Assembly (NCBI GenBank): GCA_025354865.1
Contig: JANXMB010000170.1
Coordinates: 1 to 64,000 of the forward strand
Source of the DNA: Acetobacteraceae bacterium
GTDB lineage: Bacteria; Pseudomonadota; Alphaproteobacteria; Acetobacterales; Acetobacteraceae
Length of the DNA: 64,000 nucleotides
Reading direction: 5' to 3'
Below, piece after piece: positions 1-64,000 of the stretch (position 1 is its first letter; each line of letters opens with the position of its first letter). The position numbers and the translations under genes were made by a program. Below the pieces are notes generated by a model, which saw only the letters and a program-made list of their open reading frames with translations, was not told where the DNA came from and ran no database searches.

Positions 1-1107
1 GCTCGGTTCTTCTACCTTGATGACCTGGAAGCGGCGCGCCAGTGCGGCATCCTTCTCGAAGTATTTTTTATATTCGCCCCAAGTGGTGGCGGCGATGGTG
101 CGCAGTTCGCCGCGCGCCAATGCCGGCTTCAGAAGGTTGGCGGCATCGTTCTGGCCGGCCTGTCCGCCGGCGCCGATCAGCGTATGCGCCTCGTCGATGA
201 ACACGATGATCGGTTTGGGGCTCGCCTTGACCTCGTCGATGACATTTCGAAGGCGGTTCTCGAACTCACCTTTGACCCCGGCACCGGCCTGCAGCAGGCC
301 AAGGTCAAGCGTGCGAAGCGTGACCTCACGCAAAGCCTCCGGCACGTCACCCTCGGCGATGCGCAGCGCCAGGCCTTCGACGACCGCGGTCTTGCCGACG
401 CCGGCCTCGCCGGTGAGGATCGGGTTGTTCTGGCGTCGACGCGTCAGGATATCGACCATTTGCCGAATCTCGGCGTCGCGGCCGAGAATGGGATCGATCT
501 TGCCGGCGCGGGCCAAGGCCGTCAGGTCGATGGTGAACTGCGCCAGCGCGCCGCTGCCGCCCATCGGGGTGGCGACACCTTCGGGCACGGGGCCACCTGC
601 TCCGCCAATCTCCCCGGCCGCCCGGGTCGTCTCCGGAGTGGAGACGGTCGCGGCCGAATAGTCCCGCTTCAAAGCGTCTGGCTGGATTTTGGCGAACTGC
701 CCGGAAACCTCGCGCGCATGTCGGGCCAGCGTGTCGTCAGCGAGCAATGCCCACAGCAGATGGCCGGAGCGGATGCGGCTCTGGCCATGCTCCAGCGTCG
801 CCAGCAGCCAAGCCTGCTTGACCAGTTCGACGATCTCCGGCGCCAAGGCGGGCGCACGGGCGTTGCCGGTGCGCATGCGGTCAAGTCCGCGGTTCAGGTC
901 TACCGCCAACCGTCCAGGATCGACATCGAAATGGCGCAGCAGGGAAACGATGTCGCTGTCGCTACGGTCGATCAGCGTCAACAGCCAGTGCTCGATTTCG
1001 ACATTGTAGTGCGAGCGCGACAGCGTCATGCCCGCTGCCGCTTCCAGCGCACGCCTGCAATCCTCGTTCAGCTTGCCGACAAGCAGCTTGAGGTCGATCG
1101 CAGCCAT
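1..1107 (-). CDS. clpV: T6SS sheath-recycling AAA+ ATPase ClpV (TssH), N-terminal part, cut by window edge
   Basis: This ORF has no stop inside the window, so the ORF track omits it. Reading leftward from ATG at 1107 gives 369 codons. A Clp-N double-repeat domain (about residues 10-150) precedes the first AAA+ module, with Walker A GEAGVGKTA near residues 231-239 and Walker B VFIDEAH near 300. ClpV hexamers extract and disassemble contracted TssB/TssC sheaths in the cytoplasm. It faces the tssA operon across 129 bp, so the two transcripts probably share a control region. ClpB is the alternative, but the T6SS context and the N-terminus favour ClpV. The second AAA+ domain lies outside the window. 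Confidence 0.93.
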   Translation of the reverse strand, partial: MAAIDLKLLVGKLNEDCRRALEAAAGMTLSRSHYNVEIEHWLLTLIDRSDSDIVSLLRHFDVDPGRLAVDLNRGLDRMRTGNARAPALAPEIVELVKQAWLLATLEHGQSRIRSGHLLWALLADDTLARHAREVSGQFAKIQPDALKRDYSAATVSTPETTRAAGEIGGAGGPVPEGVATPMGGSGALAQFTIDLTALARAGKIDPILGRDAEIRQMVDILTRRRQNNPILTGEAGVGKTAVVEGLALRIAEGDVPEALREVTLRTLDLGLLQAGAGVKGEFENRLRNVIDEVKASPKPIIVFIDEAHTLIGAGGQAGQNDAANLLKPALARGELRTIAATTWGEYKKYFEKDAALARRFQVIKVEEPS

Positions 1108-1236
1108 GAAGCGTTTCCCTTTTTCCCGTGCCGGAGGGTATGTGTTGTGCTGCCAACGTGTCCAGTGAAGAAGTGCACACTCAATAACGTATCCAGCGAT
1201 ATTGCATGATCTGGGATAGCTGAGGAGTTCAGGACG
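1108..1236. promoter_or_regulatory. Divergent clpV/tssA intergenic control region
   Basis: This 129-bp gap separates the divergent clpV and tssA starts, so both T6SS promoters should lie here. A GAGGAG Shine-Dalgarno sequence lies just upstream of the tssA ATG. I could not recognise a convincing sigma70 or sigma54 promoter by eye. Confidence 0.4.
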
Positions 1237-2361
1237 ATGACACTTCCCGATGGTTTTGATCTTGACGTTTTGCTGGCACCGATCGCCGGCGACACCGAAG
1301 CGGGGCCAGATCTGCGCGCCGATTACGCGCCGCAGGCGGCATATTTCCGGTTGCGCGACGCCCGCTCCGAGGCCCGAACCCAGGAGCGCCAGGCCGACGC
1401 CGCGGGCCAGGATGGGGGCACCGGCTATTCCGACGCGATACTGTCGGCGACGCAGAATTGGCGCATCGTCATGACCTTGGCGCCTTCGACGATAGCCCAA
1501 AGCAGCAAGGACCTGGAGATCGCCGCCTGGTACACCGAGGCTCTGGTGCGCGCCGATGGACTGATCGGCCTTGCCGCCGGGGCGCAACTGATTGAGGGGC
1601 TGGCCGAAAAGTTTTGGGACGGCCTCTACCCGCTGCCTGATGAGGACGGAGTCGAAACCCGGGTTGCCGCCGTCACCGGCCTCAACGGACAAGGCGGCGA
1701 CGGCACGCTGATCCAGTCCTTGAACAAGATTGTGCTGTTCGAACGGCCGAATGGCGCGCCGTTCGCGCTGTGGAACCACGAGCGCACCAAACTTCTCGCC
1801 GGCATTTCCGACAGGGCACGGCGCGAGGCCGCTATCGCATCGGGCTCGGTGCCGATCGAGGACATGCAGAAGGAGGCGCGCGCCAACGGGGTCGCGCGCT
1901 TCGCCAGGCTGCTGGCAGAGTCGAGCCACGCCCTGGCGTCCTGGCAGGCGATGGCGCGCAGGCTTGACGGGCTAGCCGGCGCGGACGGTCCGCCGACCAG
2001 CCGGGTTGCCGAAACCCTTGGCCGCATCGTCGAATTTGCTCGCGAATTTGCACCGGTGGTGAGTGACGAGGCAGCGCCCGAGAACCTGGCCGCGACAACC
2101 GGCGAAACCGTCCCGGCGCCTGTCGGAGCCGTGGCCCAGCCGCAGCTGATGACCCGAGAGGGCGCGCTGAAGATGCTCGGCGACCTTGCCAACTATTTTC
2201 GGCGCACGGAGCCGCATTCGCCGCTGGCCTACACCCTCGACGAGGCTGTGCGGCGCGGCCGGATGAGCTGGCCGGAGCTGCTGGCGGAAATCTTACCGGA
2301 TGCAACGACGCGCGACGCGGTGCTCAACAGCCTAGGGATCCGGCCGGAGCCGCCCGCTTGA
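1237..2361 (+). CDS. tssA: T6SS baseplate/cap protein TssA (ImpA family)
   Basis: The 374-residue protein has an ImpA-type N-terminal domain (about residues 10-140, including the stretch WYTEALVRADGL), a variable middle, and a C-terminal segment (about 305-370) with the YFRRTEPHSPLAY signature of TssA proteins. TssA proteins act in baseplate and sheath assembly in the cytoplasm. It is the first gene of the rightward imp-type operon and has a GAGGAG ribosome-binding site. A 167-bp gap separates it from tssB, so an internal promoter is possible. The family is clear. The TssA subclass cannot be fixed by eye. Confidence 0.9.
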   Translation: MTLPDGFDLDVLLAPIAGDTEAGPDLRADYAPQAAYFRLRDARSEARTQERQADAAGQDGGTGYSDAILSATQNWRIVMTLAPSTIAQSSKDLEIAAWYTEALVRADGLIGLAAGAQLIEGLAEKFWDGLYPLPDEDGVETRVAAVTGLNGQGGDGTLIQSLNKIVLFERPNGAPFALWNHERTKLLAGISDRARREAAIASGSVPIEDMQKEARANGVARFARLLAESSHALASWQAMARRLDGLAGADGPPTSRVAETLGRIVEFAREFAPVVSDEAAPENLAATTGETVPAPVGAVAQPQLMTREGALKMLGDLANYFRRTEPHSPLAYTLDEAVRRGRMSWPELLAEILPDATTRDAVLNSLGIRPEPPA

Positions 2362-2528
2362 AGTATCCGGCCTAAGGGTTGAAAGTTGCGCGGCCGATAG
2401 ATTTTGTTGGTCCCCGTCGCCGATACGGCGTAACGATGCCGCAGACGTGAAGCGGCTCACAGCAGGCGGTCGGCGAAGGCCGTATTGGCGCTCGGCGACA
2501 ATGTATTCGTATCGGGAGTAATAATTCC

Positions 2529-3038
2529 ATGAGTGGCAGCGTTCATGACAAGCTCAACCGGGTGCGCAAGCCGCGCGTCCATATTTCCTACGAGGTCGAG
2601 ACCGAGGGCGCCGAGATCGTGCGCGAGCTGCCGTTCGTGGTCGGCATCATGGGGGATTTTTCCGGCGATCCGACTCAGGCGCTGAAGCCGCTTGCCGAGC
2701 GCAAGTTCGTCCAGATCGATCGTGACAATTTCGACAGCGTGATGGCCAGCATGACTCCTGGCCTGAAGATCAAGGTCGATAACACCCTGGCCGATGACGG
2801 CAGCCAGATGTCGGTCGATCTCAAGTTCAATTCGATGGATGATTTTGAGCCGGCCCGGATCGCGGCCCAGGTGCCGGCCTTGGCCGCATTGCTGGAAACA
2901 CGGAACAAGCTGCGCGATCTCGCCAGCAAGGCCGATCGTTCGAAAGAGCTCGAGGGCTTGCTTGAGCAGGTGCTGAAAAACGAGGCCGACATGAAGTCGC
3001 TGTCGACGCAACTCGGCCTCGATAAGCAGGAGGGCTAG
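2529..3038 (+). CDS. tssB: T6SS contractile sheath small subunit TssB (VipA/ImpB)
   Basis: The protein has 169 residues, the usual length for TssB. It begins with the basic N-terminus typical of the family ([19 protein letters not shown]) and contains [12 protein letters not shown] and the [14 protein letters not shown] strand-helix region. TssB and TssC polymerise into the contractile sheath around the Hcp tube. Its stop is followed after 3 bp by the tssC ATG. The AGGAGG site for tssC lies inside the tssB coding end, so the two are translationally linked, as expected for obligate partners. Confidence 0.96.
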
Positions 3039-3041
3039 ACG

Positions 3042-4535
3042 ATGTCGGGAACCCAGACCGCACCAGTCGGTGCCGCCACGGAAACCCTGGAGGGCCTCAA
3101 CCTGCTCGACCAGGTGATCGGTGCCACCAAGCAGACCGAGCCGGACCGTGCACAGGAGCTGGTCAAGACGCTGGTATCGGAGGCGCTTTCCGGCACCATC
3201 ACCTTTGACAAGAACCTGGCCAAGACGATCGAGCGCGCGATCAACGCGATCGACCGCAAGCTTTCGACCCAACTCAACGCGGTCATGCATCATCCGCGCT
3301 ATCTGCAGCTTGAGGGCAGCTGGCGCGGGCTGAACTACCTCGTGCAGAATAGCGAGACCGGCACCGGGCTGAAGCTGCGGGTGCTGAATTCGTCCAAACG
3401 CGACCTGCATCGCGACTTGACGCGGGCCTCCGAGTTCGACCAGAGCCAGGTCTTCAAGAAGATCTACGAAGCCGAGTTCGGCTCCCCCGGCGGGGCACCC
3501 TACGGCGCGCTGATCGGCGACTACGAATGGACCCAGCATCCCGACGATGTCGAGACGTTGCGCCTGGTTTCGAATATCGCGGCCGGCGCCTTCGCACCGT
3601 TCATCTCCGCCGCCGGTCCGGGCATGTTCGGCTTCGATAGCTACACCGAACTCGCCAAGCCGCGCGATCTGGCCAAAATCTTCGAAGGCCCGGACTATTC
3701 GAAATGGCGCAGCTTCCGCGAAAGCGAAGATGCCCGCTTCGTCAGCCTCGTGATGCCGCGCACCCTCGCGCGCGCACCCTACGGCGTTGCCACCAAGGCG
3801 ATCGACGAATTCGACTACGAAGAAGCCCCGTACGACGCAGCCGGCGCCGCCAAAGCGATGGAACACGACAATTACTGCTGGATGAACGCGGCCTACGCGA
3901 TGGGCACACGGCTGACCGCCGCCTTCGCACAGTACGGGTTCTGCACCGCGATCCGCGGCGCCGAGGGCGGTGGTAAAGTCGAAAACCTGCCGACCCACGT
4001 CTTCCAATCCGACGACGGCGATATGGACGCCAAGTGCCCGACCGAACTGGCGATCACCGATCGGCGTGAGTTCGAGCTGTCGAACCTTGGCTTCCTGCCG
4101 CTCTGCCACTACAAGAACACCGACTACTCCGTGTTCTTCGGCGCACAGACGGTGCAGAAGGCGAAGAAATACGATCGGCCGGAAGCAACCGCCAACGCCG
4201 CCATTTCTTCCCGCCTGCCCTACATCATGGCGTCCGGTCGTTTCGCGCATTACCTGAAAATCATGGCGCGCGACAAAGTCGGTAGCTTCATGGAAGCGGG
4301 CGATGTGCAACGTTGGCTGAACCGCTGGATCACCAACTACGTCAACGGCAACGAAAACGCCGGGGCGGAAATGAAAGCCCGTTACCCCCTGCGGGAAGCG
4401 CGGGTCGAAGTCCGCGAAATCCCGGGCAAGCCCGGTTCCTACAACGCTGTGGCCCATCTGCGCCCGTGGTTGCAGATGGAAGAACTGACCACCAGCCTGC
4501 GTATGGTGGCCCGTATCCCAGCCGCATCGTCGTAA
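3042..4535 (+). CDS. tssC: T6SS contractile sheath large subunit TssC (VipB/ImpC)
   Basis: The protein has 497 residues, normal for TssC. Diagnostic blocks are LEGSWRGLNYLV, EFDQSQVFKKIYEAEFG with PGGAPYGALIGDYE, and the C-terminal GSFMEAGDVQRWLNRWI region with YVNGNENA. It forms the sheath with TssB and is the substrate of ClpV-driven disassembly. The gene is followed 31 bp later by a second TssC-like gene, which makes the locus imp-type rather than the simplest tssB-tssC arrangement. Confidence 0.97.
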   Translation: MSGTQTAPVGAATETLEGLNLLDQVIGATKQTEPDRAQELVKTLVSEALSGTITFDKNLAKTIERAINAIDRKLSTQLNAVMHHPRYLQLEGSWRGLNYLVQNSETGTGLKLRVLNSSKRDLHRDLTRASEFDQSQVFKKIYEAEFGSPGGAPYGALIGDYEWTQHPDDVETLRLVSNIAAGAFAPFISAAGPGMFGFDSYTELAKPRDLAKIFEGPDYSKWRSFRESEDARFVSLVMPRTLARAPYGVATKAIDEFDYEEAPYDAAGAAKAMEHDNYCWMNAAYAMGTRLTAAFAQYGFCTAIRGAEGGGKVENLPTHVFQSDDGDMDAKCPTELAITDRREFELSNLGFLPLCHYKNTDYSVFFGAQTVQKAKKYDRPEATANAAISSRLPYIMASGRFAHYLKIMARDKVGSFMEAGDVQRWLNRWITNYVNGNENAGAEMKARYPLREARVEVREIPGKPGSYNAVAHLRPWLQMEELTTSLRMVARIPAASS

Positions 4536-4566
4536 CCGCCGGTTCGGGCCGGCAACGGGCAGTGTC

Positions 4567-6138
4567 GTGAACGATATCGGCCTGGATGCGCTGACGTCCG
4601 TCGCTTCGGCGGCGGACGTTGCGGCCTCGGCACCGCCCGACGACGCACCGCCCGGTCTGCGCGTCGATATGTTGGCTGCGCGGTTCGTCGGCCGTAACGA
4701 TATCGTGCTGGCAGACTCCTTCGCCGGCTTCCTGAACGGTGAACCTGCGGATACCATCAGGCTCTGGTTCGGTGATGTCCTGGGGCAACGGCTCTCGATC
4801 GATGCCGATGCGTTGCGGGGCGCGCTCGATCGCGATATCGCGGCGATCGACGCCATGCTGTCCGAACAGCTTGATGCGATCCTGCACGATGCTCGGTTTC
4901 GCAAGCTCGAAGGCTGCTGGCGTGGCCTCGCGTGGCTGGTCGATGGGGTGGAGCAGGGCACCAAGCTCAAAGTCAAAGCCCTGAATTTATCCTGGGCGGA
5001 AATCTGCCGCGATCTGGAACGGGCCGTCGAATTCGATCAGAGCCAGTTGTTCAAGAAAATATACGAAGACGAGTTCGGCACACCCGGCGGGGAGCCGTAC
5101 GGCCTGCTGATCGTCGATCACGAGGTCCGCCACCGCCCCAGCGCGACCGCCCGAACCGACGACGTCAACGCCCTCGCGCTGTTGTCGGGCGTCGCAGCCG
5201 CGTCGTTCTGCCCGACCATTCTCGCCGCCGCCCCCGCGCTGCTCGACGCCGAGGGGTTCGCCGATCTCAACAATGTGAACGATATTTCGCGGCCGTTGCG
5301 CGACACCGAACACGCGCGGTGGCGGACGTTAAGCTCCCGGTCCGATATGCGGTTCATCGGCATTGCCCTGCCGCGCCTGTTGGCCCGCCCCCCGTGGGAG
5401 GCCGACGGCACCCGCGCCGACAATTTCGCCTATGCCGAATTTGCCCCCACCGCCGACCAGCGGGTGTGGATGAACCCAGCCTTCGCGTTTGCGGTGGTGG
5501 TTGCCCGAGCATTCGCGCAGTACGCATGGCCGGCCGATGTGCGGGGGGCGGAAACCGATCGTGTGGGCGGCGGATTGGTCGATGGTGCGCCGATCGAACC
5601 GTTCCGCACCGATTCCGATCGTAGCTGGATACGCATGCCGGTCGAAATCGTTTGGAACGATCGGCAGGAACGAGAATTGCTGGATTCCGGCCTGATGCCG
5701 CTTTCTGCCATTCCCTTCAGCCAGGAACTGGTGTTCGGCGCGGTGCGCAGCGTTTTGACCCCGCAACGCAGTGCCGGACCGATCGCGACCATCGCCGACG
5801 CCAATGCCCGGTTGTCGTCGCAGATCAACTCGATCCTGTGCGCATCGCGGTTCGCCCACCATCTGAAGATGAAGGGCCGGCAAATGGTCGGTTCGTTCAA
5901 AACGGCCGACGAAATCCAGCGTTCGTTGCAACAATGGCTGACGACCTACATCAACGGCAACCTGAATGCGAACGGGGAGACCCGGGCACGGTTTCCGCTG
6001 GTGAACGGTAAAGTGACCGTCAGCGAATTGACCGCCAAGCCCGGCGTTTTCGGTTGCGTTCTGCATATGCAACCGCACTATCAACTCGACGACGTGTCGG
6101 CGACATTCCAACTCGTTACCGATCTCGGCGGGCGATGA
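4567..6138 (+). CDS. impD: Second TssC-like sheath paralogue (ImpD type)
   Basis: The 523-residue protein starts at GTG and is plainly homologous to the preceding TssC. It shares LEGCWRGLAWLVDG, EFDQSQLFKKIYEDEFG and GSFKTADEIQRSLQQWL with YINGNLNANG. An extra N-terminal segment of about 70 residues precedes the shared core. Its position between tssC and tagJ matches impD of the rhizobial imp locus. The middle of the protein (roughly 190-370) has diverged strongly from TssC. It may be an accessory or baseplate-proximal sheath subunit, or a regulator of sheath assembly. Its exact job is not established by sequence. Confidence 0.88.
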   Translation: MNDIGLDALTSVASAADVAASAPPDDAPPGLRVDMLAARFVGRNDIVLADSFAGFLNGEPADTIRLWFGDVLGQRLSIDADALRGALDRDIAAIDAMLSEQLDAILHDARFRKLEGCWRGLAWLVDGVEQGTKLKVKALNLSWAEICRDLERAVEFDQSQLFKKIYEDEFGTPGGEPYGLLIVDHEVRHRPSATARTDDVNALALLSGVAAASFCPTILAAAPALLDAEGFADLNNVNDISRPLRDTEHARWRTLSSRSDMRFIGIALPRLLARPPWEADGTRADNFAYAEFAPTADQRVWMNPAFAFAVVVARAFAQYAWPADVRGAETDRVGGGLVDGAPIEPFRTDSDRSWIRMPVEIVWNDRQERELLDSGLMPLSAIPFSQELVFGAVRSVLTPQRSAGPIATIADANARLSSQINSILCASRFAHHLKMKGRQMVGSFKTADEIQRSLQQWLTTYINGNLNANGETRARFPLVNGKVTVSELTAKPGVFGCVLHMQPHYQLDDVSATFQLVTDLGGR

Positions 6139-6156
6139 ACCGTTAGGGGAAAAACC

Positions 6157-6954
6157 ATGGCCGATATGACTGCCGCCGATCTGCTCCGCGCAGGCCGCCT
6201 GACCGACGCGATCGCTGCGGCGCAGGCAGCGGTGCGAAAGACCCCGCTCGATTTGGCGGGTCGCATTCTGCTGGCGGAGTTGCTGGTGTTTTCCGGCAAT
6301 CTCGAACGCGCGGACGTGCTGCTCGACGCCGCATCGACGATCGATCCGTCGGCCACCATGGTTGTCGCGGAATTCCGCCAACTCATCCGCGCCGATATGG
6401 CCCGCCGGCAATTGTTCCGCGATGGGCGGGTGCCGGAATTATTGTCGGATGCGACGGAAGCCCAGACCTTGCAACTCGCGGCGCTGGTGTCGTTGCGCGC
6501 GGGCGATGTCGAAACCGCCGCCCGGCAGACCGCTGCCGCCGAGGAAGCACGCCCCCGCGTGGCCGGCACTCATGGCGAAGCCGCGTTCGACGATTTCCGC
6601 GACGCCGACGACCTGCTCGCCGGCAATTTTGAGGTGTTGACCACCACCGGCAAATATTTCTGGATCCCGACCGAACGGGTGGTCAGCGCGGAATTCCACC
6701 CGCCGAAGCGCCCGCGCGATCTGATCTACCGCCGGGTGTCGATGACCGTGGCCGAAGGGCCCGATGGCGATGTCTATCTGCCGGCGATCTACAGTGCCGG
6801 CGACGATGCGTCGGAATTGCAGCGCCTCGGCCGCGAAACCGATTGGCAGCAGGCGGAAGGCGGCCCGGTGCGCGGCGTCGGCCAGCGCGTCTTCCTGATC
6901 GGCGAGGACGACTCCGCGATCATGGAACTCGGCGATCTCCGGTTCGGTGCATGA
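6157..6954 (+). CDS. tagJ: T6SS accessory protein TagJ (ImpE/HsiE family)
   Basis: The 265-residue protein has a TPR-like helical N-terminus (LLRAGRLTDAIAAAQAAV, LAGRILLAELLVFSGN) and a beta-rich C-terminal half with YFWIPTERVVSAEF and PRDLIYRRVSM, typical of ImpE/TagJ. In studied systems TagJ binds the sheath subunit TssB and influences ClpV recruitment, and it occurs only in some T6SS classes. A GGGGA ribosome-binding site precedes the ATG. The stop TGA overlaps the tssE ATG (ATGA), which indicates coupled translation. Confidence 0.9.
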   Translation: MADMTAADLLRAGRLTDAIAAAQAAVRKTPLDLAGRILLAELLVFSGNLERADVLLDAASTIDPSATMVVAEFRQLIRADMARRQLFRDGRVPELLSDATEAQTLQLAALVSLRAGDVETAARQTAAAEEARPRVAGTHGEAAFDDFRDADDLLAGNFEVLTTTGKYFWIPTERVVSAEFHPPKRPRDLIYRRVSMTVAEGPDGDVYLPAIYSAGDDASELQRLGRETDWQQAEGGPVRGVGQRVFLIGEDDSAIMELGDLRFGA

Positions 6955-7466
6955 GCGGACGCATCGGCTCCGGCTCGCGCGGCACCGCCGCTCGGGTGCT
7001 CGTGCCGCTGCTCGACCGGTTGATCGACGACGCGCCCGATCAGACCCGCGATCCGCCGCTATCGGCGTCGGAGTCGATGGTGATGTTGCGCCAGTCGGTG
7101 CGGCGCGATTTGGAATCGTTGCTCAACGCGCGGCGCACCTGGAAGTCCTGGCCGGCGTCGTTGACCGAACTCGCGGTGTCGCCGATCGGCTATGGCATCC
7201 CGGATTTCACTTCGGGCGCCTATAACGACCCGGCGCGGCGCGAAGATTTGCGCATGGAAATCGAAGAAGCGATCATGGCGTTCGAGCCGCGCTTCCTGTC
7301 GGTGCGTGTGGCGTTGATCGAATCGACCGAGCGGTTGGAAGCGACCTTGCGCCTGCGGATCGATGCGGTGCTGCATGCGGAACCGATGCCGGAACCGATC
7401 ACCTTCGACACGATCATCGACCCGACCACCGACAATATCGTCGTGCGCACCAACGATGCCGGGTAG
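6951..7466 (+). CDS. tssE: T6SS baseplate protein TssE (gp25-like, ImpF)
   Basis: The ORF track begins at 6843, but the real start is most likely ATG 6951, which overlaps the tagJ stop. That gives 171 residues. The gp25-like core is visible: RQSVRRDLESLLNARRTW, LAVSPIGYGIPDFTS, then an IEEAIMAFEPRF helix and a C-terminal strand region. TssE joins TssF, TssG and TssK in the baseplate wedge that primes sheath polymerisation. tssF starts 8 bp downstream. Confidence 0.93.
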   Translation: MSGRIGSGSRGTAARVLVPLLDRLIDDAPDQTRDPPLSASESMVMLRQSVRRDLESLLNARRTWKSWPASLTELAVSPIGYGIPDFTSGAYNDPARREDLRMEIEEAIMAFEPRFLSVRVALIESTERLEATLRLRIDAVLHAEPMPEPITFDTIIDPTTDNIVVRTNDAG

Positions 7467-7474
7467 TTCGCACC

Positions 7475-9295
7475 ATGTCTGACACGCTGCTCCCCTATTA
7501 CGATCGCGAACTGACGGCGATCAAACGCCTCGCGGCGGAATTCGCCGAACAGCATCCGAAGATCGCCGGCCGGTTGCGGCTGTCGGCCGACGCGGTGGAC
7601 GATCCGCATGTCGCGCGGCTGCTCGAAGGCGTGGCGTTCCTCGCCGCTCGGGTGCATCACCGGTTGGACGACGAATTCCCGGAACTGACCGACGCCCTGC
7701 TGGGCTTGCTCTATCCGCATTACCTCGCGCCGATGCCATCCTGCATCGTTGTGCAGATGAACTGTCAGGCCAGCCTGTTGCTGCCGGCCAAATTGCCGTC
7801 GGGCCTCGCCTTCTCCAGCGAACCGGTGTTGGGGGAGGCACTGAATTATCGTTCCACCTCCGCCGTCACGCTCTGGCCGATCGAGGTGGAGGCGGTTCGA
7901 CTGTCCGGCCTGCCGATCGTCGCGCCCGCCAACCCAGCGGCGGCCGGGGCGGCGGCGGTGTTGCGCATCACCCTGAAATGTCTGGCGCCCGACGTCACGT
8001 TCAACCAGTTGGGCGTCGACAAGCTGCGGTTTTTCCTGCGCGGTCCGTCGAACCAGACGCTCCCGTTGTATGAGCTGCTGTGCGGCCATACGATGTCCAT
8101 CGCCTTCGCCGACAGCGCGGCCGATCCGGCGCCGGTCGTGGTGCCCGCTGCCAGTATTCAGCCGGCCGGGTTTTCCGACGACGAAGCGCTGCTGCCCTGG
8201 TCGGCGCGCGGCTTCTCCGGCTTTCGCCTGCTGACCGAGTATTTCGCGTTTCCCGACAAATTCCTGTTCGTCGATATCGCCGGCATCGATGCCAAAACCA
8301 TGGCGTCGGGCGGCAATAAGCTGGAGATTTTCATCTACCTCGACCGTCCGGCGCCGGAATTGGAGCGCATGATCGGGGCGACGTCGATGGCGCTGGGATG
8401 CACGCCGTTGATCAATCTGTTTCAGCAACGCTGCGACCCCGTGCGCCTGACCCATACCGAAACGGAATACCGGGTGGTGCCCGATGCCCGCCGCCCCCGC
8501 GCGTCGGAGGTTTGGGCCGTCACAAGGGTGCGGGAAAACCTTGCGGATGGCAGTTTCCGGCCCTGGCGCCCGTTCCATCGGCTGTCGGAATCCGACGCCG
8601 AACCGGGCACGCCGGGCGGCTTCTACCACGTGACCCGCCGTGCCGCAGCGCCCGGCGTACCGGGGACCGAGGTCTTCCTGGCGCCGCACGACCCGGCCTT
8701 CGACCCGGACAAACCGGCCGATACCGTGCTGTCGGTCGATGCGCTTTGCGTCAATCGCGATTTGCCGACCGATCTGCCATTCGGCGGCGGGCACCCGCGC
8801 ATGCGCATGATCGAGGGCGCTGCGGCGGTCGCTTCGATCGTGCCGGTGACCGCGCCTACCCAAACCTTGCGCCCGCAATTGCGCGACAAAAGCTTCTGGC
8901 GGCTGATTTCGCATCTCTCGATCGGGCATTTGTCGGTCGTCGGCGGCACCGAGGGCGCGAACGCGGTCAAGGAAATCCTGCGCCTCTACGATCTGCGCGA
9001 AACCGCCGAAACCCATCTCTCCATCGAGGCACTGACCGGCATAACCTCCGCACCCGGTGTCGCTCGGGCGCCTGGTCATGGCGGCGCGTTCTGCCGCGGG
9101 CTCGACATCGTGTTGGAATTCGATCCGCGATCCTGGCAGGTCGCGGGACTGTATTTGTTGGCTTCGGTGCTGGAACGGTTTTTCGCGCTGCATGGCACGT
9201 TGAACAGTTTCACCCGCACCAAAGTCGTGCTGCGCGGGCGCCCGGGCACCGCTGCGGCTTGGCCGGCACGTAGCGGCACCCGCGATCTGGTATGA
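7475..9295 (+). CDS. tssF: T6SS baseplate protein TssF (ImpG)
   Basis: The 606-residue protein opens with LLPYYDRELTAIKRLAAEFA, the hallmark of TssF. It continues with HPKIAGRLRLS, DPHVARLLEGVAFLAARVHHRLDDE and ALLGLLYPHYLAPMPSCIVV. The C-terminus carries the GAFCRGLDIVLEFDP and LYLLASVLERFFALH blocks. TssF forms the (TssF)2-TssG core of the baseplate wedge. Its TGA overlaps the tssG ATG, consistent with the stoichiometric complex. Confidence 0.96.
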   Translation: MSDTLLPYYDRELTAIKRLAAEFAEQHPKIAGRLRLSADAVDDPHVARLLEGVAFLAARVHHRLDDEFPELTDALLGLLYPHYLAPMPSCIVVQMNCQASLLLPAKLPSGLAFSSEPVLGEALNYRSTSAVTLWPIEVEAVRLSGLPIVAPANPAAAGAAAVLRITLKCLAPDVTFNQLGVDKLRFFLRGPSNQTLPLYELLCGHTMSIAFADSAADPAPVVVPAASIQPAGFSDDEALLPWSARGFSGFRLLTEYFAFPDKFLFVDIAGIDAKTMASGGNKLEIFIYLDRPAPELERMIGATSMALGCTPLINLFQQRCDPVRLTHTETEYRVVPDARRPRASEVWAVTRVRENLADGSFRPWRPFHRLSESDAEPGTPGGFYHVTRRAAAPGVPGTEVFLAPHDPAFDPDKPADTVLSVDALCVNRDLPTDLPFGGGHPRMRMIEGAAAVASIVPVTAPTQTLRPQLRDKSFWRLISHLSIGHLSVVGGTEGANAVKEILRLYDLRETAETHLSIEALTGITSAPGVARAPGHGGAFCRGLDIVLEFDPRSWQVAGLYLLASVLERFFALHGTLNSFTRTKVVLRGRPGTAAAWPARSGTRDLV

Positions 9296-10335
9296 CGGTG
9301 CGATCCACCCTCGCGACTCTGCGCGACGCGCCGCGCAAATTCCGTTTCGACGCCGTCGTGCGCATTCTCGCCCGCGCCGCCAAAGCCGAGGATCCGGCCG
9401 ACGCGGCAAGATTTCGTACGCCGCCGGGGCTGGCCTATCCCCCGGCCGACGTTTTGCGGGTGCAAGGCGACAGGCGGCCCGATGTCGTGCTTGGTTTGAT
9501 GGGGCTGACCGGACCGTCCGGGGTCCTGCCACGCCATTACACCGAATTCGTGACCCACACGCTGCGTGGGCGATCGACGGCGCTGCACGATTTCCTCGAT
9601 ATGCTGTCGCATCGGTTCGTGGCATTTTTCGCCCGCGCGCCGATCAAATACCGGCCGGCCCCGGCTGCGGAAATCGCCGCCCTGCGCACCCCGCCGGAGC
9701 CCGATCCCATCACCCAGGTGCTGCTGGCACTGACCGGTTACGGCACCTCGAACCTCGCCGCACGGCTGCCGACCGGTTCGGAACCCATCCTCCATTACGC
9801 CGGCTTGTTCGCGATGCGTCCCCGCTCGGCCGAACGCCTCCAGGCGCTCATCGCCGATTTCCTGGGCATGGATGTGGCGGTGGAGGAATTTGCCGGCGCC
9901 TGGCTCAATCTGCCGCCGGACCAGCGCACGCGGATCGGTGCCTTCGGTTCGTTTGCGCGCTTGGGCGTCGATGCCTCGGCCGGCGTGCGCGCCTGGGACC
10001 CGCAAGCGCGTTTCGTGTTGAAGATCGGGCCGCTGCCGCGCGCGGATTTCGAACGCCTGTTGCCGGATCGCGGGGCGTTGGAACGTTTGGTGTCGTTGGT
10101 GCGGGCCTATGTCGGATTCGAACTGGGATTCGCCGTCAATCCCGGCCTGCGGGAAGACGATATCCCGGTTTTGCGCATGGACTCGACCGCCGATCCGGCG
10201 CCCCGGCTTGGGTGGAACACCTGGTTGCCGGCCGCGCCCGGCCGCATCGTGCGGCGCGGCGATGCCTGGGAGTCCATGTTCGAAGCCGAGGTTGTCGAAG
10301 CCCGCCTCGCCACAAGGGAAAAACCGACGCCATGA
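9292..10335 (+). CDS. tssG: T6SS baseplate protein TssG (ImpH)
   Basis: The 347-residue protein has the TssG signatures FRFDAVVRILARA near the N-terminus, LMGLTGPSGVLPRHYTE around residues 65-85, and LHDFLDMLSHRFVAFFARA around 95-115. It ends with a conserved region of paired strands and a LERLVSLVRAYVGFEL helix. It pairs with TssF in the baseplate. The upstream junction is an ATGA overlap with tssF. The downstream junction is an ATGA overlap with a methyltransferase gene, which is unusual for a T6SS operon. Confidence 0.95.
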   Translation: MTVRSTLATLRDAPRKFRFDAVVRILARAAKAEDPADAARFRTPPGLAYPPADVLRVQGDRRPDVVLGLMGLTGPSGVLPRHYTEFVTHTLRGRSTALHDFLDMLSHRFVAFFARAPIKYRPAPAAEIAALRTPPEPDPITQVLLALTGYGTSNLAARLPTGSEPILHYAGLFAMRPRSAERLQALIADFLGMDVAVEEFAGAWLNLPPDQRTRIGAFGSFARLGVDASAGVRAWDPQARFVLKIGPLPRADFERLLPDRGALERLVSLVRAYVGFELGFAVNPGLREDDIPVLRMDSTADPAPRLGWNTWLPAAPGRIVRRGDAWESMFEAEVVEARLATREKPTP

Positions 10336-11819
10336 GCCGTTGGAGCGACGGGTATATCGTCGATATCGCCTACCTCAGCGGGTGGTACCGGCAGCAATCG
10401 CCCGCTATGCTGGCATTGGCCTGCCTGCTGAACGGCGCCGAGGTTTCGATGCCGGCGGGCGATGAGCCGGTGCATGTTCTCGAACTCGGTTGCGGTCAGG
10501 GTTACGGCGCCTTGCTGCTGGCGGCGAGCAACCCGACCTGGCGCATCACCGCTGTCGATTTCAATCCGGCCCATATCGCCGCCGCCCGAGCCTGGGCGGC
10601 CGAGGCGCGGCTGGATAATGTCGTCTTCATCGAAGCCGATCTGGCAACATTGGCCGAGGATCCGGCGGCGCGCGACATTCCGCAGGCCGATTTCGTGTCG
10701 TTGCACGGCGTCTGGACCTGGGTTTCGCCTGCGGTGCAGGCCGGGATCGTGCGTCTTTTGCGCGCCAAAGTGCGGGCTGGGGGCGTGGTGCATGTCAGTT
10801 ACAACGTGCTGCCGTCCTGGGGGCCGCGGTTGGGGATGCAACGTCTTATCCACGACACCGGCGCGCGGCTCGCGGATCGCAGCGATCGGCAGGTGCATGA
10901 GGGATTGGCCTTCGCGCGCTCGTTGGCTGCGGCCGGGGCGCAGCATCTCGATCCCAACGGCGCGACGGGACAGTTTCTGGAGCAATTCGCCCAGCTTCCG
11001 GTCTCTTATTTGGCGCACGAGTTGATGAACGGGCACTGGAAGCCCTGTTTCATGTCCGACGTCGCCTCCGCCTTCGCCGATGCGAAACTGGAATGGGTCG
11101 GGTCGTCGAATTTAATAGAAAATTTCCCGGGTTTAACCCTGACCGAGCCACAGATTGCCCTTCACCAACGGTTCGACGATCCGTTGGTGCGGGAGTTGAT
11201 CAAGGATATGTGCATCGATCGGGCGCTGCGTCACGATGTCTTCGTGCGCGGTGTGCGTCGCATGAATCCGGCGCAACGCGATGCCGCGTTGATGGACATC
11301 GATATCGGGCTGACGATCCTGCCGGAGGAGTTGCCGACCGAAGCGGCCATTCCCGCCGGAAAAGTCCAGTTGAATCAATCGTTCTATCGACCGGTCGTCG
11401 ATGCCATGGCGGATGGGCCGAAGCGGGTGTCGGACCTGCTGCAACTGGAGCGGTCCCAGGGGCGGAAGGACAATCCGGCCGAACTCCTGGGAATTTTGGT
11501 GGGGCTGGCCTTCGCCGAACCGGCGGTCAGGCCGGCTTCCGGGCCGGGCAATGCCGCAATGCGGTTCAATCAGGTGGTGCTGCGCCGGCTGCTGCGCACC
11601 GAAAATATCGATCGACCGGCCGGGGCGGCGAGTTTGCGCATGGGAACCGGCCTGACTCTGACATTGTTCGACATGATGGTGGCCGACCAGGTTCGACAGG
11701 GCAACACCGATACCGCGCAGTTGGCGACGGCCATGCGACTGCCGGTGGACCGGCACGATGCCATAGATCGGGCGAAACGATTCCGCGTGCCGGTGCTGCG
11801 CGCGGCAGGGATTGTGTGA
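10332..11819 (+). CDS. SAM-dependent methyltransferase with C-terminal regulatory domain, coupled to tssG
   Basis: The ORF track extends to 10212, but ATG 10332 overlaps the tssG stop and gives 495 residues. Residues about 45-200 form a class I methyltransferase with motif I VLELGCGQGYG (49-59) and the acidic ribose-binding segment ITAVDFNP. The second half (about 215-495) looks like the methyltransferase regulatory domain plus winged-helix region that also occurs in rickettsial protein-lysine methyltransferases. The translational coupling suggests it modifies a T6SS component, but that is inference. The substrate could equally be a small molecule or an unrelated protein. Confidence 0.8.
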   Translation: MSRWSDGYIVDIAYLSGWYRQQSPAMLALACLLNGAEVSMPAGDEPVHVLELGCGQGYGALLLAASNPTWRITAVDFNPAHIAAARAWAAEARLDNVVFIEADLATLAEDPAARDIPQADFVSLHGVWTWVSPAVQAGIVRLLRAKVRAGGVVHVSYNVLPSWGPRLGMQRLIHDTGARLADRSDRQVHEGLAFARSLAAAGAQHLDPNGATGQFLEQFAQLPVSYLAHELMNGHWKPCFMSDVASAFADAKLEWVGSSNLIENFPGLTLTEPQIALHQRFDDPLVRELIKDMCIDRALRHDVFVRGVRRMNPAQRDAALMDIDIGLTILPEELPTEAAIPAGKVQLNQSFYRPVVDAMADGPKRVSDLLQLERSQGRKDNPAELLGILVGLAFAEPAVRPASGPGNAAMRFNQVVLRRLLRTENIDRPAGAASLRMGTGLTLTLFDMMVADQVRQGNTDTAQLATAMRLPVDRHDAIDRAKRFRVPVLRAAGIV

Positions 11820-11925
11820 GGGCCGTCTGCTCATCCGGTGAGACCGCGAAATTGTGATCTAGTTCTCATGACATGGGGCAAAAAGAGTGCTACACACACT
11901 CACCTGATCAATGGAGGATGCCGCT

Positions 11926-12531
11926 ATGCGTAAAATCTTCGCACCGTTTATTGCGTTACCCTTGGTCGTCGTCGGTCTGCCCGTATTCGCACAGAGCAGC
12001 CCCTCGGCTGACCAAATCATCAACTCGTTGAAACCGTCCGGCAATTTGATTTCGGGCGGAACACGCGGGATTCGTCTGGGTGCGCCTGCACCGACGATGC
12101 CGTCGCCGATGACCCCCGTCGCGACAGGCCAGCCGCATGCGCCGGCACGCGCCGCCTTGGCACAGGCGCCGCAAACCGCAGCGCCGTCCGCCAATCTGAC
12201 GGTGAATTTCTCCAGCGGTTCGGCCGACCTGACGCCGCAAGCGATCCAGGCCCTGAATGAACTGGGCCGGGCGCTGAGCAGCCAGGACCTGGCGGGCTAC
12301 AAGTTCCGGATCGAAGGGCATACCGATACGGTCGGAACCCCCGATGCGAATCGCATGTTGTCCGAACAGCGTGCCAAGGCGGTTGTGGCCTATATTACCA
12401 GCCATTTCGGCGTCGATGCCGGCCGTTTGCAGGCAATCGGCAAGGGGGAGGAAGACCTCGCGGTGCCGACCCCGGCGCAAACCGCCGAACCGCGTAACAG
12501 ACGCGTGTTGGTGGTGAACCTAGGCGCGTAA
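11926..12531 (+). CDS. OmpA/MotB-domain envelope protein
   Basis: ATG 11926 is preferred over the track start at 11911 because the GGAGG ribosome-binding site lies between the two. The product has a signal peptide ending near PVFAQS, a Pro/Ala-rich linker, then an OmpA C-terminal peptidoglycan-binding domain: LTVNFSSGSADLTPQ, YKFRIEGHTDTVGTPDAN, LSEQRAKAVVAYI, and NRRV at the end. It could anchor the T6SS trans-envelope complex to peptidoglycan, as OmpA-domain proteins in other T6SS loci do, or serve general envelope stability. It lies 106 bp after the methyltransferase gene and may have its own promoter. Confidence 0.85.
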   Translation: MRKIFAPFIALPLVVVGLPVFAQSSPSADQIINSLKPSGNLISGGTRGIRLGAPAPTMPSPMTPVATGQPHAPARAALAQAPQTAAPSANLTVNFSSGSADLTPQAIQALNELGRALSSQDLAGYKFRIEGHTDTVGTPDANRMLSEQRAKAVVAYITSHFGVDAGRLQAIGKGEEDLAVPTPAQTAEPRNRRVLVVNLGA

Positions 12532-12571
12532 AGCCTTCCGGCGGCTTGCGGCACAGTCTAGGGTGGCGGTC

Positions 12572-13642
12572 ATGAAGCCCGCCGCCCGCACGACCCGAAA
12601 TCCGTCCGATGACGATACCGTCAGGATCGCCCCAAAGCGGGAGCCGACGAAGCCTCGACCGAAACCGGCCCCGTTCGGCGCTATTTTTGCCGGTGCGCTG
12701 GTTGTCGGCCTCGGCGCCGGTGCCGCAATCTGGTTCCTGTGGCCACATAGTCAACCGCCAGCCATTGCGACGCTGGCGCCGCCTCCGCCTGCGGTGCTCC
12801 TACCCCCGCCGGCTGTGCCACCGGCGCCGCGTCCCCCCGAATTTCGCATCGACAGCACCACCGAAGCGCTGCTGCGGGACAACACGACAACCGGACTGAG
12901 TATTTTTCGGCTCGCCGCAAACCCCAATATTCTCATTCTCGATTTCGCCTCCCTGCTGGATCAAGGTGCGATGCTCAATCGGCTCGGCGCCTTCGCGGAA
13001 AAAGCCGGGTTGCCGCACGATCGGCTGCTCACCGACGCCGAATTGCAGCAAGCGATTCTGGCCGGGGGCGATACAGCCGAAACCTACTACTATGGGCACG
13101 ACTATAGCGCGGCCGAAATTGCGCGGTTTTTCGCGATCGCCGGTCGGGACCGTATCGCACTGAACACACAGGAGGAAACGCTGCGCCGCCTGATGCAGCA
13201 GGTCGGCTGGCTAGCCGAGAACAAGGCCGGCGGCCTGATTTCCGTGCCGCGGGTCGGCGCCAACGCCGAGGTGACGGCCGATAGCCGCGCCACTATCCTG
13301 CATCACGAATTGTCGCACGGCGAGTATTTCAGCAATCCCGCCTTCGCCGCTTACACCCGCCGATTTTGGACAACCCTGCTGACCCCGGTGGAGCGGGACG
13401 GGATGCGCAAGTTTCTCGCGAAGGAAGGCTACGATATCGCAAACGATATGCTCGTCGAGAACGAGGCGCAGGCCTATATCGTCTTCACCCTGAATCCGGC
13501 CTTCTTCGAGCCCGCGACGATTGGGATGGCGGAAGCCCGCCGCGCCGCGTTGCGCGCGACCTTCCTGCGGGAGATGCCGACCGACTGGCTCCGCGATTCC
13601 GCCCCTCCGAAACCGGAAATCGCCCGCGCCACCATTCGTTAG
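12572..13642 (+). CDS. Membrane-anchored putative zinc metallopeptidase (HExxH)
   Basis: ATG 12572 sits behind an AGGGTGG site and is preferred over GTG 12563. The product (356 residues) has a short basic cytoplasmic tail, one transmembrane helix (about residues 35-57), a Pro-rich linker, and a soluble domain that should face the periplasm. That domain contains HHELSHGEYF (about 244-253), an HExxH zincin motif, followed about 55 residues later by VENEAQAY, whose Glu could be the third zinc ligand. I do not recognise a named family. The T6SS neighbourhood suggests a role in envelope remodelling or as a secreted or anchored effector, but this is unproven. Confidence 0.75.
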   Translation: MKPAARTTRNPSDDDTVRIAPKREPTKPRPKPAPFGAIFAGALVVGLGAGAAIWFLWPHSQPPAIATLAPPPPAVLLPPPAVPPAPRPPEFRIDSTTEALLRDNTTTGLSIFRLAANPNILILDFASLLDQGAMLNRLGAFAEKAGLPHDRLLTDAELQQAILAGGDTAETYYYGHDYSAAEIARFFAIAGRDRIALNTQEETLRRLMQQVGWLAENKAGGLISVPRVGANAEVTADSRATILHHELSHGEYFSNPAFAAYTRRFWTTLLTPVERDGMRKFLAKEGYDIANDMLVENEAQAYIVFTLNPAFFEPATIGMAEARRAALRATFLREMPTDWLRDSAPPKPEIARATIR

Positions 13643-13703
13643 AGGTCCGATCCCGACGGAAGCATCCTATGCAGTCGGGTGAATCGGCCCACAAAAACAA
13701 GGG

Positions 13704-13751
13704 CTAGCGGTCGAAGTCAGACGGCATCGTCCGGCTGATTTCGACCGCTAG
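13704..13751. terminator. Long bidirectional hairpin terminator between convergent genes
   Basis: The arms CTAGCGGTCGAAGTCAG and CTGATTTCGACCGCTAG are 17 bp with a single mismatch, and an inner CGG/CCG pair extends the stem. The hairpin lies in the 125-bp gap between the converging stops of the HExxH gene and the kinase gene, so it can end both transcripts. Confidence 0.75.
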
Positions 13752-13767
13752 AAGGCGATAACCGGAC

Positions 13768-15708
13768 CTACTTCGCGACAGTGTCCAGCATGAACGACTG
13801 CCCATTGACCCGGCCGCGTTTTCGCGCGGCTTCGACCGCCGCTCGGAGATCGCGCAGGTATTCGGCGGCCGGCTCCACGTTCGAGGGCCTCGGTCGATCG
13901 AACAACGGCACGGCGGATTGGATCGCGACGATCATATCCATGCCGTAGGGTTCCCCGACTTCCCAGGCCGGGTGGCCGGGCGTGACCTCCCCAAGGCTCA
14001 GCGCCTCCGCCGGGTTGAAAATCCGAGCGTTCGGGTCGGCAGCGACCCCCTGTTTGACGTCGGCAGTCTGCGGATAGAGGTGCAGGACATTGCCGTCGTG
14101 CGCGACGTAATCGACCCGCAGTGCGCCTTTGAAATCGGCCATGGTCAGGCGCGGGCGAATACGGTCGCCATCGCGCAGCGTGGTGCGGCCGTCGGCCAGA
14201 TTCAACGACAGGCCCGGCGCGGCGGTGCCGAACCCCCGTGCGATCGGTTGCAGGATATCCAGCGCCGGGCAGAACACCGGATCCACGGCGACGACCTGCC
14301 AATTGACCCCACCGGGGATGGTCATCGCGGCCAGACCGTTGCGCAAGGCGTCGGGCACGGGCTGCGCGGCTGCGCCCTTCAAGCTTGCCGCCCCCGTCGA
14401 TCCGACATCGCCCTCGATCGTGGCGCAGCGTTGGGCGGCAATGAGTTGCGCGATCTGCCCGCGCAGCGCTTCGAGCGCAGCCGGCCCGGTCGGATTGGGC
14501 GGCGGCGGGGTGGGCGCGACGATCGGTTCCGGCATCGGCGCGGGTGCGGGCGGCATGGGGATGGGTACGGGCGTCGGCGGCGTCACCGGTATCGATGCCA
14601 GTGGCGCTGGTGATGCAATCTGGGGTTGAATCAATGGCGCGACGATCGGAGGCGTCGGTTTGGACGGCCCGCTCAAGGCGAAATACCCGCCGACTCCGGC
14701 CAGCAGGACAACCGCCGCTGCGGCCCCGGCGATCAACGGCATGGACGATTTCTTGGTCGGTGCCGCCGCCGGTGCTGCCGCTGCGGCCGGAGTGGCGGCG
14801 CGCGTCGGCGGCGGTGTCGGGGTGCCACGGCGGGGGGCGGCGATCATCGTCGCCTCGTGGTCGTCGGCTTCCTCCGTCGCCAGCGGCCGCCCTTCGGCGG
14901 CATCGCGCACCGCAGTGGCGAAATCGGCAGCATTGGCGAAGCGGTCGTTCGGCCGCTTCGCCATCGCCTTGCGCACCACCGCATCGAACGCCGGTGGCGT
15001 GGTCACGGAAATTTGCGAGGGCAAAGACGGCTCGGTATTCAGCGCCTTGTGCATGATCGCCGACATGCCGCCTTCGAACGGACGCTCCCCGGTCAGCAAC
15101 TGGTAGAGCAGCACGCCGGAGGAATAGATGTCGGATCGGGAATCGACGACCTCCCCCATGATCTGTTCGGGGGACATGTAGGCGGGGGTGCCGAGCACGG
15201 TACCCGCTTGCGTCATCGAGGAGCTTTCGATGCGGGCGATGCCGAAATCGGCGATTTTGGCCTGACCGCCGCTGGTGAGCATCAGGTTGGCGGGCTTGAT
15301 ATCGCGATGGACGACGCCGCGGTCGTGGCTGAACTGCAACCCTGCCAGCAGGTCGTCCATGATCCGGACGGTGTTGGCGATGGTGAAACGCTCTTGTTTA
15401 TCCAGCAGATTTTTCAACGGCGGGCCGTCGATATACTCCATCACGATGTAGGCGACGTCCGCCGTCTCGCCATAATCGAAGACGCCGACGATATTCGGAT
15501 GGGTCAGCCGGCCGGCGGCCTGCGCTTCCCGGCGGAACCGGGCGAGCGCTTCTTCGGTTTCGGGATCGGTCGCATCCGGCAGGTTAACGGTTTTAACCGC
15601 CACGCGCCGTTCGATGATCGGGTCCCAGCCTTCGTAGACTGTTCCCATCGCGCCCTTGCCGAGTTGGCGCTTGATCTCGTACTTCCCAAGTTTATCGACC
15701 GTCGCCAT
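13768..15708 (-). CDS. ppkA: Transmembrane Ser/Thr protein kinase, PpkA-like
   Basis: The 646-residue protein has a Hanks-type kinase domain at residues 9-270: Gly-rich loop GKGAMG, Lys39 in VAVKTV, catalytic HRDIKPAN (134-141), DFG (154-156), and activation segment GTPAYMSPEQ. A Pro/Ala-rich linker, one transmembrane helix (about 325-345), a second Pro-rich linker and a periplasmic C-terminal domain with a DUF4384-like segment (LRPRLTMADFKG-type region, VLHLYPQ) follow. PpkA kinases switch T6SS on by phosphorylating Fha in the threonine phosphorylation pathway. Fha and the phosphatase PppA are not in the window. The T6SS link rests on position and architecture. Confidence 0.88.
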   Translation of the reverse strand: MATVDKLGKYEIKRQLGKGAMGTVYEGWDPIIERRVAVKTVNLPDATDPETEEALARFRREAQAAGRLTHPNIVGVFDYGETADVAYIVMEYIDGPPLKNLLDKQERFTIANTVRIMDDLLAGLQFSHDRGVVHRDIKPANLMLTSGGQAKIADFGIARIESSSMTQAGTVLGTPAYMSPEQIMGEVVDSRSDIYSSGVLLYQLLTGERPFEGGMSAIMHKALNTEPSLPSQISVTTPPAFDAVVRKAMAKRPNDRFANAADFATAVRDAAEGRPLATEEADDHEATMIAAPRRGTPTPPPTRAATPAAAAAPAAAPTKKSSMPLIAGAAAAVVLLAGVGGYFALSGPSKPTPPIVAPLIQPQIASPAPLASIPVTPPTPVPIPMPPAPAPMPEPIVAPTPPPPNPTGPAALEALRGQIAQLIAAQRCATIEGDVGSTGAASLKGAAAQPVPDALRNGLAAMTIPGGVNWQVVAVDPVFCPALDILQPIARGFGTAAPGLSLNLADGRTTLRDGDRIRPRLTMADFKGALRVDYVAHDGNVLHLYPQTADVKQGVAADPNARIFNPAEALSLGEVTPGHPAWEVGEPYGMDMIVAIQSAVPLFDRPRPSNVEPAAEYLRDLRAAVEAARKRGRVNGQSFMLDTVAK

Positions 15709-15784
15709 GCGGCTTCCCGAGTTGCGCTGTTGGCCGCATCATAGACTGGCAGGGCGGACCCCGCCAATGCACGATCGAACGATA

Positions 15785-16600
15785 CTATCGTCCGGTAAAC
15801 ACCGGCCGGCGCTTTTCCATGAACGCCGTACGCCCTTCCTTGTAGTCGGCACTGTTGAAGCAGCGTTCGCCGATCTCCTTGATCGCTGCCATGTCCCGCT
15901 TGCTTTCGTCCTTCAGCATCGCGGCGATGGTCAGCTTCGAGGCGCGAACGGACAGCGGGGCGTTCTCGGCGATGGTGCGGGCGATGCCCATGACGGTTTC
16001 GTCCAACGCCTCCGGCGCGACGCACTGATTGATCAACCCGATGCGTTCGGCTTCCGCCCCGTCGATGCGGCGGCCGGTGTAGAGGATCATCCGCGCATGC
16101 GCCGGTCCGACGAGATCGATCAGATTGCGCACCGAACTAGGGGCGTAGGCGATCGACAGGCGGGCGGCGGGGATGCCGAACTGGCTGTCGGGGGTGGCGA
16201 TGCGGATATCGGTTGCCATCGCGACTGCAAGCCCGCCGCCCATGCAGAAGCCGCGGATGCGGGCGATGACGGGCTTGGTGAAACTGGCGAGCTTCTGGCG
16301 CCCGATGCCGGTGATCCGATCGTATTCCTGCTGCGCCTCGGCGTTGTTGCGGTGCTTGGCGAACTGGCTGATATCGGCGCCGGACACGAACGCTTTGTCC
16401 CCGGCCCCGGTCAGCACCACGACCGCGAGCGTGTCGTCGGCCTCGTACTGGGTCAGGATTTCCGCGAGGCCGAGCCACATCTCCATGGACATGGCGTTGC
16501 GTTTTTCGGGTTGATTGAAGGTGATGGTACCGATCCCGCCGTCCCGAACGGCCAGGATTTGGCCGTTCGCGTAGGCGGTGGTGCCGGTGGTTTCCGTCAT
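15785..16600 (-). CDS. Enoyl-CoA hydratase/isomerase family protein
   Basis: The start at 16600 is chosen because it lies 1 bp after the CoA-transferase stop. The track start at 16642 would overlap that gene. The product (271 residues) is a crotonase-fold protein with GTITFNQPEKRNAM, oxyanion-hole segments SGADISQFA and GFCMGGGLAVAMATDIRIA, and a C-terminal trimerisation region ending RRPVFTGR. The segment FGIPAARLSIAYAP lacks the Glu normally found at the FGxPE position of hydratases, so it may be an isomerase, hydrolase or other crotonase rather than a true hydratase. It is co-transcribed with the class III CoA-transferase, which suggests acyl-CoA catabolism. Confidence 0.87.
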   Translation of the reverse strand: MTETTGTTAYANGQILAVRDGGIGTITFNQPEKRNAMSMEMWLGLAEILTQYEADDTLAVVVLTGAGDKAFVSGADISQFAKHRNNAEAQQEYDRITGIGRQKLASFTKPVIARIRGFCMGGGLAVAMATDIRIATPDSQFGIPAARLSIAYAPSSVRNLIDLVGPAHARMILYTGRRIDGAEAERIGLINQCVAPEALDETVMGIARTIAENAPLSVRASKLTIAAMLKDESKRDMAAIKEIGERCFNSADYKEGRTAFMEKRRPVFTGR

Positions 16601-16601
16601 G

Positions 16602-17819
16602 TCAGACGATCCCCTTTGCCCGCATGTCGGCGATTTCCGCATCGGTGTAGCCGACCGATTTCATGATTTCGTCCTGATGCTCCCCGGCGTCGGGGGTGTA
16701 GCGGCGGATGGATTTGTCGAAGCCGGAGATATTGATCGCGGAAGCCACGACTTCGGTTTCGCCGACATAGGGGCTTTGCATCTTCGTCGCCATGCCGAGG
16801 TGGCGCACCTGTGGGTCGTCGAAGACCTGATCGATGGTATAGATCGGGCCGCAGGGGATGCCGTTGGTTTCGAACAGCTCGATCCAATAGGCCGAGGGTT
16901 TGGTCGCCGTCAGTTCGGATATTGTGGCGTTGATTTCCTTGCGGTTTTTGCTGCGCTCCCCCTGGCTGGTCCAGCCCGGGCGGGTCAGCCAGTCCGGCCG
17001 GCCGCTGGCTTCGCAGAAGCGGGTGAACACGCGCGAGGAACTGGCAGCGATGTTGATGTGTCCGTCGGCTGTCGGGAACACCCCCGTCGGGATGCCGGTG
17101 GGGTGGTCGTTGCCAGCCTGACCCGCGACTTCCTTTTCCATCAGCCAGCGGCTGCCCTGGAAGTCGAGCATGAAGATCTGCGCTTCCAGCAGCGAGGTGG
17201 TGACCCAGCGGCCGACCCCAGTGCGTTCGCGATCGAACACCGCCATCATGCAGCCCAGCGCGAGCAGATTGCCGGCGGTCAGGTCGTCGATGGGGATGCC
17301 GACGCGCATCGGGCCGCGACCGGGTTCGCCGGTAATGGTCATCAACCCGCCCATGCCCTGCGCGATCTGATCGACGCCCGCGCGCGGACCGTAGGGGCCG
17401 TCCTGACCGAACCCGGAGATGGAGCCATAGACGATCCGCGGATTGACCGCCTTCACGTCCTCGTACGACACCTTCAGCCGGTGTTTCACGGCGGCGCGCA
17501 TATTCTCCAGGATCACGTCGGCGGTTGCGGCCAGCTTCATGAACGCGGCGTGGCCTTCCGGCGTTTTCAGGTTCAGCGTGATGGCGCGCTTGTTGCGGTG
17601 CAGGTTCTGGAAATCCGAACCGTGCCGGCGCCCGGTGACGCCTTCCGCTTCCTCGGTCGGCGGTTCGATGCGGATGACATTCGCGCCCCAATCGCCGAAG
17701 TGGCGGACCGCCGTGGGTCCTGCCCGCGCGAGCGTGAGGTCGAGGACGGTGATTCCGTTCAGCGGCAAGCGGGTCTTGGCGTCGGCCAGCGCGGCTTTGT
17801 CGGCGGGACTTTCGGGCAT
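16602..17819 (-). CDS. Class III CoA-transferase (CaiB/BaiF family)
   Basis: The 405-residue protein carries family III CoA-transferase features: LPLNGITVLDLTLARAGP, FGDWGANVIRIEPP, LHRNKRAITLNLKTPEG, VILENMRA, and GVDQIAQGMGGLM, with the usual region around the catalytic Asp. Such enzymes move CoA between carboxylates such as oxalate/formate, carnitine or aromatic succinates. The substrate cannot be told from sequence. An AAGGAG ribosome-binding site precedes the ATG. The gene is immediately upstream of the crotonase gene, forming a two-gene acyl-CoA operon. The three hairpin repeats lie in its upstream region. Confidence 0.9.
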   Translation of the reverse strand: MPESPADKAALADAKTRLPLNGITVLDLTLARAGPTAVRHFGDWGANVIRIEPPTEEAEGVTGRRHGSDFQNLHRNKRAITLNLKTPEGHAAFMKLAATADVILENMRAAVKHRLKVSYEDVKAVNPRIVYGSISGFGQDGPYGPRAGVDQIAQGMGGLMTITGEPGRGPMRVGIPIDDLTAGNLLALGCMMAVFDRERTGVGRWVTTSLLEAQIFMLDFQGSRWLMEKEVAGQAGNDHPTGIPTGVFPTADGHINIAASSSRVFTRFCEASGRPDWLTRPGWTSQGERSKNRKEINATISELTATKPSAYWIELFETNGIPCGPIYTIDQVFDDPQVRHLGMATKMQSPYVGETEVVASAINISGFDKSIRRYTPDAGEHQDEIMKSVGYTDAEIADMRAKGIV

Positions 17820-17894
17820 TTTGGAACTCCTTGGCGTTCGATCCCGATGCGTTCGCTCTCGCTCACGTATCGCGATCCAATCTATTGTTTGCTC

Positions 17895-18049
17895 GCGCGA
17901 TTCAGACCGCCGGCGATTTCACCTTCGGTCATCGCGCTCGTTTTTTGTTCGCGCGATTCAGACCTCCGGCGATTTCACCTTCGGTCATCGCGCTCGTTGT
18001 TTGTTCGCGCGATTCAGACCTCCGGCGATTTCACCTTCGGTCATCGCGC
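17895..18049 (-). repeat. Palindromic hairpin repeat family 1, three tandem copies (56-bp period)
   Basis: Three 43-bp units (17895-17937, 17951-17993, 18007-18049) are separated by 13-bp spacers, TCGTTTTTTGTTC and TCGTTGTTTGTTC. Each unit is bounded by GCGCGAT and ATCGCGC and has inner pairing GACC/GGTC and GGTG/CGCC when read on the minus strand. This is the same element as at 29.0, 31.3 and 59.8 kb. Here it lies between the divergent CoA-transferase and DUF1194 genes rather than after a stop codon. Confidence 0.9.
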
Positions 18050-18094
18050 TCTCGGCCGATATTCTGCCGTATTTGCCGATCACTCAAGACCCCC

Positions 18095-18703
18095 ATGGAC
18101 AGCGTGGCATTGGCAATGGTGCTGGCGGTGGACGGTTCCGCCAGCGTGACATACGACGAATTCGGCCTGATCGCGGGCGGCATGGCGGCGGCGTTGCGCG
18201 ATCCCGGCGTCGTTGCCGGCCTGACGCGGGCGCCGTGTTTGCTGTCGTTGCTGCTGTGGTCCGGCGTCGGCGCGCAGGAGGTGCTGACGGACTGGACCCG
18301 CATTGCCTCCCCCGCCGACCTCGCGGCATTCGCGGAGGAGGTCGATAACATGCCCCGGCTGGTCAAAGCCGGGGAAACCGCGATCGGGGAAGCGCTGTTG
18401 GCATCGCTGACCTTGCTGGCGCATCTGCCAGCGATCGCGCAACGCAGCATTGTGAACGTCATCGGCGACGGGCGATCGAATGCGGGCATTGCGCCGGGGC
18501 CGATCCGCGATCGCATGGCGGCGGCCGACATCACCATCAACGGCCTGTGCATTTTGCACGAGGAGCCGGACCTGCTGGTGTCCTACAACGCCGAGGTCAT
18601 CGGCGGTCCCGGCGCCTTCGCGGTGGTATGCCGCGATTACCCGGATTTCGAGGACGCAATGCGCCGCAAACTGGTGCGCGAGATCGGGGAAAAGCTAGTT
18701 TGA
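18095..18703 (+). CDS. DUF1194 (von Willebrand factor A-like) protein
   Basis: The track ORF starts at 17831 and runs through the repeats. ATG 18095 gives a 202-residue protein that begins directly at the domain: VALAMVLAVDGSASV with a MIDAS-like DGSAS (13-17), LLLWSGVGAQEVLTDWTRI, IGEALLASLTLLAHLP, and VNVIGDGRSNAG. DUF1194 proteins have a vWA fold and usually carry a signal peptide. None is seen here, so either this copy is cytoplasmic or the true start is elsewhere. Function is unknown. It stands alone, with no chaperone ATPase of the MoxR type nearby. Confidence 0.8.
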   Translation: MDSVALAMVLAVDGSASVTYDEFGLIAGGMAAALRDPGVVAGLTRAPCLLSLLLWSGVGAQEVLTDWTRIASPADLAAFAEEVDNMPRLVKAGETAIGEALLASLTLLAHLPAIAQRSIVNVIGDGRSNAGIAPGPIRDRMAAADITINGLCILHEEPDLLVSYNAEVIGGPGAFAVVCRDYPDFEDAMRRKLVREIGEKLV

Positions 18704-18734
18704 GGGACGGCAGGCGGGGCCGGTTCGGCAGGTG

Positions 18735-19142
18735 CTAATCGTAAAACGATGCCGTATTGACTTCCGCCTCGTCGATAATGGCCTTCCCATCCTTCTCAAA
18801 ATGGCCGTTCACGACCATCGGGAAACTATCGGAGTCCTCGAAAGTGTCGTCGCCGTCGCCGTAACGCAGGATCACATACACTGTCGCCGCTGCGACAAAG
18901 CGCCCCTCGTCAAGCTCGAAAATACCCTCCGGAACCGCATCGATGCCGTCGATGCCGGTGTTCCGAGATAGGGCATTCAGGTCGTCCCATGCCGATTCCT
19001 GGGTAATGTCCAAGGCGCCGATGGCATCGATTACAGCAGCGCGCCTATCGAGGTTGTCGAACGGACGCATGACGACCGGCCGCGTGGGTTTCGAAGCGGC
19101 TTTTCCAGATGCTGCGTCGTCGATGGCAACAGAGTTCGTCAT
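18735..19142 (-). CDS. Uncharacterised acidic protein, partner gene of FRG protein
   Basis: The 135-residue protein has a disordered Ala/Ser/Lys-rich N-terminus (about 1-25), then MRPFDNLDRRAAVIDAIGAL. An acidic C-terminal half looks beta-rich: EGRFVAAATVYVILRYGDG, DSDSFPMVVNGHFEKDGK. I do not recognise the family. Its ATG lies 4 bp after the FRG gene stop, so the two form an operon and probably function together. The absence of signal peptide and membrane segments indicates a cytoplasmic protein. An antitoxin or partner role is possible but speculative. Confidence 0.75.
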   Translation of the reverse strand: MTNSVAIDDAASGKAASKPTRPVVMRPFDNLDRRAAVIDAIGALDITQESAWDDLNALSRNTGIDGIDAVPEGIFELDEGRFVAAATVYVILRYGDGDDTFEDSDSFPMVVNGHFEKDGKAIIDEAEVNTASFYD

Positions 19143-19146
19143 TCGA

Positions 19147-19905
19147 TTACCTCACTGCTCCCAAACCGATCATCGCAGCATATTGCCACTTCAATCGACC
19201 GCACAATCCGTCGAGGCCACCTTTGATACGTTGGTCGTCGATGCCCAGATAAAAGAGTCGCCGCCTAAAATATCTCCGCAACGGGCCTGGAATATCGAAA
19301 ATATCCTGCTTGTTTGCCTCGGCCAAGGGCGGGACCCAGGGTTCGTTTGGAGCCGGATGAACGCTGAAAAGGCTATTCTGGGCGGTAATCCGGGTCGTCA
19401 AAGATCGTGGCATTAAGAACCCAACCGACGGCCGCGTGAAAGGGTCAGGATCTTGCTTTGGATCGATGACATCCTTCGCTGACACCCGCCATGCAACCAC
19501 CCGCGCCGGAACACGGTCGGCGTTTTTTCGACCGTTGACGGATGCTGGATCGGCCATCTCAGGTTCCGCACAAACCGCGAAATAGGCCGCCACGAGCGGA
19601 TTGGTGGTCCAATCCAGAAGCCGGGTCGGCAAACCGTGATGTTGCGCCAACGCCAGCAGGTCCCAGTCCGAATGGGTATCGGTGCCGACAAATTCGCTGG
19701 CCCGTCTTTCAAAAATCTCGAGGAGCGTCTTTTCGTGTACCGGGTTGTATTGAGGCACACGTCCCGCACCGGCTATGAGTTTGAACCTGCTGTCGCCAAG
19801 GCCGCGATAGACCCACCGCGCATCGTCGTGCCGATCGACCCAGGTCATGAACGCCGCCCAGACAGCGGGGCGATTTGGTCTCAAGGCATTCAGACTATCC
19901 GACAT
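19147..19905 (-). CDS. FRG-domain protein
   Basis: The 252-residue protein has the FRG domain at about residues 25-140: WVYRGLGDSRFKL (the RG motif that helps name the family) and LLALAQHHGLPTRLLDWTTN followed by PLVAAYFAV, the most conserved block. The C-terminal part (FDIPGPLRRYFRRRLFYLGI) also fits the family, which is often found in mobile or defence-linked contexts but has no firmly known activity. It is the first gene of a two-gene cassette with the acidic protein downstream. The pair sits between unrelated housekeeping genes, as an inserted cassette would. Confidence 0.82.
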   Translation of the reverse strand: MSDSLNALRPNRPAVWAAFMTWVDRHDDARWVYRGLGDSRFKLIAGAGRVPQYNPVHEKTLLEIFERRASEFVGTDTHSDWDLLALAQHHGLPTRLLDWTTNPLVAAYFAVCAEPEMADPASVNGRKNADRVPARVVAWRVSAKDVIDPKQDPDPFTRPSVGFLMPRSLTTRITAQNSLFSVHPAPNEPWVPPLAEANKQDIFDIPGPLRRYFRRRLFYLGIDDQRIKGGLDGLCGRLKWQYAAMIGLGAVR

Positions 19906-19930
19906 CGGTGTTCCTCACCCTGCCATTGCC

Positions 19931-21961
19931 CTAAACATCCAACTCCGCCACCGTTTTCGCGTTCTCCTGGATGAAGGCGAACCGCAGTTCCGGGCGGCGT
20001 CCCATCAAATTCTCCACCAGCGTGTTGGTCGCCGCGCGGTCTTCCGGCGCTGCTATCACCTTCAGCAAGGTGCGTTTGGACGGGTCCATGGTGGTTTCCT
20101 TCAACTGCGCGGGCGGCATTTCGCCCAGGCCCTTGAAGCGGCTGACCTCCACCTTGGAACCCGCCTTGAACTCCTTCTTGGTTTTACGCGCGAGGTCGTC
20201 GTCGTTCATGGCGTAGACCGATTTGGCGCCCTGGGTCAGCCGATACAGCGGCGGCTGCGCCAGATAGAGGTGACCGTTGCGCACGAGTTCCGGCAGTTCG
20301 CGATAGAAGAATGTCATCAGCAGGGATGCGATGTGCGCCCCGTCCACATCCGCGTCGGTCATGATGATCACCCGACCGTAGCGCAGCTTGGCACGATCGA
20401 AGCGATCGCCGACGCCGCAGCCCAGGGCCTCGATCAGGTCTTTCAACTCCTGATTGCCGCGCAGCTTGTCGGCCGATGCGCTGGCGACGTTCAGGATTTT
20501 CCCGCGCAACGGCAACACCGCCTGGGTTTCGCGGTTGCGGGCCTGCTTGGCGGAGCCGCCGGCCGAGTCGCCCTCGACCAGGAAGATTTCCGTCTCCGCG
20601 ACGTTGGACCGGCTGCAATCCGTCAGCTTGCCGGGCAGGCGCAGACGGCGGGTCGGCGATTTGCGGGCGGTGTCCTTGTTTTCCTTGCGGCGGATGCGGT
20701 CCTCGGCGCGCTCGATCACGAAAGCCAGCAGATTGTCGGCACTGGCCGGATTGCCGGCGAGGTAATGGTCGAAGCGATCGCGCAGGGCGGTTTCGACCAG
20801 CCTTGTGGCCTCGCCGCTGGTCAGTTTTTCCTTGGTCTGGCCTTGGAACTGGGGTTCGCGGATGAACACCGACAGTTTGGCCGCCATGGGTTCCAGCACG
20901 TCGTCGGCGGTAATCTGGGCGGCGCGCTTGTTGCCCCGTTGCTCCCCCCAGGCGCGCAACCCCTTGACCAGCGCGTTGCGGTAGCCGGTTTCATGGGTGC
21001 CGCCCAGCGGTGTGGGTACCGTGTTGCAATAGGAGTGCAGGAAGCCGTCGTTGCCCTCCAACCAGATGGTGGCCCATTCGACGCGGCCGGTGGCTTCCCC
21101 CGGCAGATTGGCCTCCCCCGACCAGATCTGCGGCAGGACGCGGGTGTTGCCGGCGATATCGGCTTCCAAACTGTCCTTCAGGCCGCCGGGGAAGTGCAGC
21201 ACCGCTTCGGTTGGGGTTTCGTCGTCGATCAGCCGGCGATCGCAGGACCAGCGGATTTCCACCCCGCGGAACAGGTAGGCTTTGGACCGGCAGAGCTTGA
21301 ACAGCCGAGCGGGTTTGAATGTCAGCGGGCCGAAGATGGACGTATCGGGCTTGAACCGCACCGTCGTCCCTCGCCGGTTATGCACCGGCCCGGCATTCGT
21401 CAGCTTGGTTTGCGGCTGGCCCAGCGCATAGCGCTGCTTCCAAAGGATGCGGTCGCGGGCAACTTCGACTTCCAGAGTTTCCGACAGCGCGTTGACCACG
21501 GAACTGCCGACGCCGTGCAGACCGCCCGAGGTTTCGTACACCTTGCCGCCGAATTTGCCACCGGAATGCAAGGTCGTAAGGATGACTTCCAACGCGCTGA
21601 GGTGCTTGAACTTGGGATGCGCATCGACGGGAATGCCGCGGCCGTTGTCGCGGACGGTCAGGAAATTGTCCGGCTCCATCCCGACTTCGATGAAGCTGGC
21701 GTGGCCGGCGACGGCTTCGTCCATCGCGTTATCGACGATTTCGGCGGCGAGGTGATGCATCGCGTTCTCGTCGGTGCCGCCAATATACATACCCGGGCGG
21801 CGGCGGACGGGCTCCAGCCCTTCCAGCACCTCGATATCTTTGGCGGAATAGTCGCCGGTTGCCGGTGCGTCGGCTTTGCCGGTCCGCAGCGGTGGTTCGG
21901 CGGCTTTGGCGGGCTTACGCGCGGCGGGCTTTGCAGAACCCGAACCAAACAAGTCGTTCAT
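19931..21961 (-). CDS. parE: DNA topoisomerase IV subunit B
   Basis: The 676-residue GHKL-ATPase and TOPRIM protein has YSAKDIEVLEGLEPVRRRPG, the ATP-binding motifs EIVDNAMDEA and DNGRGIPVD, GGLHGVGSSVVNAL, TOPRIM signatures LVEGDSAGGSAKQAR and MTDADVDGAHIASLL, and the C-terminal SRFKGLGEMPPAQL. With ParA-type subunit ParC it decatenates daughter chromosomes. The shorter Lys/Ala-rich N-terminal tail and the start MNDLFGSGS are typical of alphaproteobacterial ParE. GyrB is less likely because of length and context. The long plus-strand ORF over this gene is a shadow. Confidence 0.96.
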   Translation of the reverse strand: MNDLFGSGSAKPAARKPAKAAEPPLRTGKADAPATGDYSAKDIEVLEGLEPVRRRPGMYIGGTDENAMHHLAAEIVDNAMDEAVAGHASFIEVGMEPDNFLTVRDNGRGIPVDAHPKFKHLSALEVILTTLHSGGKFGGKVYETSGGLHGVGSSVVNALSETLEVEVARDRILWKQRYALGQPQTKLTNAGPVHNRRGTTVRFKPDTSIFGPLTFKPARLFKLCRSKAYLFRGVEIRWSCDRRLIDDETPTEAVLHFPGGLKDSLEADIAGNTRVLPQIWSGEANLPGEATGRVEWATIWLEGNDGFLHSYCNTVPTPLGGTHETGYRNALVKGLRAWGEQRGNKRAAQITADDVLEPMAAKLSVFIREPQFQGQTKEKLTSGEATRLVETALRDRFDHYLAGNPASADNLLAFVIERAEDRIRRKENKDTARKSPTRRLRLPGKLTDCSRSNVAETEIFLVEGDSAGGSAKQARNRETQAVLPLRGKILNVASASADKLRGNQELKDLIEALGCGVGDRFDRAKLRYGRVIIMTDADVDGAHIASLLMTFFYRELPELVRNGHLYLAQPPLYRLTQGAKSVYAMNDDDLARKTKKEFKAGSKVEVSRFKGLGEMPPAQLKETTMDPSKRTLLKVIAAPEDRAATNTLVENLMGRRPELRFAFIQENAKTVAELDV

Positions 21962-22020
21962 AGTCTGTTCCCGAATTACCGCCGCAACCTACTAGCGGGG
22001 CGGGAGTCCTGGCAATGGTA

Positions 22021-22052
22021 ATCGGGGGCAATCGGAATCGGGGGCAATCGGA
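22021..22052. repeat. Short direct repeat, 16 bp x 2
   Basis: ATCGGGGGCAATCGGA is present twice in tandem in the 129-bp gap between parE and the phospholipid methyltransferase gene, followed by a partial third copy. It is probably a slippage product. No function is apparent. Confidence 0.7.
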
Positions 22053-22090
22053 ATCGGCGGCCGGCGCCAACGTCCCGCAACCCTGGCCCG

Positions 22091-22675
22091 CTACAGCGGC
22101 CGGTAGCGCCAGATGCTCGCCGGCGGCAGGTTCAGCGGCGTCCAGACCTCCCGCTTGGCCGACAGGCCCAGTTTTTGTGCTGGCAACGGGGAGGTGATGC
22201 AGTAACTGAACAGCAGAAACCCCCGCCCCGGCGCGACCTTGGCCATCGCCGCGACGAAGCGTTGCTGGTCCGCGAAGGGCAGCAGCACCAGCGGAATGCC
22301 GCAGATCACCGTTTCGATCCGCCCGGCGAAGCGCTCCGGCAGGTGGTCCGCCAGCGTGCGCGCGTCGCACTCCAGCACCTCCACCCCGCGCAGAGTGCCG
22401 CGCAGATGGTTGGCCAGATCGGGGTCGATTTCCAGTGCGACCAGCCGATCCGGCGGCAATCCGGCGTCCAGGAACGCCCGCGAGATCACCCCGGTACCGG
22501 CGCCGAGTTCCAGCACGACCCCATCCTCGCGCGGCCAGCCGACCCGCGCCATGTGTTTGCATAGCGTGGCCGAGGACGGGACAACCGAACCCATGCGCAG
22601 CGGATGGGCCAGCCAGCGGCGGACGAACAGGGGCACACCGCTTTCGGCGGCGCGATCGGCGAATGCTCCGTTCAT
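22091..22675 (-). CDS. Phospholipid N-methyltransferase-like SAM methyltransferase
   Basis: The track shows a 548-residue ORF from 23737, but its first two thirds are antisense to, or out of frame with, a glycosyltransferase gene. ATG 22675 overlaps that gene's stop (ATGA) and yields 194 residues. The protein has RWLAHPLRMGSVVPSSATL, motif I VVLELGAGTGVISRAFL, acidic LVALEIDPDLA, and ETVICGIPLVLLPF, matching PmtA-type phosphatidylethanolamine N-methyltransferases. It probably methylates an aminolipid at the membrane. It is the last gene of an apparent envelope-lipid operon. Confidence 0.82.
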   Translation of the reverse strand: MNGAFADRAAESGVPLFVRRWLAHPLRMGSVVPSSATLCKHMARVGWPREDGVVLELGAGTGVISRAFLDAGLPPDRLVALEIDPDLANHLRGTLRGVEVLECDARTLADHLPERFAGRIETVICGIPLVLLPFADQQRFVAAMAKVAPGRGFLLFSYCITSPLPAQKLGLSAKREVWTPLNLPPASIWRYRPL

Positions 22676-23727
22676 GGATCCCCCACGGTGTCTTGCCGGA
22701 CCGCCATCAGCGGCACGAGGTGCGATAGAAAGGTCTCGGCGCAGGCGCGCCAGGAATAGGTCTCGGCATGGCGGCGGCAGGCTTGCCGGTCGGCCGACAG
22801 CGCGCGCAGGGCGGCCGCGCGCAGGTCGGTATCGACCGCGCCCACGATCCCGTCGGCGCCGATCAGCACATCCTTGGGGCCGGTGACCGGATAGGCGGCG
22901 ACCGGCGTGCCGCAGGCCAGGGATTCCAGGATCACCAGCCCGAATGTGTCGGTCAACGACGGGAAGACGAACACATCGGCTGCGGCGTAGGCCCGAGCGA
23001 GGGCCTCCCCATGCTTGGGGCCGGTGAAGTGGACGTTGGGGTAATCGCGCTGGTATTTCGCCAGCAGCGGGCCGCCGCCGACCACCACTTTCGATCCTGG
23101 CAAATCCAGATCGAGGAAGGCCGCGATATTCTTCTCCACCGCGATCCGCCCGATATGGATGAAAATCGGGCGCGGCAGATCGAATTCCTCCCGCGGTTCG
23201 GGTTTGAACAGCGCCAAATCCACCCCGCGCGACCAGGCCCGGATGTTGCGGAAGCCGCGCCCGGCCAGTTCGTCGCGCAACGATGCGGTGGCGACCATGG
23301 TGCCGTGCCCGGCGCCGTGGAAGCGGCGCATCCAGGCGTAGATCGGGCGCACGGGAATGCCGGTGCGGGCTTTGACGTATTCGGCGAAGCGGGTGTGGAA
23401 CGCGGTGGTGAAGGCGAAGCCGGTGCGCTTCGCCCAACGCCGCGCCGCCAGCCCCAGCGGGCCTTCCGTTGCGATATGCAGCGCGTCGGGGCGAAACGCC
23501 TCGATCATGCGGATCAACCGGCGGGCGGGCAGCAGCGACAGCGCGATGTCGGGGTAGGTGGGGCAGGGGACGGTGCGGAATCGGTTGGGGCCGATCACAT
23601 CCACCTCGTGCCCCATATCGCGCAATTCGCCGGCAAGGGTGGTCAGGGTGCGGACAACGCCGTTCACCTGGGGCTGCCAGGCGTCCGAGACGATCAAAAT
23701 CCGGTGCGAGGGCGCTGCTGGCAACAT
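22672..23727 (-). CDS. GT4-family glycosyltransferase (mannosyl/glucosyl lipid type)
   Basis: The 351-residue GT-B glycosyltransferase has an N-terminal DAWQPQVNGVVRTL acceptor-domain motif, TAFHTRFAEYV, a C-terminal nucleotide-sugar domain with GRIAVEKNI, and VFPSLTDTFGLVILESLACGTPV, which carries the conserved Glu pair region. It resembles the MgtA/SqdX-like group that makes glycolipids from diacylglycerol or GDP-mannose substrates. It is flanked by an LpxH-like phosphoesterase gene upstream and overlaps the phospholipid methyltransferase gene downstream, so a membrane-lipid acceptor is likely. The sugar donor is undetermined. Confidence 0.87.
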   Translation of the reverse strand: MLPAAPSHRILIVSDAWQPQVNGVVRTLTTLAGELRDMGHEVDVIGPNRFRTVPCPTYPDIALSLLPARRLIRMIEAFRPDALHIATEGPLGLAARRWAKRTGFAFTTAFHTRFAEYVKARTGIPVRPIYAWMRRFHGAGHGTMVATASLRDELAGRGFRNIRAWSRGVDLALFKPEPREEFDLPRPIFIHIGRIAVEKNIAAFLDLDLPGSKVVVGGGPLLAKYQRDYPNVHFTGPKHGEALARAYAAADVFVFPSLTDTFGLVILESLACGTPVAAYPVTGPKDVLIGADGIVGAVDTDLRAAALRALSADRQACRRHAETYSWRACAETFLSHLVPLMAVRQDTVGDP

Positions 23728-23764
23728 ATCGGCGCAATCCGCGAGGGAACCGTGGGGGATGAGG

Positions 23765-24649
23765 TCAGGCAGCGGCCGGGACCCTGCTATGGGTCGGCTG
23801 GAAGAACGACAGGCGGTTGAGCGCCGCCCAATCGATCAATTCCAGGCGGCCGTCGTGGTGTTCGACCAGGGCCGTGCAGCTTTCGACCCAATCGCCGTCG
23901 TTCAAATACAGCACGCCATCGATCTCCCGCATTTCCGCATGGTGGATGTGGCCGCAGACCACGCCGTCGAAGCCGCGTCGCCGGGCTTCGTTCGCGAGTG
24001 CGGCCTCAAAACGATCGATCGCTTTGACCGCGCCTTTGACCTGCCGTTTCAACCAGGCGGACAACGACCAATAGGGGTAGCCGAACTGGCGGCGGATGGC
24101 GTTGAACCAGCGGTTCGTTACTAAGGCGAACGTATAGGCGCTGTCGCCCAAAATCGCCAGGAACTTGGCATACCGCACCACGCTGTCGAACGCGTCGCCA
24201 TGCGTCACCAGCAGGCGTTTGCCGTCGGCGGTGATGTGCGTTGCCTCGGCCCGCAATTTGATGCCGGCGATTTCCAGGCCCAACGGCAACCAGGCGCGAA
24301 ACATCTCGTCGTGGTTGCCGGGGATATAAACCACATCGGTCCCGCCGCGTGCTTTCAGCAATATCTGCCGCAGCACCTCGTCGTGGCTGTCGTCCCAGTA
24401 CCAGGATTTGCGCAGCCGCCAGCCATCGACGATATCGCCGACCAAATAAAGCGTGTCGCAGCTTGTCTGGCGCAGAAAATCGGCCAGAAACGCGCTGCGG
24501 CAGCCACGTGTGCCCAAATGCGTGTCCGATATGAAGACGCATCGGTAGTCGCGGCCCGAGGCCATTTCATTGAGAGCGTTCATGCAAGGCGCATGTAATA
24601 GGGCCGAATCCGTCGATGGAAAGTGAACGTTGAGTGACGCAGCGTTCAT
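23765..24649 (-). CDS. UDP-2,3-diacylglucosamine pyrophosphatase-like metallophosphoesterase
   Basis: This calcineurin-like phosphoesterase has all metal-binding motifs: FISDTHLGTRG, LVGDIVDGWRLRKSW, YIPGNHDEMFR, LVTHGDAFD and VCGHIHHAEM. The DGWRLRKSWYWD region is typical of the LpxH-like or LpxI-replacing group. Members cleave UDP-2,3-diacylglucosamine in lipid A synthesis, although some act on other phospholipids or nucleotides. Three starts are possible (24649, 24583, 24565). The domain begins just after the last, and the shorter forms fit relatives better. It is the first gene of the leftward lipid cluster. Confidence 0.85.
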   Translation of the reverse strand: MNAASLNVHFPSTDSALLHAPCMNALNEMASGRDYRCVFISDTHLGTRGCRSAFLADFLRQTSCDTLYLVGDIVDGWRLRKSWYWDDSHDEVLRQILLKARGGTDVVYIPGNHDEMFRAWLPLGLEIAGIKLRAEATHITADGKRLLVTHGDAFDSVVRYAKFLAILGDSAYTFALVTNRWFNAIRRQFGYPYWSLSAWLKRQVKGAVKAIDRFEAALANEARRRGFDGVVCGHIHHAEMREIDGVLYLNDGDWVESCTALVEHHDGRLELIDWAALNRLSFFQPTHSRVPAAA

Positions 24650-24777
24650 CTGCGTCGTCTGTTCAATGTTTTTATACTGTCAATTGTCTGTCACGCGAAT
24701 AACATGCGACCTGGCGCACAAGCACTCGTTTACAGGCAAATAAGGATACCGATTCGAATGCTCGCCGGCGCCGCCCC

Positions 24778-25647
24778 GTGCTGATCGTGTTCAACCCCAC
24801 CGCCGGGCGGCGCCGGGCGGCCCTGCTGTGGCGCGTGCTCGACGTGTTGGTGGCCAATGGCGTGCGCCTCGACCTCATGGAAACCATCCGCCCCGGCCAT
24901 GCCGAAGACCTTGCTCGGGATGCCGCCGAGCGGGGCGAGAAATTGGTCGTGGCCGCCGGCGGCGACGGCACCATCGCCGAGGTGGCCAACGGTCTCATGG
25001 GCAGCGCCACCTGTCTGGGCGTCATTCCGCTCGGCACCGCCAACGTATTAGCGCACGAGTTGGATCTGCCGTTCGCACCGCGCGCCGTCGCGGCCGCTTT
25101 GGCGTTCGGGCGCACCCGAGCGATCTGGCCCGGCATCGCCAGCCAGGGCGAATCGCAACGGTTGTTCGTGCAGATGCTGGGCGCCGGCTTCGATGCCCAT
25201 ATTGTGCACAGCATGCCGTTGCCGCTGAAACGAGTCCTCGGGCGCGGCGCCTATGTCGTGCAGACGCTGCGCCAGTTGCTGCAATACGATTATACCCCGA
25301 TCCCGATCCGCCTGGACGGGCAGGACACCCAAGCGGCCAGCGCGATCGTCAGCAAAGGCCGCCTGTACGCCGGCAAATATCTGCTGGCGCCCGATGCCGA
25401 GCCAAGCCGCCCCGGGTTTTCGGTGGTGCTGTTCGATCGTTACGGACCGGGGATAACGCTGCTATACGGCGCGGCCTTGCCGCTGCACCGGTTGGGGCGG
25501 GCGCCGGGGGTGCGGCATATCCGCGCGCACCGGGTGGAGTTCGTGGGGAATAGTCCGGTGCCGGTGCAGACGGATGGCGACAAAGCCGGCTTCACCCCGC
25601 TGACGATCGTCGACGCCCCCGGGCCGATCCAGGTGGTTGTGGGATAA
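24778..25647 (+). CDS. Diacylglycerol kinase-like lipid kinase
   Basis: The 289-residue DAGK-catalytic-fold protein starts at GTG. It contains LIVFNPTAGRRR, VVAAGGDGTIAEVANGL (the nucleotide-binding GGDGT), LGVIPLGTANVLAHELDLP, and a C-terminal beta-sandwich region with VEFVGNSPVPVQTDGD. These enzymes phosphorylate diacylglycerol or related lipids. It is divergent from the LpxH-like gene across 128 bp, so it completes an envelope-lipid neighbourhood. No in-frame ATG lies just upstream, and the family N-terminus supports the GTG or a nearby non-ATG start. Confidence 0.88.
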   Translation: MLIVFNPTAGRRRAALLWRVLDVLVANGVRLDLMETIRPGHAEDLARDAAERGEKLVVAAGGDGTIAEVANGLMGSATCLGVIPLGTANVLAHELDLPFAPRAVAAALAFGRTRAIWPGIASQGESQRLFVQMLGAGFDAHIVHSMPLPLKRVLGRGAYVVQTLRQLLQYDYTPIPIRLDGQDTQAASAIVSKGRLYAGKYLLAPDAEPSRPGFSVVLFDRYGPGITLLYGAALPLHRLGRAPGVRHIRAHRVEFVGNSPVPVQTDGDKAGFTPLTIVDAPGPIQVVVG

Positions 25648-25684
25648 TCCGCGACCGGGCCGGAATGGCGACAAACGATACGAA

Positions 25685-25735
25685 AATATTTTTGTGTTAC
25701 GGTCGATTTCTTAATATTTTGTTAAGCTTTCATCT
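25685..25735 (+). promoter_or_regulatory. AT-rich leader with possible promoter for TRAP-binding protein/MCP genes
   Basis: A conspicuously AT-rich stretch in an otherwise GC-rich sequence contains TAATAT (25712-25717) as a possible -10 box. A good -35 box is not evident. The TAGGAG ribosome-binding site follows, ahead of ATG 25771. Confidence 0.35.
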
Positions 25736-25770
25736 CGATAGTGCCTCCATCGTTTAGGAGACACAGGCTG

Positions 25771-26826
25771 ATGACATACAGACAAATGCTCGCTTGTTTG
25801 CCGATCGTGCTCGGATGCATCGGTTTCGCTGCGACCGAACCGGCGCAGGCCGCCGAATTCACGTTGCGCTTCGCGTCCATCAATCTGGCGGATACTGCGG
25901 CGTACGAGCGAATTCTGCTGCCCTTCGCCCAGGCGGTCGAACAGGAATCCGGTGGCCGCGTCGCGGTCGCCCTGAAACCCATGGGCGGTTACGGCAAACC
26001 CGCCGAATTGTTCGACATGGCCGAACGCGGGGATATCGAGATTGCCGCGACGGTGCAGGGCTACAATCCCGGCCGGTTTCCTCGGTCCTCGGTGATGGAA
26101 CTGCCGTTGATGTTCGATTCCGCCGTCGGCGGGACGGAAACCATGTGGCGGCTGTTCCAGGAAGGCGACATCGCCGCCGACTATGCATCGGTCAAGGTGC
26201 TGGGGCTTTACGTGCTGCCGCCCTACGGGATCTTCACCAACGGGCGTAAAATCGACCAATTGCGCGATCTCCGTGGCCTCCGGATCCGGACGCCGAGCCC
26301 GACGATCGGCCTCGCGCTGTCGCGCCTGGGTGCGATTCCGGTCGGGATTCCGGTCGATGCGATCGGCGACATGCTGGAGAGCCGGACCATCGATGCCATC
26401 GCCTACGGCTGGGATTCGGCGCTCACCGGTAAAGGGGCCGGCAGCAAGAAGCTGGTGGAACAGGTGAATGTGCTGGTGGATGCCAATTTCGCCGCCCCGG
26501 CGCTGATGGTGGTGATGAATCGCGCCATGTGGAATGCGCTGCCGGCCGATTTGCAGGCGATCGTGGACAAGCACAGCGGCGCTTTCGTTGCCGGCAACGC
26601 CAGGCTGCGCGACGACGCCGAAGCTTTGGCCCGCACCAAATTGCGTGCCGATCCTCGCTATACCTATCGCGATCTGACGGCCGAGGAACGCGCGGACATG
26701 GCGAAAGCGATCCGACCGGCGATCGTCGATTGGAAGGCCGCCATGGCCCGCCAGAACATCGATGGGGAGGCGCTTTACGAAAAAGCCCGCGCTTTGTCGG
26801 CCCGTTCTCGCACCGCCGCCCGTTGA
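25771..26826 (+). CDS. TRAP-type periplasmic solute-binding protein (DctP family), orphan
   Basis: ATG 25771 is chosen over GTG 25741 because it follows a TAGGAG site and starts a clean signal peptide (MTYRQMLACLPIVLGC, cleavage near AQA-AEF). The mature protein is a DctP-like binding protein: LRFASINLADT, FAQAVEQESGGRVAVALKP, ELPLMFDSA, LRDLRGLRIRTPSP, and VNVLVDANFAAPALMVVMN. Substrates are usually organic acids. No DctQ/DctM membrane genes are adjacent. The next gene, 60 bp on, is a chemoreceptor, so it may deliver ligand to that receptor or serve a transporter encoded elsewhere. Confidence 0.88.
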   Translation: MTYRQMLACLPIVLGCIGFAATEPAQAAEFTLRFASINLADTAAYERILLPFAQAVEQESGGRVAVALKPMGGYGKPAELFDMAERGDIEIAATVQGYNPGRFPRSSVMELPLMFDSAVGGTETMWRLFQEGDIAADYASVKVLGLYVLPPYGIFTNGRKIDQLRDLRGLRIRTPSPTIGLALSRLGAIPVGIPVDAIGDMLESRTIDAIAYGWDSALTGKGAGSKKLVEQVNVLVDANFAAPALMVVMNRAMWNALPADLQAIVDKHSGAFVAGNARLRDDAEALARTKLRADPRYTYRDLTAEERADMAKAIRPAIVDWKAAMARQNIDGEALYEKARALSARSRTAAR

Positions 26827-26886
26827 CGCCCTTCGACGGCGCAACCCCTGCTGTCTTCGCCCTCGTCGGCATCAAAGGATAACACG

Positions 26887-29019
26887 ATGAACCTGAGTAT
26901 CGGGTCCTGGGGTATTCGCCCCCGCCTGTTCCTCGCCTTCGGGGCGATCGCCGGCATGACGGTCGCGTCCGGTCTGACAGCCTATGTGCAACTGGGTGGG
27001 ATCGGCGACACCCTGCGTGTCGTGACCCGCCAGGATGTGCCGCAAGCCCTCCTCGGCCTGGAAATGGCAGCGCGGGCGCAGACATTGGCGGCGCTCGCCC
27101 CCAATCTGTTGGCCGCGGCGGCGCAGGATCAACGCGGACGCCGGCTGGACGAATTGTCGGTGGAACGCGCCGAGTTGGATAAATTGCTCACCGCGCTCGC
27201 CGAATTTCCCGGCAGTGCGCAGGCCTTGCGGGAATTGACGGCGCAGGCGGCCGAGTTGAACGCGCGGTTGGGTCGGGTCGACGGCGCGGTCGGCCTGCGT
27301 CTGGCCGCGGTCGCCGGGCGCGAAAAGGCAACCGCCCGCGCCGAACAATCCCACGCAGCGGTCGGCGCTCTGCTCGATCCCGCCTGGGAGAAGGTGCGCG
27401 CGCAGATCGAGATGACGTCGATGAATGCCGGCGGCGACCGCGCCCAAATCATGAAGACTTTGTTGCAATTGACAGCGATGGACGTGCCGCTGTCCCAGGC
27501 CCTCGCGGAATTGACCGCCGATAGCAACGACGTGCGGGGCATCCTGCTGCTCGCCGGTCAGGCCCCAAACATTGAGGCGGTGGAGCGGTTGCGCCGGATG
27601 TTGGTGGAATTGACCGAGCGGCTGCTGGAGAAATCCGATGTCGTCGAAAACCTGTCGCCAACGCCCGGCCTGCACGCGGCGATCGACGCCTTCGCGGCCT
27701 TGGGAACGGGGCCGGACAGCGTGTTCGCGCTGCGGGAGGCGGAATTGAAGGCCCTCGCCGACGGCCGCCAAATGTTGAACGACACCAGGGAGGCCGCAGC
27801 CGCCCTGACCAAACTGGTCGGGCGTCGGGTGGACGCCGGGCGACAGGCGATCCAAACCTCGACCGCCGCGTCGGAGACGCAGATCGCCGTTGGATCGTGG
27901 ATCGCCATCGGCCTGTCCTGCGTCAGCATCGCGGTATCCTTCCTGATCGGTTGGCTCTACATCGGGCGCAGTCTGGTGGCGCGGGTCGTCGCCCTCAACG
28001 ATACGATGCGGCGCCTGTCGGAAGGCGACATGACGGCCAACGCTTCGGCAAACGGGCATCGCGACGAAATCGGCCGCATGGCCGGAACGGTCGGCGTATT
28101 CCGTGACAATATGCTGCGGGCGGAGAAACTATCGGCCGAACAGGCGGCGGAGCAGGCGGTGAAGGCGAAGCGCGCCGAGCGGTTGGATGGGCTGACGCAT
28201 GGGTTCGAGGATAGGGTGGGGGGGCTGGTCGGGCTGGTCGCGTCCGCCGCCACCCAGTTGCAGACGACCGCACGATCGATGACCGGAACGGCAGGGGAAA
28301 CCACCCAGCAAGCGGCCAATGTGGCGGCGGCGGCGGAGGAAGCCAGCGTGAACGTGCAAACCGTCGCCAGCGCGGCGGAGGAACTGGCGGCGTCGATCGG
28401 CGAAATCTCCCGCCAGGTCGCCCAATCCGCCAAAGTCGCCGGTAAAGCCGTCGAGGATGCTCGGCGTACCGATGCCGTGGTCCGCGATCTGGCCGATGCG
28501 GCGCAGAAGATCGGCCAAGTGGTGGGCCTGATCAGCAATATCGCCGGTCAAACCAACCTGCTGGCGCTGAATGCCACGATCGAAGCGGCTCGGGCCGGCG
28601 ATGCGGGCAAGGGCTTCGCCGTGGTGGCGTCCGAAGTCAAAAATCTGGCGACCCAGACCGCCAAAGCGACCGAGGATATTGGCCGGCAGATTGCCCAGAT
28701 CCAAGGCTCCACCGCCGAAGCCGTCGCATCCATCCAGGGCATCGGCGCGACGATCGGCGAGGTCAGCGAGATCGCCGCCGCCATCGCTGCGGCGGTGGAG
28801 GAACAGGGCGCGGCGACGCAGGAGATTGCCCGCAACGTCCAGCAAGCCTCGGCGGGCACGCTGGCCGTGACGACCAATATTGCAGGCGTTGGCGCGGGGG
28901 CGAACACCACCGGGGCGGCCGCGACCGAAGTGCTGGACGCCGCCGGCGCCCTGACCCGTCAGGCCGAGGAACTGCACGGCGCGGTCAGCCAGTTTATTCG
29001 GGAGGTGAAGACGGCGTAG
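26887..29019 (+). CDS. Methyl-accepting chemotaxis protein
   Basis: The 710-residue protein has TM1 at about 12-32, a large all-helical periplasmic sensor (33-333), TM2 at about 334-357, HAMP (about 358-412) and a signalling domain with the conserved hairpin tip NIAGQTNLLALNATIEAARAGD-type sequence near 545-565. The sensor is long and helical, of the helical-bundle type used by TorS and relatives that read periplasmic binding proteins, consistent with the binding-protein gene 60 bp upstream. No CheB/CheR-docking pentapeptide is obvious at the C-terminus (REVKTA). No other chemotaxis genes are nearby. Confidence 0.94.
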   Translation: MNLSIGSWGIRPRLFLAFGAIAGMTVASGLTAYVQLGGIGDTLRVVTRQDVPQALLGLEMAARAQTLAALAPNLLAAAAQDQRGRRLDELSVERAELDKLLTALAEFPGSAQALRELTAQAAELNARLGRVDGAVGLRLAAVAGREKATARAEQSHAAVGALLDPAWEKVRAQIEMTSMNAGGDRAQIMKTLLQLTAMDVPLSQALAELTADSNDVRGILLLAGQAPNIEAVERLRRMLVELTERLLEKSDVVENLSPTPGLHAAIDAFAALGTGPDSVFALREAELKALADGRQMLNDTREAAAALTKLVGRRVDAGRQAIQTSTAASETQIAVGSWIAIGLSCVSIAVSFLIGWLYIGRSLVARVVALNDTMRRLSEGDMTANASANGHRDEIGRMAGTVGVFRDNMLRAEKLSAEQAAEQAVKAKRAERLDGLTHGFEDRVGGLVGLVASAATQLQTTARSMTGTAGETTQQAANVAAAAEEASVNVQTVASAAEELAASIGEISRQVAQSAKVAGKAVEDARRTDAVVRDLADAAQKIGQVVGLISNIAGQTNLLALNATIEAARAGDAGKGFAVVASEVKNLATQTAKATEDIGRQIAQIQGSTAEAVASIQGIGATIGEVSEIAAAIAAAVEEQGAATQEIARNVQQASAGTLAVTTNIAGVGAGANTTGAAATEVLDAAGALTRQAEELHGAVSQFIREVKTA

Positions 29020-29020
29020 A

Positions 29021-29119
29021 GCGCGATGACCGCAGGCGGCATCGCCGGAGGTCTGAATCGCGCGAACAAACAACGAGCGCGATGACCGCAGGCGGTATCG
29101 CCGGAGGTCTGAATCGCGC
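29021..29119 (+). repeat. Palindromic hairpin repeat family 1, two copies after the MCP stop
   Basis: Units at 29021-29063 and 29077-29119 are 43 bp, with a 13-bp spacer GAACAAACAACGA that is the exact reverse complement of a spacer in the 18-kb cluster. The first unit begins 1 bp after the MCP stop codon. The hairpin pairs are GCGCGAT/ATCGCGC, GACC/GGTC and GGCG/CGCC. Likely an mRNA 3-prime element. Confidence 0.9.
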
Positions 29120-29134
29120 GAGCGGGTTCCGGCG

Positions 29135-29731
29135 TTACACCGGCACGACGCCGTCTTTGTCGAGCCGGGCGAGTACGCCTGTATGGATATCGAAGCGGAA
29201 ACCGTGCAGGTCGAGCTTGCCGGCGGCGACCGCATCCTGGATCCAGGGGAAGGTCAGCAGGTTAGCGAGGGACAGGCGCACGACCTCGGCCTCGACATAG
29301 GGCAGCACATCCTCGCCGGGCGGCAGGTTGCGCAAGGCGGGCCGCGCCATGGAAACCCAGGGCTGAACGAAATCGCGGGCTTCCTCCGGCGCGCCTTCGA
29401 CCATGGCGCGCACGCCGCCGCATTGGGCATGGCCGAGCACGACGATGTGGGAGACTTTGAGGACGCGGACGCCGAATTCGAGTGCGGCGCTGGTGCCGTG
29501 GTACTTGGCGTCGGGCTGGTAGATCGGCACCAAAGCGCCGACGTTACGGACCACAAACATCTCCCCGGGTACGGCGGAGAACACCGTCTGCGGATCGACC
29601 CGGGAGTCGGAGCACGCGACGATCAGCGTTTCCGGTTGCTGCCCCCATTTGGCCAAAGCCTCGTAGCGGGCGCGTTCCGTGGGCCAGATTTGCGCGCGAA
29701 ATTGCCGGTAACCTTCAATCAGGCGGTCCAT
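29135..29731 (-). CDS. Beta-class carbonic anhydrase
   Basis: The track ORF reaches 30025, but ATG 29731 follows a GGGGA site and gives a normal 198-residue beta-carbonic anhydrase. Zinc ligands are Cys40 in VACSDSRVDP, and His101 and Cys104 in LGHAQCGG. The catalytic Asp42-Arg44 dyad is intact. It interconverts CO2 and bicarbonate in the cytoplasm, supporting carboxylations and pH balance. It is divergent from an OprB-type porin gene across 100 bp. Confidence 0.95.
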   Translation of the reverse strand: MDRLIEGYRQFRAQIWPTERARYEALAKWGQQPETLIVACSDSRVDPQTVFSAVPGEMFVVRNVGALVPIYQPDAKYHGTSAALEFGVRVLKVSHIVVLGHAQCGGVRAMVEGAPEEARDFVQPWVSMARPALRNLPPGEDVLPYVEAEVVRLSLANLLTFPWIQDAVAAGKLDLHGFRFDIHTGVLARLDKDGVVPV

Positions 29732-29831
29732 GATTCCCCGGTGAGCGATTCGCGGTGTTGCTAGCATAGCCCGGCTTGCGTGCAACGGTGTTTTATGGGA
29801 TCGGCCCGCAGTTGCCGATGGATAAATACCC

Positions 29832-31229
29832 ATGACCGAATTTGTTCCAACCCTGGTCCTCGCGGGATTGCTGACCTTGGGTTCCTGGTCCGCCGCGCGC
29901 GCCGATGCCGCCGCCGATTCCGCCACCGATTCCGCCACCGGAGCATCGTTGCCGGCCCCTTGCGCGGCGATCGACGACACCCTGACCGGGGCCTGGGCGG
30001 GCGGCTTCCGCACGAAGCTCGCCACCGATTACGGCATAAGTCTGTGCGTGCAGGAGCAGAGCGAGGTCTTCGGCAATCTGGCCGGTGGCCTGCACCGCGG
30101 CGCGGTTTACGACGGCCTGACCACCGCGAGCGTGAAGGTGGACAATGTCGGCGGGCTGGAGGGGCTGTCGTTCTATGCCAGCATGCTGCAAATCCACGGA
30201 CGCGGCCCGACGCCGAATCTGGTCGGCAGCCTGCAGTCTGTCACCAACACCGAGGCGACGCGATCCACCAAGCTGTATGGGTTATGGATCGAGCAAGCGC
30301 TGTTCGGCGGCGACCTGACCGTGCGGATCGGGCAGGAGGGCGCGACCGACGAGTTCATGCTGGCCAAATCGGCGGCGATCTTCATCGACTCGAGTTTCGG
30401 TTTCCCCGCCGCCATGGCCTTGAGCCTGCCGTCCGGCGGGCCGAACTACCCGTTGGCGGCGCCGATGGTGCGGGCGCAATACAAACTCGACGAGCGGTTC
30501 ACGCTGCTTGGTGCCGTGTTCGACGGCGACCCGGCCGGCGTCGGTCCCGGCGACCCGCAGCGCCGCGACCTGACGGGATCGGCGTTCCGCACCCGGGATG
30601 GCGCCATGAGTTTCCTGGAACTCTGGTATGCCGCTGGATCGGATGGGGAGGATGGGCGGCCCGGCCTGTATAAAATCGGCGCCTGGTACCATTCCGGACG
30701 CTTCGCCGACCCGGTGCGCGACACCTTGGGCCGCCCCCTCGCGAGCCCGGCCAGCAATGGGGTCCCGCGCCAATTCCGCGGCAACCGCGCGGTGTATGCG
30801 GTGATGGATCAGACTGTTTGGCGGCCGGCGCATGCGAAGGATGGCGGGATTTCGGTGTTCGCTATGGCGACGATCGCCCCGGACGACCGCAATGTCGCCA
30901 ATCTGTCGGTCACGGGCGGGGTGAACTGGACGGGGCCATTCCCGGGGCGGGACAAGGATGTCGCGGGTTTGGCGTTCGCGACAACCGACCTTGGCAGTGC
31001 GCAACGGTCGTTCGGGGCCGATCTGGTGCGCTTCGGCGCGGCGAGTGCGCCGTTCAAGACGCATGAAACCGTCGTCGAGCTGACCTACCAATATAGGGCG
31101 ATGCCGGGCCTGACCTTGCAACCGGACCTGCAATACGTCGTCAATCCCGGCGCGGGCTTGCCCAACGCGACCGGGGTTGCGTTGAAGAACGCGGTGATTG
31201 CCGGCCTGCGCGCCACGCTGGTGTTCTAA
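29832..31229 (+). CDS. Carbohydrate-selective porin, OprB family
   Basis: The 465-residue protein begins with a signal peptide (cleavage near ARA-DAAA), followed by a low-complexity Ala/Asp/Ser segment. The barrel domain contains YGISLCVQEQSEVFGNLAGG, LYGLWIEQALFGG with LTVRIGQEGATDEF, YKIGAWYHSG, and DQTVWRP, all typical of OprB porins. It ends in a C-terminal Phe, as outer-membrane barrels do. It probably passes sugars or small polar solutes across the outer membrane. A strong hairpin terminator follows. Confidence 0.92.
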   Translation: MTEFVPTLVLAGLLTLGSWSAARADAAADSATDSATGASLPAPCAAIDDTLTGAWAGGFRTKLATDYGISLCVQEQSEVFGNLAGGLHRGAVYDGLTTASVKVDNVGGLEGLSFYASMLQIHGRGPTPNLVGSLQSVTNTEATRSTKLYGLWIEQALFGGDLTVRIGQEGATDEFMLAKSAAIFIDSSFGFPAAMALSLPSGGPNYPLAAPMVRAQYKLDERFTLLGAVFDGDPAGVGPGDPQRRDLTGSAFRTRDGAMSFLELWYAAGSDGEDGRPGLYKIGAWYHSGRFADPVRDTLGRPLASPASNGVPRQFRGNRAVYAVMDQTVWRPAHAKDGGISVFAMATIAPDDRNVANLSVTGGVNWTGPFPGRDKDVAGLAFATTDLGSAQRSFGADLVRFGAASAPFKTHETVVELTYQYRAMPGLTLQPDLQYVVNPGAGLPNATGVALKNAVIAGLRATLVF

Positions 31230-31236
31230 AAAAGGA

Positions 31237-31267
31237 AAGCGCGGCCGCTGTTGTTGCGGCCGCGCTT
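31237..31267 (+). terminator. GC-rich hairpin terminator after the porin gene
   Basis: A perfect 12-bp stem, AAGCGCGGCCGC / GCGGCCGCGCTT, with loop TGTTGTT starts 8 bp after the porin stop. No long T tract follows, so it may act as a stabilising or bidirectional stem. Confidence 0.8.
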
Positions 31268-31276
31268 CTACACGTC

Positions 31277-31374
31277 ACGCGATTCAGACCTCCGGCGTTC
31301 CGCCTTCGATCATCGCGTATCGTGATTTGGACACGCGATTCAGACCTCCGGCGTTCCGCCTTCGATCATCGCGT
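31277..31374 (-). repeat. Palindromic hairpin repeat family 1, two copies with compensatory arm change
   Basis: Units at 31277-31318 and 31333-31374 (42 bp, 56-bp period) have outer arms ACGCGAT/ATCGCGT instead of GCGCGAT/ATCGCGC. Both arms changed together. Inner pairing is GGCG/CGCC. The second unit ends 1 bp before the complementary stop codon of the peroxiredoxin gene, so on the minus strand it follows the stop directly. Confidence 0.9.
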
Positions 31375-31375
31375 A

Positions 31376-31858
31376 TCAGACCGCTTCGAGAATCGCCTCG
31401 GCCTTGCTGACTTCGAACCCGCCGGGGGCCTCGACGCCCAAATGGGTGACGACGCCATCCTGCGCCACCAGCGCGTAACGCTGGCTCCGCCAGCCCATGC
31501 CGCGACCGTTCAGGTCGAGCTCCAGGCCGATCGCCTTGGCGAACGCCGCCGCGCCGTCGGCCAGCATATCGACCTTGCCATCGGTGCCCTGATCCTTGCC
31601 CCAGGCGCCCATCACGAAGGCGTCGTTGACCGAGATGCAGGCGACGGTATCGACGCCCTTGGCCTTGAACGCATCGGCGTTCTGCACGAAGCCCGGCAGG
31701 TGCTTCGCGCTGCAGGTCGGGGTGAACGCGCCCGGCACAGCGAACAGCACGACCTTCTTGCCGCCGAAGATGTCGTCGGTCGAGGTTTCCTTCGGCCCTT
31801 CCGATGTCGCCATCATCAGCTTCATCGACGGGATTTTGTCGCCAACTTTAATCGTCAT
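31376..31858 (-). CDS. Peroxiredoxin, Prx5/hybrid-glutaredoxin-type
   Basis: ATG 31858 gives 160 residues. The upstream extension in the track is the antisense of the acyl-CoA dehydrogenase gene. The active site VPGAFTPTCSAKHLPGF contains the peroxidatic Cys49. A second Cys (about 74, VACISVND) may resolve it. GMGWRSQRYALV and VEAPGGFEVSKAEAIL complete the Prx5 pattern. It reduces organic peroxides and hydrogen peroxide in the cytoplasm with glutathione or thioredoxin. Hairpin repeats follow its stop. Confidence 0.95.
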   Translation of the reverse strand: MTIKVGDKIPSMKLMMATSEGPKETSTDDIFGGKKVVLFAVPGAFTPTCSAKHLPGFVQNADAFKAKGVDTVACISVNDAFVMGAWGKDQGTDGKVDMLADGAAAFAKAIGLELDLNGRGMGWRSQRYALVAQDGVVTHLGVEAPGGFEVSKAEAILEAV

Positions 31859-32020
31859 GAGTGTCTTGCTCCCCTTAGGTGGAACCCGGTGCGAACCTGC
31901 CGCAGTGGGCAGAAGCGGACTCCTAGCGGGGCTTGGCGCCGGAGTCACCAGGGGAGTTCGGCCGCGTTGACATACGGCCCGAACAGCCGTGAGATCGTGG
32001 GGTTCCCGAGGGAGGCGACG

Positions 32021-33292
32021 TTGGAGTTCGAACTCAAATATACCCCGGCGCAGGAGGCGTTTCGCCAGGAGGTGCGCGCCTGGCTCGCCGAGAACGTGCC
32101 GGACGGAATCCGCGACCGGCCCCGATCCTTCGCCGAATCCAAAGCCCAGTACCTGCACAAACGCGAACTCGGCCGCCGGCTCGGCGCGCAAGGCTGGCTT
32201 TACCCGTCGGGGGAGAAGCAATACGGCGGCGGCGGCCTGGAATTCGATCGGATCGTCGTGCTGGAGGAGGAAACGGCGCGCCTAGGCCTCGGCCTGCCGC
32301 CCTACTACGACAGCGGCGGAAAAATGGGCGCGGCGAGCATTCGGGTCTGGGGGACGGACGCGCAGAAGCAACAATTCCTGCCGCCGATCTATGCCGGGCA
32401 GGTGCGCACCTGGCAGTTGCTGACCGAACCGACGGCCGGATCGGACCTTGCGGGCATCCGAATGACGGCCATCCGCGACGGCGATTGTTACGTGTTCAAC
32501 GGGCAGAAGATATACATCGGGTCGCACCACGGGGCCGATCGTTACTGGACCATTGCGGTGACCGACCCCAAAGGCAAACGGCACCAGAACGTGTCGTGGT
32601 TCATGATCGATTCGTCGCTGCCCGGTCTGTCCACCCAGCCGCTGCACATGCTCAGCGCCCAAAGCGAGGGCGAAACCGACGAGTACGGGCATAAAAATAT
32701 TATCTATTTCGATAACGTTCGAGTGCCGGCGGATTGCCTCGTGGGCGGGGAAAACAACGGCTGGAAAGTCGCCTCGACCCATCTGGAAGTCGAACATAGC
32801 GGGCAAGGCAACATCCGCACCAACCCGGTATGGATCGCCCTGCTGGCCCACTGTCGATCCGAACTGCGCGACGGCCGCCCGATTATCGCGGACCCCGAAG
32901 CGCGCGACAAACTGGCCGAAATCTACACAAGGTTGGAAGCGGTGCGCCTGCTATCGACGCGCAATTTCTGGATGGTCTATGCTGGGGAGAAACGATCCTA
33001 CCACGGCTCGCAAGCGTCCTATTTGCGCAAAACCACCAATCTGTGGCTGACCAAAGCAATCCACGACCTGTTGGGGCCGGAAGCGCTCACGTCCGATGCC
33101 CTGTACGGCGCGATGAACGGGATCGCGGAAATGCAACAACGCCGCGGCATCGTCGAACAACATCCGGGCGGCACCACCGACATCCAACGCGTCGTCATCG
33201 CCCGCCGCCTTGGCGTCGGCGCCCGGGAACCGCAACAAGCGGGCAAGTTGGGCGAAGAAGGCCTGGCGAAAAAAACGACTGCGGAGGCCTGA
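32021..33292 (+). CDS. Acyl-CoA dehydrogenase (large partner)
   Basis: TTG 32021 is taken as start: GGGAGG lies 6 nt upstream, and the product (423 residues) then begins LEFELKYTPAQEAFRQEVR, the family N-terminus. The track ORF from 31322 runs through repeats and is not credible upstream. FAD/substrate segments are QLLTEPTAGSDLAGIRMTA, NGQKIYIGSHHGADRYW, and IIYFDNVRVPADCLVG, with the C-terminal IVEQHPGGTTDIQRVVIARR. It precedes a second ACAD gene by 3 bp. Such pairs often act as heteromers on steroid side-chain or branched acyl-CoAs, but the substrate here is unknown. Confidence 0.9.
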   Translation: MEFELKYTPAQEAFRQEVRAWLAENVPDGIRDRPRSFAESKAQYLHKRELGRRLGAQGWLYPSGEKQYGGGGLEFDRIVVLEEETARLGLGLPPYYDSGGKMGAASIRVWGTDAQKQQFLPPIYAGQVRTWQLLTEPTAGSDLAGIRMTAIRDGDCYVFNGQKIYIGSHHGADRYWTIAVTDPKGKRHQNVSWFMIDSSLPGLSTQPLHMLSAQSEGETDEYGHKNIIYFDNVRVPADCLVGGENNGWKVASTHLEVEHSGQGNIRTNPVWIALLAHCRSELRDGRPIIADPEARDKLAEIYTRLEAVRLLSTRNFWMVYAGEKRSYHGSQASYLRKTTNLWLTKAIHDLLGPEALTSDALYGAMNGIAEMQQRRGIVEQHPGGTTDIQRVVIARRLGVGAREPQQAGKLGEEGLAKKTTAEA

Positions 33293-33295
33293 ACG

Positions 33296-34363
33296 ATGGA
33301 TCTTTCCCTGTCGGATTCGCAAATCCTGATCCGCGATAGCGTCCGCACCTTTGTCCAGCGGCATGTGCACCGAGCGGAATTGGTGCGGCAAGCAAATGTG
33401 GGGGAGGATTGGGACCCGGCGTGGCAAGCCATGTTCGCCGAAGCCGGCTGGACCGGCGCCCTGGTGCCAGCATCCTGCGGCGGGTTGGAATTGGACCCGC
33501 TGAGTGCGGCGCTGATCTTCGAGGAACTCGGCCGCGGCGCCGTGCCATCCCCCCTGCTGGCGTCGAGCGCGATCGCCGTCGGCCTGTTATTGGGGTGCGA
33601 GGAAACCGAACCGCGCAACGCGGCCCTGGCAGGGATCGCCGACGGAACGGCCATCGTTATCCCAGCGCTGCGTCGCCCGGCATCGACGTGGCAAGGCGTC
33701 GCCAGTACCGCGACGGCGCTGGTGGACGGGATGCTGACGGGGACCAAGGTGTTCGTGCCCTTCGCCGCCGCAGCGACGCATTTCCTGGTCACCGTGGCGG
33801 ACGGGCTGGCGATCGTTCCTGCTTCCGCTGCATCGGTGCGCCCGCTCGGCGGTTTCTTGCAAGCAACGCATGAGGTCGTTTTTTCCGGCGTGCCCGTCGG
33901 ACCCATCCTCCATCCCACCGTGCCCCTCGACGACTCCCTCTCCGTCGCCCGGCTTATGCTCGGCGCCTATCAGGTGGGCGGGATGATGGAAATGCTGGAT
34001 ATGTCGGTGTCCCATAGTAACACACGCATACAGTTCGGCACCCCGATCGGCCGGTTTCAGCGGGTGCAGGACCATATTATTCGGTTGTTGAACGCAATGG
34101 ATGCGGCGAAATGGGCAGTCTACGAGGCCGCCTGGGCGTGGGAGGCGGATCGTAACGGCATCGGACGCAGCTACCTCGCCTGCGCCACCGCCGCGGACAG
34201 CGCGATCGAGGCGGCCAACGCAGCGCACGAGGTCCACGCGGCAATCGGCAGCGATCCCCGCTATGGCCTTACGCTCTACACCAGGATTTCGCGCTCGCTC
34301 TACGAACTCCTGGGCGCCCCGTCCTGGCAGCGCCGACAAATGGCGGACGCGCTCGGCTGGTAA
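33296..34363 (+). CDS. Acyl-CoA dehydrogenase (small partner)
   Basis: The 355-residue protein has the ACAD N-terminal helical domain (LSDSQILIRDSVRTFVQRHV, FAEAGWTGALVP, ALIFEELGRGAVPSPLL) and C-terminal domain (FGTPIGRFQRVQDHIIRLLNAMD, AANAAHEVHAAIG). The middle beta-domain is short and lacks the usual TEP-x-GSD FAD motif, which fits a non-catalytic or half-site subunit of a heteromeric dehydrogenase with the preceding gene. The spacing to that gene is 3 bp. It ends within a short tandem repeat. Confidence 0.87.
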   Translation: MDLSLSDSQILIRDSVRTFVQRHVHRAELVRQANVGEDWDPAWQAMFAEAGWTGALVPASCGGLELDPLSAALIFEELGRGAVPSPLLASSAIAVGLLLGCEETEPRNAALAGIADGTAIVIPALRRPASTWQGVASTATALVDGMLTGTKVFVPFAAAATHFLVTVADGLAIVPASAASVRPLGGFLQATHEVVFSGVPVGPILHPTVPLDDSLSVARLMLGAYQVGGMMEMLDMSVSHSNTRIQFGTPIGRFQRVQDHIIRLLNAMDAAKWAVYEAAWAWEADRNGIGRSYLACATAADSAIEAANAAHEVHAAIGSDPRYGLTLYTRISRSLYELLGAPSWQRRQMADALGW

Positions 34364-34398
34364 CGGGGGGCTGGTAGCGGGGGGGTGGTAGCGGGGGC
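34357..34398. repeat. 14-bp tandem repeat x3
   Basis: Units CTGGTAACGGGGGG, CTGGTAGCGGGGGG and GTGGTAGCGGGGGC lie in tandem. They cover the stop codon of the second acyl-CoA dehydrogenase gene and stop 1 bp before the complement of the monooxygenase stop. Probably replication slippage. Confidence 0.8.
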
Positions 34399-34399
34399 G

Positions 34400-36040
34400 C
34401 TACGCCAGAACCATCCCCGCATACCCCGCAGCCGCCACGGCGTCGCAGCGTTCGCGATACTGCGGGGCGCCGCCCTGGTATTGCAGCACCCGCCGCACAT
34501 TCCGGCCCTCGACGTTGGAGTTGATGCCGGTCAGCCACGAATCCACCTGCGTGTACAGCATCCCCGCCGCGACTTCGTCCACATGGCGCGACCAGTCGGC
34601 CTCGGCGTCCGGCAGGGCTTCGAAGCGGGTGATGCCGTGGGCGCTGGCGTAACCGATCAAGTCGGACGCCCAATCGACGTTCTGCTCGATACAACGGGGA
34701 ATATTGCATCGGGTGGACGCATTGTGCGGCCCGACGATGGTCAGCAGGTTCGGAAAATCGGTCGACATCGTGCCCAGGAAGGTCTTCGGCCCGTCCGCCC
34801 AGTGTTGCTTCAAGGTCTTGCCGCCGACGCCACGGACATCGATGCGTTCGAACGCCCCCAGCACGGCGTCGAAACCGGTCGCATAGATAATGATATCGAA
34901 ATCGTACGACCGATCCGAACAGGCGATGCCGGTTTCGGTGACCCGCAGGATCGGGGTTTCCACCGTATCCACCAAATGCACATGCGGCAGATTGTAGGCC
35001 TCGTAATATCCGGTCTCCTGCGGTACCCGGCGGGTACCGAAACCGTGGTTCTTCGGGATCAGCCGCTCCGCCACCACCGGGTCCTTCACCCGTTGGCGAA
35101 TCTTCGTCGCAACGAATGCGCTGAACAAAGCATTCGCTTTCAAATCGGTCAGCACATCGCGGAAATTCGCCATCCAGATGCTGAAACCCGGTTCGGCGTA
35201 TAACCGTTCCCAGTTGGCCTCCCGTTCCTCCGGCGTCACTTCGAACGTGCCGCGCGGGTCGGTGTCGTGGATGTAGCAGCCCGGCGTCTGGCGCAGCCGT
35301 TCGAACATCGCCGGATAGCCGGCCTTGATCCGCACCTGTTCCGCGTCGGAAATCTTCGCATTATGCAGCGGGGTGCACCAATTCGCAGTGCGTTGAAACA
35401 CGGTCAACGACCCGACCAGCGGTGCGATCGTCTGAATGATTTGCACCCCGGTCGCGCCGGTGCCGATCACGGCGACGCGCTTGCCGGCGAAGTCGATTGC
35501 TTCGTGCGGCCAACGATAGGTGTGGAAGGACCGGCCCTTGAAGTCGGCAATGCCCTCGAATTTCGGCAGCGTATCGGCCGATAGCGGTCCCACGGCGGTG
35601 ATGGCAAAACGGCACCGATATGTCCGGCCGTCGTCCAGGGTCACCGACCATTTGCGCGCGGCCTCATCCCAGATGGCCGAGGCGACGCGGCTGTTGCACT
35701 GGATATCGCGCCGTAGATCGAAACGATCCACCACATAATTCAAATAGCGCTCGGTTTCCGGCTGCGGCGAGAAATGCTCGCTCCAATTCCATTCCTGCAA
35801 CAATGCGTCGGAGAACGCGTAGCCGTAGGTGTAGCTTTCGGAATCGAACCGAGCACCGGGGTAGCGATTCCAGTACCAGGTGCCGCCGATGCCGCCGCCG
35901 GTTTCGAACACTCGGACGGACAGGCCGCGTTCGCGCAACCGGTGCAACTGGTAAATCCCGGCGATGCCGGCGCCGATGACGATGGCGTCGAACTCGGTCG
36001 TCTCGGCGGCAGCGGTCGGGGCGACCATGGTATCGGGCAT
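34400..36040 (-). CDS. FAD-dependent Baeyer-Villiger-type monooxygenase
   Basis: The track starts at 36160 inside a repeat. ATG 36040, preceded by GGAG, is preferred and gives 546 residues. N-terminal FAD site AIVIGAGIAGIYQLHRL, then GGGIGGTWYWNRYPGARFD, the Baeyer-Villiger fingerprint FKGRSFHTYRWP, and a second Rossmann site VAVIGTGATGVQIIQTI for NADPH. This set marks class B BVMOs, which insert oxygen into ketones. Substrates could be cyclic ketones, steroids or aryl ketones. It converges on the acyl-CoA dehydrogenase pair, hinting at a shared degradative route, although they are on opposite strands. Confidence 0.92.
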   Translation of the reverse strand: MPDTMVAPTAAAETTEFDAIVIGAGIAGIYQLHRLRERGLSVRVFETGGGIGGTWYWNRYPGARFDSESYTYGYAFSDALLQEWNWSEHFSPQPETERYLNYVVDRFDLRRDIQCNSRVASAIWDEAARKWSVTLDDGRTYRCRFAITAVGPLSADTLPKFEGIADFKGRSFHTYRWPHEAIDFAGKRVAVIGTGATGVQIIQTIAPLVGSLTVFQRTANWCTPLHNAKISDAEQVRIKAGYPAMFERLRQTPGCYIHDTDPRGTFEVTPEEREANWERLYAEPGFSIWMANFRDVLTDLKANALFSAFVATKIRQRVKDPVVAERLIPKNHGFGTRRVPQETGYYEAYNLPHVHLVDTVETPILRVTETGIACSDRSYDFDIIIYATGFDAVLGAFERIDVRGVGGKTLKQHWADGPKTFLGTMSTDFPNLLTIVGPHNASTRCNIPRCIEQNVDWASDLIGYASAHGITRFEALPDAEADWSRHVDEVAAGMLYTQVDSWLTGINSNVEGRNVRRVLQYQGGAPQYRERCDAVAAAGYAGMVLA

Positions 36041-36130
36041 GCGTCGGTTCTCCATATCGTGTTCGGTGCGGCGCGCATCATCGCCAAAACGCACGCCGCT
36101 GCAACGTGGATCGCTGCAACGTGGATCGGT

Positions 36131-36248
36131 TAGAGCGTGATCGCCTGAGGTTGACTTCAACCTCGGGCGTGAATCACCCTCTCAAACAAAGGCTTAGACC
36201 ATGATCCAACGCCGAGATCGCGTGCAACCTCAAACGATCATGGTCTAA
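36131..36248 (+). repeat. 118-bp double-palindrome intergenic element (family 2), copy A
   Basis: The left hairpin is GTGAT...ATCAC enclosing GCC-T-GAGGTTGA / TCAACCTC-G-GGC. The right hairpin is a perfect 13-bp inverted repeat TTAGACCATGATC / GATCATGGTCTAA (36194-36206 and 36236-36248). The right end contains the aminotransferase stop codon. Copies at 38.75 and 53.62 kb differ by only a few bases. The layout is like the rhizobial RIME element of about 108 bp with two palindromes. Confidence 0.9.
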
Positions 36249-37417
36249 GCCAACGCGCGCAAACGCTCCGGGACGGCGGCGATCGCGTCGAGATCCACAT
36301 TGGCGAAGGCCAGCCGCAGATGCCGATCCTGGCCGGGGCCGAAGAACGGGCCGACCAGGGACACCAGCCCGCATTCGGCTGCCAAGGCCTCCCCGATCTG
36401 CATCGCGTCGCGGGGGCCGTCGGGGATGCGGATATAGGCGAAATAGGTGCCCAACGCGTCGATCTTCCAATTCTGCAAGCGGCCCACACCCTCGCGGAAC
36501 ACGCGGGCGCGCTCGGCGATGATCGCGCGGTTGCCGGCTTTCCAGTCGTGCAGGTTGTCCACCGCCCAGGTCAGGCCGGGCAGGGGGCCGCGCGGCGGGC
36601 AAATCTGCATGGTGTCCAGCACCTTGTTCAATTCCGTGCGGACGCGTGGCCCGCAAACCACGGCTCCGGTCCGATGGCCGGCCACGCAATAGGCTTTCGA
36701 GAACGAATACAGATGCACAATCCCGTCGCGCCAGGACGGGTCCTGAAACAGGCGATGCGGCGGCAGGGCGCTGTCCGGCAGGAAATCGCGGTAGGATTCA
36801 TCGACGATCAGCCAAACCCCGCGTTCCCGGCACAGGGCGGCAAAGCGCGCGATGACGTCGGGCGGATAAACCGCACCGGTCGGATTGTTCGGGCTGATCA
36901 GCACCACCACGCGAGTCCGATCCGTCATCAACGCCGCCGCCCGATCCGGGTCCGGCACGAACCCGTCTTCCGCTCGGCATGGCAGCGGCAGCGTTTCCAG
37001 CCCCTGCATGGTCACCGCCATGGCATTGTTGAAATACCAGGGCACCGGCAGCATCACCTGATCGCCCACGCTGCACAGCACCGTCAGCGCCATGGTAAAC
37101 GCCAGATTGGCCCCGGCGGTGATCGCCACGTCGCCCGCCGCGATCTCGGCGCCATAGACCCGCGCGATATCCCCCGCCAGCGCCGCGCGCAGCGATTCGT
37201 CGCCATCGATGGTGCCGTAGCGGGCTTGGATCGGGGATTCCGCCCCCTCCGCCAGCCGACGCGCCAGTTCGGGATGGGTCGGATAGCCCGGCACTGCCTG
37301 GGTCAGGTCGATCGTTGGCCCCGCGCGGCCGTCGTAGCGCAGCGCCCAGGCCTTGGCGGTGGGGATCGGGGCCGCGAACGTGTCGCGGATGCGGGACGAC
37401 AGGGGGGGAGCGTTCAT
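36245..37417 (-). CDS. PLP-dependent class I/II aminotransferase
   Basis: This 390-residue fold-type I aminotransferase has DLTQAVPGYPTHPELARRL, RYGTIDGDESLRAALA, ITAGANLAFTMALT, VLISPNNPTGAVYPPDVI, IVDESYRDFL, and the PLP-lysine motif YSFSKAYCVAGHRTG. The C-terminal Arg-containing region (DRHLRLAFANVD) binds the substrate carboxylate. It probably transaminates an amino acid such as aromatic, aspartate-like or methionine-type substrates. Specificity is not evident. Its TAG stop lies inside palindromic element copy A. Confidence 0.91.
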   Translation of the reverse strand: MNAPPLSSRIRDTFAAPIPTAKAWALRYDGRAGPTIDLTQAVPGYPTHPELARRLAEGAESPIQARYGTIDGDESLRAALAGDIARVYGAEIAAGDVAITAGANLAFTMALTVLCSVGDQVMLPVPWYFNNAMAVTMQGLETLPLPCRAEDGFVPDPDRAAALMTDRTRVVVLISPNNPTGAVYPPDVIARFAALCRERGVWLIVDESYRDFLPDSALPPHRLFQDPSWRDGIVHLYSFSKAYCVAGHRTGAVVCGPRVRTELNKVLDTMQICPPRGPLPGLTWAVDNLHDWKAGNRAIIAERARVFREGVGRLQNWKIDALGTYFAYIRIPDGPRDAMQIGEALAAECGLVSLVGPFFGPGQDRHLRLAFANVDLDAIAAVPERLRALA

Positions 37418-37443
37418 CCCCCCATCTTGCGTCCCCTGCGCCG

Positions 37444-38721
37444 TTAGTGGAACCCCGCCATTGCCGGTCCCACCGCACCCGGTCGCCGAGCGGCCAGCAG
37501 TTGCGCGGCGGCGTCGGGCCGATCAGCCAGGACGTAGGCCCGCAGCAGGGTAAATTCCATCAAATCCACCTGCGCATTGCTCCCGCCGATCCGCCCGCGC
37601 TCGGGGAGCAAAGGTTCGATCAGCGCGATGGCGGCGGCGTAGTCGGCACGCTCGAACGCGGCGAAAGCACGCCCGAGATCGGGGACGGTGTGGCCGGCCG
37701 GGTAGGCCTGGCTTTCGATGCTGCGAATGCGGGTCTGCAACGCTTCGGACTCGCCGGTCACGGCATCCGCGAGGGCGATGTGCCAATCCAGCAGGTTCAT
37801 CCCCGGCTGCGGGAAGGTCGCATGCGCGTAGTCCCGCAATGCGGCCCAACGGGCGGTGTCGCGCTTGTGCCCGGCGAGTTCGCTGCGCCACAGGAAGGCG
37901 GCGGCGTCGAACATCTTGTTGGGCGGCGGGCCGGGGTAGTCGTCGGCGCCGAAGCTCTCGGCAAACATGCGGTTGCCTTCTTCGACGTTGCCGCGATGCA
38001 GCTCGAACAGCGCAAGATGCCAGCTCAAGTGGCCGTGCATGCCGCCGAAGCGGGTGTAGCCTTGCAGCCAATCGCGGATGAAGGCGATGCCTTCGTCGGT
38101 TTGGCCGTCCTCGTAACAAATATGGGCAAACGCATGCGCGACCGACCCGTTGGCGCGGTTGGCGGCCAAGGAACGTTCGACGATCGCGCGGCCTTCCCGC
38201 AGGCGCCCGGCCTCGGCCACCGCCATCCCATGATGCGCGCCGAACCACCAATCCGCGCCGTAGGCCGGGGCGAGCGTGTCCAGATACGCCGCCAGTTCCT
38301 GCACCCGTTCGGTGCGGCCGGAAATGCCGATCAGGCCGATCTGGTTGGCGGTGGTCGCCAGCACCATCGCATCGGTCGGCCAGCGATCGGTGTGGGCACG
38401 CACAGCGGCCAGGGTTGCGTCCGCCTGCCCCTCGATTGCCAGCCGGAACACTTCGATGGCCCCGGCCGCCCGCGCGTCGGTCGGGCAGGCCGCAGCGCAA
38501 GCGATGGCTTCCCGAGCGGCAGCGGTTTTACCGCCGAGGTGCAGCACCCGCGCCTTGCCCGCATGCGCCAAAGCGAAGTCCGGATCGGCCGCAATTGCCC
38601 GATCGAACGCGGCCGGCGCGCCGGGATACAGCGTCAGCAGCAGATTGCAGGCCTCGTTATAGGCATCGCAGGCGGCGGCCGATGCGGTGCCAAGGGATAG
38701 GCCGTAACGATCGACGAACAT
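37444..38721 (-). CDS. TTC38-like tetratricopeptide-repeat protein
   Basis: The 425-residue helical-repeat protein has ACDAYNEACNLLLTLYPGAPAAF, FALAHAGKARVLHLGGK, ATTANQIGLIGISGRTERV, ADWWFGAHHGMAVAEAGRL, HAFAHICYEDGQTDEGIAF and MHGHLSWHLALFELHRGN, matching bacterial relatives of the tetratricopeptide protein 38 family. It has no signal peptide or membrane segment. Function is unknown. The conserved His residues in the ADWWFGAHH and HGHLSWHLAL blocks hint at more than a scaffold. It sits upstream of the aminotransferase gene with a 26-bp gap, suggesting an operon. Confidence 0.85.
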   Translation of the reverse strand: MFVDRYGLSLGTASAAACDAYNEACNLLLTLYPGAPAAFDRAIAADPDFALAHAGKARVLHLGGKTAAAREAIACAAACPTDARAAGAIEVFRLAIEGQADATLAAVRAHTDRWPTDAMVLATTANQIGLIGISGRTERVQELAAYLDTLAPAYGADWWFGAHHGMAVAEAGRLREGRAIVERSLAANRANGSVAHAFAHICYEDGQTDEGIAFIRDWLQGYTRFGGMHGHLSWHLALFELHRGNVEEGNRMFAESFGADDYPGPPPNKMFDAAAFLWRSELAGHKRDTARWAALRDYAHATFPQPGMNLLDWHIALADAVTGESEALQTRIRSIESQAYPAGHTVPDLGRAFAAFERADYAAAIALIEPLLPERGRIGGSNAQVDLMEFTLLRAYVLADRPDAAAQLLAARRPGAVGPAMAGFH

Positions 38722-38750
38722 GGCGGTTTCCTCGGTTCAACTTCGGGGTT

Positions 38751-38868
38751 TAGAGCGTGATCGCCTGAGGTTGACTTCAACCTCGGGCGTGAATCACCCT
38801 CTCAAACAACGGCTTAGACCATGATCCAACGCCGAGATCGCGTGCAACCTCAAACGATCATGGTCTAG
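38751..38868 (+). repeat. 118-bp double-palindrome intergenic element (family 2), copy B
   Basis: This copy matches copy A except for a few positions (AAC for AAA in the linker, TAG for TAA at the right end). The right palindrome is 12 bp here. As in copy A, the right end carries the stop codon (TAG) of a minus-strand gene, the Hint-domain gene. Confidence 0.9.
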
Positions 38869-41324
38869 GCCACCCTTTGGCTTGTGTTGGACGGGGTGCG
38901 GATGGCGAATTGGCGCGGCCGCGGCGCGGCATAGCGGGTTGTGCCGCCCAGCGTGACGATCGCCTCCACCGTCCCCGATTCGAAGCCGTCGAACAAGCCG
39001 ATCGGCAAATGGCCGTCGCCATCGGTCCAGCGGTAATCCTCGGCCGGTTCGTAGCCGTGGAACCCGTCCTCCAACCGCGCATCGTCGGCGTCGATGGCGG
39101 CATGCTGGCGCCCGCGCCACAACGCGATGCGCCGGATGGCCACGCCCAGGCAACGCGGCTCCCGCATCAAGCCCAGTTCCGCCGGCACGACGCTGCGGGA
39201 GACGATCCGGACCGAGCGCGGTCGTTCCGGCACCCGAAACACCCGATCGGCGCCGGAGGATCGGGCGACATCGATCCGCTGCCCATCGACCAGCAGATGC
39301 ACATCGGGATCGTCGGTCATCGGCGGCGCCACGATCGGACCCGCGCGTTCGAGGAACCGGGTCCAGGCGGCATCGACCGCCGGGCCGCCGGTCGCGACCG
39401 GGGCGAAAGCCGGCATCGGCGGTTTGTGCCAGGCAGTGTTGCTGTTGCCGAACATCCAGCGGTTGCCGTCGTCGCGATAGGTCTCGGCCGGTGCACCGTT
39501 GGCTAGGATCGCGTCGTGGGTTTCGAGTTCGATATGGAACAGCGCGACCTCCCCGGTTTTGCGATCCCAGCGGATGGTGCGGTGGTTGATCAGGAACTCC
39601 ACCGGCATGAGCACGCCGCCGATGTAGAACGCATGCGCCTTCGTCACCCGCAGGTCGGCGTTCGGCACATTGTCGGCGAAGGCGCCCTTGCGCACGATGA
39701 CCGGGGTTGCCGCATTGGGCTTGCCACGGGTTGCCAGCACCTGGCCGCGACCGACCCAGCGGATGAACCGCACGACGCCCGACACGGTGGTGACGGGATC
39801 GCCGACCGACAATGCCTCGATGGCGACTTCCCCGGCCGGGGTCATGATCATGGTGCCCGGCAGGAAACACACCGGCGACGCCCCGAGGCCGATGGCCTGG
39901 CTTTTGTCGTCCACAATTTGGTTGCTGATCGGGTAGGTGCCGGCGTTCGTCCCGTCGGTGAAATATAGCGTGTTCTTGTTGGGGCCGCCGACATTGGACA
40001 GGAACTGAACCCCGTTCCCGGTGCTGACGAAATTCCAGAAACGGTCCGTATCGGTCGGCCCCCCCGTGCCGGGATCGATCTGGGTGAAGATGCGCTGCGT
40101 GCCCGCCACGGTGCCGTCGGTCACCCATAGCTGGATGCCGTTCAGGAAAGCATCCGTGCTGAAGGTCGATCCGGTCGCGGTCGCGCCGAACACGACCCGT
40201 CCATCGGGCAGCGTGGCCATCTGCTTACCCGGCACGAACCCCGTGGCCGTGGGGGTCCCCGTGTTGAGCGCCTTGAGCAGGATCGTACCGCTGCCCGTGC
40301 CGTCGGACGACCAAACGCCGTTTTGGTCGGCCCAGATGACTTTGCTGCCGGTGCTCGCCGCTCGGCCTGGGCCGAAACTGTCGGCATCGGGGGACACGCT
40401 GGTGCTGAGCAGGCCACCGTCGGTGCCGTCGGTCGAGTAGAGAAGGCGGGTGTTAGAGGAACCCAAATCGGCCATGAACAAGACGCGCGTGCCGATCGAG
40501 ATGAAACCGCTCAACCCGGCGGTGCTGTTGGGCTGGCCGAAACTCAAATCCTGGAACTGGTGCGGGCTGACCAGCCGGGTCCCGGCGGCGGTGCCGTCGG
40601 TGGCCCAAAGCTGCACCCCGTCGCTGAACTCGTTGCTGGCGGTCGAACCATTGCTGGTCGCCCCGAAAATGACCGTCCCGTTCGACAGCGCCGCCATCTG
40701 GTGGCCAGCGAGAAACCCGATGCTCGCGGCGTTCCCCGGCGCCGATTGCTTGAGCAGGTTTTCGCTGCCGGCGGTACCGTTGGTCGCGAAAACACCGAAT
40801 GAGGACGCATAAATGAACCGCGTGCCGATGCTTATCCCATTGCCGGAGCCGATGGAGGCATCGTCGAGGTTATACGCCGAGGAGACGTGCACAACGTTCG
40901 TGCCGTCGGTCGCGAGCAAGGTGTTCTGGTTGGTGGCGCCGATATTCTGCTCGAACAGCACGATGTTGTTGTACGCCGTGAAGCCGGCGAAGACGTAGGG
41001 GTCGTTGGCCTGCCCGGACTGGAAGTCGGCCCCCGCCCCGATCACCCGCGTGCCGGCGGCGGTGCCGTCCGTCACCCATAGTTGCAGCCCTTGGACGAAG
41101 GTCAGGCTAATGTTCGACGAAGTCGACCGGGTCGCGAAGACAACCTGCCCGGAGCCGAGGCGCGCCATGGCGTAGCCGGGGCTGAAGCCCAGGGCTGCGA
41201 AGGTGCCGGCGGCGTAGGGCACGACCACGGCATCCGGGGTGCCGACCCTGCTGCCGGTGGTTTCCCACAGGCCCAGTTGGGTGCCCGATGCAGCGCTCAC
41301 CGTGTAAATGAACTGGAAGGCCAT
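38865..41324 (-). CDS. Large beta-propeller-like repeat protein with Hint (hedgehog/intein) domain
   Basis: ATG 41324, preceded by GGAG, gives 819 residues. The 893-residue track ORF adds a basic run-on. The first 480 residues carry about eight degenerate repeats built around LWVTDGTAAGT / VFATNGTAGS / VWSSDGTGSGT, a propeller-type pattern. A Hint domain begins at about residue 485 with CFLPGTMIMTPAGEVAIEAL and SVGDPVTTVSGVVRFIRWVG, and includes LRVTKAHAFYIGGVLMPVEFL. No N-terminal signal peptide is evident, suggesting C-terminal-signal or type I export, or self-processing. Such proteins are typical of Acetobacteraceae, but their function is unknown. Confidence 0.85.
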   Translation of the reverse strand: MAFQFIYTVSAASGTQLGLWETTGSRVGTPDAVVVPYAAGTFAALGFSPGYAMARLGSGQVVFATRSTSSNISLTFVQGLQLWVTDGTAAGTRVIGAGADFQSGQANDPYVFAGFTAYNNIVLFEQNIGATNQNTLLATDGTNVVHVSSAYNLDDASIGSGNGISIGTRFIYASSFGVFATNGTAGSENLLKQSAPGNAASIGFLAGHQMAALSNGTVIFGATSNGSTASNEFSDGVQLWATDGTAAGTRLVSPHQFQDLSFGQPNSTAGLSGFISIGTRVLFMADLGSSNTRLLYSTDGTDGGLLSTSVSPDADSFGPGRAASTGSKVIWADQNGVWSSDGTGSGTILLKALNTGTPTATGFVPGKQMATLPDGRVVFGATATGSTFSTDAFLNGIQLWVTDGTVAGTQRIFTQIDPGTGGPTDTDRFWNFVSTGNGVQFLSNVGGPNKNTLYFTDGTNAGTYPISNQIVDDKSQAIGLGASPVCFLPGTMIMTPAGEVAIEALSVGDPVTTVSGVVRFIRWVGRGQVLATRGKPNAATPVIVRKGAFADNVPNADLRVTKAHAFYIGGVLMPVEFLINHRTIRWDRKTGEVALFHIELETHDAILANGAPAETYRDDGNRWMFGNSNTAWHKPPMPAFAPVATGGPAVDAAWTRFLERAGPIVAPPMTDDPDVHLLVDGQRIDVARSSGADRVFRVPERPRSVRIVSRSVVPAELGLMREPRCLGVAIRRIALWRGRQHAAIDADDARLEDGFHGYEPAEDYRWTDGDGHLPIGLFDGFESGTVEAIVTLGGTTRYAAPRPRQFAIRTPSNTSQRVA

Positions 41325-41557
41325 GCGATACGCTCCGGCGACGCCAGTCCCGGCACGGCGCGATCGGCGGGACGATTTCCGCGATCGCACGACCGTCATG
41401 GCCGGCATCGGTTGATGAGGACGAATTCTAGGGGCGGCGGGTGCGCTCTGTCGAGAAATCCGATGAGCCCTTCCGGTCGGGTTCGCGGCGCGCGAAATCG
41501 GGCGCTTGCCTAGGGTTTCCGGGCGCGCTACCTCCGCCGCCGTCAAGGAGACCCCCG

Positions 41558-42787
41558 ATGGCTGTCAAAGATGTGAAGAAGGTCGTGCTCGCGTATTCCG
41601 GCGGGCTGGATACCAGCGTGATCCTGCGCTGGTTGCAAACCACCTATAAATGCGAGGTGGTGACGTTCACCGCCGACCTCGGCCAGGGGGAGGAACTGGA
41701 GCCCGCACGCAAGAAGGCCGAGATGGCCGGCGTGAAGCAAATCTTCATCGACGACCTGCGCGAAACCTTCGTCAAGGACTTCGTCTTCCCGATGTTCCGA
41801 GCGAACACGGTGTACGAGGGCCAGTATCTTCTGGGCACGTCGATCGCGCGCCCGCTGATCGCCCAACGCCAGATCGAAATCGCCGAGATGGTGGGCGCGG
41901 ACGCGGTGGCGCACGGGGCCACGGGGAAGGGCAACGATCAGGTCCGCTTCGAACTGTCCTATTACGCCCTGAAACCCGACATCAAAATCATCGCGCCGTG
42001 GCGGGAATGGGAACTGACCAGCCGCACCCGCCTGCTGGAATTCGCCGAAACCCACCAGATCCCCATCGCCCGGGACAAGCGCGGCGAGGCCCCGTTCAGC
42101 GTGGACGCCAACATGCTGCATTCCTCGTCCGAGGGGAAAATCCTGGAGGATCCGGCGGTCGAGGCCGACGAAATCGTCTACCAGCGCACCATCCGCCCGG
42201 AAGATGCGCCGGACAAAGCGACCGTTATCTCCATCGATTTCGAACACGGCGACGCCGTGGCGATCGACGGCCTGCGCCTGTCCCCGGCGTCGTTGCTGAC
42301 GCGATTGAACGAACTGGGCAAGGCGAACGGCATCGGCCGGCTCGATCTGGTCGAGAACCGGTTCGTCGGCATGAAATCGCGCGGCGTTTACGAAACCCCG
42401 GGCGGCACCATCCTGCTGCAAGCGCACCGCTCGATGGAGAGCATCACCCTGGATCGGGAAGCGGCGCATCTGAAAGACAGCCTCATGCCCCGGTATGCCG
42501 AGCTGATCTATAACGGCTTCTGGTTCAGCCCGGAGCGGCGGATGCTGCAGGCGCTGATCGATACGTCGCAAAACTCGGTGACGGGGCGGGTGCGGCTGAA
42601 ACTGTACAAGGGCAACACGACCTGCATCGGCCGCGAGTCGCCGCACAGCCTATACGACACCCGCGTGGTGACGTTCGAGGACGACCAGGGCGCCTACGAT
42701 CAGGTCGATGCGCAAGGCTTCATCAAGCTGAACGCGCTGCGTCTACGGCTGGGTGCGATGGTCGGTCGGAAGGGCGGCGCGCTTTAG
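41558..42787 (+). CDS. argG: Argininosuccinate synthase
   Basis: ATG 41558 follows an AAGGAG site, giving 409 residues, the normal size. It has the ATP PP-loop [52 protein letters not shown], and [18 protein letters not shown]. It ligates citrulline and aspartate with ATP in arginine biosynthesis. The track extension upstream is leader sequence. No other arginine genes are adjacent. A hairpin terminator follows. Confidence 0.97.
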
Positions 42788-42831
42788 GCGATCGCGGGCG
42801 GGCGGATAATACCGGCCTGCCAACAAACATC

Positions 42832-42859
42832 GGCGGCGCGCACCGGGTCCCGCGCCGCC
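42832..42859 (+). terminator. Hairpin terminator after argG
   Basis: A perfect 9-bp stem, GGCGGCGCG / CGCGCCGCC, with a 10-nt loop is followed about 13 nt later by TTTT. It lies 45 bp after the argG stop. Confidence 0.6.
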
Positions 42860-42968
42860 CGCCCGGCGTCTTTTCGTCATGGCATCCGCCCGCCAGCCCC
42901 GATAAGCTGCCGCCGACCATCACCGAACCATCCGCCGACGCTCGGACACCGCAAAAAAATCGAGGACC

Positions 42969-44174
42969 ATGAGCATGTCGATCACTTCGACCATCCGCCT
43001 GACACTGTTGGCAACCGTGTGCATGGCCCTCGGCGGCTGTTCGGAAACCGGCGACGCCTATATCGCCAATATCGATCCCAATCCCTACCCGCCGGCCGAC
43101 GGGCCTGGGGAGGCGATGGACCCCGACGAAATCCAGTCGGCCCGGCGCATCGCCGCCATCATCGAAGCGCATCTGACGAATATGTATCCGAACGGCCAGA
43201 TCCGCCGCGATGCGCACCCGAAATCGACCGGCTGCGTCGATGCAACGTTTACCGTAAATAACGATATCCCGGCGGCCTTGCGCGTTGGCATCTTCGCCGA
43301 ACCCGGTCGTTCCTATCGCGCGGTGATTCGTTTCTCCAATTCGAACGAGGACCCGACCCGCCCCGATCGCGACCCGGACGGGCGCGGGATGGCGATCAAA
43401 CTCTTCGACCTCCAGCCCAATCAGGTGCCGATGACCGCCGATCCGCTGGCAGCGCTGTCGCCGCGCGCGGATATGCCGTTCGTGGCGCCGGACAATATGA
43501 CGCTGGCGGGCAGCCCGTCGCAGGACTTCATCATGATCAGCCACCCGGTTTTCGCGGCCGCCGATGCCGTGGGCTATCGCAAACTCGTCGGTAATACCGA
43601 TTCCACCAGCCCGCTCGCGGCGATCGTGCGCCCGTTCGTGGCGCTGGAGGGGCTGGGCATTTCCGGCATTAAAAACGCCATGGCGATCACCAGCCTGAAA
43701 ATCGATAACCCGTTGTATCAACGGTATTGGTCGATGGTGCCGTATCGACTGGGAACCGGTCCGAGCGCGATCGCAACGAAATTTTCGGTCCTGCCGGTCG
43801 TAACCCCGGCCGAGGCCGCACCGGACCCGGCCGACCCGGAATTTCTGCGCCATGCGATGGTGCGGACGCTGGCGAAGCAGGAGGCGAAATTCGTGTTCGC
43901 CATCCAGCCGCGCACCGAAACGACTTTGCCGGTCGAGGACCCGCGCGTCGATTGGCCGGAATCCGTCGCCCCTTTCCACAACGTGGCAACCATTACGGTG
44001 CCGACCCAGAATTTCAACACCGCGCCGCGCAACACCGCGTGCGAATTGCTGTCCTATTCCCCCTGGCACGCACTGCCGGAGCATCGCCCGCTGGGCGCGG
44101 TCAACCGGATGCGCAAGGTGATTTACGAGACGATCTCCGGCTTCCGGCGCGCGAAGGAAGCGGCGGCCAAATAG
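42969..44174 (+). CDS. Catalase-related heme lipoprotein (SrpA-like)
   Basis: The 401-residue protein has a lipoprotein signal: MALGGC gives an acylated Cys after about 23 residues. The body has the reduced catalase fold of the SrpA group: RRDAHPKSTGCVDATFTVNN (distal His), AVIRFSNSNEDPTRPDRDPDG with GRGMAIKLFD, SHPVFAAADAVGY, and a C-terminal proximal-heme region. It is shorter than true catalases (about 480). Members bind heme and are thought to be peroxidase- or hydroperoxide-processing enzymes. Tethering to a membrane in the periplasm is inferred from the lipobox. No partner gene is linked. Confidence 0.87.
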   Translation: MSMSITSTIRLTLLATVCMALGGCSETGDAYIANIDPNPYPPADGPGEAMDPDEIQSARRIAAIIEAHLTNMYPNGQIRRDAHPKSTGCVDATFTVNNDIPAALRVGIFAEPGRSYRAVIRFSNSNEDPTRPDRDPDGRGMAIKLFDLQPNQVPMTADPLAALSPRADMPFVAPDNMTLAGSPSQDFIMISHPVFAAADAVGYRKLVGNTDSTSPLAAIVRPFVALEGLGISGIKNAMAITSLKIDNPLYQRYWSMVPYRLGTGPSAIATKFSVLPVVTPAEAAPDPADPEFLRHAMVRTLAKQEAKFVFAIQPRTETTLPVEDPRVDWPESVAPFHNVATITVPTQNFNTAPRNTACELLSYSPWHALPEHRPLGAVNRMRKVIYETISGFRRAKEAAAK

Positions 44175-44198
44175 GCGGTTTTTCGGCGGACGGCGCGG

Positions 44199-45422
44199 CT
44201 ACCGCAGCCGCGACCCGGGATCCATCCCCAGCAACACCCGCCCGCCGATCGGATACCATTCCGGGGCGATCGTCACCGTCTGCCCGACCACCTGCAAATC
44301 CCGCCAGCATTCGGCCAACCGGCTGTCGCGCTCGAACGAGGTGCTGCCGCCGAGCCGGTACATCGCATTCATGACGTCCCGCGCACAATCGGCGGCAAAG
44401 GTGGTGGCCAGACGGCAGCGGGCTTTTTGTTGCAAGGTCACGTCTTCGCCTCGGGCAATTGTGTTCCAAAGTTCGGCAATCATGGCGGTGCGATGCGCGC
44501 GGCCGGCGCTCAACATCGCCTCCGCCCGGCCGACGGCTTCCTGCACCTGTGGATTGTCGCAGACCCGTGCGGCGCTCGCGCGTCCCCGGGGCACTTTTTC
44601 GACCGCGAGTGCGATCGCCGCCTCGATCCCCGCCCGCGCAATCCCGGTAATAACCGAACTATGATGCGGTCCGATCCAGCATTGGCTCGGCATTTGGAAC
44701 GTGGTGCCGGGCCATTTCGCCCATTGATTGTCGAGCGGAACGCCGGCATGGATCATGCAGCGTCGTTCCGGTAAAAACACGTTATCCACGGTCCAGTCGA
44801 AGCTGCCGGTGCCGCGCAGACCGGCGACGTCCCAGCTTCCCGGCACAGTAACGGTTTCGTCTTTGCGGAACACGCCGCGCCAGAAGGTGCCGCCATCGTC
44901 GCGCGTGCGCGGCACTCCGTCGTCGAGGATCTGGAAACTCCCCAGCATCCATTCGGCTTCGGGGCTGCCGCTGCCGAACCGCCAATGGCCGGAGACGCGA
45001 TAGCCGCCGGGCACCGACACGGCCGTGCCGCCACCCTGGACGGCGGTGCCGGCGCCGGTGGTGCCTTTGCCGCTGCCGTAGATCTCGGCGACGCCGTCGT
45101 CGGGCATGCCGAGCATGACGAGTTGCACGATGGTGTTGTTGGCAAGGTTCCAGCCGACGGAACCCATTCCTTCTGCCAGATTTTCGATGACACGGGTGAA
45201 GGTAATAGGATCGACCGCCAGCCCGCCGAGGGATTTGGGCACGACCATCCGATAGAACCCGGCTTCGCGCAGTTGCCCGACCAGCGCTTGCGGGAAGCAT
45301 TGTTCGGCCTCGATCCGGTCCTTGTGTCGGCGCAGTTCGGCTTGGATCGCCTTGGCGTCGCGCACGATCGTCAGGGCGTCGAAGTCGGTTGGCAGGCGCG
45401 TGTCGTCGGTTGTCGCGTCCAT
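44199..45422 (-). CDS. Acyl-CoA dehydrogenase-fold flavin monooxygenase (HsaA/group D type)
   Basis: The 407-residue protein has the ACAD fold but monooxygenase-type features: REAGFYRMVVPKSLGGLAVDP, NLANNTIVQLVMLGM, GGYRVSGHWRFGSGS, WDVAGLRGTGSFDWTVDNVFLP, and C-terminal AMYRLGGSTSFERDSRLAECWRD. The RLGGS and DSRLAECWRD blocks resemble HsaA or DszC-like two-component flavin-dependent monooxygenases that use FMNH2 or FADH2 from a separate reductase. No reductase gene is adjacent. Substrate unknown. A plain acyl-CoA dehydrogenase is less likely. Confidence 0.82.
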   Translation of the reverse strand: MDATTDDTRLPTDFDALTIVRDAKAIQAELRRHKDRIEAEQCFPQALVGQLREAGFYRMVVPKSLGGLAVDPITFTRVIENLAEGMGSVGWNLANNTIVQLVMLGMPDDGVAEIYGSGKGTTGAGTAVQGGGTAVSVPGGYRVSGHWRFGSGSPEAEWMLGSFQILDDGVPRTRDDGGTFWRGVFRKDETVTVPGSWDVAGLRGTGSFDWTVDNVFLPERRCMIHAGVPLDNQWAKWPGTTFQMPSQCWIGPHHSSVITGIARAGIEAAIALAVEKVPRGRASAARVCDNPQVQEAVGRAEAMLSAGRAHRTAMIAELWNTIARGEDVTLQQKARCRLATTFAADCARDVMNAMYRLGGSTSFERDSRLAECWRDLQVVGQTVTIAPEWYPIGGRVLLGMDPGSRLR

Positions 45423-45599
45423 GTCGGCTCTCCCTTTGCGCCGATCCTGCGCCGGGCGGTGGGCGCTGTCACCTTTGGCTGGTAGCGAACGGTTGCATCT
45501 CGCAACCGCGCCCGCATCCCGCCTGCTCCGGCGGCGCGGAAACGATTGACGGCGGACCGGCGGTGTCTTACCAATCGCGCTCCAACCAAGGAATCACCC

Positions 45600-46364
45600 A
45601 TGAACCCCGCGCAAGAGCTAAAGGTTTTCTGGCAGCCGGGTTGAACGAGTTGTTTGAAACTCAAGGAGTTTCTCTCGGTCCGTGCGATCGAGTTCGATTC
45701 GGTCAACATCCTCGCTGACCCCGAAGGCCCACCCGAACTGCAACGCCTCGGCGCCCGATCGATTCCCGTGCTGTCGCGCGGCGACGACTGGACATTCGCG
45801 CAGAATCTCAGCCATGTGGTCAAGTTCCTCGGCCTGAATGAGAACGCTGGGCCGGTGCTTTCGCCCGACGCCCTGGTCGGTCGGATGGATTTGTTCCTCA
45901 GTGCTGCCATTCGCAACGTCCGGCTGATGCCGGATCGGGAGATGGAGAGTCAGGCCCCCGGCCGGCCGCGCAGTTTCCGCGTGCTCAGCCATCATATCTT
46001 CCGGATCGTGGAAACCTTCCTGGAAGTCGCCGATGGGGCAGAATTGACCCATGCGCTGATTTCCACCGGCCCGTCGGACGATATGGCGACCTTCGTGTCG
46101 ATCTCCCAATACGGGCAAACCGTGTTGGATCGACTGCGGGTTTACTGGGGCGGCAAGGCGGATAAGTCCGGTCGGGAAACGGTGCAGACCTATTACGGTC
46201 CGCAATCGTTGCACGAGCTGATGGAACGCACGACCTGGCATTCTGGCCAGCACGTCCGGCAGTGGTTCATGCTGCTGGGTATGCACGGCGTCGTTCCCGA
46301 TGCGCCGCCGACCGACGACGCCTTCGTCGGCCTGCCGATGCCGAGTTCCGTCTGGGACGGCTGA
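45600..46364 (+). CDS. Glutaredoxin-like/DinB protein with in-frame TGA at CxxC position (candidate selenoprotein or nonsense allele)
   Basis: The track begins at TTG 45654, which has no ribosome-binding site. Reading in the same frame from ATG 45600, preceded by AAGGA, gives MNPAQELKVFWQPG, a TGA (45642-45644), then TSCLKLKEFLSV and the rest, 254 residues if the TGA is read through. The TGA falls exactly where the first Cys of the CxxC redox motif should be (UTSC). A cis-Pro SIPVL completes the thioredoxin fold. From about residue 105 a DinB-like four-helix domain follows, with ERTTWHSGQHVRQWF. Either Sec is inserted or the allele is broken. Confidence 0.7.
45642..45672 (+). promoter_or_regulatory. 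In-frame UGA plus downstream 17-nt hairpin (SECIS-like candidate)
   Basis: TGA at 45642-45644 is followed by 11 nt and then GAAACTC-AAG-GAGTTTC (45656-45672), a perfect 7-bp stem. The 11-nt spacing and 17-nt length match what I recall for the minimal E. coli fdhF SECIS hairpin. The 3-nt AAG loop lacks the G in its first two positions expected by common bacterial SECIS rules, so support is partial. Confidence 0.4.
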
Positions 46365-46382
46365 AACAACGAACGCTGCGAA

Positions 46383-46407
46383 CCGGGCTGCCCAACGAGC
46401 AGCCCGG
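46383..46407. terminator. Hairpin between convergent genes
   Basis: CCGGGCTGC / GCAGCCCGG, a perfect 9-bp stem with loop CCAACGA, lies in the 57-bp gap between the converging stops of the glutaredoxin-DinB gene and purC. Confidence 0.65.
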
Positions 46408-46421
46408 CGATCGCGGTCTCG

Positions 46422-47402
46422 CTACCGAAAATACCGCTCCAGATTGCGCCGAATGCGGGTCAGAACCGGCTCGGTCGTGTCGGGATAATCGAAAATCTGG
46501 CCGGTGATCCGCTCGAACGCGGCGATATAGACCTGCGCGGTTTCCAGCACGATATCCGTGGGGATCTCGGGGATCGGGTCCTTGTACGGGTCGCATCGCG
46601 CGGCGACCCAGGCGCGCATCACGTCCTTGTCGAAACTGTCCGGCCGCATGCCGGCTTCGAAGCGTTCCCGATACGACTCCTGGAACCAATAGCGGCTGCT
46701 GTCCGGCGTGTGGATTTCGTCCGCCAGCACGATGCGCCCCGACGCATCGGTGCCGAACTCGTATTTCGTATCGACCAGGATCAACCCATTCTGCGCCGCG
46801 ATCGCCCGGCCGCGTTCGAACAAAGCGAAGGCGTGGTCGGTGACTTCTTTCCATTGCGCGGCTGGCAGCAGGCCGGAGGAGACGATGGCCTCGGGCGTCA
46901 GCGGCATGTCGTGCGCGCCGTCCATCGCTTTCGTGGTCGGGGTGATAATGGGATGCGGCAGTGCCTGGTTGTCGCGCATCCCGTCGGGCATGGTCGCGCC
47001 GTACATCGTTCTTTCGCCGTTCTTATACATCGTCAGGATGGACGTCCCGGTTGTCCCGGCCAGATAGCCGCGCACCACGATTTCCACCGGCAGGATGTTC
47101 AAATGCTGGCCGACGACGACGTTGGGGTCGGGGTATTCCAGCGCGTGGTTGGCGCAGATGTCCTGCGTCGCCTCGAACCAGAACCGAGCGGTCTGGGTCA
47201 GCACCTGGCCTTTGCAGGGGATGCAGGCCAGAGCGATGTCGAAGGCACTGAGGCGGTCGCTCGCGATCAGGATGCGGCGGCCGTCCGGCAGATCGTAATT
47301 GTCTCGCACCTTGCCGCGATAATGCTTCGGCAATTCGGCAATGGTCGCGTCGTCCAGGATCGATCCAACCCGAGCGCGGAGCGCGGCGGAGATGGGGCTC
47401 AT
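46422..47402 (-). CDS. purC: Phosphoribosylaminoimidazole-succinocarboxamide synthase
   Basis: The 326-residue SAICAR synthetase has [65 protein letters not shown] and [12 protein letters not shown]. The length exceeds the short bacterial form (about 240) and fits the longer form also known in alphaproteobacteria. It joins CAIR and aspartate in purine synthesis. Its ATG overlaps the stop of an Fe-alcohol dehydrogenase gene (ATGA), an unusual coupling for a purine gene. Confidence 0.96.
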
Positions 47403-48595
47403 GCGCCGGGCCGGTTGCTGGCGGCGCCGATCCAGACTTCCCGATACAGCGAAACGATCTCGGCCGCGTCCGGCACCCTCGGGTTATTGTTCGGGCTGCC
47501 CGATGCCAGCGCCTGTTCCGCCATCAGCGCCATTTTGCCGTACCAGGCGTCCTCGGTAATGCCGAATTCGGCCGGCGTCGGGACTTTGAGTTCTTTGTTC
47601 CAGGCTTCCAATCCGGCGACCAGTTTCGTGCCGGCGACGCCATCGCTGTCGGATGCGGCGGCGAAGCCGACCCGGCGCGCGGCCTCGGCATAGCGGGCGG
47701 GGGCGGCGCCGACCGAAAACCGGGTGATGGCGGGCATCAGCATGGCGTTCGACAGGCCGTGCGGCACGTGGAAATGTGCCCCGATCGGGCGAGACATGCC
47801 GTGTACCAGCGCGACGGAACTGTTGGAGAAGGCCAATCCCGCCTGTGTCGCCCCGATCGTCATGCCTTCCCGCGCGGCGGCGTTGCGCGGTTCGGTGTAG
47901 GCGGTGTGCAAATGGCGCCCGATCAGTTCCATCGCGGCCAGCGCGAAGGCGTCGGAAAACGGGTTCGCCCGTTTGGACACGTAGGCTTCCAGCGCATGGG
48001 TGAAACTATCGATGCCGGTGTCGGCGGTGGTGCGCGGCGGGACGGAGAAGGTCAGCTCGTAATCCACGATCGCCGCCAGCGGCAGGCAGCCGAAGCCGGC
48101 GATCAGCATTTTCTCGTCCCGCTCGTGGTCGGTGATGACGGTGAAGCGGGTGCATTCGCTGCCGGTGCCGGCGGTGGTGGGGATGGCGATCACTGGCATT
48201 TTCGCCACATCGGCGGCGAACGGCACCTTGTAATCGCGCATTTTGCCGTTGCCGAGGCCCAGGATCGCCATCGCCTTGGCGGTATCGATCGGCGATCCGC
48301 CGCCGAACCCGATCAGGCAATCGTAGTCCCCGGCGTTCATGGCGGCGACCCCGCGCTCGATCACGGTGTCGTCGGGTTCGGGCACGGTGTCGCTGAACAG
48401 GCCCGGTGCGATGCCGGCGGCTTCCAGCGGATCGAGCACCGACCGCACCAGGCCGAGGCGCACCATCATCGGATCGGTGACGATCAAGGGGCGGGACAGG
48501 CCGAATTTCGCCAGCACCTCGGCGACTTGTTTCACCGCGCCGCCGGCAACCAGCAGCATGCGGGGGGAGGCTATGTTGGCGTTGACAGTGGTCAT
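47399..48595 (-). CDS. Iron-containing (group III) alcohol dehydrogenase
   Basis: ATG 48595 gives 398 residues. The 590-residue track ORF adds unrelated upstream sequence. NAD-binding [15 protein letters not shown] and the metal site region [16 protein letters not shown] and [15 protein letters not shown] are present, with the His ligands in [21 protein letters not shown]. Such enzymes interconvert alcohols and aldehydes, with substrates ranging from ethanol to propanediol or maleylacetate. Its stop overlaps the purC start. The 273-bp upstream gap to the divergent RcnB-like gene probably holds both promoters. Confidence 0.92.
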
Positions 48596-48868
48596 GAGGT
48601 CGCTCCGGCAGATCGGTCGCGACGGTTTAGCCCGGCCCTGGCGCGGCGTCACGCTGCCCTTGCGCGCCTTGCGCCGATCGAGCGGCGGGATTGTGCGATC
48701 GCGATGGCCGGATCGGACAGTGTGCAGCGGGCGCCTCGCATTCGACGCATAGTGCGACCATATGCCCAGTGTCGGCGGACGATCGAGGCAAGGCTGCCTC
48801 GGGGGTTCGGACCGGAAATCCGGCCGAGGGTGCGAACCCGGCGGCCGCAACAGGATCGGAACTGTGCC

Positions 48869-49279
48869 ATGCGAAAAATCGCCATCGGGGCTTTGGCTCT
48901 GGCGCTGATGGCCGGCAATGCCGCCACCGCTTTTGCCCAGCATCGCGAGGAGGGGCGCGGCCGCGACGACGGGCGCCACGAGGAGCGTGCCGATCGCGAC
49001 CGGGATCGCGAGCGGGATCGCGACCGGGATCGGGACCGGGATCGCGACCGGGATCGGGACCGGGATCGCGACCGGGATCGGGATCGCGACCGGGATCGCA
49101 GTCATCCCGAATGGCGCGAGGGCTATCGTATGGACCACGACGACTGGAGCCGCGGCCGCCGGGACGATCACCTGAGCCCGCCGCCCGAGGGGTATGAATG
49201 GCGGGAGATCGACGGGCGCTTCGTTCTGGGCGTCATTGCGAACGGCATCGTCGCGGGCAGCGTCCTCAACCCGCGATAG
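48869..49279 (+). CDS. RcnB-family periplasmic protein with (Arg-Asp)n tract
   Basis: ATG 48869 gives 136 residues. Most of the 506-residue track ORF upstream is antisense to the alcohol dehydrogenase gene. A signal peptide ([20 protein letters not shown], cleavage near AFA-QH) leads into an extreme charged tract of Arg-Asp dipeptides (about residues 41-77), then the RcnB-type C-terminal domain: [30 protein letters not shown]. RcnB proteins are periplasmic and linked to nickel/cobalt homeostasis or envelope stress. The RD tract is encoded by a 6/12-bp tandem repeat and is likely variable in length. Confidence 0.84.
48991..49101 (+). repeat. In-frame 6/12-bp tandem repeat coding (Arg-Asp)n
   Basis: Alternating CGGGAT/CGCGAC-type hexamers encode about 18 Arg-Asp pairs with one Arg-Glu. 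Because the unit is a multiple of 3, slippage would change protein length without a frameshift. Confidence 0.9.
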
Positions 49280-50366
49280 CGGCGGTTTGCTCCCCCGCCG
49301 CCCGCCGTGCCGCGTACAACGCCAGACGGCGCGCAGCTAGCGGCGGAATCGGGCCGGCCGCCGTCGCCTCCGCCTCCGGCAATTCCGCCGCCCGATGGCA
49401 GGCCACGCTATGCCCGTCGGGGTGCCCGTCGGGGGAGGCCGAAAGGACAGGCGCCTCCGCCCGGCATCGCGCCACCGCAAACGGGCACCGCGTATGAAAC
49501 CGGCATCCGCTCGGCGGATCCATCGGGCTCGGCACATCCCCCGCAACCGTCTGCCGCCGCCCCGCTCGGCCCACCTCCGGGCGCGGAATCGCCGCCAGCA
49601 ACGTGCGCGTGTACGGGTGGCGAGGCCGGGCGAACAGCGCCGCCGCTGGGCCGATTTCGACAATCTGGCCGAGGTACATGACCGCGACCCGGTCCGCCAT
49701 ATGCTTCACCACCGCCAAATCGTGGGCGATGAACAAATAGGACAAACCCAACCGCCGTTGCAGGTCTTTCAACAGGTTGACGACCTGCGCCTGCACCGAC
49801 ACATCCAGCGCCGAGACCGGCTCGTCGCACACGATCAGCGACGGCTCCACCGCTAAAGCGCGGGCGATCCCGATGCGCTGGCGTTGCCCGCCGGAGAATT
49901 CGTGCGGATACCGCTGCGCATGGTACTCCGCCAACCCCACCAACCCCAATAGCTCGGCCACCCGTGCCCGACGCGACGCGGCGTTGCCGATTTTGTGCAC
50001 GATCAGCGGCTCCTCCAGCGTTTCGCCCACGGTCATCCGTGGATTGAGGGAGGCGAAAGGGTCCTGGAACACGATCTGCATGCGTTTGCGCAGGGCGCGC
50101 AGGGGTTCGCCGGTCAGGGCGGCGATGTCCTGGCCCTCGAACCGGATGGCGCCGGCGGTCGGCTCGATCAGGCGCAGCACCAGCCGGGCGGTGGTGGATT
50201 TGCCGCAGCCGGATTCGCCAACCAGGGCCAGGGTTTCCCCCCGATCCAGGCTGAACGACACCCCGTCCACCGCGCGCACGACGCCAGCCGAGCGGCGGAA
50301 GATCGCGCCGCGTTTGGCGGTGAAATGGCGGGCGAGGCCGGCGATTTCCAGCAGCGGGGCGGTCAC
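49266..50366 (-). CDS. Oligopeptide/dipeptide ABC transporter ATP-binding protein (DppF type)
   Basis: GTG 50366 overlaps the stop of the upstream ATPase gene (GTGA), giving 366 residues. Walker A is [16 protein letters not shown], the Q-loop [17 protein letters not shown], signature LSGG-type [16 protein letters not shown], and Walker [18 protein letters not shown]. The C-terminal oligopeptide-type cysteine motif is present ([14 protein letters not shown]), which marks Dpp/Opp ATPases. It energises uptake of peptides or similar solutes with its partner ATPase. No permease or binding-protein gene lies in the window. Confidence 0.91.
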
Positions 50367-51334
50367 AGGGCCTCCACCGGGGCGCGCAAGCAGGCGACGG
50401 TGTGGTTTACGCCGAGAGCGCGCAGCGGCGGCGCGGTTGTCGTGCAATCCGGGCCGACGAAGACGCAGCGCGGGTTGAACCGACAGCCGGGCGGCGGATC
50501 GAACGGCGGCGGCACCGTGCCCTCGATTGCCAGCAGCCGATCGGCGGTGGTTTCGATGCGCGGGATCGAACCGAGAAGGCCCAGCGTATAGGGGTGTTGC
50601 GGGTCCTCGAACAAAGCGGGGGCAGGGGCGTGCTCGACGATTTTGCCGGCGTACATGACCGCGATGTCGTCCGCCATTTCTGCGACTACGCCGAGGTCGT
50701 GGGTAATCAGCACGATCGCCATCCCGGTTTCCTGCTGCAACCCACGCAGCAGATCGAGGATTTGCGCCTGCACGGTGACGTCCAAGGCGGTGGTCGGTTC
50801 GTCGGCGATCAGCAGATCGGGCTCGCACGCCAAGGCCATCGCGATCATCACACGCTGGCGCATGCCGCCGGACATCTGGTGCGGATATTCGCCGAAGCGC
50901 CGATCCGGTGCGGGGATGCGCACCCGGTCCAGCGCTGCGATGGCGCGCTGGCGCAAGGCGGCGGCGGATGCGCCGGGGTCGTGCGCGCGCATCGCCTCCA
51001 CGATTTGTGCCCCCGCCGTGTAGACGGGGTTGAGGGAGGTCATCGGCTCCTGAAAGATCATCCCGATGCGGCGGCCGCGAATGGCGCGCATGTCCGCCGC
51101 CGGCAGTGTCAGCAGGTCGCGCCCGTCGAACAGGATGCGCCCGGCGGCGACCCGGCCGGGCTGCGGGACCAACCGCATCGCCGAGAGCGAGAGCATGGAT
51201 TTGCCGCAGCCGGATTCGCCGACGATGCCCAGGGTTTTGCCGCGTTCGACCGACAGATCGACCCCGTCCACCGCCGCGACGTCCCCGTTCGGGGTGCGAA
51301 AGACGGTGCGCAGTCCCTCGATCCGGAGCAGCAC
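50363..51334 (-). CDS. Oligopeptide/dipeptide ABC transporter ATP-binding protein (DppD type)
   Basis: The 323-residue ATPase has Walker [34 protein letters not shown], signature [16 protein letters not shown], Walker [18 protein letters not shown], and the C-terminal [14 protein letters not shown] motif of Dpp/Opp ATPases. It should pair with the DppF-type subunit encoded immediately downstream. The permeases and the periplasmic binding protein must be encoded elsewhere, so the substrate cannot be inferred from context. Confidence 0.91.
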
Positions 51335-51401
51335 CTTAGCGCCCGATGCCAGCAGGAGGATGCGTCGGATTCCCGGATCGTGTGCGCGAACGCATCGCGC
51401 T

Positions 51402-52181
51402 TTAGCTGCGGTGGTCGGATGCGCCGCCTTCGATCAGTTGCAGCGCCGCGTCCCACACCATCTCGTAATGGGCGGCGTCGCTTTCGAAGCTGTGGAACTG
51501 GTCGGACGTGTGCTGGCTGACCGCGTGCGGCGGCAGCACCACCGGCTGGCCCATGGACAAAGCGACGACCTGCGCGGCGCAGGCGCGTTCCAGCATGTAA
51601 ATCATGTGGAAGGCCTCGGCGATCGAGCTACCGCCGACCAGCAGGCCGTGGTTGCGCAGGATCATCGCCTTGTGGGTGCCGAGGTCGCCGACCAGACGCG
51701 CCCGCTCGTTCAGATCGAGGGCGATGCCTTCGTAATCGTGGTAGGCGATGCGGCCGTAGAATTTCTGCGCGTGCTGCGACAGCGGCAGCAGCCCGTCCTT
51801 CATCGCCGAAACAGCGATCCCGGCCGAGGTGTGGGTATGCACCACGCACATCAGATCGGGCCGCGCCATGTGAACGGCGGAATGAATGGTGAAGCCGGCC
51901 GCATTCACCTTGCGGCTGGACAGGTCGCCCTGTTCGACCACGTTGCCCTCGGTATCGATCTTGACCAGATCGGACGCCCGCATCTGGTGGAAATTCACCC
52001 CGTACTTATTGATCAGGAAATGATGTTCCGGACCGGGCAGCCGAGCGCTGAGATGGGTGTAGATGAAATCCGTCCAGCGGTGATGCGCCACCAGCCGGTA
52101 CAGCGCCGCGAGGTCGCAACGAATGCGCCACTCGGTTTCGGAGACGCCGTGCATCCGGGCAGGGTTCGCGACGACGTTCAT
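51402..52181 (-). CDS. Class II aldolase/adducin family protein
   Basis: ATG 52181 gives 259 residues. The track start at 52256 lies inside the ftsB gene. The fold is shown by LAALYRLVAHHRWTDFIYTHLSAR, VNAAGFTIHSAVHMARPD, the zinc-binding CVVHTHTSAGIAVSAM, and ILRNHGLLVGGSSIAEAF. The first two His ligands (HTH) and a later His (RNHG) are present. Members include fuculose-phosphate aldolases, but many, like this one, are uncharacterised. It lies just upstream of the Dpp-type ATPase genes with 67 bp between. Confidence 0.88.
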   Translation of the reverse strand: MNVVANPARMHGVSETEWRIRCDLAALYRLVAHHRWTDFIYTHLSARLPGPEHHFLINKYGVNFHQMRASDLVKIDTEGNVVEQGDLSSRKVNAAGFTIHSAVHMARPDLMCVVHTHTSAGIAVSAMKDGLLPLSQHAQKFYGRIAYHDYEGIALDLNERARLVGDLGTHKAMILRNHGLLVGGSSIAEAFHMIYMLERACAAQVVALSMGQPVVLPPHAVSQHTSDQFHSFESDAAHYEMVWDAALQLIEGGASDHRS

Positions 52182-52200
52182 GCAGGCCACTCCGTGACGG

Positions 52201-52530
52201 TTAAAACAGCTTCTCGGTCGGCGCGTACTGCACCACCACGTCGGTCGGCTCCGCAAGGTTCAACATCGCGCGTGCCCGCTCGTCGAGCGTGTCGGGATCG
52301 AGGTTCGATGCCTTCAGCCCGGCGACCCGACGCGCCCAGCCGTCCCGTTCGGCACGCGCTGCGGTGTTATCCGCCTGCACCCGATGCAGCATGTCCTGGC
52401 GTTCGGCGCTGGCGACCAGGCCGTGATTGCCCTTCGTCGCGTTCCATCCGAAGAACGCGGCCAGGCACAGGAAGAATGCCGGCGCGAGCACCGCCTTCAG
52501 CCTTCGCTTGACAATCGCCCACAAAGCCAT
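52201..52530 (-). CDS. ftsB: Septum formation initiator FtsB
   Basis: The 109-residue protein starts at ATG 52530, preceded by GGAAGGG. It has a single transmembrane helix near the N-terminus (VLAPAFFLCLAAFFGWNA), a coiled-coil segment (about residues 40-75, DMLHRVQADNTAARAERDGW), and a C-terminal periplasmic tail (LDERARAMLNLAEPTDVVV). It is a late cell-division protein that forms FtsQLB. It is not next to eno or pdhA here, unlike in many alphaproteobacteria. Confidence 0.85.
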   Translation of the reverse strand: MALWAIVKRRLKAVLAPAFFLCLAAFFGWNATKGNHGLVASAERQDMLHRVQADNTAARAERDGWARRVAGLKASNLDPDTLDERARAMLNLAEPTDVVVQYAPTEKLF

Positions 52531-52675
52531 CGTTCGCCCTTCCGCCCGAGTCGGTAACATAGACCATGCTCCCGCAGAAGTGAAAGAGTCTGCCGCGATT
52601 TAGCCGGATATTTGCCACGATTATTGGGCACATATACCGCACCGGCCACCTCGATCGGCCGGGAAGGAGGGTTCC

Positions 52676-52906
52676 GTGAAGACACGTATCGTTGTTTTGG
52701 CTGCCCTGGCGTCCGTCTTTGTCGCGAGCGCCGCTGCCCCCGCATTTGCCGATCGCGACGATTGGCGCCGCCGCGAATGGCGGGAACACGAATGGCGCGA
52801 GCACGAATGGCGGGAACATCGCCACTGGCGCCCGACCTATTACGCTCCACCGCCAGCCTATTACTACGCCCCGCCGGTCGTCGGGTTCGGCTTCGGCGTT
52901 CGGTAA
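52676..52906 (+). CDS. Small secreted repeat protein (WREHE, PPPAYYYAPP)
   Basis: The 76-residue protein starts at GTG with a strong GGAAGGAGG site. A signal peptide (MKTRIVVLAALASVFVAS, cleavage near AFA-DR) precedes four tandem five-residue units of the WREHE type and a Tyr/Pro-rich tail (YYAPPPAYYYAPP) ending in GFGFGVR. I recognise no family. The His/Glu/Arg-rich repeat could bind metal, and the Tyr/Pro-rich tail resembles periplasmic or outer-membrane small proteins. It is followed by a strong bidirectional hairpin. Confidence 0.75.
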   Translation: MKTRIVVLAALASVFVASAAAPAFADRDDWRRREWREHEWREHEWREHRHWRPTYYAPPPAYYYAPPVVGFGFGVR

Positions 52907-52937
52907 TTTCTCCCGGGCGCGCCCCCTGTGGGGCCAA

Positions 52938-52974
52938 CTGCAACCCGCTCCGTCGAAACCGGAGCGGATTGCAG
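52938..52974. terminator. Bidirectional hairpin terminator between convergent genes
   Basis: The arms CTGCAACCCGCTCCG and CGGAGCGGATTGCAG are 15 bp with one mismatch, loop TCGAAAC. It lies between the stop of the small secreted protein gene and the stop of the ABM-domain gene. Confidence 0.78.
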
Positions 52975-52998
52975 CCCCCGGCATAACATCCAGGCCGG

Positions 52999-53529
52999 CT
53001 AAGGCACCGGCGCCTCGGCCCGATCGTGCAAACCGTAATCTCGCGCGATCGCGAGGTCGGTGCGCCGCGTGCCGCCGATTTCCCCCCACGCATCCATCGC
53101 GGCCCCGTCGCGCCACGTCAGCAGCATCGCCGACGTGCCGGGTTCGGTAATGCCGTCGAAGATGTCCCAAGCCTCCACCCCCTCCGGCACGGTCGCGGTC
53201 GGGGTTTCGATCGCCGACACAAAGCGCGCGCCGGGCGGGCGGCGGTCCGTCGCCTCCCCCACGCGCAGGCGATACGCCTCGAACACCTCGGCGCGCCCGG
53301 CGGCTTGCACCGAACGGTGGTGGCCGTGGGACCGCCAGTCGATCAAGGCGGCTTCGTCGCGCCAGTACGACAGCGACAGCAAGGTCCCCGGTCGGCTGCG
53401 GCTGGCGAAGCGGCGATTGTCCAGGAACCCGTCGATCTGCAACAACGCCGGGCGCAAGGCGGCAGCATGGGCGAGATACGCGTCCCAACGATCCGCTTTC
53501 GGGGTAACTTCGAACAGAACAGCCCACAT
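52999..53529 (-). CDS. Antibiotic biosynthesis monooxygenase (ABM) domain protein
   Basis: ATG 53529 gives 176 residues. The first half is an ABM/dimeric alpha-beta barrel: MWAVLFEVTPKADRWDAYL, IDGFLDNRRFASRSRPGTLLSLSYWRDEAALIDWRSHG, HHRSVQAAGRAEVFEAYRL. The second half (about 95-176, FVSAIETPTATVPEGVEAW, TSAMLLTWRDGAAMDAW) is related to the same fold, so the chain may be a fused tandem. Such proteins act as cofactor-light monooxygenases or heme-degrading enzymes, or have unknown roles. Function here is not inferable. Confidence 0.83.
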   Translation of the reverse strand: MWAVLFEVTPKADRWDAYLAHAAALRPALLQIDGFLDNRRFASRSRPGTLLSLSYWRDEAALIDWRSHGHHRSVQAAGRAEVFEAYRLRVGEATDRRPPGARFVSAIETPTATVPEGVEAWDIFDGITEPGTSAMLLTWRDGAAMDAWGEIGGTRRTDLAIARDYGLHDRAEAPVP

Positions 53530-53623
53530 GGTCCGATGGTGCGGCCGGGGCCGTTCGGCGGCAAGCCCCGATACTGCGGCCGCCGCCGAACAATCCACCG
53601 CTGCCGAACCGTCCGGAACCGGC

Positions 53624-53741
53624 TAGAGCGTGATCGCTTGAGGTTGACTTCAACCTCGGGCGTGAATCACCCTCTCAAACAAAGGCTTAGACCATGATCC
53701 AACGCCGAGATCGCGTGCGACCTCAAACGATCATGGTCTAA
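53624..53741 (+). repeat. 118-bp double-palindrome intergenic element (family 2), copy C
   Basis: This copy differs from copy A at two positions (CTTG for CCTG in the left stem and GCGACC for GCAACC in the loop). The perfect 13-bp right palindrome TTAGACCATGATC / GATCATGGTCTAA is retained. It lies between the ABM gene start and the ArsR-type regulator gene, that is, in a divergent promoter region. All three copies have the same orientation on the plus strand. Confidence 0.9.
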
Positions 53742-53751
53742 GGTGCCTGCC

Positions 53752-54432
53752 ATGACCGACAAAACCCACCTCGCCACCATCGCCGCGCTGCTGGGGGAGC
53801 CCGCGCGCGCCAACATCCTGCTCGCGCTGTTCGACGGCCGCGCGCTGACCGCCAAGGAATTGGCTTTCGCCGCCGGGGTGATGCCGCAAACAGCCAGCGC
53901 CCACCTTGGAAAATTGACCGAGGCCGGTTTGCTGTCCGTCGCCGCCCAGGGCCGCCATCGCTATTTCCGGCTGGCCGATCCGACGGTGGCCCACATGCTC
54001 GAAAGCATCATGGCAGTGCGCGCCCCCGAACCCCAGCGCATCTGGCGCGGCGGCGAGGCCCTGCGCAACGCCCGCACCTGCTACGATCACCTCGCCGGGC
54101 GGCTCGGCGTCGCCCTGGCCGACTCCCTGCGCGCCGCCGGCCATCTGGTGCTGTCGCCCGATGGGGGGGAGGTCTCGGCCGAGGGCATCGCCTTCCTGCG
54201 CGATTTCGGCGCCGAACCCCACGATGGCAAACGGATTTTCTGCCGACCCTGCCTGGATTGGAGCGAGCGGCGCCCGCATCTCGCCGGCCGAGTGGGTGCG
54301 GCGCTGGCCGAGCGGTGCTTCGCATTGGGCTGGGTGGTGCGGCAGCGCGATACGCGGGCGGTGGCGATCGCACCTGTCGGGCTGGACGGGTTCGCCCGCC
54401 GATTTGGGTTCGACGCCGCTTTCCCCCCATAA
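53752..54432 (+). CDS. ArsR-family winged-helix regulator with C-terminal effector domain
   Basis: ATG 53752 follows an AAGGTG site. The product (226 residues) has a winged-helix HTH (about 1-90): LATIAALLGEPARANILLAL, ALTAKELAFAAGVMPQTASAHLGKL and AGLLSVAAQGRHRYFRL. An extended C-terminal region (about 105-226) with FCRPCLDWSERRPHLAGRVGAAL follows. The Cys-x2-Cys pair (CRPC) could be a metal or thiol sensor. It probably controls the TPR-MFS-LLM-hydrolase genes downstream, or itself. A palindromic element lies directly upstream. Confidence 0.87.
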   Translation: MTDKTHLATIAALLGEPARANILLALFDGRALTAKELAFAAGVMPQTASAHLGKLTEAGLLSVAAQGRHRYFRLADPTVAHMLESIMAVRAPEPQRIWRGGEALRNARTCYDHLAGRLGVALADSLRAAGHLVLSPDGGEVSAEGIAFLRDFGAEPHDGKRIFCRPCLDWSERRPHLAGRVGAALAERCFALGWVVRQRDTRAVAIAPVGLDGFARRFGFDAAFPP

Positions 54433-54468
54433 TGGCGGGATGTTCGCCCCGCCCCGCGCCTTCCCCGC

Positions 54469-55017
54469 ATGATCGCCGCCGCTTGGGCGCTGAACCGAGC
54501 ACGGGATTACGACGGCGCACTGGCGCTGTTGGCCGATGCCGGCACGGCCGAGGCCCTGAACGCGCGCGGTTTCGCCCATAACGGGCGCAAGGATTATCGG
54601 CGGGCGTTGCAGGACCTGGATCGGGCGATCGCGCAGGAGCCTGGATTGGCCGATGCCTTCAACAATCGCGGCTATGCGTTCAACGGGTTGCGCTGCTTCG
54701 ATTGGGCGATCGAAAACCTGACCCAGGCGATCGCCCTCGATCCCGGCTGCGCCGATGCGTTCAACGGCCGAGGCTTCGGTTACTGCGGCCTGCTGCGGTT
54801 CGATCGCGCTTTGCTGGATTTCGATGCGGCGTTGCGGCTGGCCCCCGATTTCGCCTCCGCCTTCTACAACCGCGCCCGCTGCCACACCGCGCTCGGCCTC
54901 CACCCCGCCGCCGCCCGGGACATGGCGGCGGCCGTGCGCCTGGATGCGCGTTATCGGCGCCTAACGACCGGCGCTGCATTGCCTTCGCCGCGCAAACCTG
55001 GAATCGTCGCCCGATAA
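54469..55017 (+). CDS. Tetratricopeptide-repeat protein
   Basis: The 182-residue protein has about four TPR motifs: ALNRARDYDGALALLADA, ALNARGFAHNGRKDYRRALQDLDRAI, DAFNNRGYAFNGLRCFDWAIENLTQAI, DAFNGRGFGYCGLLRFDRALLDFDAAL. No signal peptide is seen. It lies 36 bp after the ArsR-type gene and 17 bp before the MFS gene. As a protein-protein adaptor its partner is unknown. Confidence 0.83.
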   Translation: MIAAAWALNRARDYDGALALLADAGTAEALNARGFAHNGRKDYRRALQDLDRAIAQEPGLADAFNNRGYAFNGLRCFDWAIENLTQAIALDPGCADAFNGRGFGYCGLLRFDRALLDFDAALRLAPDFASAFYNRARCHTALGLHPAAARDMAAAVRLDARYRRLTTGAALPSPRKPGIVAR

Positions 55018-55034
55018 CGGAGGAAAAACCCCCC

Positions 55035-56291
55035 ATGTCCGAACCGAAACAGGCAATCTCGCACTACGCGATATTGATTATCGCGCTGACCTTCCTGTGC
55101 AACGTCTTCCTGGGGGAGGAAACCCGAGCACTGGGGTTGTCGGTGCCGTTCATCATTCAGGAGTTCGGGATCAAAGGCACCGACCTCGGCTTCGCGCAGA
55201 CGATCGCCGGGTGGGTGGGCATCGCCGGTTGGTTCGCGGTGCTGCTGGTCGCCGATGGAATGGGGCGCCGGCCGGCGTTCCTGGCGGTGCTGATCGGCTA
55301 TACCGCGACCGCGCCGCTGATCGGGTTTGCCGGCAGTTTCGCCCAACTCAGCCTGCTGTTGGCCTTCGCCGCCATCCCGCGCAATACCGGCACGATCAAC
55401 TACATGGTGCTGGCCGAAACCGTGCCGCCGCATGTCCGCGCCTTCGTGTTGTCGTTTCTGAACAGTAGCGTGGTGTTGGCCTACATGGCGACGGCGTTGT
55501 TGGCCGGCTGGCTGGTGCCCAAATTCGGCTGGCGTTCGTTGTTTTACGTCGATGCGCTCTGCGTCGTTCTGCTGGTCGTCGCGTGGTGGAAAATGCGCGA
55601 AACCGATGCGTTCCTGGCCGCCCGTCGGCATCGGGAAAGCCAGGGCAAGCGCCAACGCCCCGATTTGTTGTTGCCTTGGAAGAAATATCCCGGCCGCTGC
55701 TTGTTGGGCTTCTGCATCCAGGTGGTCTATCTCGGCGCCTACCCGTCCTTCTCCCCCTGGCAGACAGCGTGGCTGGTGAACGAGGTCAAGCTGCCCTACG
55801 TCCAATCCACCGATTGGGTCGCCATCTGGTTGGGCTGTTCCGCCATCGCCTATTGGCTGTGCGGTTGGATGTCGAACCGATTCGGCAAGAAACGCGCGGT
55901 GCCGCTGTTCGCCGGCCTCGGCGGCTGCTTCTTCCTCGCCATCGTCTACGGCACCTGGACCCAGAACCAGATCTTCTGGCTCGGCCTCGGCCTCAATTTC
56001 TTCGTCACCGGACATTATGGATCGGGCAGCTATGCTTACGTCAACGAATTGTTTCCCGCGCAAATTCGCGGTTCGGTGCAGGCCAGCTTCGCCATCGTTG
56101 TCGGTTTCGTGGTTGCTTTCGTGCCGACCATCCCGCCCTGGATCGCCGGCAACGCGATGGACCACATCTCCCGAGGGTTCGTTTTCCCCATGGTATTGAC
56201 CTTCGCCGCCGCCGGTATTTTCCTGTTCCTGGCACCCGAAACCGCACAAAAGAAGCTAGACGACGTCGTCGAGGAGGCGACCGGCACATGA
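55035..56291 (+). CDS. MFS transporter
   Basis: ATG 55035 with a GGAGG site gives 418 residues. The track ORF from 54702 starts inside the TPR gene. About 12 hydrophobic segments are seen. MFS motifs are GWFAVLLVADGMGRRPAFLAVLIGY (the loop 2-3 motif) and MSNRFGKKRAVPLFAGLGG in the second half. It probably imports or exports a small organic acid or aromatic compound, given the downstream LLM monooxygenase and hydrolase-like genes. It overlaps the LLM gene (ATGA). Confidence 0.9.
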   Translation: MSEPKQAISHYAILIIALTFLCNVFLGEETRALGLSVPFIIQEFGIKGTDLGFAQTIAGWVGIAGWFAVLLVADGMGRRPAFLAVLIGYTATAPLIGFAGSFAQLSLLLAFAAIPRNTGTINYMVLAETVPPHVRAFVLSFLNSSVVLAYMATALLAGWLVPKFGWRSLFYVDALCVVLLVVAWWKMRETDAFLAARRHRESQGKRQRPDLLLPWKKYPGRCLLGFCIQVVYLGAYPSFSPWQTAWLVNEVKLPYVQSTDWVAIWLGCSAIAYWLCGWMSNRFGKKRAVPLFAGLGGCFFLAIVYGTWTQNQIFWLGLGLNFFVTGHYGSGSYAYVNELFPAQIRGSVQASFAIVVGFVVAFVPTIPPWIAGNAMDHISRGFVFPMVLTFAAAGIFLFLAPETAQKKLDDVVEEATGT

Positions 56292-57469
56292 CCTCCATCG
56301 AATTATGGAACCATTGCGAAAACCCGTACCCCTTCGTCCCGGCCGAGGTGCTGGACGCCGCCGATTCCGTGCGCGCCAGCCTGCCGAGCAAATACTGCGA
56401 CCCCGTCGTCGCTGCTCGACTCTACGATGAAATATGGGAGGAATACCGGCTTTGCGACGACATCGGTTTGCACATCGTCACCAACGAGCATCATTCCGGG
56501 ATCAATAACCTTTGGGCCGCCAGCCCGGTGATCACCGGCATCGTTGCCAGCCTGACGCACAAAGTGCGCATCCTCTCGCTTGGCACTTTGGTGACGGTGC
56601 GGCCGGATCCGGTGCGCGTGGCAACGGAATATGCAACGATCGACGTGATTTCCAAGGGCCGGCTGGATATCGGATTCGTGAAATCCGGCGCCACCGAAAT
56701 GGTTTCCGGCAATGCCAATCCCATGCATATCCGCGAGCGGGAGTGGGAAGCGATCGACCTGATCGAAAAATCCCTGACCACCCACGATGGCCCCTTCAGT
56801 TGGGAGGGCAAGTTCTTCACCCACCCGCACGTCAATGTCTGGCCCAGGCCCTTTCAGTCGCCCCGCCCGGATTTCTGGGCCGCAACATCGGACCTGCCAA
56901 CCTGCGCCGAACTTGGCCGCCGTGGCTACGTCAACACGCTGTTGTTCGGTGGTTACGATCGAACCCGAGCGGCTTATCGGGCGTACAAAGACGCGCGGGC
57001 AGCAGCAGGGTTGGCGAAAGCTGGGGAAGATCGTTTCAGTTACATGGCATTTTGCTACGTCGGCGACACCGATGAGGAGGCCATGCGCATCGGCCAGAAA
57101 ATCCCCTGGTTCCTGACCGTCAGCATCAAAAGCGCGCCGCAATTTTCCAAATTCCAACCGGGTGCGATCGCGCCGGAAATGGCGCCCGCTGCTTGGCGTG
57201 GCGGTGCCTCCAAACGCCCGACCGATCTCAGCGTCGCCAGCTTGATCGCCCAAGGCCAAATGTTTTGCGGCAATCCCGACACGGTGGCGCGGCAGATCAA
57301 GGAATTCCGGGAACGTGTCGGCGGTGTCGGGCGGATTATCATGATGACTCGGCAAGGATTGATGACCCACGCCCAGGCGATGAAAAGCTTCAACCTCGCC
57401 GCGAAGGAGGTGCTGCCCCAGTTGCAGGACTTGCCGCCGATCGACGACACCGAGCAGGCCGCAGCATGA
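56288..57469 (+). CDS. LLM-class flavin-dependent monooxygenase
   Basis: ATG 56288 overlaps the MFS stop, giving 393 residues. The bacterial-luciferase-like TIM barrel is indicated by LIVTNEHHSG-type HIVTNEHHSGINNLW, RILSLGTLVTVRPDPVRVATEYATIDVISKGRLDIGF, and the C-terminal FCGNPDTVARQIKEF with VGRIIMM. It uses reduced flavin from a separate reductase, which is not in the window, to oxygenate an organic substrate. It shares an overlapping four-gene operon with MFS, alpha/beta hydrolase and small-protein genes. Confidence 0.92.
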   Translation: MTSIELWNHCENPYPFVPAEVLDAADSVRASLPSKYCDPVVAARLYDEIWEEYRLCDDIGLHIVTNEHHSGINNLWAASPVITGIVASLTHKVRILSLGTLVTVRPDPVRVATEYATIDVISKGRLDIGFVKSGATEMVSGNANPMHIREREWEAIDLIEKSLTTHDGPFSWEGKFFTHPHVNVWPRPFQSPRPDFWAATSDLPTCAELGRRGYVNTLLFGGYDRTRAAYRAYKDARAAAGLAKAGEDRFSYMAFCYVGDTDEEAMRIGQKIPWFLTVSIKSAPQFSKFQPGAIAPEMAPAAWRGGASKRPTDLSVASLIAQGQMFCGNPDTVARQIKEFRERVGGVGRIIMMTRQGLMTHAQAMKSFNLAAKEVLPQLQDLPPIDDTEQAAA

Positions 57470-58257
57470 AACCGGAACTGGAAATACTGCGAATAGGCAA
57501 CGGTCGGCCGATCCTGCTGGTGCACGGGATCGCGCCGGTATCGCCGCGTGCCCCCTTCCTCGGTCCTTTGACGCAGCATGGCGCGATCGTGGCCCCATCG
57601 CACCCGGGCTTTGGCGCGTCGCCCATGCCGCCCGACTTCGAAACGATGTACGATCTGGTCCATCTCTGGTGCGATATAATCGACGATATGCCGGACGACG
57701 ATATCACCATGATCGGCTTCGGCTTCGGTGGCTGGATCGCCGCCGAGGTCGCCGTCGCGCGTCCCCGGAAACTCGGTCGCACAGTCTTGGTCGATCCCGT
57801 CGGCATCAAAATCGGCGGCCGCGAAGACCGCGACATCGCCCATTTTTTCAATACGAGACCGGACGAGTTGTTGCGCCGAGCATGGCACGATCCCAAAACG
57901 ATCCCGCCGGGCTGCTATGGTTTGGGGTGGCAAGCGGTGATCGACGATTCCATGACCGACACCGATATCGTTACGCTTGCTCGGAATTGGGATTCCCTCT
58001 GCCTGTACGCCTGGACGCCGCATATGTACAATCCCAGACTGAAACCTTGGCTGCGGCGTATCGACGTGCCGACCCTGGTTTTATGGGGCGAGAGCGACCA
58101 AATCGTTTCCCCCGATTACGGCCGAGCCTACGCTCAAGCGATTCCTGGTGCTCGATTCGAAACGATTGCGGCGGCCGGGCACCATCCGGAACTGGAACAA
58201 CCGGCGGCGTTCGTCGATCGGGTGGTGCAGTTTATGACGGAGACGACAAAACCATGA
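57466..58257 (+). CDS. Alpha/beta-hydrolase fold protein lacking the nucleophile Ser
   Basis: ATG 57466 overlaps the LLM stop; 263 residues. The fold is clear: GRPILLVHGIAPVSPRAP (oxyanion loop), the elbow TMIGFGFGGWIAAEVAV, acid LWGESDQIVSP, and His AGHHPELEQP. At the elbow (GxSxG in active hydrolases) residue 86 is Gly (codon GGC, 57721-57723), so the catalytic Ser is absent. It may be a non-hydrolytic member or pseudoenzyme, or may use another mechanism. It sits between the LLM monooxygenase and a 104-residue protein gene, and overlaps the latter. Confidence 0.88.
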   Translation: MKPELEILRIGNGRPILLVHGIAPVSPRAPFLGPLTQHGAIVAPSHPGFGASPMPPDFETMYDLVHLWCDIIDDMPDDDITMIGFGFGGWIAAEVAVARPRKLGRTVLVDPVGIKIGGREDRDIAHFFNTRPDELLRRAWHDPKTIPPGCYGLGWQAVIDDSMTDTDIVTLARNWDSLCLYAWTPHMYNPRLKPWLRRIDVPTLVLWGESDQIVSPDYGRAYAQAIPGARFETIAAAGHHPELEQPAAFVDRVVQFMTETTKP

Positions 58258-58568
58258 TGTTCATCGTGCGCACCGCCGGGGCGAAACCCGATCTGGCGGT
58301 GAAAATGACCCGCCGCACCCCGGACGGCTCCGGCACCACGGATTATTTCTGTATCGGGGAGGCCGAGGGACTGCCGATCGTTGCGGTACACGACGGATGG
58401 TACGCCGACGATACCGGCGGTGGGGTGGCAATCTTCGGCCAGGGCAAATTCTGGGAAGTGCGCGACACCCCGTTCAGTGTCGTGGAATCCGACGACGGCG
58501 TGGCCGAAACCGCCAGCCAACCCGCAGCCGGAATCGTCAACGTGCGAGGCGCAATTTTCGGAGTCTAA
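58254..58568 (+). CDS. Uncharacterised 104-residue protein, last gene of LLM operon
   Basis: ATG 58254 overlaps the hydrolase-like gene stop. The product (104 residues) is soluble with no signal peptide: TRRTPDGSGTTDYFCIGEAEG, VAVHDGWYADDTGGGVAIFG, QGKFWEVRDTPFSVVESDDG. It reads as a small beta-rich domain. I do not recognise its family. Its stop overlaps the complement of the DUF1489 stop on the other strand. Co-translation with the LLM and hydrolase-like genes suggests it acts in the same pathway. Confidence 0.78.
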   Translation: MMFIVRTAGAKPDLAVKMTRRTPDGSGTTDYFCIGEAEGLPIVAVHDGWYADDTGGGVAIFGQGKFWEVRDTPFSVVESDDGVAETASQPAAGIVNVRGAIFGV

Positions 58569-58987
58569 ATCAAGCACAGCGCTCGCAACTCGCGCTGCAA
58601 TTCGGGCGGCAAATCCCCCAGCCCCAGCACCGGCCCGGCGTCGCGCATGTCGGCCGGCGCATCCTCGGCCTTCAGATATCGCCAACCCTGAAACGCCTTC
58701 GTCACCCGGCCCACCAGCGGCACCAACTCGGCGTCCAGCACCAGCGCCGTGCAGCCGGTGCCGTCCGGGCGCGTGTCCTCGACAATATCCAGCACACGCT
58801 GGCGCACCAGCATCGTGCCACTCACCACCCAGTAGATGGAACCGCCGGCCAGCACGTCCTCCCGCCGCCGAGGCGCATTTCGCGTGCGATGGCGCAACGG
58901 CGGATCGACCCGAGCACGCTCGGTTTGCCAAGCACGCATTTCATCGATATCGCGGACGCCGACGGCGAGTTTGGCAATGTGCAGCAT
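58565..58987 (-). CDS. DUF1489 protein
   Basis: ATG 58987 gives 140 residues beginning MLHIAKLAVGVRDIDEMRAW. The body (IYWVVSGTMLVRQRVLDIVE, CTALVLDAELVPLVGRVTKAFQGWRYLKAEDAP, PPELQRELRALCLI) matches the alphaproteobacterial DUF1489 family. Function is unknown. No signal or membrane segment is evident. The longer track ORF is antisense to the next gene. Its stop codon overlaps the convergent operon's last stop. Confidence 0.88.
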   Translation of the reverse strand: MLHIAKLAVGVRDIDEMRAWQTERARVDPPLRHRTRNAPRRREDVLAGGSIYWVVSGTMLVRQRVLDIVEDTRPDGTGCTALVLDAELVPLVGRVTKAFQGWRYLKAEDAPADMRDAGPVLGLGDLPPELQRELRALCLI

Positions 58988-59095
58988 GGTTCCGACTCGG
59001 GTTGCAGGTGCGATCATGCCATCGCATGGGCCACTTGGCGATGCGGGCGCCGCGTGCTGGGATGTGCGCAGAACATGCGAACAGGAGGATACACC

Positions 59096-59725
59096 ATGGC
59101 GAAGGGCATTTTGGCCGTCGGCTTCGATTTTACCAAGGCACACGCGGACGAATTCCACGATTGGTACGATCTCGAACATATTCCCGAGCGCGAGCGGGTG
59201 CCGGGCTTCGGCGCTTGCGAGCGGTGGATCTCGGTCGCAAACCCCAAACATGCGGTGGCGACGTACGAGCTGGATAGCCTCGCGGTGCTGCAAAGCGACG
59301 CCTACAAGGCGATCGCCTACGAAAATCTATCGGTTTGGTCCAAGCGCGTCGGCCCGATGTGCGACCGTCTGATGCGCTTCGACGGCACCCAGACCTTGCC
59401 GGGCGACGCGGTGGCGCCGGCCGGTTGCAACGCGCTGCTGGTCAATGCGATGAATGTCGATCCGGAACACGAAGCCGAATTCAACGACTGGTACGACAAC
59501 GAACATATCCCGGCGCTGTCGAAAGTCCCAGGTACTGTCTGCGCCCGCCGCTTCAAGGATATGTCCGGCACCCGTCGCTATCTGGCGCTGTATCACCTGG
59601 AATCGCCGGAGGTCACACTATCCGACGCCTGGAAAACCGGCGCCGGCACGCCCTGGAGCGCCAAGCTGCGCCCGCATTTCCGCGATCATCTGCGCGTGCT
59701 CTGCAAGCGCTACGTACGCGGCTGA
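59096..59725 (+). CDS. Tandem dimeric alpha/beta-barrel (EthD/ABM-like) protein
   Basis: ATG 59096 follows an AGGAGG site; 209 residues. Two related halves are visible: ILAVGFDFTKAHADEFHDWYDLEHIPERERVPGF (about 5-38) and LLVNAMNVDPEHEAEFNDWYDNEHIPALSKVPG (about 115-147), each with the FxDWYDxEHIP signature. That is an internal duplication of an EthD/NIPSNAP-like ferredoxin-fold domain. Such proteins are cofactor-free oxygenases or chaperone-like subunits. Function unknown. A family-1 hairpin repeat lies 54 bp after the stop. Confidence 0.85.
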   Translation: MAKGILAVGFDFTKAHADEFHDWYDLEHIPERERVPGFGACERWISVANPKHAVATYELDSLAVLQSDAYKAIAYENLSVWSKRVGPMCDRLMRFDGTQTLPGDAVAPAGCNALLVNAMNVDPEHEAEFNDWYDNEHIPALSKVPGTVCARRFKDMSGTRRYLALYHLESPEVTLSDAWKTGAGTPWSAKLRPHFRDHLRVLCKRYVRG

Positions 59726-59779
59726 CCGGCGACACCGAAGGTGAAACAAACGGTCGGGGTTCTGGATCGCGATGCGTTC

Positions 59780-59822
59780 GCGCGATTCAGACCTCCGGTG
59801 ATTCCACCTTCGGTCATCGCGC
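59780..59822 (-). repeat. Palindromic hairpin repeat family 1, single copy
   Basis: The unit is 43 bp with outer arms GCGCGAT/ATCGCGC and inner GGTG/CACC on the minus strand, a compensated variant of the GGCG/CGCC pair seen elsewhere. On the minus strand it follows the metallophosphoesterase stop by 1 bp. Confidence 0.9.
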
Positions 59823-59823
59823 T

Positions 59824-61224
59824 CTACCGCAACGCCTCCGACCGCACCTGCGGTTTTTCGCATACCGACTGCCGACCGGCGATCTTGCAGGTGTTCACCA
59901 CCCGACCGTCCAGCGCCCACACTTTCACATCCCAATGGCTGGTATCGCGGCGTTCCATCGTCATGTAACCGAAACCATCGACCCAACTGCTGAAATGGCG
60001 CGGTTTCGCACCGGGGGCGGGAAACGCGTCGGCTGGCAGCGTTTCCGGCATCGGCACGATGTCTTCCTGCGTGCCGGAAAACCCAGCCACGAACTGGGAC
60101 GGATGGTTGCTGGCAAAACTGACCTGTTCCCACACATGATAATGCCCGCTCAGCACGACATCGATCTTGCTGGGTAGGATGTTGGGATCGAGGGAGGCGA
60201 ACACCGACTGCATCGTTGCATTGCCGGGGCGTAAATACCGCTCCCCCTTTTTCTCGGTCGCGGAAAACCCGAGGATCGGCTTATGCGTCGCCAGGAAGGT
60301 GAAGCTCGCCTGCCGCGACAGCCGATCGATCGCCCGATAGGCCGCCAGAATGGGGGCGGCCGCCGGGTCTTTCGGGTCCATGGGCCGCGCCTCGTCGGCA
60401 AAAGCGAGGTCCATGATGGCGATTTGTGCGCCGCCGCCCAGCGGCACGGCAAACACGGGCGAATCGTCGCCGGCCCGATCGCGGGCGGGATCGTTACAAT
60501 CGCGGTCCTTCCCATACGGGTTCGGGTCCATGAAACGCATCCAGCCCTGACCCGCTCGGAAACAATTTTCGTGATTGCCGCGCACCATGACCATCGGCGC
60601 GACCTTCAGCAGCGGCGCGCCGGGGCCGAAGAAATCTGCCGACCAGGCATCCCATCCGTAACCCCAGGGCGAGCCCTCGCAGCCCGGCGTCGACGCCGGG
60701 CAGGCATTTTCCCGGTAGTGGTAATCCCCGACATGCAGCACCAGATCGGGCTTCCAAGCCGCAGCTTGCAACGCGGTTTTCGCAAACGGATAGGCCGCAG
60801 GATCGTTGCAGGCCTGGATATCCTTGCCTTTCAACCGGCATCCGGTGTCGCCGATGACCACGATGCGATCGATACGTTGCTTCGGAACCGGCAACGAACG
60901 CCCAAGGACCGAGGCCCGAGCAGTGCCGATCGGCAAAGTGGCCTCGCATGTCGTGACATCGAAGACCGATGGCTTGGATTTGTCCGGCGTCGACAGCGTC
61001 GAACGCAGCGGCACGGTTTCCGCCGGCGCGCGGAGCGTCATCGGCTTGCTCTGCCCATCGACGACGATCGCCGGGCAGGTTGCGGCGCGGGTTATGACCC
61101 GAACCAGCGGCACCCCCTTCGCGCCGAGCGCAACGAACGAGGTAAACTCAGGCTCGGCTGCACGCGCGACGACCGCCAGAAGGAGCATCGGAAGCAGCGC
61201 CAGAAAAATCGACCGAAAACGCAT
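59824..61224 (-). CDS. Secreted metallophosphoesterase
   Basis: The 466-residue protein has a signal peptide (MRFRSIFLALLPMLLLAVVARA-AEP). After an N-terminal domain with Cys residues, the calcineurin-like core has VVIGDTGCR, LHVGDYHYRENAC, VMVRGNHENCFRAGQGW, ATHKPILGF and LSGHYHVWEQ, the full metal-binding set. It probably hydrolyses phosphomonoesters or diesters in the periplasm or outside. The several Cys residues suggest disulfides. Its stop abuts the hairpin repeat. Confidence 0.9.
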   Translation of the reverse strand: MRFRSIFLALLPMLLLAVVARAAEPEFTSFVALGAKGVPLVRVITRAATCPAIVVDGQSKPMTLRAPAETVPLRSTLSTPDKSKPSVFDVTTCEATLPIGTARASVLGRSLPVPKQRIDRIVVIGDTGCRLKGKDIQACNDPAAYPFAKTALQAAAWKPDLVLHVGDYHYRENACPASTPGCEGSPWGYGWDAWSADFFGPGAPLLKVAPMVMVRGNHENCFRAGQGWMRFMDPNPYGKDRDCNDPARDRAGDDSPVFAVPLGGGAQIAIMDLAFADEARPMDPKDPAAAPILAAYRAIDRLSRQASFTFLATHKPILGFSATEKKGERYLRPGNATMQSVFASLDPNILPSKIDVVLSGHYHVWEQVSFASNHPSQFVAGFSGTQEDIVPMPETLPADAFPAPGAKPRHFSSWVDGFGYMTMERRDTSHWDVKVWALDGRVVNTCKIAGRQSVCEKPQVRSEALR

Positions 61225-61573
61225 AGGAACAAACCCCGGTTGCGCCCATTTATGTCGCTCTATGCGCTTGAGTTCAACCGGGCGGTCGCGAATGTCACGG
61301 TCTCGTCATCTTGACCGAGGGGGCGGCGCGGGGTTGAGTCGCTGCAACAAGGAAACAGCGCCATGCAAACACAGATTTATGTCGGCACGTCCGCTCGGAC
61401 CGGCGGAGTGGGCAGCGGGGTTCGCGGACGATACTCATGGGCACGGACTGACGGTGCATCCCGCCGACAAGCCCACTGCGTCGCGCGCCGAGGCCAAACC
61501 TTCAGCACGCTGCCCGACGGGGCAGGATCCGCAGTCGCGATCGCCTGCGGTTGATCTAACAGGAGTAACAAAT
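61225..61573. other. Intergenic region of about 350 bp
   Basis: This gap separates the divergent metallophosphoesterase and CMD-protein genes. It should hold both promoters. A 63-codon ORF at 61363-61554 and an in-frame extension of the CMD ORF were considered, but neither has a convincing ribosome-binding site or homology. AGGAG for the CMD gene is at 61561-61565. I see no RNA gene. Confidence 0.6.
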
Positions 61574-62119
61574 ATGGCCCGCCTCCCGCTTATTGCGTCC
61601 AAAGCCCAAGTGCCGGAAAAGCACCATGGCATTGTCGATGGCATCCTCGGCAGCCGAGGATCGTTGCAAGGCCCGTTCTCGGTTTTTCTGCATAGTCCGG
61701 AGATTTCGGAACGGGTCGCGCATCTCGGTGCCCTCGTCCGCTTCGAAGGCACCCTCGATTTCCGCGTACGCGTTCTCGCGGCACTCACCGTTGCTCGTGA
61801 ATTCGAGGCGATGTACGTCTGGGGTGCGCAAACCGGCAGTGCAAGACGGCAGAATGTGCCGGAAACCACGATCGTTGCGATCAAGGAAAACCGCTCCGAC
61901 GGTATCCCGGCCGAGGACCTGCAAATCGTCGATTTCACCCGCCAATTGCTCCGCAAACATCGGCTGGACGATGCCACCGCCAGCGCCATGCTCGGTCGTT
62001 TCGGTAACGACCAATTCATCCAATTGACCGGCGCGATCGGCTATTACAGCATGCTGTGCATGACCGTGAACGCCTGCGAACTGGAGCCTGGGCCGGGCGC
62101 CGAGGCGTTGAAGGTTTAA
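61574..62119 (+). CDS. Carboxymuconolactone decarboxylase (CMD)/AhpD-like protein
   Basis: ATG 61574 with AGGAG upstream gives 181 residues, a typical size. The track extension is not needed. Blocks ISERVAHLGALVRFEGTL, ALTVAREFEAMYVWGAQ, TTIVAIKENRSDGIPAEDLQIVDFTRQLLRKHR and IQLTGAIGYYSMLCMTVNA fit the CMD family. The CxxC of AhpD-type peroxidases is absent, so a decarboxylase or lactone-related role, or unknown catalysis, is more likely than peroxidase function. Confidence 0.87.
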   Translation: MARLPLIASKAQVPEKHHGIVDGILGSRGSLQGPFSVFLHSPEISERVAHLGALVRFEGTLDFRVRVLAALTVAREFEAMYVWGAQTGSARRQNVPETTIVAIKENRSDGIPAEDLQIVDFTRQLLRKHRLDDATASAMLGRFGNDQFIQLTGAIGYYSMLCMTVNACELEPGPGAEALKV

Positions 62120-62174
62120 CCTGCCATCGAACCGGGGCGCGGGTTGGAGAATGCCGACCCACGCCCGTTGGAGA

Positions 62175-62435
62175 TCAGGCCGTCGTTTCGGGCGTGAAAC
62201 CGGCCTGTTCCAGGAATTTGCGCAACGTCGCGACGTCGTCTTTCGGCAGGGAATGACGGACGTCGTGGAAGCCGTGCGTGTGGCCGCCGAGCTTGACGAT
62301 GACATGGCCGTTGCCGCCGTGGGTGACTTCGCCGCCCAGTTTCTCGATAAGCGCGAAGGCCTGGCGCGGATCGATATTGGAGCCGATGGGGTGGGCGAAA
62401 ATGGCTTCGATTATGCCGTGCTGCTTGTGCTTCAT
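62175..62435 (-). CDS. HicA-like dsRBD-fold small protein
   Basis: The 86-residue protein has the layout of HicA-family proteins: an N-terminal helix (IDPRQAFALIEKLGG), a strand pair with EVTHGGNGHVIVKLGGHTHGF containing candidate catalytic His residues, and a C-terminal helix (KDDVATLRKFLEQAGF). HicA toxins are ribosome-independent mRNA interferases. No hicB antitoxin gene is next to it, so it may be a solitary or non-toxic relative. Confidence 0.65.
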   Translation of the reverse strand: MKHKQHGIIEAIFAHPIGSNIDPRQAFALIEKLGGEVTHGGNGHVIVKLGGHTHGFHDVRHSLPKDDVATLRKFLEQAGFTPETTA

Positions 62436-62525
62436 GTCGATCTTTCTACGTCGTTTGGTCGGCGCGATTGCATACCGCTTTGCCGACGCGCGCGATGATC
62501 CAGATCAACAATCCCGCGAAACTGT

Positions 62526-63608
62526 TTACGGCCGCCCCAATGCTTCCTCGTCGCAATGGGTTGCGATCACGCGGGACGCTTCCGCCAACAAACGCGCGTC
62601 GGCGCCAGCATCGCCGGGCGTCGTCGCGGCGGCAGACCCTGTGGCGCCGGTATAATCGGTATAATGCCGGAGAAAGAGCCGCATGACATGCTCGACACCG
62701 GCTTCCGTCACCGACCGCAAGTCGTCGGCGAAATAAGCGCCATGCGTATAAAGTCCAGTGATAATCTCGTACGACGGGAAATACGTCGCGTCCGGCACGG
62801 TCGCGACGACTTCCTCGCACGCCACGCGCAGGCAGGATTTGGAATAGGTGGTGGCGACCAGCACATGCCGGTCGTCGGCCGTTGCGACCAGCGGCACTGG
62901 CGAAACGGTCAGGACGATTTTGCAATTCTTGTTTCGTTCGCGGATAAACTGCAACGCCTCCTGCAAATCGGCGACGACTTCGTGCAGGCGGAAATTGACG
63001 AATGCGTGCAGGTCCGGATCGAATGTGCCGCCCGATACGCCGGGGCAGACCGGAAACACTGCGCCATCGCGCCGATCCACCCAGGCTTCGGTCAAGCCGA
63101 GAGTGAAGACGAAGACATCGAGTTCTTCGACCATGCGGCGGATGGCGGCGAAATGCGCCTGACGATCGGCGCGATATTCCGCCCCGTTTTCGAAGCCGCC
63201 GGGTTGGATTTGCGGTCGGAACGGATCGATCCAGGTTCCGTCTGCCTCGATCCATTCGGATTGGGCGGGGATGAACAAACCGTAGGCACGGTGTAGGAGT
63301 TGCAGCAATTGACGGGTGGTATAAACGTTGCCAAACCGAGCGGTGAAGGTGCCGTAATTGTAGTCGGCGGCCATGGCCGGATCGAACATGGAATGGGCGC
63401 GTTCGGTGACCAGATAGGAAAACCCGGCGGCCGCGATATGGCGTGCCAGATGTTGCGCGAAACAACTGCCGGCCGTCGCCACCTTATCGGTCGGGGCGAC
63501 CTTGAACTTCCCGGCAAGCACCGGATCGACGTCTGCCATGGCCGGCGTCGCAACCGCCTGCCTCCAGAAGCTCGAAGCAGGCGCCGTCTTGTAGGGATGG
63601 TTTGCCAT
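62526..63608 (-). CDS. GSCFA-domain protein
   Basis: The 360-residue protein has the family-naming motif VATAGSCFAQHLARHI near residue 46, TAAFNYGTFTA-like YNYGTFTARFGNVYT, FVFTLGLTEAWVDRRDG, IVLTVSPVPLVAT and YFPSYEIITG. GSCFA proteins resemble SGNH-fold hydrolases and are found with polysaccharide genes. The active-site Ser would be in GSCFA. The gene lies 13 bp after an SGNH-like gene cut by the window edge, so they form an operon. Confidence 0.87.
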   Translation of the reverse strand: MANHPYKTAPASSFWRQAVATPAMADVDPVLAGKFKVAPTDKVATAGSCFAQHLARHIAAAGFSYLVTERAHSMFDPAMAADYNYGTFTARFGNVYTTRQLLQLLHRAYGLFIPAQSEWIEADGTWIDPFRPQIQPGGFENGAEYRADRQAHFAAIRRMVEELDVFVFTLGLTEAWVDRRDGAVFPVCPGVSGGTFDPDLHAFVNFRLHEVVADLQEALQFIRERNKNCKIVLTVSPVPLVATADDRHVLVATTYSKSCLRVACEEVVATVPDATYFPSYEIITGLYTHGAYFADDLRSVTEAGVEHVMRLFLRHYTDYTGATGSAAATTPGDAGADARLLAEASRVIATHCDEEALGRP

Positions 63609-63621
63609 GGCGCGATATCCG

Positions 63622-64000
63622 TTAGGATTTAAGGCAGAGTGCGGTGAGTTGCGTCAGGATCGCGGCGCCATAGTCGTTGTTGGCATGCACCGAATCGCCG
63701 GAGCAAAGTTCCGGTAGCAGCATGCCGTCCGCGTCGCGCGTATTCGGCGGCACATCGACGACTTCGACACCGAGTTCCCGACAATGCTCTCGCGTCGCAT
63801 CGGCGTAGAGATGCCAGAGCTTCAGGCGCAAGATACGATTGCAGATCGGCTTGCCGCGCACCCCGTCGTTAGGATCGACTCCGAACACGTTCTCCCGAAT
63901 TACTTTTTCGGTAAAGTCCACCGGCGGCGGCGGCAGCACTTCGAATATTTTCGCATCCGTAAAGCGGCGCAGGAACGCGATATAGGGTGGCAGGCCTTTC
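63622..64000 (-). CDS. SGNH/GDSL hydrolase-like protein, C-terminal part, cut by window edge
   Basis: The track gives a 105-residue ORF from 63939, but the frame stays open to the window edge (KGLPPYIAFLRRF upstream), so the true start is outside. The C-terminal GDSVHANNDYGAAIL carries the Asp-x-x-His of SGNH/GDSL catalytic triads. The start of the domain is not visible. It precedes the GSCFA gene by 13 bp. The pair probably acts on an envelope glycan or ester. Confidence 0.72.
   Translation of the reverse strand, partial: KGLPPYIAFLRRFTDAKIFEVLPPPPVDFTEKVIRENVFGVDPNDGVRGKPICNRILRLKLWHLYADATREHCRELGVEVVDVPPNTRDADGMLLPELCSGDSVHANNDYGAAILTQLTALCLKS

Follow-up and report, generated by a model that had tools for sequence, protein, structure and literature searches.

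The type VI secretion system (T6SS) is a contractile injection machine of bacteria. The question raised by the locus described here is what a class I methyltransferase gene, translationally coupled to a baseplate gene of this machine, does there. The gene was studied in a window of 64,000 nucleotides, this being the whole stretch of DNA analyzed, from an Acetobacteraceae bacterium (GCA_025354865.1, contig JANXMB010000170.1, positions 1–64,000, forward strand).

Gene cluster and coupling of the methyltransferase to tssG

The T6SS cluster opens with tssH (ClpV; 1–1107, minus strand), which is cut by the contig end and was read from the sequence. It is divergent from a plus-strand series formed by tssA (1237–2361, ImpA_N match), tssB (2529–3038), tssC1 (3042–4535), a second tssC, tssC2 (4567–6138, VipB E 5e-100), tagJ (ImpE; 6157–6954, PF07024, E 2e-38), the gp25-like tssE (6951–7466, PF04965, gp25 E 2e-16), tssF (7475–9295, PF05947, E 1e-205), tssG (9292–10335, PF06996, E 4e-82) and the methyltransferase gene (10332–11819). 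There follow, on the same strand, an OmpA-family gene belonging to the conserved cluster (11911–12531) and a gene for a protein with a zinc-protease-like HELSH motif (12563–13642), and then a Ser/Thr protein kinase of PpkA type on the minus strand (13768–15708, Pkinase E 1e-53). The HELSH-motif protein gave no Pfam match and recurs in related T6SS clusters. As the genes for TssK and Hcp, among the core genes checked, were located elsewhere in this genome, on separate contigs, the T6SS looks complete despite the fragmented assembly.

The open reading frame, strand and length of the methyltransferase are as originally predicted. Its start overlaps the stop of tssG in the tetranucleotide ATGA (10332–10335), and the same kind of junction occurs at 6951 (tagJ-tssE) and 9292 (tssF-tssG), again as had been claimed. 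The original prediction had made a T6SS-specific role depend on finding the gene beside tssG in relatives, and in a survey of 299 Acetobacterales genomes a homologue was directly downstream of tssG, on the same strand, in 55 of 101 tssG loci. Conversely, of the best 100 homologues in these genomes, 68 followed a tssG on its own strand at a distance of no more than 5 kb, and among the 27 orthologues of at least 38% identity, 24 retained the overlap of 4 bases (−4). Integration into the operon, as predicted, is borne out. In all the fetched loci that reached tssG the homologue was directly downstream of it, with tandem copies in some genera. Since so many of the best homologues lie near tssG and the overlap is so often kept, the association with tssG is not due to chance and the place of the gene in the operon is not incidental.

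Class-wide and phylum-wide samples added the tssG-methyltransferase pair in six further alphaproteobacterial families (loci L100–L105), and in Aureimonas sp. AU20 a plasmid-borne tssG is followed by the methyltransferase (−4 overlap) and then by a protein kinase. No T6SS-linked methyltransferase was found among the bacteria sampled from the phylum's other classes. In two loci (L042 and L043) the block tssB-tssC1-tssC2 has the opposite orientation to tagJ-tssE-tssF-tssG-methyltransferase, with the tssG-methyltransferase coupling retained.

Relationship of the enzyme to protein lysine methyltransferases

The protein has 495 amino acids and, as read from the sequence, an N-terminus without obvious signal peptide. 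The predicted class I fold was confirmed, with class I methyltransferase profiles matching residues 49–144 (Methyltransf_25, 10476–10763) and motif I, VLELGCGQGYG, at residues 49–59. The domain search also detected MethyTransf_Reg (PF10119; residues 225–306, 11004–11249, E 1e-22). Both domains are present in 33 of 33 T6SS-linked members of the family, in which the only other domain recorded was a DprA_WH match (E 1e-5) in a single member. Concerning the long winged-helix C-terminal half that had been proposed, its length holds, and the winged helix is weakly supported, by this one match.

A layout like that of the rickettsial OmpB lysine methyltransferases had also been proposed, and the solved structures agree with it. 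Rickettsia PKMT2 was the top match in a search with the single sequence (E 5e-13), and the profile of the 33 T6SS-linked homologues run against the PDB gave PKMT2 (1e-32) and PKMT1 (3e-31; PDB 5dnk and 5doo for the pair), the next structure being weaker by about 20 orders of magnitude (E 1e-11) and matched in the SAM motif alone. The alignment spans the AdoMet and dimerisation domains, up to residue 301 with PKMT2 or 339 with PKMT1. Past residue 339 the PDB profile search detected no match for the C-terminal ~155 residues, so the C-terminal third cannot be aligned to the rickettsial enzymes. This is also the most variable region among T6SS-linked members, with mean identities of 26–35% versus 55% in the catalytic domain. 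An AlphaFold2 model built from two sequences was poor (pLDDT 43).

At the residue level, the AdoMet-contacting Asp and His described for PKMTs (PMC11784438; Asp74 and His118 in RtPKMT2) correspond to D76, kept in 33 of 33 T6SS-linked members, and H125, kept in 31 of 33. The motifs HGVxxWV and SYNxLP are likewise common to the window enzyme and PKMT1/PKMT2, and the motif I glycines, D103, G126, W128, W130, P161, H229-E230 and R306-G307 are invariant in the T6SS-linked members. On the other hand, Leu75, through which PKMT2 recognizes OmpB, is Phe in the window enzyme, and the rickettsial enzymes act on an autotransporter while the window enzyme is encoded in a T6SS operon. A similar combination has been described for KmtA of Acinetobacter sp. 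Tol 5, an enzyme of PKMT-type layout and similar length which has lost the OmpB-recognition residues and kept those for AdoMet, and whose middle and C-terminal domains are only 16% identical to those of the PKMTs; its target is the trimeric autotransporter adhesin AtaA, and a T6SS link is not reported (PMC11784438). Taken together, these comparisons make it rather probable that the methyltransferase is a PKMT-like protein methyltransferase. The best reading is that it is probably cytoplasmic and AdoMet-dependent, with an intact AdoMet motif and a predicted enzyme activity.

In one locus (L053, 5851–10396) tssG is followed by three methyltransferases in tandem, two of which have Asn or Arg in place of the AdoMet-contacting His125; these two copies are possibly regulatory pseudo-enzymes. 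A methyltransferase fragment in Rhizobium etli Re87 was dismissed as a relative, its O-methyltransferase domain belonging to a different family, and no relatives were found in a scan of viral contigs.

The comparison with relatives outside the T6SS bears on the kind of substrate. Several of them adjoin genes for RTX/hemolysin-type or Ig-like exported proteins, frequently accompanied by genes of type I secretion (L091, L098, L099, L112, L114, L116 and L119; in the last six the neighbours are RTX/hemolysin-type proteins or components of type I secretion). This suggests that the family pairs generally with exported proteins. Two such MethyTransf_Reg enzymes, from Rhodospirillum rubrum and Ruegeria sp. 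TM1040, share ~31–33% identity with the window enzyme over most of its length and adjoin exported-protein genes, differing from it in their RTX and type I secretion context and in their branches of the tree. The characterised relatives methylate OmpB and AtaA, autotransporters that are exported surface proteins (PMC11784438). The window genome itself has a paralogue of 31% identity (L074, contig C22, 8750–10300), also a MethyTransf_Reg methyltransferase, whose neighbours are a Hint_2 protein, an ornithine/arginine-type decarboxylase and a possible PEP-CTERM protein, with no T6SS link; similar paralogues occur in related genomes.

Other relatives are found within glycosyltransferase clusters (L087 and L095), so that sugars or other substrates are allowed in the wider family. 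This, together with the loss of H125 in two of the three tandem copies mentioned above, is what could be said for a glycan, lipid or small molecule as the target, or for a regulator devoid of enzyme activity, in either case with an incidental place in the operon. Nevertheless, such an interpretation appears improbable. The nearest relatives of solved structure are protein methyltransferases, and the synteny and overlap with tssG are conserved. Similarity to a small-molecule methyltransferase family had been named beforehand as an argument against a T6SS-specific role; no such family passed its own cut-off or matched more than the generic SAM motif, and no NCBIfam methyltransferase equivalog came near its cut-off.

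Inheritance with a T6SS subtype

The T6SS-linked copies are near-monophyletic, and form essentially one clade: a grouping of all of them with four unlinked enzymes was tenable (AU p 0.73), and the label "linked" required two changes on the tree versus a mean of 24 when shuffled. The distances between methyltransferases correlate with those between baseplate proteins (Mantel r 0.85 for TssF, 0.85 for TssG and 0.79 for TssE), and pN/pS against the two nearest relatives was 0.30–0.34, close to that of tssG, which indicates purifying selection. On the TssF tree, the methyltransferase is present in 28 of 42 clusters with two tssC genes and in 0 of 7 with a single one, with several losses within the double-tssC subtype; in some of the clusters devoid of it, tssG is directly followed by ompA. 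Because of the conserved synteny and the co-divergence with TssF and TssG, the methyltransferase is very likely dedicated to the double-TssC T6SS subtype of Alphaproteobacteria. It is, however, an accessory component of Tag type and not a core one, as several clusters of the same subtype are without the gene: it is dispensable for the machine, and keeps a constant position in T6SS clusters across genera and families. Of the T6SS role originally proposed, the dedication stands, with the qualification that the gene is accessory.

These data also bear on whether the protein could instead be cargo of the T6SS, an effector that acts as a methyltransferase once delivered. In this respect a precedent is tsb1 of Bradyrhizobium sp. 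LmicA16, a gene which we take to lie within the T6SS region of that organism. Its product, a methyltransferase-domain protein considered in a Bradyrhizobium T6SS study, has been proposed as a possible effector, the mutant showing a nodulation phenotype intermediate between those of the wild type and a vgrG mutant (reviewed in PMC10879055). Tsb1 may be a homologue of the window methyltransferase, the likeness being by description: both are methyltransferase-domain proteins studied in connection with an alphaproteobacterial T6SS. A VgrG gene shortly downstream in one locus (L100) also goes in the direction of an effector. Against this, it is tssG, not vgrG or hcp, to which the methyltransferase is coupled; it contains its two domains with no PAAR, VgrG or Hcp fusion found, and is flanked by conserved cluster genes among which no partner immunity gene was recognized. 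Moreover, its fixed place and vertical co-divergence are at odds with the fast turnover of cargo. Synteny and inheritance were weighed in choosing between an effector and a component of the machine, and a role as effector is considered quite unlikely.

Candidate substrates and relation to the kinase

The enzyme's place has been kept in many alphaproteobacteria; therefore, this T6SS subtype, or something travelling with it, is probably methylated. The original prediction looked for the substrate among T6SS components, and an enzyme acting on TssE, TssF or TssG as an assembly checkpoint would be in keeping with these being its closest, translationally coupled neighbours, and with the existence of conserved lysines (K119 in TssG, K29 and K262 in TssF). 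Yet clusters that lack the enzyme conserve these lysines just as well, and in the window TssE, TssG and TssF contain only 1, 5 and 12 lysines, versus 13 in TssB (169 residues) and 24 in TssC1. Known PKMTs modify many lysines of a single target (PMC11784438). Since the baseplate proteins are nearly lysine-free, a sheath or exported protein is the likelier target, and the baseplate proposal, less likely than these, is judged improbable.

The lysine-rich sheath subunits TssB and TssC1 are thus the first candidates, and to name them as the target is a guess that we hold as possible at most. Their lysine content was somewhat enriched in enzyme-bearing clusters (p 0.002 and 0.04, respectively), an effect surviving a GC covariate. 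As it was absent in the sister pairs checked, it was not counted as evidence. A search for lysine columns of T6SS proteins present only alongside the enzyme gave none that was convincing; K491 of tssC2 (p 0.02) was weak and was discarded. A single suggestive case for the sheath is an orphan gene for a 509-residue TssB-TssC fusion (VipA and VipB profiles; L106, 7026–8555, minus strand), which is not part of a T6SS cluster and is oriented divergently to a homologue of the methyltransferase. A second locus (L108) has the same neighbourhood without the fusion gene, and a similar fusion occurs elsewhere (L055, 16965–18437).

Concerning the kinase, it had been suggested that methylation and phosphorylation are used together. 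In the window the relation is one of position, as the kinase is on the strand opposite to the methyltransferase, with two genes between, while in Aureimonas and in loci L102 and L104 a kinase lies directly 3′ of the methyltransferase on the same strand. It is plausible that both modifications work as a pair. The fuller proposal, that the subtype's own protein-lysine methyltransferase methylates the sheath (or another T6SS protein) and, with a PpkA-type kinase, sets assembly or firing, is advanced tentatively, as less likely than not.

Considering all the evidence jointly, the best explanation, which we regard as fairly probable, is a T6SS-dedicated enzyme of the PKMT/KmtA superfamily that would methylate a T6SS protein before assembly; its lysine chemistry, substrate and effect are inferred. 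Coupling to tssG would have the enzyme made together with baseplate and sheath proteins, so that it could modify its substrate, probably at several lysines, with TssB/TssC1 as first candidates and an exported component or effector as second. The methylation might then tune sheath assembly, ClpV recycling or surface properties.

Protein lysine methylation in bacteria is known chiefly from surface proteins. A literature search for PKMTs or lysine methylation linked to T6SS found nothing direct. If Tsb1 is homologous, the gene has been seen before, while the family and its coupling to tssG went unrecognized in the literature searched. The methylation layer, if true, would be a post-translational control undescribed for contractile injection systems in that literature. 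The pairing of PKMT-like enzymes with type V, type I and type VI secretion is a suggested pattern, and the locus makes testable the question of whether an injection machine or its exports are methylated, and its use thereby controlled.
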